Virus record (IMG/VR): IMGVR_UViG_3300018028_000002
Coordinates: 1-22,648 of that record
Source: a virus
Reading direction: 5' to 3' (one strand)
DNA length: 22,648 bases
Position 1 is the stretch's first letter. The number at the start of each line of letters is the position of its first letter. The notes below the pieces were generated by a model. It saw only the letters and a list, made by a program, of their open reading frames with translations, was not told where the DNA came from and searched no databases. The translations under genes and the position numbers were made by a program. Positions 1-22,648 of this stretch are shown piece by piece.

Positions 1-91
1 ATAAAATTCCTAAGTTATTTCCAATGAATTCTTGATCAACAACATTAACAAGTTCTACTTCATCATGTTTCAACACAAATGAATAAGTCAT
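1..91 (-). CDS. Partial phage protein of unknown function, cut by the left end
   Basis: An open frame begins with an ATG at 91 and runs off the window after 30 codons (MTYSFVLKHDEVELVNVVDQ and on). The ATG overlaps the TGA of the nozzle-like gene as ATGA, the junction style used throughout this block, so the start is well supported. The visible part has no diagnostic motif. Its place after the adaptor and nozzle-like genes suggests another tail or virion component, but that is inference from position only. Confidence 0.6.
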   Translation of the reverse strand, partial: MTYSFVLKHDEVELVNVVDQEFIGNNLGIL

Positions 92-1974
92 TCTACCTCC
101 ACCCCAGATGTTTCAGCCTGCGCATTAGCACCAATAATCAATTTATTCGTATCAATCAGGGTAATCGTTGTCACGTCAATATCGAATAACCATTTCGCCC
201 ATCGAATCAATTTTGGGTCCATTCCATTTGAATAATCACCAATAATCATCTGTTTATCAGGTAACGTAATGTAAAGAATTTGAGTGAGAGAGTCATTCAT
301 TATCTGTATATTTTTGAACGCGTCTCGTTGCATAGCGAACCAAAAATCCTTAATTTTGTATGAAAGTTCAGGACGTAAATAACTTCCATTGAATATCATG
401 ATACCAGAGTAATCAATAATCACAAGCATATCAACATTAACACCACCTGAATCTAATACTGTAGCTATGCCATGTACAGATGCGCCGATACCTTGATCAA
501 TGACCGTGAGAGGCCAACTTGCTGGAGCATCACCATTATCATTCCATGCGTACGTGCGCGTCTTCTTGAATCCATACAACACATCACGGAATTCTTGACC
601 ATTTGTTAATGGATTACCATCGAGTGGAGCAATCAAAAGTCCATCAATCTGACTAATCGCTTCCGGTTCACCAATCGCCGATACATACATAAGTGAGATA
701 TCGTTAAATGTCGTCCAGGCGATAAGCCTGCCATGATATGTATTCAGTCCTACAGAGGCAGGGATGTTAATAAAATTATCCAACAAGTGACTTGCATCAT
801 CCAACAAATCAGCATCAAAGAAGGATATTTCAACTTCAGTATCGACATTATTATCAATACGACCATCTGGCACAAAATAAAAAGTGTAACCCAATTGGTT
901 GTTATCATAATTTTCTAAAAACTTCGTTGCGATGATCCTTCTTGCTACTACAAACGTGTCGTCAGACACGGGAATATTTGATACTTTGACCTTTTTAGTA
1001 AGGTCAATCATCGTTTGACCACTAAAAAATTCGGGGCCAGGCGCGGTCAAATAACCCGTATCAGTCTCATAAACAACACCGAACAAATGGAACCCCGGTT
1101 CAGAATTACCGATAGTTGAGGTATTTTCAACAAGAAGCACATTCGTGATAGGAGGATCAGCATCTCCTAATAACGATGTTAAATCTACCGTAAGAGCCGT
1201 ATCAGCCACATTAATGTTGATTGACTCCGTAATATTATCAGAAATAACCAGTGCTTGATAATAACTGTAAGTAGTTTGATCCGGGACATAATCCTCGACA
1301 GGTATTGCGCGCGTCATCGCTATCGTTCGGCTTGTCGTTCCTAATGGTCCTAATGGAATGTTGACGAGTGTAATCTGTTTCTTTCCCTCGCAATTGACTA
1401 CTGGAAAAACTTCAGGGCCAAGACCAGTTGTTCCATTATAACTTACTGCGATGAGATGAACCCCTTTATCAACCACACCATCATCAGGTGATTGAAAGGC
1501 CATGAATGGAAATGCTCCGGCTATTGATGGTGCATCTCCACCAGCCATTCGCGCAGGAGTGCCATCACCTAAATAGACATAAATATATTCGTTCTCTAAT
1601 CCCGTCTCACCATCACATGGCGTCAAATAGGCTCTGCCCGCGATAGCGACGAAGCCGAAATCGGTCATTTCCGGTATACTAAGAATTGGAACTAAAGGAG
1701 TCGGAGATTTATCATGAAAGATATTACCTTCATCATTCAAGATGAGAAGTGATTCCCCATCCTGTTGAACAAATGTGTATATTCGTAATACATTACCATA
1801 GAACGCATTATTATCACCCCATACATCTATTCCGTCACGTGTCTTAAAACCATCCTCAATATACACTATGTTGTTACAATCGGTGAAGCAATTTTCAGGG
1901 CAAGCTTCATCATTCCTACTCCACCAGCCCTCGAAGTGCTCGATTATGATTTCAGAATGATCTCTTAGAGTCAT
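88..1974 (-). CDS. Large neck or tail-nozzle-like virion protein
   Basis: The product has 628 residues and looks like an all-beta structural protein: many short hydrophobic strands separated by Gly, Asp and Asn turns, no signal peptide and no membrane segment. The N-terminus (EHFEGWWSRND, then DCNNIVYIEDGFKTRDGIDV) matches the usual opening of large proteins that follow head-completion adaptors in podovirus-like phages, where a short anchor precedes a beta-propeller-like body. Three cysteines lie together near residues 25-33 (ACPENCFTDC). It starts in a TAATG overlap with the adaptor gene, which supports a role at the neck or tail tip. The family resemblance is from memory of such phages. An alternative is another large tail protein; an enzyme is unlikely because no catalytic motif is seen. 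Confidence 0.7.
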   Translation of the reverse strand: MTLRDHSEIIIEHFEGWWSRNDEACPENCFTDCNNIVYIEDGFKTRDGIDVWGDNNAFYGNVLRIYTFVQQDGESLLILNDEGNIFHDKSPTPLVPILSIPEMTDFGFVAIAGRAYLTPCDGETGLENEYIYVYLGDGTPARMAGGDAPSIAGAFPFMAFQSPDDGVVDKGVHLIAVSYNGTTGLGPEVFPVVNCEGKKQITLVNIPLGPLGTTSRTIAMTRAIPVEDYVPDQTTYSYYQALVISDNITESININVADTALTVDLTSLLGDADPPITNVLLVENTSTIGNSEPGFHLFGVVYETDTGYLTAPGPEFFSGQTMIDLTKKVKVSNIPVSDDTFVVARRIIATKFLENYDNNQLGYTFYFVPDGRIDNNVDTEVEISFFDADLLDDASHLLDNFINIPASVGLNTYHGRLIAWTTFNDISLMYVSAIGEPEAISQIDGLLIAPLDGNPLTNGQEFRDVLYGFKKTRTYAWNDNGDAPASWPLTVIDQGIGASVHGIATVLDSGGVNVDMLVIIDYSGIMIFNGSYLRPELSYKIKDFWFAMQRDAFKNIQIMNDSLTQILYITLPDKQMIIGDYSNGMDPKLIRWAKWLFDIDVTTITLIDTNKLIIGANAQAETSGVEVE

Positions 1975-2615
1975 TATCGCCTGCGATACATCGGTCGATG
2001 CCGCGCACTCATATTCTGTTCACCCTTCACAATGATTCCTAGCATTTTATCCTGCGCATTTATTGCTTCATTATTCAATTCATCTGAACGAGTTTTGTTT
2101 TCACCTATGTAGGCGCTAGCAAGGGCAGCAGTTCGATAAGAAAGGAATGATTTAGAATTAATGATATTGATCGATTGCGTTGGATTCGTAATCGTTGTAA
2201 GAATCGAGCCAATATATTCAATTCGAATATCGATAGGAATGTTAGTGGCTAGAAATTGAATCGCTTGACCAATCCATGTCCAATACATGAATGATGAAAT
2301 CGGCGTGGTGAGTTTTGGAAGGAATTCAGCGCGCGTCATCAATGCGAAATTATTATTTGTTCCGGTTGGTCTTTCGTACACATTACGAATTTCAATTAAA
2401 TTCGATGGTAATGTTTCGATAGTCGTATCACCAGTATCGATTGGAAAGACAGATGATGTAATATTGGTGATTGGAATGTTATTGAGTTCGAGTATTTCCT
2501 GTAAATCGTCTATGGCAATGTTCAGATAAGGAAGTAATTTTGGATAGGTGAATATTGACTTGTCAGTATCATTAAGTAGCGCAGCCGCGCGGTCGAGAAC
2601 TTCAGATGCGATCAT
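1974..2615 (-). CDS. Head-completion adaptor (P22 gp4-like)
   Basis: The product has 213 residues. The N-terminal part (SEVLDRAAALLNDTDKSIFT, then PKLLPYLNIAIDDLQEILE) is the helical pattern of podoviral head-to-tail adaptors: a helix beginning at a domain start, a short Asn-Asp-Thr turn, then a long helix with Leu and Asp. The middle is beta-rich, with an SNLIEIRNVYER segment and a FLP motif, and the C-terminus ends in a basic tail (RHRPMYRRR). Such proteins bind the portal ring after packaging and form the platform for the tail. The gene lies between a virion-like gene and the nozzle-like gene, joined by ATGA and TAATG overlaps. Assignment rests on sequence pattern plus position; fold prediction would settle it. 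Confidence 0.72.
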   Translation of the reverse strand: MIASEVLDRAAALLNDTDKSIFTYPKLLPYLNIAIDDLQEILELNNIPITNITSSVFPIDTGDTTIETLPSNLIEIRNVYERPTGTNNNFALMTRAEFLPKLTTPISSFMYWTWIGQAIQFLATNIPIDIRIEYIGSILTTITNPTQSINIINSKSFLSYRTAALASAYIGENKTRSDELNNEAINAQDKMLGIIVKGEQNMSARHRPMYRRR

Positions 2616-3301
2616 AACGACTTCAATCCGAGCTTATCATACGCGGCTCGATCAACGATTGTTTTGCAATGTAAACAAACAGGAAAAACACCATTGCGAA
2701 GACTACCACAGGCAACACACTTAATCAATTCGACTGTTTGAAAATCTCTCAACCATTCTTTTTCAAATTGAAGTTCGCGCGCCGCGATCCTCATATCGTC
2801 CGAAATTGCTAGGGGATTACCATTCGTTCGCGCCCATAAATTATCGCCTAATTTAACTAGCGCGCGGTACCAATTCGATTGCTTTCTGATTAAATCAGGA
2901 ATCATCCCGGGATATTTCATTTTAATCGATTGAACTGTTTCTTCTCCGGGTACATACGATACACCTGGTGTTACATCCCCTGCATTACTCATAAGCATCG
3001 TATTAATGTAATCTTTTACAACCGAATCCGCAACTTGAATTGATGAAACAGGAATTTCTAAAAGGGGCTGATGTTCGTCCAGTTCCTTCCACCAGGATGA
3101 ACTTGTCACAACTAAAATTGATGGATGTTCAGCCGAACCCGCAGGAATATCAAATGTGCCCGGATCGAGTGTATGTTTCACTTCGTGAATTGGGCGTGAG
3201 AAAATAGAAATAATCGTTGATTTATCAAGCGGATTGAGCGGTGCTTTTACCGTACGACGCGCGAGTGGATTCAACCACGGAGCTGTCATCTGAAGAGGCA
3301 T
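2612..3301 (-). CDS. Phage protein with C-terminal zinc ribbon, probably virion-associated
   Basis: The product has 229 residues. The N-terminal half is Pro- and Ser-rich and beta-like (FSRPIHEVKHTLDPGTFDIP). A helical middle follows (SVVKDYINTML), then a Trp-rich stretch (SNWYRALVKLGDNLWART). The C-terminus has two cysteine pairs, CVAC and CLHC, about 11 residues apart (near residues 194-212), which is a four-cysteine zinc-ribbon arrangement. I know this kind of protein from uncultured tailed phages, where it lies in the head gene block, but I know no proven function. It starts in a TAATG overlap with the preceding 35-residue gene and ends in an ATGA overlap with the adaptor. A role in head assembly or completion is inferred from position. 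Confidence 0.65.
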   Translation of the reverse strand: MPLQMTAPWLNPLARRTVKAPLNPLDKSTIISIFSRPIHEVKHTLDPGTFDIPAGSAEHPSILVVTSSSWWKELDEHQPLLEIPVSSIQVADSVVKDYINTMLMSNAGDVTPGVSYVPGEETVQSIKMKYPGMIPDLIRKQSNWYRALVKLGDNLWARTNGNPLAISDDMRIAARELQFEKEWLRDFQTVELIKCVACGSLRNGVFPVCLHCKTIVDRAAYDKLGLKSL

Positions 3302-3408
3302 TATTTCTTCTCCCGAAGAATTTGTTTCACGATTTCCATAATTTTACCTGGATGTTCCACACAATATAACGCGGCTTTAATCAACAACTTAGCAATCGTT
3401 TCCTTCAT
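3301..3408 (-). CDS. Small helical phage protein, 35 residues
   Basis: An ATG follows directly after the TAA of the upstream gene, and the frame ends in a TAA that overlaps the next ATG as TAATG. The product (MKETIAKLLIKAALYCVEHP, then GKIMEIVKQILREKK) is one amphipathic helix, a His-Pro break and a second basic helix. It fills the gap between two coupled genes exactly, which is the main argument that it is translated. Short proteins of this kind (KAALYCxEHP) occur in related phage genomes as far as I recall. Function is unknown. Confidence 0.6.
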   Translation of the reverse strand: MKETIAKLLIKAALYCVEHPGKIMEIVKQILREKK

Positions 3409-3696
3409 TTAACTGGCTTTTGCTTCATTTATTCTTCGTAGATTACCCATGCGTCGATCGGGAATTTCACGCGGTTCCTTCCCACCATCTAAAATCATCT
3501 GATGAAGTTTTTCACTCAATTCACATGTTTTCAATCCAATCTCTGCAATTTCTTTTTCAAATCTATCGTTCAATTCATTTAATGTAATTAAATCATTCAA
3601 TTCTAATTCATCACTAATATGAATCAATAAATCATTCAATTGTCTAGCATTTGCCATCAATTTGTACATGATTATTATAGGATCAAATTTCTTCAT
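3409..3696 (-). CDS. Small helical or coiled-coil phage protein
   Basis: The chosen ATG at 3696 gives 95 residues beginning MKKFDPIIIMYKLMANARQL. The body is strongly helical and charged (LNDLLIHISDELELNDL, FEKEIAEIGLKTCELSEKLH) with heptad-like Leu and Ile spacing, so a short coiled coil is likely. The frame stays open upstream to a TTG at 3717. I prefer 3696 because it shortens the overlap with the upstream gene to 14 bases. An ATG at 3669 is also possible. No catalytic motif is seen. Position between head genes suggests a minor virion or assembly protein. Confidence 0.6.
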   Translation of the reverse strand: MKKFDPIIIMYKLMANARQLNDLLIHISDELELNDLITLNELNDRFEKEIAEIGLKTCELSEKLHQMILDGGKEPREIPDRRMGNLRRINEAKAS

Positions 3697-4237
3697 CACC
3701 AAATTTACCCGGCACAATCACGCCTTGTCCCCAATGCAATGCATCAGCGATTTCTGATTCGTCACCAAACAATTCCTCATGTAATTTCTCAATTCTTGTT
3801 CGTCTCTCTTCAATCGCTTCTTCAGGACCGGGTCCTTTATCGATTGTCTTATGCTTATTCGTACCTTCCTGACATACATCAACTAAAAATTCAATGGCAT
3901 TCCATGTTGGTTGCTGCGCGAGTTTGAAAGCCCAGATACATTCATATGAAAGTTTCGTGGTGAGTTCATCCTGATTAATTTCTGGCACTTCGACGAGTCG
4001 TTCGAGAATCCATCGATTTTCAATATATGGATATTTTTTCGTCTCGCGCACTTCGCTCACTTCTCTTAATAAAATATTCGTTCCAGATACGAAATCTCGA
4101 TATGTTCCATATCGCTTCTCATATTCATGTTCGCTCCAACTCAATCTCCACAACGGTGACGAAGTCGTATGGAATCGACCAAATCGATCCTCTAATCGTT
4201 TATTCAAAACTCTGATCGATTCCATACATGCTTTCAC
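3683..4237 (-). CDS. Phage protein of unknown function in the head gene block
   Basis: The product has 184 residues and a GTG start that overlaps the upstream TGA as GTGA. The N-terminal third is rich in aromatic and basic residues (NKRLEDRFGRFHTTSS, LWRLSWSEHEYEKRYGTYRD). A segment KYPYIENRWILERLVEVPE and an Ala/Trp-rich stretch (LSYECIWAFKLAQQPTWNAI) follow. The C-terminus is acidic and helical (EERRTRIEKLHEELFGDESE). I recognise the general pattern (RWILERLV, then ELFGDE near the end, then a G-G-V-P tail) from uncultured phage head modules, where it has no assigned function. No enzyme motif or membrane segment is visible. Confidence 0.65.
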   Translation of the reverse strand: MKACMESIRVLNKRLEDRFGRFHTTSSPLWRLSWSEHEYEKRYGTYRDFVSGTNILLREVSEVRETKKYPYIENRWILERLVEVPEINQDELTTKLSYECIWAFKLAQQPTWNAIEFLVDVCQEGTNKHKTIDKGPGPEEAIEERRTRIEKLHEELFGDESEIADALHWGQGVIVPGKFGDEEI

Positions 4238-4413
4238 CGAATATTTCTTGCAGCAAGACCCCTATACCGATTCATCAAATTCCAATACTCAGAATGGACA
4301 GGAATATTACCCTCATTCCCTCCATAATCATCTCGAATCTTCTGAGCTTCTTTCAATACTTTATCAGTCTCAGTTTCAACTGTTTCAGCTTTCGGCTCTT
4401 TCATTTGATCCAT
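4234..4413 (-). CDS. Small acidic phage protein, 59 residues
   Basis: An ATG at 4413 lies one base after the TAA of the decoration-like gene, and the frame ends in a TGA that overlaps the GTG start of the next gene. The product begins MDQMKEPKAETVETETDKVL. Its second half reads NIPVHSEYWNLMNRYRGLAA, a pattern (N-I-P, a YW pair, then a helical NxYR stretch) that recurs in small proteins of similar phage head modules as I recall them. Spacing on both sides makes it a convincing missed gene. Function is unknown. Confidence 0.65.
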   Translation of the reverse strand: MDQMKEPKAETVETETDKVLKEAQKIRDDYGGNEGNIPVHSEYWNLMNRYRGLAARNIR

Positions 4414-4414
4414 G

Positions 4415-5053
4415 TTACGCCCCCATGAGATACACGAGATTAACCGTCAATTTTCCTGCTGTCAATGCTTGCACGGCTACTGTTGCTATAATGAGACGAT
4501 CTGCTGTGAGAGCGATACCTGTCGATTCTGGTGTATTGATTTTCGGTGTAATCGCTTTTAATCCTGTCGTTGAATAGGGTGCACCACTCACCGCCGCTGC
4601 TGTCACTAAATCATTAGCAGATTGAATCGACAGTGCAACCGTCGATGTATCATCAGCACTATCGAACGCTGTATTCACCTGAACCACACCACCACACACA
4701 ATTGCTTTATTCGGAATCGTCACGCCTAATGTATGCGCGGCTACTGTTCTATCACCTGCTGTTAATGATGGATCAAACTGGGCGCGCGCAATTCCGAACG
4801 TTTGTAATCCATTGACAGCGGTCGATGTGACATTACTAACAACGGTCCATGTGGGTGAGGCTTTTGTATTCGTATTGATATAGACTCCACCGTTCGTTAC
4901 ATCAATTAGAACTGTGCCTTTTCCACACAATCCGGCTCCTGTACCGGATGTACCGGATGTTGGTACACCAGCATTGACGACAGGAAGAACATTCGAGTTA
5001 GCGAGATCACGGAGCGCCGCTTGAATGTTTCGTGAAGCGTTAGCAATGGTCAT
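4415..5053 (-). CDS. Beta-rich virion protein, decoration or head fibre-like
   Basis: The product has 212 residues and is rich in Thr, Val, Ala, Asn and Ser, with few charged residues. The N-terminus (TIANASRNIQAALRDLANSN) is helical. A Gly/Thr-rich strand region follows (KGTVLIDVTNGGVYINTNT), then a C-terminal sandwich-like part containing TLGVTIPNKAIVCGGVVQVN and STVALSIQSANDLV. This resembles small head-surface proteins that follow the major capsid gene in uncultured phages. A strong ribosome binding site, GAGGTGA, lies 5 bases before the ATG, consistent with high expression. A hairpin separates it from the capsid gene. Decoration is inferred; a short tail or head fibre is the alternative. 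Confidence 0.68.
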   Translation of the reverse strand: MTIANASRNIQAALRDLANSNVLPVVNAGVPTSGTSGTGAGLCGKGTVLIDVTNGGVYINTNTKASPTWTVVSNVTSTAVNGLQTFGIARAQFDPSLTAGDRTVAAHTLGVTIPNKAIVCGGVVQVNTAFDSADDTSTVALSIQSANDLVTAAAVSGAPYSTTGLKAITPKINTPESTGIALTADRLIIATVAVQALTAGKLTVNLVYLMGA

Positions 5054-5087
5054 GTGTCACCTCATTTCATACGGTCATATATCCATA

Positions 5088-5112
5088 GAAAGCCCACAAT
5101 ATGTAGGCTTTC
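5088..5112 (-). terminator. Hairpin after the major capsid gene, possible terminator or processing site
   Basis: GAAAGCC at 5088-5094 pairs perfectly with GGCTTTC at 5106-5112, and an inner ACA/TGT pairing extends the stem after one mismatch. It lies 22 bases after the capsid stop codon, in one of the few real gaps of the block. There is no run of T after the stem on the minus strand, so it is not a classical intrinsic terminator. It may be a weak terminator or an RNA-stability hairpin that separates capsid and decoration mRNA levels. Confidence 0.4.
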
Positions 5113-5133
5113 CATGTAATCATATCAAGTTCA

Positions 5134-6387
5134 TCAATAACCTGCGGGCACACTTAATCCGTCGATGTACGAGCATCCGGCAGGGTTTGTGACGAAGCAT
5201 TGCATACCAACCACCATATAGAAGATTTCCGCGGTCGCCACGCCTCCTGACGCGCCTCTAATTTCAAATATCTTTCGCCCATCCGACGTATAGAATCCAA
5301 TCGGCAAGATTTCCGCTCTCCCCCACACACTTTCAACGATGAAATCGATGCGCGTAGGATTCCAGTTAAAGTGTTGCTTCACTGGAGCCCCCGCCATTTG
5401 CATATCATCACCAAAATACAGATTCAATCCCTCTGCCTTTGGCGCTTTCTGAATCAACGAAATCAACTGACCAATTTCTTCATACGCAGCGGCTTGCGCG
5501 GGATGGGTCCATGCCTCTGGTTTGAAACTGTAATCCATTCCAAGGCGATTACCAATTTTATTCAAGGCAAGTCTTGGTAAAGGAAGTGTCAGCGCAGCCG
5601 ATGCGGCATTGACACGATTCGCGCGAATCTCAGGCGTAGCAGAGCGCGTAAATCCGAGCCATGTTCCGGTCGATGCATTACTATGGTGATATGGTACGCC
5701 ATACAATCCAGGTAGATTTGTTGGTGCGGACAATCCTGCCGTCACAATGACATCTGTTGCAATCGCACCCGCAACTGCTGGCGTGACTGCGACTGTTTTA
5801 TTTTCCACGTCATGCAACGTAATGGTACCCGAGCCACGATTCGTTGCAAGCGTCGCATCGAATACTTGGACGAGTTGACCAAATCGCATCAAGCGCGCGC
5901 CGAATCCATCCGTCGTCATAACATACGTATCAACACCAGCAGTCGTTGACACTGAAGTGATTGTTCCAATCACACCATTTCCCGATTGTTGAAGCTGTGC
6001 ATCCAATTGACGACGCATCTCATCGAGTGCAGTCGCGGTCATTCGTCGTACGGAATTAATGACCGCTTTTCTTGAATCATCAGTCGCCCATTCAGTCAGT
6101 TTCGTGTATTCGATGTTCTCTGACATGAATACTGCTGAAACGACTGCCTTGTCGAACGATGGTCCACCACCGCGTCCCAAATCGCCTCCATCGGCATTGA
6201 AATATTGAAACGAACCCCCTGGCCTCAATTCCAATGGAAGACGCATTTGTCGATTACTGATAACCTCTACAGGCCTTTTCTTAATCTTGGCATAAAATTT
6301 ATCTTCCCTCTCGAAAACTGTAGTAATTTTTGTCGAGACTTTTTCCAACTCCGTTGCAGCAACTTGCGCCTCATTTACAGGGGCCAT
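5134..6387 (-). CDS. Major capsid protein
   Basis: The product has 417 residues and the features of an HK97-fold coat protein of the P22 gp5-like group. The N-terminus has VFEREDKFYAKIKKRPVEVI, followed by RQMRLPLELRPGGSFQYFN and GGDLGRGGGPSFDKAVVSAV. These match, from memory, a coat family common in uncultured podovirus-like contigs. A long helix with EMRRQLDAQLQQSGNG follows, then a beta-rich insert-like middle and a C-terminus with IFEIRGASGGVATAEIFYMV. The coat forms the icosahedral shell around the scaffold. It lies directly after the scaffold-like gene and has a strong GAGGTG site 6 bases before the ATG, which fits a highly made protein. No protease gene or prohead cleavage site is visible nearby. 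Confidence 0.88.
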   Translation of the reverse strand: MAPVNEAQVAATELEKVSTKITTVFEREDKFYAKIKKRPVEVISNRQMRLPLELRPGGSFQYFNADGGDLGRGGGPSFDKAVVSAVFMSENIEYTKLTEWATDDSRKAVINSVRRMTATALDEMRRQLDAQLQQSGNGVIGTITSVSTTAGVDTYVMTTDGFGARLMRFGQLVQVFDATLATNRGSGTITLHDVENKTVAVTPAVAGAIATDVIVTAGLSAPTNLPGLYGVPYHHSNASTGTWLGFTRSATPEIRANRVNAASAALTLPLPRLALNKIGNRLGMDYSFKPEAWTHPAQAAAYEEIGQLISLIQKAPKAEGLNLYFGDDMQMAGAPVKQHFNWNPTRIDFIVESVWGRAEILPIGFYTSDGRKIFEIRGASGGVATAEIFYMVVGMQCFVTNPAGCSYIDGLSVPAGY

Positions 6388-6396
6388 AATTACACC

Positions 6397-7629
6397 TCAG
6401 TCTTGGTTAAAATAGTCCAATGTGGACATATTTTGTGGAATCTGTTTTTTCCCACCAGACGAAGATGGAGAAGTTCGATTGGCCCTTCTCGTTGGCCGTT
6501 CAGTTTCATCATTAGTTTCGATATCAGTTTCTTCTTCCTCAACTACACGTCGTCCTGATCCTTTTAGGGCTTCGGTCCTAGCCTTTTTAATGACCGCGGG
6601 GAGCAGGGTTTTGGCTTTACTTAAATACGCAGATTTGATTCGATCAATCGATGTTTTGCTAAAATTATCCTCGAATGCTTTCTGCCACATCTTATCAAGA
6701 ATCGTTCTTAGACGAGAATCACCGTCAAGAAGAGATTGAAGATTCTCCATCGCATCTCTTCCTGCGGTCTTACGAACATAGCTGGACATCGATTCTTTCG
6801 GATCGATATAGGCTTCAATTGTTGATTTTAGTGTCGTTTCGACTCGATTTGACAAGTCGTCACGCGTTGTTTCAAATCGTTGTTTTGTGAATTGTTCTTG
6901 CTGTTGTTTAATACGATTTTCCTGCTCATCGTATTTTGGATCGCGCCCATTCCCAGAAAGGTTGACAGGTGGATTATAATCGGATGTGCCAAATACGAAT
7001 TGATTAACAATCGCTGCCGCGTTTTTTAATGTATCATTATTGATTCGATCGCCCTCACGGAACATATGTGAAACAGTATTCTTGATAATATTTCCTAATA
7101 TCGTATAGTAGGCTTTTTCATCCACCCTGGCTAATGTTGGTAGGTAATTATCTGCAATCTTATAAAAAGCGTTCGCATCGGTTTCCTTGACCGCTTTTAA
7201 TACACCTTCGACTGAACCTGACATCAACTCTTCTTGAAATTTATCTAACGTTCCTGATTTTTCGACGGCGAGTTTCGCATCATCAATCGTCGGAAGGAGT
7301 TCAGTATATTGTTGTTCTCTGTAATATGCCTTTTCGAGATAGGGAAATTCTTTGAAAAGGGTTGGATATTTTTTGAGAATTTCACGTCGCGGAACAGGTG
7401 TTTCTAATTCTAACTTGCTTTCATCTGGCTCCTCAAGCTCCTCTTCAAGTTGCTTAAGTTCGTCATCTTCTTTTTCATCTTTCTTAACTTCAATTTCTTC
7501 TCCATCATCTTCTTTCTCTTTTCCCTTATCAACATCCAAATTGATAGTTTCGGTGTCTGGTTCATTGAGAATGTCCAGAATACTATCTTTATTCAAATCG
7601 GGTTGTGTTGTAATTGATTCGGCCATCAT
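6397..7629 (-). CDS. Scaffolding-like protein
   Basis: The product has 410 residues. The first 95 are extremely acidic (DVDKGKEKEDDGEEIEVKKD, then LKQLEEELEEPDESKLELE). The middle is almost all helical (YYREQQYTELLPTIDDAKLA, FTKQRFETTRDDLSNRVETT) and the C-terminus is basic and disordered (RRANRTSPSSSGGKKQ). This profile, and the place between portal and major capsid genes, is typical of phage scaffolding proteins that guide prohead assembly and then leave the shell. The gene starts with two successive ATG codons; the first overlaps the upstream stop as ATGA. The antisense Ser-rich open frame at 7352-7666 is a shadow of the acidic segment. Function rests on composition and position, since scaffold sequences are poorly conserved. 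Confidence 0.75.
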   Translation of the reverse strand: MMAESITTQPDLNKDSILDILNEPDTETINLDVDKGKEKEDDGEEIEVKKDEKEDDELKQLEEELEEPDESKLELETPVPRREILKKYPTLFKEFPYLEKAYYREQQYTELLPTIDDAKLAVEKSGTLDKFQEELMSGSVEGVLKAVKETDANAFYKIADNYLPTLARVDEKAYYTILGNIIKNTVSHMFREGDRINNDTLKNAAAIVNQFVFGTSDYNPPVNLSGNGRDPKYDEQENRIKQQQEQFTKQRFETTRDDLSNRVETTLKSTIEAYIDPKESMSSYVRKTAGRDAMENLQSLLDGDSRLRTILDKMWQKAFEDNFSKTSIDRIKSAYLSKAKTLLPAVIKKARTEALKGSGRRVVEEEETDIETNDETERPTRRANRTSPSSSGGKKQIPQNMSTLDYFNQD

Positions 7630-7796
7630 TCCCCCTGCTTCATGGCAGCAGCAAGTCCAGCCATAGCAATTTTGGCATTATCACACCAAGCACATTGATC
7701 TTCATCACATTTATTATAATCAGAACTTTCTGGATCACGATGACAAGACCATACTTCATATAAACAATCATAAGCTAATTTCATCCAATTGAGCAT
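7626..7796 (-). CDS. Small Cys/His-rich protein between portal and scaffold, 56 residues
   Basis: The ATG at 7796 overlaps the portal TAA as TAATG and the TGA at 7628-7626 overlaps the scaffold ATG as ATGA, so the frame fits the gap exactly. The product begins MLNWMKLAYDCLYEVWSCHR. Five cysteines and one histidine (C11, C18, H19, C30, C35, C38) could bind a metal, with CAWC as the clearest pair. The C-terminus is a short Ala-rich helix. I do not recognise a family. The position suggests a head assembly accessory. Confidence 0.65.
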   Translation of the reverse strand: MLNWMKLAYDCLYEVWSCHRDPESSDYNKCDEDQCAWCDNAKIAMAGLAAAMKQGE

Positions 7797-10018
7797 TATT
7801 GAACCATCTGAACATCTTCTTCATTAGTAATTGGTGCGGGCTTATCTAACGGATTTCTCTTCGGCTGCAGAGTCGATTGAGCCATTTGCGCCTGTTGTTG
7901 TGCCATTTGCTGTTGCATCAATACATCTTTATGAGCTTTCGCATGTAATAGAACGTTTCGATAACCATCGGAATTATCAGACTTAGCAACACGACCAGCA
8001 TCGGACACAAGCCAATCACGACACACAGTAAACTCAAGCATATGATTGTCAATATCAGGATCGATTTCAATAGATGGTACCTCAGTAGGTGGCGGTGGAG
8101 GCATACCACTCATCAATGATTGTTGCATCATCATCGGATCGGGTGGCATAGTAATCACCCTACTCTGTAATAACAGTTTAATTTCTTCATATTGTTTATT
8201 CCGATCATCTTCACCTGGAATAATGAAATCATTGAGGCCAATGGCCTGTCGAATAACTGGTAAATTTTCAGGCGCGCCAAGTATCGATAAGAGTTCAGGA
8301 TTCGATGATTGCAAGAGTTGCATCACCGCATCTTTAATTTGATTCCATGTTAAGGGAAGATTTTCATTCGCTTCGAGTTCAATCTTACCAATTTTGCCTT
8401 CAAGTTCAGCCTTGCGAATAAACACATTGATGAAATTACCGTCTTTCGTTCGATTGACATCACGCTCGTCATCTTGCATCGATTCAATGAATCCTGGTAT
8501 CGCTTTTCTGAATATCTCTTTCCACCAAACTGTTAATGTCTTCCAGGTGATTTGCAAACGTTGTTGAGCTTGCGCGCGGCTCATGGAATATTCGGATGCG
8601 GTTTTACTTTCCATCGAACCGCCGAATAATGATGGAAGCGCGCCCGTCACGAGTTGACCTAATTCCTGTATGTTACGCGCAAATGGTAATACCTCTTGAG
8701 AAAGAGTTGCGGTCTTTACTTCATAGAAACCATCTGACACACGTTTATTACCTGATATCGTTTTAGAGGGAATAATCGCACCTGGTGAGACGCGCATCTG
8801 CCTGTAAGCATTGAAATCTAAGAATTGGGGGTCTGCGAGTGTTTGTGGAATACCATGTTCAATCGTTTGAAGAACAAGTGAAATGATGTCATTCGTAATC
8901 TCTTGGACCGAAACGACGAGCGAAGCAAGGGGATCATAATGAACATTATCAGTCAGTGGATTGTAAACAAGAGTCCAATGCGAATCTAATTTCTCTGAAA
9001 CCGCATCAGCGAATTTATCGTTGACCCGCGCGAGTTTAAAACCGTCAGGAAACAATCGTCGTAAAATCTTTTCATCATCCTCACTCAACACAAAATATGA
9101 ACATGGTCTGAACCATGTTTCTTCACATGTGACGAGATCCTTCGGATAATCACCCATGTAATGTGCTGGCAAGCGCGCATACGCGGCCCAATCGTCTCCA
9201 CCTTTAATGCCTGGTTCAATGTCTAAATCTGAGTAACGCTCCATCGCAAACACGTAATTAATTTCATATTCGTATTGTAAATAAGGACATTCTGATTGAT
9301 TTCGCGCGTAATTAGGAACTTTTACATTTAATCCACCGAATACTTCTAATAATTGCCTAGATTTAGGTTTATCAATTTTGGATACGAGTTTTGATATAAC
9401 AATTTCTTCCTGTTGTAATTCGGGAACAATTATGTTGCCACATTGTTCACATGACATCGATTCAGGATCAACAGGCTCATTACAGATAGGACATTTAGAT
9501 GATGTAGTTGGTTCAGTAATATTCATATAAGTCTCTTCAGGATATGTTCCGTATGATTCATCCTCCTTGTTATAATTGTGACAAACGATTAAGCCCTCTG
9601 TGCAATACAGAAAGAGTGCGTGGAGCCAGAGAAGAGGAGCGTTATTATGTTTAAAAATGAGCGCAGCGATCTTATCTCCGGCGCGCGCTGTGAGAAGGTC
9701 CATTGGTGAATCGGCATCGTCTGGGTAGCATTTTATAGGAGGTACGATGATTGACAGTGCAGCGATGATTGATTCGAGATATGCTTTTAATACATTGACT
9801 TCTTTATTATAGTAGTCTCCATCATCATTAGTTTCATTATTGATACGCCAATCATGCGCGACTTCACTATAATAAATTTGCTGTATGCCTTGCCATAATA
9901 GTTTGTATTCCTTCCACTTCTTAACTTGCTGTTCTCTGACAAATGCGTCCTCAGCATCAAAATGCTCAGCAAGCGTCATGAAAATCTTAATTTCGTCTTC
10001 TGTAAACTTTTTAGCCAT
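7796..10018 (-). CDS. Portal protein with zinc-ribbon insert
   Basis: The product has 740 residues, the size of P22-type portals. It starts with helices containing VKKWKEYKLLWQGIQQIYY and a long stem-like region (NVLKAYLESIIAALSIIVPP). Later parts carry YNPLTDNVHYDPLASLVVSV and LPSLFGGSMESKTASEYSMS, typical of the clip, wing and crown regions of large portals. Residues 176-193 have CPIC and CEQC separated by 10 residues, a zinc-ribbon insert. The C-terminus is Met-, Pro- and Gln-rich (VLMQQQMAQQQAQMAQ), like a barrel extension or disordered tail. The portal forms the dodecameric DNA gate that the large terminase docks on. TAATG overlaps tie it to small genes on both sides. Confidence comes from length, pattern and position before scaffold and capsid. 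Confidence 0.82.
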   Translation of the reverse strand: MAKKFTEDEIKIFMTLAEHFDAEDAFVREQQVKKWKEYKLLWQGIQQIYYSEVAHDWRINNETNDDGDYYNKEVNVLKAYLESIIAALSIIVPPIKCYPDDADSPMDLLTARAGDKIAALIFKHNNAPLLWLHALFLYCTEGLIVCHNYNKEDESYGTYPEETYMNITEPTTSSKCPICNEPVDPESMSCEQCGNIIVPELQQEEIVISKLVSKIDKPKSRQLLEVFGGLNVKVPNYARNQSECPYLQYEYEINYVFAMERYSDLDIEPGIKGGDDWAAYARLPAHYMGDYPKDLVTCEETWFRPCSYFVLSEDDEKILRRLFPDGFKLARVNDKFADAVSEKLDSHWTLVYNPLTDNVHYDPLASLVVSVQEITNDIISLVLQTIEHGIPQTLADPQFLDFNAYRQMRVSPGAIIPSKTISGNKRVSDGFYEVKTATLSQEVLPFARNIQELGQLVTGALPSLFGGSMESKTASEYSMSRAQAQQRLQITWKTLTVWWKEIFRKAIPGFIESMQDDERDVNRTKDGNFINVFIRKAELEGKIGKIELEANENLPLTWNQIKDAVMQLLQSSNPELLSILGAPENLPVIRQAIGLNDFIIPGEDDRNKQYEEIKLLLQSRVITMPPDPMMMQQSLMSGMPPPPPTEVPSIEIDPDIDNHMLEFTVCRDWLVSDAGRVAKSDNSDGYRNVLLHAKAHKDVLMQQQMAQQQAQMAQSTLQPKRNPLDKPAPITNEEDVQMVQ

Positions 10019-10173
10019 TACTTCATCTTAACGAACATACTTCGTTTCTTTCCAGGTGTCTTGTGAATAAATTCGCGCGCAACAGATTCACTTGGGCCAA
10101 TTCCCTTTTTAGGTTTGGCGCCGTGACTAATCGCTTGCATGAATTTGTATTGTTTCGCACTCTTTGCAGGCAT
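10018..10173 (-). CDS. Small basic DUF3008-like protein, 51 residues
   Basis: The frame starts at an ATG that overlaps the upstream TAA as TAATG and ends in a TAA that overlaps the portal ATG as TAATG. The product begins MPAKSAKQYKFMQAISHGAK. This is close to the M-P-A-K-S-K-x-Q-x-R-F-M opening known from DUF3008-type small phage proteins. The rest is basic (VAREFIHKTPGKKRSMFV). Function of the family is unknown to me. The gene is easily missed because it is short. Confidence 0.75.
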   Translation of the reverse strand: MPAKSAKQYKFMQAISHGAKPKKGIGPSESVAREFIHKTPGKKRSMFVKMK

Positions 10174-10454
10174 TACATGCCTCCCATCATCCTTTTACCC
10201 TGACTTGGTGGTCGCATCATATTAAAACTTGGTGAAGGTCCAATTCCCATCATGGGTTGCTGTCCTCCCATTTGACCCCCCATTTGACCCATCATATTTT
10301 GCATTTGTCCCATACCAGGATTCATTTGACCCATCATGCCTTGTAATCCTGCAGCTGATGGATTAATTCCTCCCATTCCGCCCATGCCTTGAGGTTGCAT
10401 CATCGCGCCACGACCTACTCCACTAAGCGCGCCCATCATATCCTGTTTAGCCAT
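10173..10454 (-). CDS. Met/Gly/Gln-rich low-complexity protein
   Basis: The product has 93 residues, about a quarter of them Met and another quarter Gly, arranged as GMMGQMNPGMGQMQNMMGQM-like repeats. It has no predicted globular core, signal peptide or membrane segment. It lies one base after the glycosyltransferase stop and overlaps the DUF3008-like gene as TAATG. Similar Met/Gln-rich stretches occur at the C-terminus of the portal encoded just downstream, so a portal-associated disordered protein is possible. This is inference. The full-length open frame between tightly coupled genes argues that it is real. Confidence 0.6.
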   Translation of the reverse strand: MAKQDMMGALSGVGRGAMMQPQGMGGMGGINPSAAGLQGMMGQMNPGMGQMQNMMGQMGGQMGGQQPMMGIGPSPSFNMMRPPSQGKRMMGGM

Positions 10455-10455
10455 A

Positions 10456-11142
10456 TCAAACTCCTTGAAACTCGTAATTCTTACTTATATCGATTTGTGG
10501 TGTTTTCAATACAATTTGACCAGTCGTATCATATCCTGTGAACCATTTGTTATCGGTTTTATCAGGCCAAACAATCATGGTGCCAATATGACCAACTCGG
10601 CATTCTGTGTCACACCAACAGTGATAACGTTGCGCGCGCCAAAAAAATCCAATATCATCGCACCATTCTTCCGAATTCAATTCACCTAATCGAAAATATG
10701 GCTTGGTCATTCTATCGAAAACTGATGTCCTAATTAAACAGAAACCAAGACCAGCCGCAGCAATATGAAATAATCGAGGTTCATTTCCAATCAAATTGAC
10801 GAAGTGCGCGCCTCCATCATCATTAAACTTACTAAATATCAATGGTTGATGGGGATAAGCGCGCGAGTAATATAATCCAGAAATAATTTCTTTATCATGC
10901 TCTAACAACTGATTGAGAGCGTTAGGACGAGGTGCCATATCATCATCGACGAATAGAATATGAGAACAATCTCGCGCGCGCGCCTGTTCTACAATTAAAT
11001 TGCGTCCTTTCGCCGGAGATCGATCATGACATATCGCAATCATTGTTTCAGGAGGCTTTTCGAGAAGATTTATGTAATCATAAAAATCCGCTCGACGGGC
11101 GTACTCACCAGTAATCACACCAATCAAAACTCTTTTTACCAT
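10456..11142 (-). CDS. Glycosyltransferase, GT-A fold, family 2-like
   Basis: The product has 228 residues. It opens with a hydrophobic strand (RVLIGVITGEYARR), followed by DRSPAKGRNLIVEQA and the key HILFVDDDMAPRP segment. D66-D68 is the DxD motif that binds a nucleotide-sugar and divalent cation in GT-A enzymes. ISGLYYSRAYPHQPLIF and AGLGFCLIRTSVFDRM are acceptor-site-like segments, and SEEWCDDIGFFWRAQ at about 157-171 resembles the E/D-D acidic motif before the final helix. H185 could be a further metal ligand. The protein is probably cytoplasmic, as no membrane segment is seen. In the head gene block it may glycosylate a virion protein, or modify host surface sugar or phage DNA. Donor and acceptor cannot be told from sequence. 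Confidence 0.8.
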   Translation of the reverse strand: MVKRVLIGVITGEYARRADFYDYINLLEKPPETMIAICHDRSPAKGRNLIVEQARARDCSHILFVDDDMAPRPNALNQLLEHDKEIISGLYYSRAYPHQPLIFSKFNDDGGAHFVNLIGNEPRLFHIAAAGLGFCLIRTSVFDRMTKPYFRLGELNSEEWCDDIGFFWRAQRYHCWCDTECRVGHIGTMIVWPDKTDNKWFTGYDTTGQIVLKTPQIDISKNYEFQGV

Positions 11143-11180
11143 AAAATTGAGCTAGTCTCTCCTAGCAGTCACGCCTAAGA

Positions 11181-11288
11181 TTACCCGATTATCTGGTTTT
11201 CCGGCGTTCTCATAACCGTGATTCGCACATGTCCAGGCTGCATGACCAATGTACTAGGACCCCCAACTTTCCATTGGTATCTCCGCAA
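11181..11288 (-). CDS. Possible small beta-rich protein, 35 residues
   Basis: The 168-base gap between the glycosyltransferase gene and the next structural-like gene holds one protein-like frame. It ends TAA at 11183-11181 and reads YQWKVGGPSTLVMQPGHVRI followed by TVMRTPENQIIG. Alternating hydrophobic residues look like two beta strands. A TTG at 11288 gives 35 residues; the frame is open back to about 11335 with only rare starts (CTG, ATT), and there is no good ribosome binding site. It may be a real small gene, or the remnant or fused tail of a neighbour after a frameshift. I do not recognise it. Confidence 0.35.
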   Translation of the reverse strand: MRRYQWKVGGPSTLVMQPGHVRITVMRTPENQIIG

Positions 11289-11310
11289 ACTATTGGGGAC
11301 GGATTCGATT

Positions 11311-11616
11311 TCACTTAATGTAATATTTAGCAGTCAACGGATCATACAAAGCCAACAATGGAATACCAGTCGTCGGCGTAGCGATAGCATTGATGTTTCC
11401 TGCTGTCGTATAAGCAACTGGTGTCGCGTGCGTGTGAATAAAGCACAGCATGTGAGCACCAGTTACAGGTGGAGTGAGTGTAGCGATTGCTGTATTACCG
11501 CTAACAAACGTGATAAATGTTGATGGGGCAATCGTCGTTGTACTTGCCAATGTAACTGGAGCTTTATTCGCAATACTTTGAACTGTTTCTAAATCCGCGT
11601 GCATTAAATCATTCAT
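11311..11616 (-). CDS. Small Thr/Ala-rich structural-like protein
   Basis: The product has about 101 residues and is rich in Thr, Ala, Ile and Pro (NKAPVTLASTTTIAPSTFIT, TAIATLTPPVTGAHMLCFIH). This is a beta-rich pattern seen in phage decoration or fibre C-terminal domains. A strong site, GGAGG, lies 5 bases before the ATG at 11616; an ATG one codon earlier at 11619 leaves too little spacing, so I chose 11616. The last residues, LYDPLTAKYYIK, resemble the end of small virion surface proteins. Role is inferred from composition and from neighbours that are head or packaging genes. Confidence 0.65.
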   Translation of the reverse strand: MNDLMHADLETVQSIANKAPVTLASTTTIAPSTFITFVSGNTAIATLTPPVTGAHMLCFIHTHATPVAYTTAGNINAIATPTTGIPLLALYDPLTAKYYIK

Positions 11617-11632
11617 CATCCCCTCCGTTTAA

Positions 11633-12010
11633 TTAACTAACACCTAATTCCTTTTCCAATTCGTCAACTGAACTATCTTTAATCGAATCCCCCGAAACCA
11701 CTTTTAACTCCTTTTCCTTCTCCTTAATCAATTGTGCTTGTTTTCTATCTTCCGCCTCTAATTCCTGTCGCCTAACATTCCATGGCACAGTTCGCGGTTT
11801 CATTTGATCATAATTCACCGGATTCGTTATTGGTTGTTCCGGTTCCTTAATCAATTTGTTGAGAAGTTCGCGCTTCTCATAATTCGCTATTTCTAATTGA
11901 TGTTTCAACGTCTCACAACTCGCGCAAACTCGCGCATCCTGAATTTCGTCATGACATTCTTGACAATGCGGTTGAAAAATATGATGAATAAAACGAATGA
12001 ATTTATTCAT
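11633..12010 (-). CDS. Phage protein with N-terminal zinc ribbon and charged helix
   Basis: The product has 125 residues. Near the N-terminus CQEC and CASC pairs (about residues 16-31) form a likely zinc ribbon. A long helix follows (LKHQLEIANYEKRELLNKLI), then a conserved-looking PRTVPWNVRRQELEAEDRKQ segment. I recall this combination (two Cys pairs, LEIANxEK, then a PWNVRR box) from unassigned proteins of uncultured phages, usually near head genes. The start overlaps the end of the LAGLIDADG gene by 8 bases (ATGAATAA). No membrane segment is clear despite a hydrophobic first dozen residues. Function is unknown. Confidence 0.65.
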   Translation of the reverse strand: MNKFIRFIHHIFQPHCQECHDEIQDARVCASCETLKHQLEIANYEKRELLNKLIKEPEQPITNPVNYDQMKPRTVPWNVRRQELEAEDRKQAQLIKEKEKELKVVSGDSIKDSSVDELEKELGVS

Positions 12011-12425
12011 AAACTGTTTTTTTCAATAATTTTAATGCCATTGGTAACGCTTCTTTAACAGTAATTCCCAAATGTGCGGCATAAACTTGAGCAAGTCTAA
12101 ATTCTTTTGCCCCATTTTCAGATTGCCAAAAGTGAATAATTTCTCTTATATCTCTTTTTCGTCTAGTACTCATCATTGGATATATAGTCATCATCCATGA
12201 TACAGCAAGAGTTCCATAAAGCCAAAATCTATAAATATTTTGTTGATTTCCACCTCTAGCTTGGAATCCAATTTTTGATTGAGGAGACATTATATCTCGT
12301 AATTTCTCAACTGTATCTTTATCAGTTTGATTAACATATATTCTTGGCGAACCCTTGTTGACCCCAAAATATCCTTCACCTTCAAGGAGTCCCGCTACCC
12401 AAGCAATATCTTTAACAGTTTTCAT
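12003..12425 (-). CDS. LAGLIDADG-family homing endonuclease, free-standing
   Basis: The product has 140 residues with one LAGLIDADG motif near the N-terminus (AWVAGLLEGEGYF, residues 8-20). E17 is the acidic residue at the catalytic metal-binding position. A beta segment (RIYVNQTDKDTVEKLRDIM), a second sheet (NIYRFWLYGTLAVSWMM) and a helical C-terminal part follow. One motif implies action as a homodimer that makes double-strand breaks at a long target. The gene begins in a TAATG overlap with the large terminase stop. It is more AT-rich than its neighbours by eye and has none of the GCGCGC tracts common elsewhere, which suggests later acquisition. No intron or intein splits the terminase, so it is a free-standing mobile gene. 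Confidence 0.8.
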   Translation of the reverse strand: MKTVKDIAWVAGLLEGEGYFGVNKGSPRIYVNQTDKDTVEKLRDIMSPQSKIGFQARGGNQQNIYRFWLYGTLAVSWMMTIYPMMSTRRKRDIREIIHFWQSENGAKEFRLAQVYAAHLGITVKEALPMALKLLKKTVYE

Positions 12426-14053
12426 TATCTATGTTTATGACTATATCTAGAAACTGGTTGAATTGTACCGCTCGTTTCAATATGATGCATATTTCGATAA
12501 TATTGAGTGTAATCCCTATTATTTTGTAATCTTTCCAACAGAATTTGCTGTTTTAGGATTTTATTGAATTCGTACTGAGCCTCGTCATAAAATCGATGAG
12601 CTGTATCTAACAAATAACGAAGTCCGTCGTACGAATCATCACCTTGGAACTCGGCCACATCTTCGGCCGGTTTATTGTTCTTCGGTTTATCGTATGACGC
12701 AGCTTTAATCGCTTCAATCACTACCGGACAACAATTTGGATGATTTGTATGATCAGCTTCGCTACACAAAGATATTTGAAGTTTAGGTAAATTGTCCTCA
12801 ATTTTTGGCGCGTCGTACATCGATAGATAGGCTTTGTAGTCATCTAGTCCTCTTGTACGAAGCAACCTCATTGCATATTCTTCATCGTATGGTGACAATT
12901 CTTTTGCTGATAAAAGAGGTTTAGGTTTCCATCGTAAATACTCGTGAATTAACATTTTACCCGACACGCGCGAACCAGGACTGTTATTAGCTAGCTCGAT
13001 TGGAAACTGTATCTCTTGCTCAATTTGTTGTTGGATGGTCTGCTCCTGACCCCTATCCTGGTTCGCGGAACGACAAAACTTGACGATGCGTGGTTTTTCT
13101 TTTTCGATCCAGTATCGCAATTCTCCAGCCCATTCAGCAATGCGTGTTTGAATAAAGTTCAGCTCACGATATAAATATACTCTTTTTTGGGGTGAAATAG
13201 CGGCACAACCAATCCATGTTGACGCGCGATATCCCCAGTCTCCTACGAAAATACGAGGCCAAAATTCCGGGATGTCGAACGGTTCACATGTATGAAGCGC
13301 GTTAGGCGGTTCATCAGGAAACTTCCTATCACGAAATTCGTCAAATACTTGTCCCTGAAATGCATCGAAATTGCCATACAGCTTCGCCTGTTTCTCAGCT
13401 TCAGGAAGCGCATCAAGTGATTGACGATACGTTGGATCGATATAATCTTCATTGTCTTTTAACGTAGCGAATATGAAGATGCGTTTGTTACCACCTCTTC
13501 CAACTAATATTTTGCCACCAGGTTTATAAGGATCGACGAACCGTTTCTTTGTCCATGTATGACCAATTCCACCGGGCATACCTGCTGTGCGTATAATTGC
13601 TGGTAAATCTCTATCAGATGATCGAACGCGCGTAAATCCTATGTACAAATAAATGTATTCAGTAAATGAAGTGATTTCATCAGGCGTAAAGAGATTAATC
13701 TCCATTGAATCGTATTTTCTTACGTCTGATTCATTTTCACAGTGTCCTAAATAGATGCGCGCGCCCGATGGAAATGTCCAGACCATTTCAGATTTATTGA
13801 ATTCAGCGCCAAATTTCGAATATATTTGTTGGGAACGTGGTACAATTTCATTACGAAGTTCGGGAAACGTACGGCGAAGGAAGAGTTGTTTGAAATGAGG
13901 ATTTTCATGCCATTTATGAACAATTGGATACAAAAGTAATACTTGACTTTTCCCGCTACCCGCGCCACCTAAATACGCGGCTTCCTTAATCGAAGTTGGA
14001 AGTGCTAAAAAGGTCGCTTGTTTTTTGTTTGGCTTGAATTCGTTCTTAGTCAC
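12425..14053 (-). CDS. terL: Terminase large subunit
   Basis: The product has 542 residues from a GTG at 14053. The ATPase domain has Walker A GGAGSGKS (residues 29-36), and a Walker B-like INLFTPDE (119-126) whose final Glu is the catalytic carboxylate. FATLKDNEDY (near 195-204) lies at the motor coupling region. The nuclease domain begins IFVGDWGY, where D272 is the first metal-binding acidic residue of the RNase H-like fold; DSYDGLRYLLDTAH near the end carries the last. The enzyme pumps DNA into the prohead through the portal and cuts it. The frame is open upstream to 14101, but that start would overlap the 42-residue gene by 52 bases, while GTG at 14053 gives a GTGA overlap like other junctions here. 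The gene is intact and has no intron. Confidence 0.92.
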   Translation of the reverse strand: MTKNEFKPNKKQATFLALPTSIKEAAYLGGAGSGKSQVLLLYPIVHKWHENPHFKQLFLRRTFPELRNEIVPRSQQIYSKFGAEFNKSEMVWTFPSGARIYLGHCENESDVRKYDSMEINLFTPDEITSFTEYIYLYIGFTRVRSSDRDLPAIIRTAGMPGGIGHTWTKKRFVDPYKPGGKILVGRGGNKRIFIFATLKDNEDYIDPTYRQSLDALPEAEKQAKLYGNFDAFQGQVFDEFRDRKFPDEPPNALHTCEPFDIPEFWPRIFVGDWGYRASTWIGCAAISPQKRVYLYRELNFIQTRIAEWAGELRYWIEKEKPRIVKFCRSANQDRGQEQTIQQQIEQEIQFPIELANNSPGSRVSGKMLIHEYLRWKPKPLLSAKELSPYDEEYAMRLLRTRGLDDYKAYLSMYDAPKIEDNLPKLQISLCSEADHTNHPNCCPVVIEAIKAASYDKPKNNKPAEDVAEFQGDDSYDGLRYLLDTAHRFYDEAQYEFNKILKQQILLERLQNNRDYTQYYRNMHHIETSGTIQPVSRYSHKHR

Positions 14054-14178
14054 CGCACACCAATTAACATTGAAATACAAATCAACAATACAGGAACCCA
14101 AAGTGGTACTTTTCCACTAATACCACTCACCAATGTTAAGCCAAATGCGATCAACACTAAAATGAAATGAATAGTCAT
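14050..14178 (-). CDS. Small two-segment membrane protein, 42 residues
   Basis: The ATG at 14178 overlaps the upstream TGA as ATGA, and the TGA at 14052-14050 overlaps the terminase GTG. The product begins MTIHFILVLIAFGLTLVSGI, a hydrophobic segment, then a short SGKVPLW turn and a second hydrophobic segment (VPVLLICISMLIGV). A small hairpin membrane protein of this pattern, with a KxPLWxxVLLL box, is frequent in tailed phages as I recall. Function is unknown; a holin-like or accessory membrane role is possible but not shown. Confidence 0.7.
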   Translation of the reverse strand: MTIHFILVLIAFGLTLVSGISGKVPLWVPVLLICISMLIGVR

Positions 14179-14525
14179 GTCGTGTCGATATTCCGCGCAA
14201 TTGTCAATGGTTCACCTGAATCGTTCGTTGTTTGTATAGATGAATGATAATTGCTTCCATCAGCGAATTCAAGATGCGCCTGAATACTAAAATTACCTTC
14301 AACAGTATGAAATGTATCGGATGTAACTACATAAACTAAATAGAATATTCCTGTTGCTTCATCTTCTTCAATCGTTGCTGTACGAGTGAGAATCGTGTCA
14401 TCATTGAATTTGAATAATATTTCTTTTACAGTCGCATCGCTGGGATCAAATGGAATTCCATTGTCCAGAATTTGAATTCTGTATTCAGTTCCTATATCGA
14501 GAAGGTGAATATCACTATCGTTCAA
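14175..14525 (-). CDS. Baseplate upper protein (BppU) N-terminal-like domain protein
   Basis: The product has 116 residues from a TTG start. It reads DIHLLDIGTEYRIQILDNGI, then DATVKEILFKFNDDTILTRT and a closing immunoglobulin-like part (TVEGNFSIQAHLEFADGSNY). This is the known pattern of the small beta-sandwich in phage BppU-like proteins: a D-x-G-T opening, the D-A-T-V-K box, then a strand with an LxFxDG turn. Such domains attach fibres to the tail or baseplate. It lies between fibre-region genes and the terminase. The TTG lacks a clear binding site, and the 11-base overlap with the upstream gene suggests coupling. The start is therefore less sure than the gene. Confidence 0.7.
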   Translation of the reverse strand: MNDSDIHLLDIGTEYRIQILDNGIPFDPSDATVKEILFKFNDDTILTRTATIEEDEATGIFYLVYVVTSDTFHTVEGNFSIQAHLEFADGSNYHSSIQTTNDSGEPLTIARNIDTT

Positions 14526-14733
14526 TTGTTGTATTCACTTTCGTTCGTATTTGACTAACTAAATCAACACTAGAGTGAATTATGGCCCGCGCCGTCACGA
14601 CCCGTCGAATTTCGGCTCTTGCAAGGACTATTAAATCTGATGTAACCAGACCTGGAGAAATAATAACTGATATACCATATGAACCGAATACAATCGAGCC
14701 GAAGCGCGCATAACCAAATATTGCTGGTCCCAT
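14515..14733 (-). CDS. Small unknown phage protein, 72 residues
   Basis: The product opens with a Gly- and aromatic-rich stretch (MGPAIFGYARFGSIVFGSYG), then a hydrophobic segment (ISVIISPGLVTSDLIVLARA) and a basic helix-like end (EIRRVVTARAIIHSS). The ATG overlaps the upstream TAA as TAATG. I do not recognise a family. The first 40 residues could be membrane-associated, but Gly and Tyr content also fits a beta-rich structural peptide. Position between fibre-linked genes suggests a tail role. Confidence 0.55.
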   Translation of the reverse strand: MGPAIFGYARFGSIVFGSYGISVIISPGLVTSDLIVLARAEIRRVVTARAIIHSSVDLVSQIRTKVNTTIER

Positions 14734-15116
14734 TACTCCACTTTTTCGGCTGTATCCAACTTATCTGACAATTCAACAATTACATCGGTCAATCCTGCTG
14801 ACCACTGCGTGTTATCAAAATATTCTATTAACCTCTTGTAGTCAGATTGATCAAGTTCGATTGATAGTCCATCTTCTCGAAGCGCGCGCATTCTCATATC
14901 TAAATTACCGTTAATCGGTTCGGGGCCTTCGGCCTCAGAAATCGATTTCAATTGTTTAAGAATTTTTGCTTCGCTCCGATGATCTTCCTTCGTTTGTTTT
15001 TTGTCTCGTTCGGCTGAACCTCGACTAATAAAAGCTTCATAAACAAGTCTGAACTCTTGTTTCGTACTGAATGTAAATCGTCGTTTCATACGTGGTAATC
15101 GCGCCTCTCGACCCAC
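14733..15116 (-). CDS. Charged phage protein of unknown function
   Basis: The product has 127 residues from a GTG. The first part is basic (RLPRMKRRFTFSTKQEFRLV); the centre is helical and charged (SAERDKKQTKEDHRSEAKIL). The C-terminus has a block of alternating acidic and hydrophobic residues (LRALREDGLSIELDQ-like, then YKRLIEYFDNTQW and VIVELSDKLDTAE). The pattern L-x-L-x-Q/E followed by a helix ending in W is common in small unassigned phage proteins. The GTG lacks a good binding site; an ATG ten codons in (15089) is an alternative start. No motif assigns a function. Confidence 0.58.
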   Translation of the reverse strand: MGREARLPRMKRRFTFSTKQEFRLVYEAFISRGSAERDKKQTKEDHRSEAKILKQLKSISEAEGPEPINGNLDMRMRALREDGLSIELDQSDYKRLIEYFDNTQWSAGLTDVIVELSDKLDTAEKVE

Positions 15117-15124
15117 ATCACTAA

Positions 15125-15376
15125 TTAACTGAGGGTTAAATTCGCATTAATATCAGCGATTCGAGTCGCGCTTGCCGCATCCGCGGCAGTTGAAGCAACT
15201 AATGGAACCTCGACTTGTCGTAAAAGATCAATCCAATAATCACGAATATCACTTTTAAGAAAAGCAATCTTTTGAGGAGTTGTCATAGCGGTGATGTCTA
15301 CACCACGAATTTTTGCGACAGCCTGAACAAGTCGTGGTGCCTGACCATCAGGAATTGTTATGGTGAATGAAGCCAC
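15125..15376 (-). CDS. Small phage protein of the fibre region, 83 residues
   Basis: The product begins MASFTITIPDGQAPRLVQAV, a beta strand then a helix, and ends in an Ala-rich helix (AADAASATRIADINANLTLS). A very strong binding site, GGAGGTGA, lies 4 bases before the GTG start, so the start is well supported and expression may be high. The opening F-T-I-T-I-P-D-G-Q is familiar from small proteins next to tail fibre genes in uncultured phages. Function is unknown. Confidence 0.65.
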   Translation of the reverse strand: MASFTITIPDGQAPRLVQAVAKIRGVDITAMTTPQKIAFLKSDIRDYWIDLLRQVEVPLVASTAADAASATRIADINANLTLS

Positions 15377-15394
15377 AATCTCACCTCCACGTCA

Positions 15395-15703
15395 CTAGGT
15401 TGGTGTCCCACTTATCACACCAGCCGTAACATATCCATCCGCCATCAATCGTTGCCAACACCATTTCACTAATGAACTTGCCGTAAAGTTACCACTATTA
15501 ATTTGTGATAAAAGTGTGGCCCCACTCACCAACGTCTTAGCATCCTTGCTTTTGGCCGGAGTCGTATAGTCCGCATGTCCCTGTTCACCATTGATGCCGA
15601 GCCAAAGAATTGTAATTGTTTGACTATTAAAATCAAGAATCACGCGATCCATGCGAATGCTCGCTTGGGTAACCGGTACCGTGAATGTCAAAATTTCGGG
15701 CAT
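15395..15703 (-). CDS. Small phage protein after the tail fibre, 102 residues
   Basis: The product has alternating strand-like segments (EILTFTVPVTQASIRMDRVI, then TITILWLGINGEQG) and a helical C-terminus with a conserved-looking SLVKWCWQRLMADGYVTAG. The ATG overlaps the fibre TAA as TAATG, so the two are translationally coupled. A protein immediately behind a fibre may be a chaperone or a fibre-linked subunit; this is inference. No catalytic motif or membrane segment is present. Confidence 0.63.
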   Translation of the reverse strand: MPEILTFTVPVTQASIRMDRVILDFNSQTITILWLGINGEQGHADYTTPAKSKDAKTLVSGATLLSQINSGNFTASSLVKWCWQRLMADGYVTAGVISGTPT

Positions 15704-17880
15704 TAGGCTGCACCTTTCATGCTGCCATAATTGACCATCGCCGTGCGCATCGCTAATAACAGCACATTGATTGTAGCAAAATTAGCATTCGTTTTTACAG
15801 GATCGGTGACGGCTGCTGTAGTAACATCTACAAGCGACGATGCGGCAATACCACCTGTGCTATCTGTAATTGATGCTTGTCCAGCAGCAGCCGGTTGGAT
15901 GATCGGAGTCGCATTCCACAGTGCAAATTTCTGTGTAGTCGCAGTGCCAATCTTGTGACCCGTGCTCGTATTGCCAACAATGTTCATCGCATCAGCAAGA
16001 GTTAAACCATTAGAATCAATTGTAATACGCGTCGTAATTGTTTGTGCTGTTGTACCACTTGCAAGAGCTGTTGGTGTACCAATGAATATTTGACTAACCA
16101 CGCCCGCTCCGGTTCCCTTACCAGAAAAAAGACTTAAATTTCCGCCGGTCTTATCTGTACCCGTGATGCCATTACATGCCTGTAAAGTTTGGCTGATGGC
16201 CGCACCATTGAGGTCAGCGCCGAGTTGAATGACCGCTGCAGCACCACGAGTAAAAAACGCATCTGGCGCCACGGTGACGGCAATGCTCGATACGAAACCT
16301 AAGAGGGCAGCACTCGGCACAACCAAATATTTGAATTTGGAGAGGCCAACTAACCCAGTGCTTGTGCTCGTTCCAAATTCCAGTGTGTCGGAATTTGGAT
16401 TCATGTAGAACGTCGTGCTGTTACTGCTAAGCATCGTCACAACGGCCGCTTTATTCACACTCCAATAGCTCGTTCCGGCCAGTTGCAAATCAATGAATTT
16501 GGACGTCGCCGCACTCGCCGTATTCGTGATGTTCGCGACGATGCCGTTCGCAATGCCGCTCGTATTCCATGTGCCGGTCATCGACAGAAAGCCAGAGGTG
16601 CCCGACCCGGTGACGGACCCTCCAGCGATAGTCGTTGTGGTGTCATTCGCTAGGGTGAACGTATTTGCTGCATCCGTCCGCGCCATGGATGCGCTCGTCG
16701 CCGGGAACGTCATCGTTGTTCCCGTAGTTCCAGCTAATGTAAGAGTTTGGTTAACAGTAAATGTTTTACCGTCAGCAATTGTTAATGTAGAAGAAATAGC
16801 AGGAGCGGTGATAGTTAATTTATTGATTGATGTGGCTGTGGCTACACCGATATCGGGCGTAGTTAATGATGGCGATGTCGCAAATACTAATGCGCCCGAA
16901 CCAGTTTCGTCACTAATTAATGTTTTTAATTGTAGTGATGTAGTTGAAGCAAACTGAGCCAATGTACCTGATGTAAGTGCATCACCCACACCGCCAGCAG
17001 TAGCCCATGTTCCATCACCCCTCCAAAATGTTGATGATGAAGCTGATGTTCCTGAATTTAAATTTGTTATGGGAAGATTTCCCGTGACTTGTGTAGCAAG
17101 CGAAACAGGTGCAGTTAAATAACTACTATCATTCGTCCATTGACTGATATTACCTGTCTTATTTGTAAATGCTGTTGACGATGTTGCCGTAACATAACCA
17201 GAATCATTCGTCCACTGTGAAATGTTTCCTGTCTTATTACTGAACGCAGTTGATGATGATGCCGTTGCATATGCTGAGTCATTAGTCCACTGGCTAATCG
17301 CACCTGTTTTATTTGTTAGAGCTGAAGAAGATGAAGGTGTGATATAACCTGAATCGTTCGTCCATTGACTGATTGCGGCTGAACTAAATTGACTCGTTGT
17401 TAATCCCGAGATGCGCGCTAACGGTACAGTTCCTGATGCTAAATCGCTCGCGTTTAATACTGATGCTGATGGTAATCCAGATGAATATCGTATGTAAGTA
17501 CCATCAGCACCAGCCGCGAGCCGCGCGGGTGCGCCGGATGAATCTAAATACTCAACATCTCCAGTTGTCGTGAGGCTCCGGGGATTACGAAGGAATGACG
17601 CGACCGTTTGAACATGATATATCGATGCGCCGTCATCATGTGCGGCGGCTGTCGTTCCCTCAATACCGCGCGTAACAGTCCATGTCGTTGTACCCGCGCC
17701 ACCTGTTACTAACATCAATTCATCATCTATCGCCACCCGAAATTGGACAGCAGATGGAAACGCAGCGAATGATGAGACAGTAATTGAGGTGACAGAGGAA
17801 TTAATTGCACCGTTGAGCAGAGCCCAAGCTAAACCTGGACTACTTATTTGTGGTGCATTTGCGTAACGTTCTAAACTCAT
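15703..17880 (-). CDS. Tail fibre or spike protein with 25-residue repeats
   Basis: The product has 725 residues, rich in Ser, Thr, Ala and Gly and poor in charge. Residues 1-100 form an attachment-like domain ([20 protein letters not shown], then [20 protein letters not shown]), a pattern typical of phage fibre N-termini. Residues 170-269 contain four repeats of exactly 25 residues starting [22 protein letters not shown] segment near 285 and Ser/Thr-rich strands follow, with a long body having [19 protein letters not shown]. The last 40 residues ([20 protein letters not shown]) are a fibre-tip-like end. It probably binds the host surface. No enzymatic motif is visible and no intramolecular chaperone domain is clear. 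Confidence 0.85.
17074..17373 (-). repeat. Four 75-bp in-frame repeats in the tail fibre gene
   Basis: Units encode ISQWTNDS plus 17 further residues (as in [17 protein letters not shown]), starting at fibre residues 170, 195, 220 and 245 with an exact period of 25 residues. The first three are close to each other at protein level and the fourth degenerates after SSYLTAP. The DNA differs at many third positions, so the repeats are old or conserved by selection. They probably form a repeated shaft or knob unit of the fibre. Confidence 0.85.
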
Positions 17881-17972
17881 TTCACTGCTTTGATCTTCTT
17901 CAACTCACCATAAACTTTGATAATTAATTTATCTAGTTGTTGTTTCAATGAATCGTATTTCTTTTTATCCAT
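17877..17972 (-). CDS. Small lysine-rich helical protein, 31 residues
   Basis: The ATG at 17972 overlaps the end of the upstream membrane protein gene (ATGGATAA) and the TGA overlaps the fibre ATG as ATGA. The product begins [20 protein letters not shown] and is one amphipathic, basic helix. The exact fit between coupled genes supports translation, which would carry ribosomes to the fibre start. It is not recognised as a family. Confidence 0.6.
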
Positions 17973-18186
17973 GTTCGTCACTCATGCGCGCTATGTCATG
18001 TTCATCATGTTCATCCGTTGAACGATCCCTTGATTCTATATTACGGGGGGAGTTAGCATAAAAAGCCAGGCCCATACCAACAGCCGTCAGTATGAGAGTC
18101 ATGTTTGGATTTGTTGATTTGGATGCTGCTGCGGTAAGTCCTGCTGCAACGGCTCCTATCATCAAAAGGATGTCTTTTCTCTTCAT
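17965..18186 (-). CDS. Small membrane protein, possible holin
   Basis: The product has 73 residues: a short basic start (MKRKD), a first hydrophobic segment (ILLMIGAVAAGLTAAAS), a short loop with Pro and Asn (KSTNPN) and a second hydrophobic segment (MTLILTAVGMGLAFYANS). A charged hydrophilic tail follows ([20 protein letters not shown]). Two membrane segments with a charged C-terminus fit small class II-type holins, and it lies near the M15 peptidase. Holin function is inferred. No clear binding site precedes the ATG; a 17-codon frame ends 7 bases upstream and may couple translation. Confidence 0.65.
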   Translation of the reverse strand: MKRKDILLMIGAVAAGLTAAASKSTNPNMTLILTAVGMGLAFYANSPRNIESRDRSTDEHDEHDIARMSDEHG

Positions 18187-18193
18187 GTAATGA

Positions 18194-18203
18194 TTACATG
18201 TAA
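18194..18203. repeat. TTACATGTAA palindrome before the holin-like gene
   Basis: A third copy of the palindrome, 8 bases upstream of the ATG at 18186, followed on the minus strand by TCATTACATG. It also forms the end (Tyr, Met, stop) of the possible 17-residue peptide. It may be an operator or a coincidence of coding sequence. Confidence 0.45.
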
Positions 18204-18247
18204 AAATTGAGCGGCGCCGGAGGCGTTGATTCGGTTGATTTGGTCAT
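18194..18247 (-). CDS. Possible 17-residue peptide
   Basis: An ATG lies one base after the TGA of the tail-anchored protein gene, and the frame reads MTKSTESTPPAPLNFYM to a TAA 7 bases before the next ATG. It fills an otherwise empty 62-base gap in a block where gaps are rare. The peptide is too short to judge by composition. It may only serve to carry ribosomes to the holin-like gene, which lacks its own site. It contains the TTACATGTAA palindrome at its stop. Confidence 0.28.
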   Translation of the reverse strand: MTKSTESTPPAPLNFYM

Positions 18248-18248
18248 G

Positions 18249-18788
18249 TCAGGGCACATCACTCTTTTTCACAATATTGTAGAGCCATCGAAGCGCGCCC
18301 ATTATCACTGTTATCGCGGTTAATGCTTTAATTTTACTAATTTTGATTTCTGGGGCTTCATCAATCCGCGGCTTCACCTCTTCAATTGGTTTTGTCTCGA
18401 TTGGTTTCGTCTCGACAGGAATTATTAGAGGAGCAGCAGGAATTTCGGCAACTGGTGCTAATTGATATGGAATTGGCGCGCGCCATCGATTCACATCAAC
18501 TTTATTTGGATGTATTATCCATTGTGGCGTATTTGGTCCTTCTGAACCGAATCCAATTATATCAATTACGTTTCCATCTTTAAGAAAAATGACATCGACC
18601 GCGCATTCCTCACACCGATTACCAACATCTTTATGCAATAATCCTACTTCTGGATATTCCACTGATAAATAAGAAGCGACGCGTTTTGTAATTTCAAATC
18701 TGGTACACTCATTATAGTCAGGACTAATCCCGGCATTGATTACATCTCTTTTAGCTTGCCGAACTACTGCGATTTTATTTGGTATCAA
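18249..18788 (-). CDS. Tail-anchored phage protein with proline repeat linker
   Basis: The product has 179 residues from a TTG directly after the upstream TGA. The N-terminal domain (about 1-105) has FEITKRVASYLSVEYPEVGL, then NRCEECAVDVIFLKDG and FGSEGPNTPQWIIH. I recall this domain (E-I-T-K-R-V, GLLxK, VDVI) from unassigned proteins of uncultured phages. A Pro/Glu/Lys linker follows (ETKPIETKPIEEVKP), then one C-terminal membrane segment (LTAITVIMGALRWLYNIV) with a KK stop. Topology would place the N-domain on the cytoplasmic side unless another route is used. It lies between lysis-like genes, so a lysis or membrane accessory role is possible but unproven. Confidence 0.65.
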   Translation of the reverse strand: MIPNKIAVVRQAKRDVINAGISPDYNECTRFEITKRVASYLSVEYPEVGLLHKDVGNRCEECAVDVIFLKDGNVIDIIGFGSEGPNTPQWIIHPNKVDVNRWRAPIPYQLAPVAEIPAAPLIIPVETKPIETKPIEEVKPRIDEAPEIKISKIKALTAITVIMGALRWLYNIVKKSDVP

Positions 18789-19013
18789 TCAACCACCTAG
18801 TTTCGCACCTAATGCCATGAAAAGTTCATTTACAGGAATCGTCGCGGAGATTGCACCTTGTTGAACACGAATCTGTTTCACACCGCAACCGACTGGTGAA
18901 CCTAAATCGAGGACGAGTATTTCAGGCACATTACATGTATTGGTTTGAGCTTGTGGTTGAGCGCGCGTCAATAAACCTGCTACAACGACGAGCGCATCCC
19001 TTCTAGTAATCAT
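18789..19013 (-). CDS. Small secreted protein with twin-arginine-like signal
   Basis: The product has 74 residues and begins MITRRDALVVVAGLLTRAQP. The paired arginines after a short start, followed by a hydrophobic core and an AQA-like cleavage region, resemble a Tat signal peptide. The remainder is a short beta-rich domain with two cysteines (C27 in TNTCNVPEIL and C43 in VGCGVKQIRV) that could form a disulfide after export. It overlaps the upstream gene by 11 bases. Its location in the lysis-like block suggests an envelope role. No family is recognised. Confidence 0.6.
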   Translation of the reverse strand: MITRRDALVVVAGLLTRAQPQAQTNTCNVPEILVLDLGSPVGCGVKQIRVQQGAISATIPVNELFMALGAKLGG

Positions 19014-19224
19014 GTTTTATTTCCCTAGTCTTATCGATTATCGCCTCGATGAGTTTCGTTGATTGATAATCACGTAGTGTTGGTATCATGTTTAATTTCG
19101 CGAGTATGAGTCCGACTTCGTAATCTCCGGCGTAACCGTCATTCCGAACTCGACTTGCTTGTCGCGCCGACTCGCGCACTCTCTTTCTAATCTTCGCTCG
19201 ATAATCTTTTGCTTTTTTAGTCAC
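19003..19224 (-). CDS. Small basic phage protein, 73 residues
   Basis: The product has a highly basic N-terminus (MTKKAKDYRAKIRKRVRESA), then GYAGDYEVGLILAKLNMIPT and a helical end. The ATG overlaps the M15 peptidase TGA as ATGA. The basic start could bind nucleic acid or the membrane surface. It is not recognised and no known domain is visible. Tight coupling to the endolysin gene suggests a shared module, but that is positional evidence only. Confidence 0.58.
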   Translation of the reverse strand: MTKKAKDYRAKIRKRVRESARQASRVRNDGYAGDYEVGLILAKLNMIPTLRDYQSTKLIEAIIDKTREIKHDY

Positions 19225-19592
19225 ACATGTTTTGTTTCATCTAATTCAAAATGACTATAATCGTGAACCTTCCATCTTCCGCCCCATTTTAATCCCACCT
19301 TCTCACCCATTTTTCCCAACTCTTGCCATGTTGGGTCGTTGGTATTCCACTGTAGTTTATTAGGACCATGTAGTTTGTATTCATCAATAAGACAAACATC
19401 AATTGCTAGACCATCCAAATGTTTGGAATGCTGAGTCCAACTAACCTTATTAGCTAAATTAATTTCATGTTCTGCTTGCGTTCTGAGAGTATCTACAATT
19501 ATTATAGGAATACGTGCTTCGACAGTACGAGCCAAAAATTCGAAAACCAGTGGTTTAAACGAGAAATGTAAATCATCCAATCTTCGTGACAT
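19221..19592 (-). CDS. Peptidase M15-type endolysin (L-alanyl-D-glutamate or D,D-peptidase)
   Basis: The product has 123 residues, a single catalytic domain of normal length for small phage M15 peptidases. The conserved order is visible: DTLRT (R37 in the substrate site), SKHLDGLAIDV with H58 and D65 as zinc ligands, WGGRW at 103-107, and DYSHFEL with D111 and catalytic-zone H114. Family knowledge says such enzymes cut peptide bonds in the stem peptide of peptidoglycan during lysis. It has no signal peptide and no cell-wall-binding domain, so it needs a holin to reach the wall; small membrane proteins lie on both sides. It follows the HNH gene with a gap of three bases. Confidence 0.85.
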   Translation of the reverse strand: MSRRLDDLHFSFKPLVFEFLARTVEARIPIIIVDTLRTQAEHEINLANKVSWTQHSKHLDGLAIDVCLIDEYKLHGPNKLQWNTNDPTWQELGKMGEKVGLKWGGRWKVHDYSHFELDETKHV

Positions 19593-19595
19593 AAT

Positions 19596-20147
19596 TTACC
19601 AAGGCAATCCAGGTGAACATGGAATGTTTGAATATGTTTTACGTTCTAATATATAATCAACCATTTTTGATAATCTATTTATATTCTCACCAGCATGACC
19701 CATTGCTGCATTGCAATGATGACACAATAAACCTCTAACTTTTTTTGTATCGTGATCATGATCTATAAACAAATGTTTTGATATTGAATTTTTTGAATTT
19801 TCATCCCCACAAATTGCACACTTACCACCTTGTAATTCAAACATTTTATCATAATCTTCTAACGTCATTCCATATTTTTTAAGCCAACTTATTCTTGTAA
19901 AATTGGGAGTTGAATCTCTTGTTTCTTTCATTTGTCGCAAAACATTTTCTTTGTTTTTTGCATACCATTTTCTACTTCTTTCAAGAACCTTATCTTTATG
20001 TTTTAATTTAGATCTGTTGGTATTTTTTCTACAATATTCTCTATAACAAAAAATACACCAACCTCTACTGGCGAATTTTGGATGAATATCAGTCAACAAT
20101 GATCTAAGTTGATTACACTTTTGACAAATAAAGGTAGGTTCGCTCAT
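19596..20147 (-). CDS. HNH endonuclease of the endonuclease VII type
   Basis: The product has 183 residues from an ATG at 20147 that overlaps the upstream TAA as TAATG; the frame is open further to 20207 but that start would run into the upstream gene. An N-terminal zinc ribbon is formed by CQKC and CIFC (residues 8-34). A basic linker follows. The catalytic domain has YGMTLEDYDKMFELQGGKCA, CAIC (110-113), the DHDHD core (129-133) and RGLLCHHCN (138-146). This is the recombination endonuclease VII family, known as resolvase in T4 but often a free-standing homing endonuclease in phages. It is strongly AT-rich by eye compared with its neighbours and splits the lysis-like block, which favours a mobile origin. 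Confidence 0.85.
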   Translation of the reverse strand: MSEPTFICQKCNQLRSLLTDIHPKFASRGWCIFCYREYCRKNTNRSKLKHKDKVLERSRKWYAKNKENVLRQMKETRDSTPNFTRISWLKKYGMTLEDYDKMFELQGGKCAICGDENSKNSISKHLFIDHDHDTKKVRGLLCHHCNAAMGHAGENINRLSKMVDYILERKTYSNIPCSPGLPW

Positions 20148-20371
20148 TAGAATTGTCCACCTGTTATAAGATGTGCAACTAACCAAGCTAAAAAAGATAA
20201 CAAGCAAAACCTACGAAATCGCCATTGTCTTGATTTTTCCTTAATTGAAAAGAATTTCCATATAAACTCACTTAACGTGTCATTTTTATTTTTGTTAAGT
20301 AATGCAGGCCCTTCTATCGCTCCGAAAAAAACAAGCCACATTACCCAAATAATATACCATCGATTCATCAT
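20147..20371 (-). CDS. Small two-segment membrane protein, possible holin
   Basis: The product has 74 residues. The first membrane segment is NRWYIIWVMWLVFFGAIEG, followed by a polar stretch with NDTLSEFIWKFFSIKEKS and a second segment (FCLLSFLAWLVAHLITGG) preceded by Arg residues. I recall this pattern (W-x-x-W at start, DTLSE, then RWRxRR before the second segment) from many uncultured phages, where it is often placed with lysis genes. It starts one base after the upstream stop and is coupled to the HNH gene. Holin function is inferred from topology and from the endolysin that lies one gene downstream. Confidence 0.68.
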   Translation of the reverse strand: MMNRWYIIWVMWLVFFGAIEGPALLNKNKNDTLSEFIWKFFSIKEKSRQWRFRRFCLLSFLAWLVAHLITGGQF

Positions 20372-20372
20372 G

Positions 20373-20675
20373 TCACGTTGAAGGAGTATTTATTACAACT
20401 GCCGCGGCTAACGCCTCTTTCGACACAGCCAATTGATTAATTAATTCATTGAGTTTGACCGGATCATTTTGTGATGCAACAAGTAAATCGTGGAGTTGTG
20501 TTAACAATAATACTGCGCTTTGTTCCGCCGTAGTCGTTTGCGCGACTTGACTTTCCAACGCTGTTAAATCAGTTGCCATCGTTTTGACTCCTAATTGAAT
20601 CTTGCCTAAGAGCGCGAGGATTCGATCGAGCTTTTCATCATTCTGTACGATGTGATGGTACACATGTAAATCCAT
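20373..20675 (-). CDS. Small helical phage protein, 100 residues
   Basis: The product has a first helix (NDEKLDRILALLGKIQLGVK) and then MATDLTALESQVAQTTTAEQ, with further Leu/Ala-rich helices (VLLLTQLHDLLVASQ, INQLAVSKEALAAAV). A trimeric or tetrameric coiled coil is likely. An internal ATG at residue 33 is an alternative start, and related phages often have a short protein beginning there with a VAQTTTxExSAVxL core. The listed ATG overlaps the upstream TAA as TAATG, which favours it. The role is unknown; similar proteins lie near lysis and fibre genes. Confidence 0.63.
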   Translation of the reverse strand: MDLHVYHHIVQNDEKLDRILALLGKIQLGVKTMATDLTALESQVAQTTTAEQSAVLLLTQLHDLLVASQNDPVKLNELINQLAVSKEALAAAVVINTPST

Positions 20676-20992
20676 TACATTGAATCAATCATGGTGAAGG
20701 GTGCACCCGCCTTCGGCGGTCGCCATCCATTTCGTTCAGCTTTATTTAGTAACAGACCATCATATCCATCGACGCGCGCATTCCGAATCGATTCATAAAA
20801 AGCGTTGTCGCGCTTGAACAACTGACTTAATCCGGGTATCAGCTTTTCTAATTCCATTGCGAGTAATTGAGTCTCGTTCAGTACTGGTTTATTTAGAACG
20901 AATATTTTCTTCTCACCAGGAATCCACAATAATTTTTCATAGTCAATGAATGGCGTTATGAGAAAGAATTTGAGTAGATCACGTCGAGTCAT
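20675..20992 (-). CDS. Protein with twin-arginine-like N-terminus
   Basis: The product has 105 residues and begins MTRRDLLKFFLITPFIDYEK. TRRDLLK fits the Tat consensus S/T-R-R-x-F/L-L-K very well, although the hydrophobic core after it is short. It is followed by LLWIPGEKKIFVLN and a helical segment (LAMELEKLIPGLSQLFKRDN). The last third reads RNARVDGYDGLLLNKAERNG. An N-terminus plus LLWxPGEKxIF is known to me from unassigned proteins of uncultured phages. It overlaps the upstream gene as ATGA. Export and target are not shown; the function is unknown. Confidence 0.6.
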   Translation of the reverse strand: MTRRDLLKFFLITPFIDYEKLLWIPGEKKIFVLNKPVLNETQLLAMELEKLIPGLSQLFKRDNAFYESIRNARVDGYDGLLLNKAERNGWRPPKAGAPFTMIDSM

Positions 20993-21234
20993 GCTCGTTT
21001 AAGTGTGAAATTTATATTTGCTGACGTGCATTTCAAAAATCCACCTGCCAACTCAACTTGATTATTTGATAATGTCACGGCGGAATTCGCTGTGAAAGCA
21101 GCAGTTTCAGATTGTACAATTGTAAGTGAAGTTGCGTCTGTATGAAATAAACAGCGGAAGGATGGAAGAGAATAGACTACGTTTTGGGTCATTACATCAG
21201 GAGATCCAACAACTAATCTCGTCACAACAGTCAT
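20989..21234 (-). CDS. Small beta-rich phage protein, 81 residues
   Basis: The product opens MTVVTRLVVGSPDVMTQNVV and continues with Thr/Val-rich strands (LTIVQSETAAFTANSAVTLS, then NQVELAGGFLKCTSANINFT). Composition resembles small virion surface proteins of phages. AGGTG lies a few bases before the ATG and supports the start. It ends in an ATGA overlap with the Tat-like gene. No family is recognised. Confidence 0.6.
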   Translation of the reverse strand: MTVVTRLVVGSPDVMTQNVVYSLPSFRCLFHTDATSLTIVQSETAAFTANSAVTLSNNQVELAGGFLKCTSANINFTLKRA

Positions 21235-21276
21235 TAGTCACCTATTGTAATCAATTGAATCCTGTGTAGGGGTGCG

Positions 21277-21291
21277 CGAGTCTACGACTCG
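21277..21291 (-). other. Short hairpin after the 67-residue gene
   Basis: CGAGTC at 21277-21282 and GACTCG at 21286-21291 pair perfectly with a 3-base loop. It lies about 5 bases after the stop of the gene at 21296-21499. No T-run follows on the minus strand, so termination is doubtful. It may stabilise or process the mRNA. Confidence 0.3.
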
Positions 21292-21295
21292 TCGA

Positions 21296-21499
21296 TTATT
21301 TATAATCAAGCGCGCACTCCGTCGCCTGTAACAATTCCTCAACCGCGCGATTATCAAGCATCCATCCCTGTAACTTACATTCCCACATCCATGCTGTCAA
21401 TAGTTGTTTCATCGATTCTTTTGATGATGGTTCAAGATTAGATTGAATTAGTGCGTATTGAATTAATTCGGTTAATGATGTGTCGAACATTTCATCCAT
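21296..21499 (-). CDS. Small acidic phage protein, 67 residues
   Basis: The product (MDEMFDTSLTELIQYALIQS, then a helix with MKQLLTAWMWECKLQGWMLD) is helical, acidic and Trp/Met-containing. It ends VEELLQATECALDYK. No motif is recognised and the binding site is weak. The frame lies alone between the pentamer repeat and a hairpin, with 80-base and 60-base gaps around it, unlike the tight coupling elsewhere. Its place next to the small terminase gene suggests a packaging or regulatory accessory, which is only positional. Confidence 0.55.
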   Translation of the reverse strand: MDEMFDTSLTELIQYALIQSNLEPSSKESMKQLLTAWMWECKLQGWMLDNRAVEELLQATECALDYK

Positions 21500-21540
21500 T
21501 CTAATTGATTGATTGACCTATGACCCTACTCCGCGTCATG

Positions 21541-21570
21541 TCTCGTCTCGTCTCGCTTCGTCTCGTCTCG
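21541..21570. repeat. TCTCG pentamer array beside the small terminase gene
   Basis: Six pentamers in a row read TCTCG, TCTCG, TCTCG, CTTCG, TCTCG, TCTCG (CGAGA on the transcribed strand). The array is flanked by an inverted repeat, CGCGTC at 21532-21537 and GACGCG at 21570-21575. It lies 10 bases after the stop of the putative small terminase gene in a gap without a gene. Short tandem sites next to terS are known packaging signals in some phages, so a pac- or cos-like role is a reasonable inference. Confidence 0.7.
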
Positions 21571-21579
21571 ACGCGCGCA

Positions 21580-22152
21580 TTACTCATTAAGGTCAATTAC
21601 TCCGAACCTGTCCTCTGACATTATTTGTGGAGCGTATACAATAAACTGAACACCATTATTTTGATTGACTGATTTATCGACTTCTGGTTCCATTGACTTA
21701 ACTACGGCAGATGCCGCGTTCATTACTGATGCTAACTCGACTAGTTTCGCATTCTGAAGCTTCGCTTCAGTGATAGCGTCGAGAGCTTTAATCAATTTGT
21801 GTGATGCTTTATTTGATATATTCAACTTGCGACGATTAATGTGAGAGAGGATTTCGGCTTCGCGCGAATGATATGACTTCGTGCTCGTGCTGCCATTGGC
21901 ATATGCTGAAACACTAGAAGGACTGATATCGAATATCTTCGCTAATTTAACACCCTCAGCCCTGCCATCGATTTCTGAAGTCTCTCCGATTATCTTTCTT
22001 AGGCTTGAAGGAACGTTATTATCACCCTTATTCCTGCCGTGTTCATTCGGCATCTCCACTATGCTCGGAGTTGGCGAATTATGACACGTCTCGTTTCGAT
22101 TTAATGATTTTAATTCGTGTTCAAGATCTGAATCGTTGACTACACCCATCAT
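21580..22152 (-). CDS. Putative terminase small subunit or HTH DNA-binding protein
   Basis: The product has 190 residues. The first 65 are polar and probably disordered. A helix-turn-helix follows in GVKLAKIFDISPSSVSAYAN (about residues 67-86), with a small helix, a Ser-Pro-Ser-Ser turn and the recognition helix. The second half is a long helix pair (KASHKLIKALDAITEAKLQN, then LASVMNAASAVVKSMEPEVD). The tail QFIVYAPQIMSEDRFGVIDL resembles the C-terminus of small-terminase-like phage proteins as I recall them, which would contact the large subunit or portal. AAGGA lies 9 bases before the ATG at 22152. It is the first convincing gene after the promoters. A transcription regulator is the main alternative. 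Confidence 0.65.
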   Translation of the reverse strand: MMGVVNDSDLEHELKSLNRNETCHNSPTPSIVEMPNEHGRNKGDNNVPSSLRKIIGETSEIDGRAEGVKLAKIFDISPSSVSAYANGSTSTKSYHSREAEILSHINRRKLNISNKASHKLIKALDAITEAKLQNAKLVELASVMNAASAVVKSMEPEVDKSVNQNNGVQFIVYAPQIMSEDRFGVIDLNE

Positions 22153-22164
22153 AACATTTATTCC

Positions 22165-22174
22165 TTACATGTAA
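22165..22174. repeat. TTACATGTAA palindrome overlapping the terS ribosome site
   Basis: A perfect 10-base palindrome. Its last bases on the minus strand run into the AAGGA ribosome binding site of the putative small terminase gene. The same 10-mer occurs at 18194-18203 and 22463-22472, each time in sequence outside the long genes. A protein bound here could block translation initiation or nearby transcription. Function is inferred. Confidence 0.6.
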
Positions 22175-22389
22175 TCGGCTAGCTCGGCCGTAGGACCGAA
22201 CCTCAACCATACCAGACCAGACCGGCCAGAACGCCTATATAGAGGATAGCGATTCAAGAAGGCTCGAAGGGCCAGCCAGAATGACCCAGGATTGCTTATC
22301 GCTTCACAAGAATCCATCCGGCTTGGTTCCCTTCCCCGACTCGCTTCTCGATTCGATTCTGAGTACCACGACTCAACCGACTGAACCAT
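22165..22389 (-). CDS. Doubtful open frame in the leader, 74 codons
   Basis: The frame starts at an ATG without a binding site and ends in a TAA inside a TTACATGTAA palindrome just before the small terminase gene. The peptide (MVQSVESWYSESNREASRGR, later WLALRAFLNRYPLYRR) is rich in Ser, Arg, Trp and Glu and resembles no phage protein known to me. It may be a chance frame in regulatory DNA. The tidy stop just before the terS ribosome site leaves a leader peptide possible. Confidence 0.2.
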   Translation of the reverse strand: MVQSVESWYSESNREASRGREPSRMDSCEAISNPGSFWLALRAFLNRYPLYRRSGRSGLVWLRFGPTAELADYM

Positions 22390-22417
22390 AACGAGTTAGA
22401 CCTGCCTTGACAGGAAC

Positions 22418-22446
22418 TGTATACTCTATCTCAGAGCCAAAGTCAA
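22418..22446 (-). promoter_or_regulatory. Sigma70-like promoter for the late gene block
   Basis: On the minus strand TTGACT (22446-22441) is followed after exactly 17 bases by TATACA (22423-22418). The boxes match the consensus at 5 of 6 and 4 of 6 positions with ideal spacing. Transcription would start near 22411 and give a leader of about 260 bases before the putative small terminase ATG. Confidence 0.6.
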
Positions 22447-22462
22447 GGTCAGCCAAATCGAC

Positions 22463-22472
22463 TTACATGTAA
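22463..22472. repeat. TTACATGTAA palindrome upstream of the proximal promoter
   Basis: A perfect palindrome formed by TTACA directly joined to TGTAA, 17 bases upstream of the -35 box at 22441-22446. A further TGTAA lies at 22481-22485. The position suits an activator or repressor site acting on the promoter. Confidence 0.55.
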
Positions 22473-22496
22473 TCACTACGTGTAATGGAGCATAAT

Positions 22497-22571
22497 ATGG
22501 GACCCTATTTTGAAAATCTAACATAACAATCGGGTTCACCCCCAAGGGCCTGCGCCAGCGAGATGGGACCC
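22497..22571. repeat. Direct repeat ATGGGACCC, two copies
   Basis: Identical 9-mers ATGGGACCC lie at 22497-22505 and 22563-22571, 66 bases apart, each followed by an AT-rich stretch. They lie between the two promoters in gene-free DNA. They may be binding sites; two copies alone do not prove function. Confidence 0.5.
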
Positions 22572-22582
22572 AAAAATATTCG

Positions 22583-22612
22583 TGTATGGGGGTGTAAGAA
22601 TTACATTGTCAA
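22583..22612 (-). promoter_or_regulatory. Second sigma70-like promoter with perfect -35
   Basis: On the minus strand a perfect TTGACA (22612-22607) is followed after 18 bases by CATACA (22588-22583), a weak -10 box. The spacer contains the inverted repeat TGTAAGAATTACA. A strong -35 with a poor -10 and an operator-like spacer fits a regulated promoter. Confidence 0.45.
22593..22605. promoter_or_regulatory. Operator-like inverted repeat within the promoter spacer
   Basis: TGTAA (22593-22597) and TTACA (22601-22605) form a perfect inverted repeat around GAA, between the -35 and -10 of the distal promoter. Binding there would occlude RNA polymerase. The half-site TGTAA is the same element found in the palindromes and the phased repeats nearby. 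Confidence 0.5.
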
Positions 22613-22646
22613 GTAAAAAGTTGTAATTATTTGTAATCAAATGTAA
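22612..22646. repeat. TGTAA elements phased at 10 bp
   Basis: TGTAA occurs at 22622-22626, 22632-22636 and 22642-22646, exactly 10 bases apart, and a variant AGTAA lies at 22612-22616. All are on one face of the helix. Phased short direct repeats are typical of multi-subunit protein binding, as in iterons or packaging sites. The window ends 2 bases later, so the array may continue. Confidence 0.6.
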
Positions 22647-22648
22647 AA

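Follow-up and report, generated by a model that had tools for sequence, protein, structure and literature searches.

What reads the crowd of TGTAA and TTACA pentamers at the right end of this viral sequence, and what does that reading control? The window (the whole stretch of DNA analysed, 22,648 nucleotides, a 22.6-kb IMG/VR record) stops inside the crowd. Contig G001 (34.5 kb) is identical to the window and extends past its end. A third contig, G006, begins 152 bp past the window end and stops inside the window's first 123 bases. Together, the three overlapping contigs indicate a phage genome of about 47 kb. The contig ends of two records from the same phage (window 22648, G006 position 1) thus lie 152 bp apart within the control region; the other break is the 123-base overlap between the window start and the G006 end.

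Late genes occupy the minus strand, beginning with a terS-like gene, and early genes the opposite strand. Positions 22463 to 22648 separate the late block, which opens with the terS-like gene, from the early/replication block, and form the divergent control region of the two. Early-arm products include a SNF2 helicase with an intein, a PD-(D/E)XK nuclease, an AAA protein, and polymerase-like proteins (this last label was read off the translation and does not come from a domain search). The intein, with a LAGLIDADG domain, lies inside the SNF2-type helicase (L009 7078-9879, minus strand). Searches found no integrase in the approximately 47-kb phage, no near match among GenBank phages, no Rfam match at the gathering threshold, and no GTDB provirus match to indicate a host. 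The family comprises at least 97 TerS-bearing contigs; a close cultured member was not found. Alignment of the terS-like protein recruited 80 relatives, 62 of them non-redundant at 85%.

The TGTAA cluster

The first step is to ask what the cluster contains:

22463 to 22472, unstranded: TTACATGTAA, palindromic operator-like site, centred 21.5 bp upstream of the −35 element in the late promoter candidate
22463 to 22488, plus strand: 13-bp tandem pair TTACATGTAATCA/CTACGTGTAATGG, read from the sequence; the same TACATGTAATCACTACRTGTAA occurs in relative L182
22593 to 22605, unstranded: perfect inverted repeat TGTAA-GAA-TTACA, read from the sequence
22607 to 22612, minus strand: TTGACA, −35-like, without a convincing −10
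22622 to 22646, plus strand: three TGTAA exactly 10 bp apart, read from the sequence
22418 to 22446, minus strand: late promoter candidate TTGACT-17-TATACA, leading into the late block (9/12 consensus match)

The eight pentamers begin at 22463 (−), 22468 (+), 22481 (+), 22593 (+), 22601 (−), 22622 (+), 22632 (+), and 22642 (+). At the window's own rate, 0.71 would be expected per 186 bp, and 300 order-3 Markov genomes gave no 186-bp segment with more than 6, short of the 8 observed. The original prediction, eight in about 185 bases where fewer than one is expected, therefore holds. Across the whole window TGTAA is in mild excess (86 versus 54 expected), so that the signal is the cluster and not the pentamer alone.

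Two further predictions were borne out: the exact 10-bp spacing at 22622, 22632, and 22642, and the pairing of two pentamers in the perfect palindrome TTACATGTAA. Moreover, the sequence to the right of 22648, recovered through G001, supplies a fourth TGTAA at the next 10-bp step, 22652 (L009 13853, minus strand), followed by an inverted TTACA at L009 13830. The array is not a perfect tandem duplication, because its internal spacers vary from copy to copy. The surrounding 100 bp are 23% GC (0.2 percentile), among the phage's most AT-rich DNA; AA/TT periodicity of the array reaches only the 90-94th percentile.

The inverted repeat had been placed as an operator in the spacer of a TTGACA promoter. 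It is indeed perfect and adjoins the minus-strand TTGACA, but the promoter is rejected: the best −10, at 18-nt spacing, is CATACA (3/6), absent from the consensus scan.

The palindrome and its recurrence

Three more features lie outside the cluster:

21580 to 22152, minus strand: terS-like helix-turn-helix (HTH) protein, 190 aa, first late gene, assigned from position and HTH
22165 to 22174, unstranded: second TTACATGTAA, immediately 5' of where the terS-like gene starts, overlapping the Shine-Dalgarno TAAGGA (minus strand)
18194 to 18203, unstranded: third in-window TTACATGTAA, intergenic, in 13-bp tandem with TGTAA at 18186

These two palindromes, together with the 13-bp spacings at 22468/22481 and 18186/18199, go beyond the original prediction. 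In 36.5 kb, TTACATGTAA occurs five times, versus 0.08 in Markov genomes, and is the most repeated 10-mer palindrome. All five copies are intergenic, falling within the 12.7% non-coding fraction. Across the 62 relatives, 28 copies lie in 170 kb of control and early DNA upstream of terS, versus 4 in the 325 kb that comprise terS and the DNA beyond it on the downstream side; the reversed-letter control gives 0 in each. Whole records hold 34 copies versus 1 for the control (G030 contributes 3 of these as duplicates). The copies in relatives are syntenic, occupying the divergent region, the start of terS, and the gaps that separate early genes E1, E2, and E3. Thus one palindrome recurs at several promoters and is depleted in coding DNA, as dispersed operators are. 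The exact sequence is present in only about one quarter of relatives; L004 and L006 lack it despite the same gene order, and L005 carries a variant, TACAAGTA-N5-TACTTGTA, at the two equivalent positions, one upstream and the other where terS starts. No phage operator of this sequence was found in the literature, judged by titles and abstracts of the matches listed for the string. The palindrome is probably the functional unit of the region.

Spacing between half-sites also recurs, in part. In the relatives' control DNA, same-strand TGTAA spacings peak at 13, 26, and 39 bp and at 10, 20, and 30 bp. The 13-bp tandem spacing is found in L161, L177, L182, and L205, with 26 bp in L144. Most of the 10/20/30-bp series is due to the window phage and to L167; of 50 relatives searched, L167 alone has a 10-bp TGTAA triple. 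Thus the 13-bp spacing is kept in several relatives, and the 10-bp array in one. The L167 array was found independently by a blind array scan (as L042), and lies at −489 to −449 relative to terS, versus −504 to −474 in the window phage.

How do the sites lie relative to promoters? Four sites (three TTACATGTAA and one TTACTTGTAA variant) are centred 15.5-37.5 bp before sigma70-like −35s, in both directions; the four promoter candidates are one late (22418-22446) and three early. This placement would be more natural for an activator or architectural protein than for a repressor that simply blocks the promoter. Because relatives lack the same offset, as scanned with a simple sigma70 consensus, it only hints at an activator-type role.

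A possible origin or packaging site, and a one-way element

Might the repeats instead mark a replication origin? On that view, the tandem TGTAA/CATGTAAT units would be iterons for an initiator, unwinding would start in the AT-rich DNA next to them, and the dispersed palindromes would be additional sites for the initiator, through which promoters close by are repressed as well. Tandem repeats (13 bp in several relatives, 10 bp in the window phage), a stretch at the 0.2 percentile of GC, and a location at the early/late divide upstream of replication genes would all suit an origin. However, TTACATGTAA sites are spread over three intergenic regions plus the distant one at 18194, no initiator was identified, the 8-kb GC-skew profile makes no sharp switch at the array, and many relatives lack the repeats. 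We consider an origin unlikely.

A packaging site is somewhat less likely again. Here, a ring-shaped small terminase would wrap the phased, AT-rich array, start packaging, and repress its own operon. The array lies directly upstream of terS, its members are helically phased, and contig breaks of this phage fall 152 bp apart within the region. There is also a parallel: the SPP1 pac region contains direct repeats, spans the terS promoters and start, and forms a complex with TerS that lowers transcription of TerS's own operon (PMC4737164). In the window phage, as in SPP1/SF6, repeat-bearing DNA covers the terS promoters and start, and by this analogy TerS might act on the 10-bp array itself, repressing its own operon. 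Against packaging, A/T phasing of the array is only at the 90-94th percentile, and contig G001 runs through the region without a break. Unlike in SPP1/SF6, moreover, the palindrome is dispersed through the early arm (1-3 kb away), and the identity of TerS comes from position and HTH only.

The terS-like protein had been proposed as the binder. Its predicted structure (pLDDT 79.7) comprises an HTH and a helical middle, and in a fold search with this model no TerS was matched significantly, Sf6 coming closest (E 2.8). The recognition helix, SPSSVSAYA, hardly varies, whether or not a phage carries TTACATGTAA, and further copies of the site lie in the early block, far from terS; the protein is therefore a doubtful reader of the palindrome.

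A second element near terS is strictly directional, which would suit a directional packaging mark:

22496 to 22505, minus strand: family-conserved one-way element GGGTCCCATA, full copy, from k-mer analysis and relatives
22563 to 22571, minus strand: shorter second copy GGGTCCCAT, read from the sequence

In about 39 of the 62 phages, ATA-GRGTCYC-ATAY occurs upstream of terS in a single orientation. Among k-mers in 60 upstream regions, GGGTCCCATA occurs at 20 loci and GAGTCTCATA at 17 (expected, 0.4 to 1.1); all 50 copies of GRGTCYCATA are oriented in the terS direction; and a longer form gives 18 matches versus 1 for the control (26 records). Outer letters covary (37 GGGTCCC, 22 GAGTCTC, 3 others), as would be expected of a palindrome read by a dimer. 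Our guess is that the element marks the late promoter or packaging. The control region may carry two DNA codes, a pairing to which we give only a small chance: dispersed TTACATGTAA for transcriptional timing; and the one-way, covarying element, which the conserved TerS HTH would read to set the direction in which late transcription or packaging proceeds.

Other signals were seen in this phage and its relatives. A different palindrome, GGGTATACCC, often as ATGGGTATACCC, is strongly enriched in the terS upstream DNA of 11 of 60 relatives. The leader TCCGAAAGGACG, a small hairpin with the Shine-Dalgarno in its loop and stem, recurs in relatives, often immediately 5' of the ATG of early genes (relative to terS: L161, −3799; L205, −4043; L171, −912). 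In the window phage, an early leader beyond the window holds a hammerhead-like ribozyme, CTGATGAG-TCCGAAAGGA-CGAAAC (L009 12859-12915, minus strand; Rfam HH9, 24.9 bits, E 6e-4, below the gathering threshold), to which the other non-redundant relatives show nothing clearly equivalent.

Finally, it is unlikely that the 10-bp array is a non-functional short tandem repeat beside a palindrome that alone is functional: viral contigs often contain short-repeat arrays with a period of 10 or 11, and only one other relative has this array, but its spacers differ between copies, it holds the same position in L167, and dense inverted half-sites surround it. The notion that 10-bp TGTAA arrays form a special viral class was rejected, since 11-bp arrays are also numerous (at least as many as the matches listed) and AATGT arrays number 110.

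Candidate operators on both arms

The reading that we prefer, at about even odds (roughly 0.5), is that TTACATGTAA and the TGTAA half-sites are dispersed operators of one putative DNA-binding protein, acting on both arms. A single protein is probably at work on the palindrome and the helically phased half-sites. It is likely dimeric, because TTACATGTAA is a perfect palindrome, and would sit upstream of both early and late promoters. The tandem sites (13-bp pairs and the 10-bp array) would allow cooperative loading beside the divergent promoters, and this loading would set the order of early versus late transcription. The sites themselves, their excess, their restriction to intergenic control DNA, and their recurrence in relatives are observed; binding, dimer formation, cooperativity, and the direction of effect are inferred. 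The original idea of a binding region that heads the late block thus survives in its repeats, its position, and a conserved palindrome concentrated there, without the TTGACA-promoter operator.

The regulator may be phage- or host-encoded. Among early genes of the relatives, none tracks with TTACATGTAA presence; early proteins scanned with Pfam include no small winged-HTH (wHTH) RDF; and no cognate repressor known from phages was found among this phage's proteins.

Dispersed repressor operators are familiar from temperate phages with a known repressor: the CIRs of phiC31 and the stoperators of L5. As in those phages, one palindromic or short site is repeated at several promoters; unlike them, the window phage yielded no such repressor. 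The region is therefore likened to dispersed-operator systems and not placed in a named one, since a cognate regulator was not identified.

Apl of phage 186 provides another comparison: the repeats to which it binds are spaced by one turn and lie between divergent early promoters (PMC7498355). The four TGTAA at 10-bp steps resemble the sites of Apl and other RDF/Cox/Xis proteins: short direct repeats one helix turn apart, near divergent major early promoters, with cooperative binding expected. There are also differences: no integrase or att site was seen, the early proteins scanned include no wHTH RDF, and neither the palindrome TTACATGTAA nor the 13-bp spacing belongs to the Apl pattern. By analogy, the layout would work like the Apl and SPP1 regions; membership in neither is established.

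The region is a new, sequence-defined and functional-looking example of a phage multi-operator control region. It gives a large family of uncultivated phages a regulatory code that can be tested, and supplies exact short baits for the regulator: TTACATGTAA, the 10-bp array, and ATAGGGTCCCATAT.
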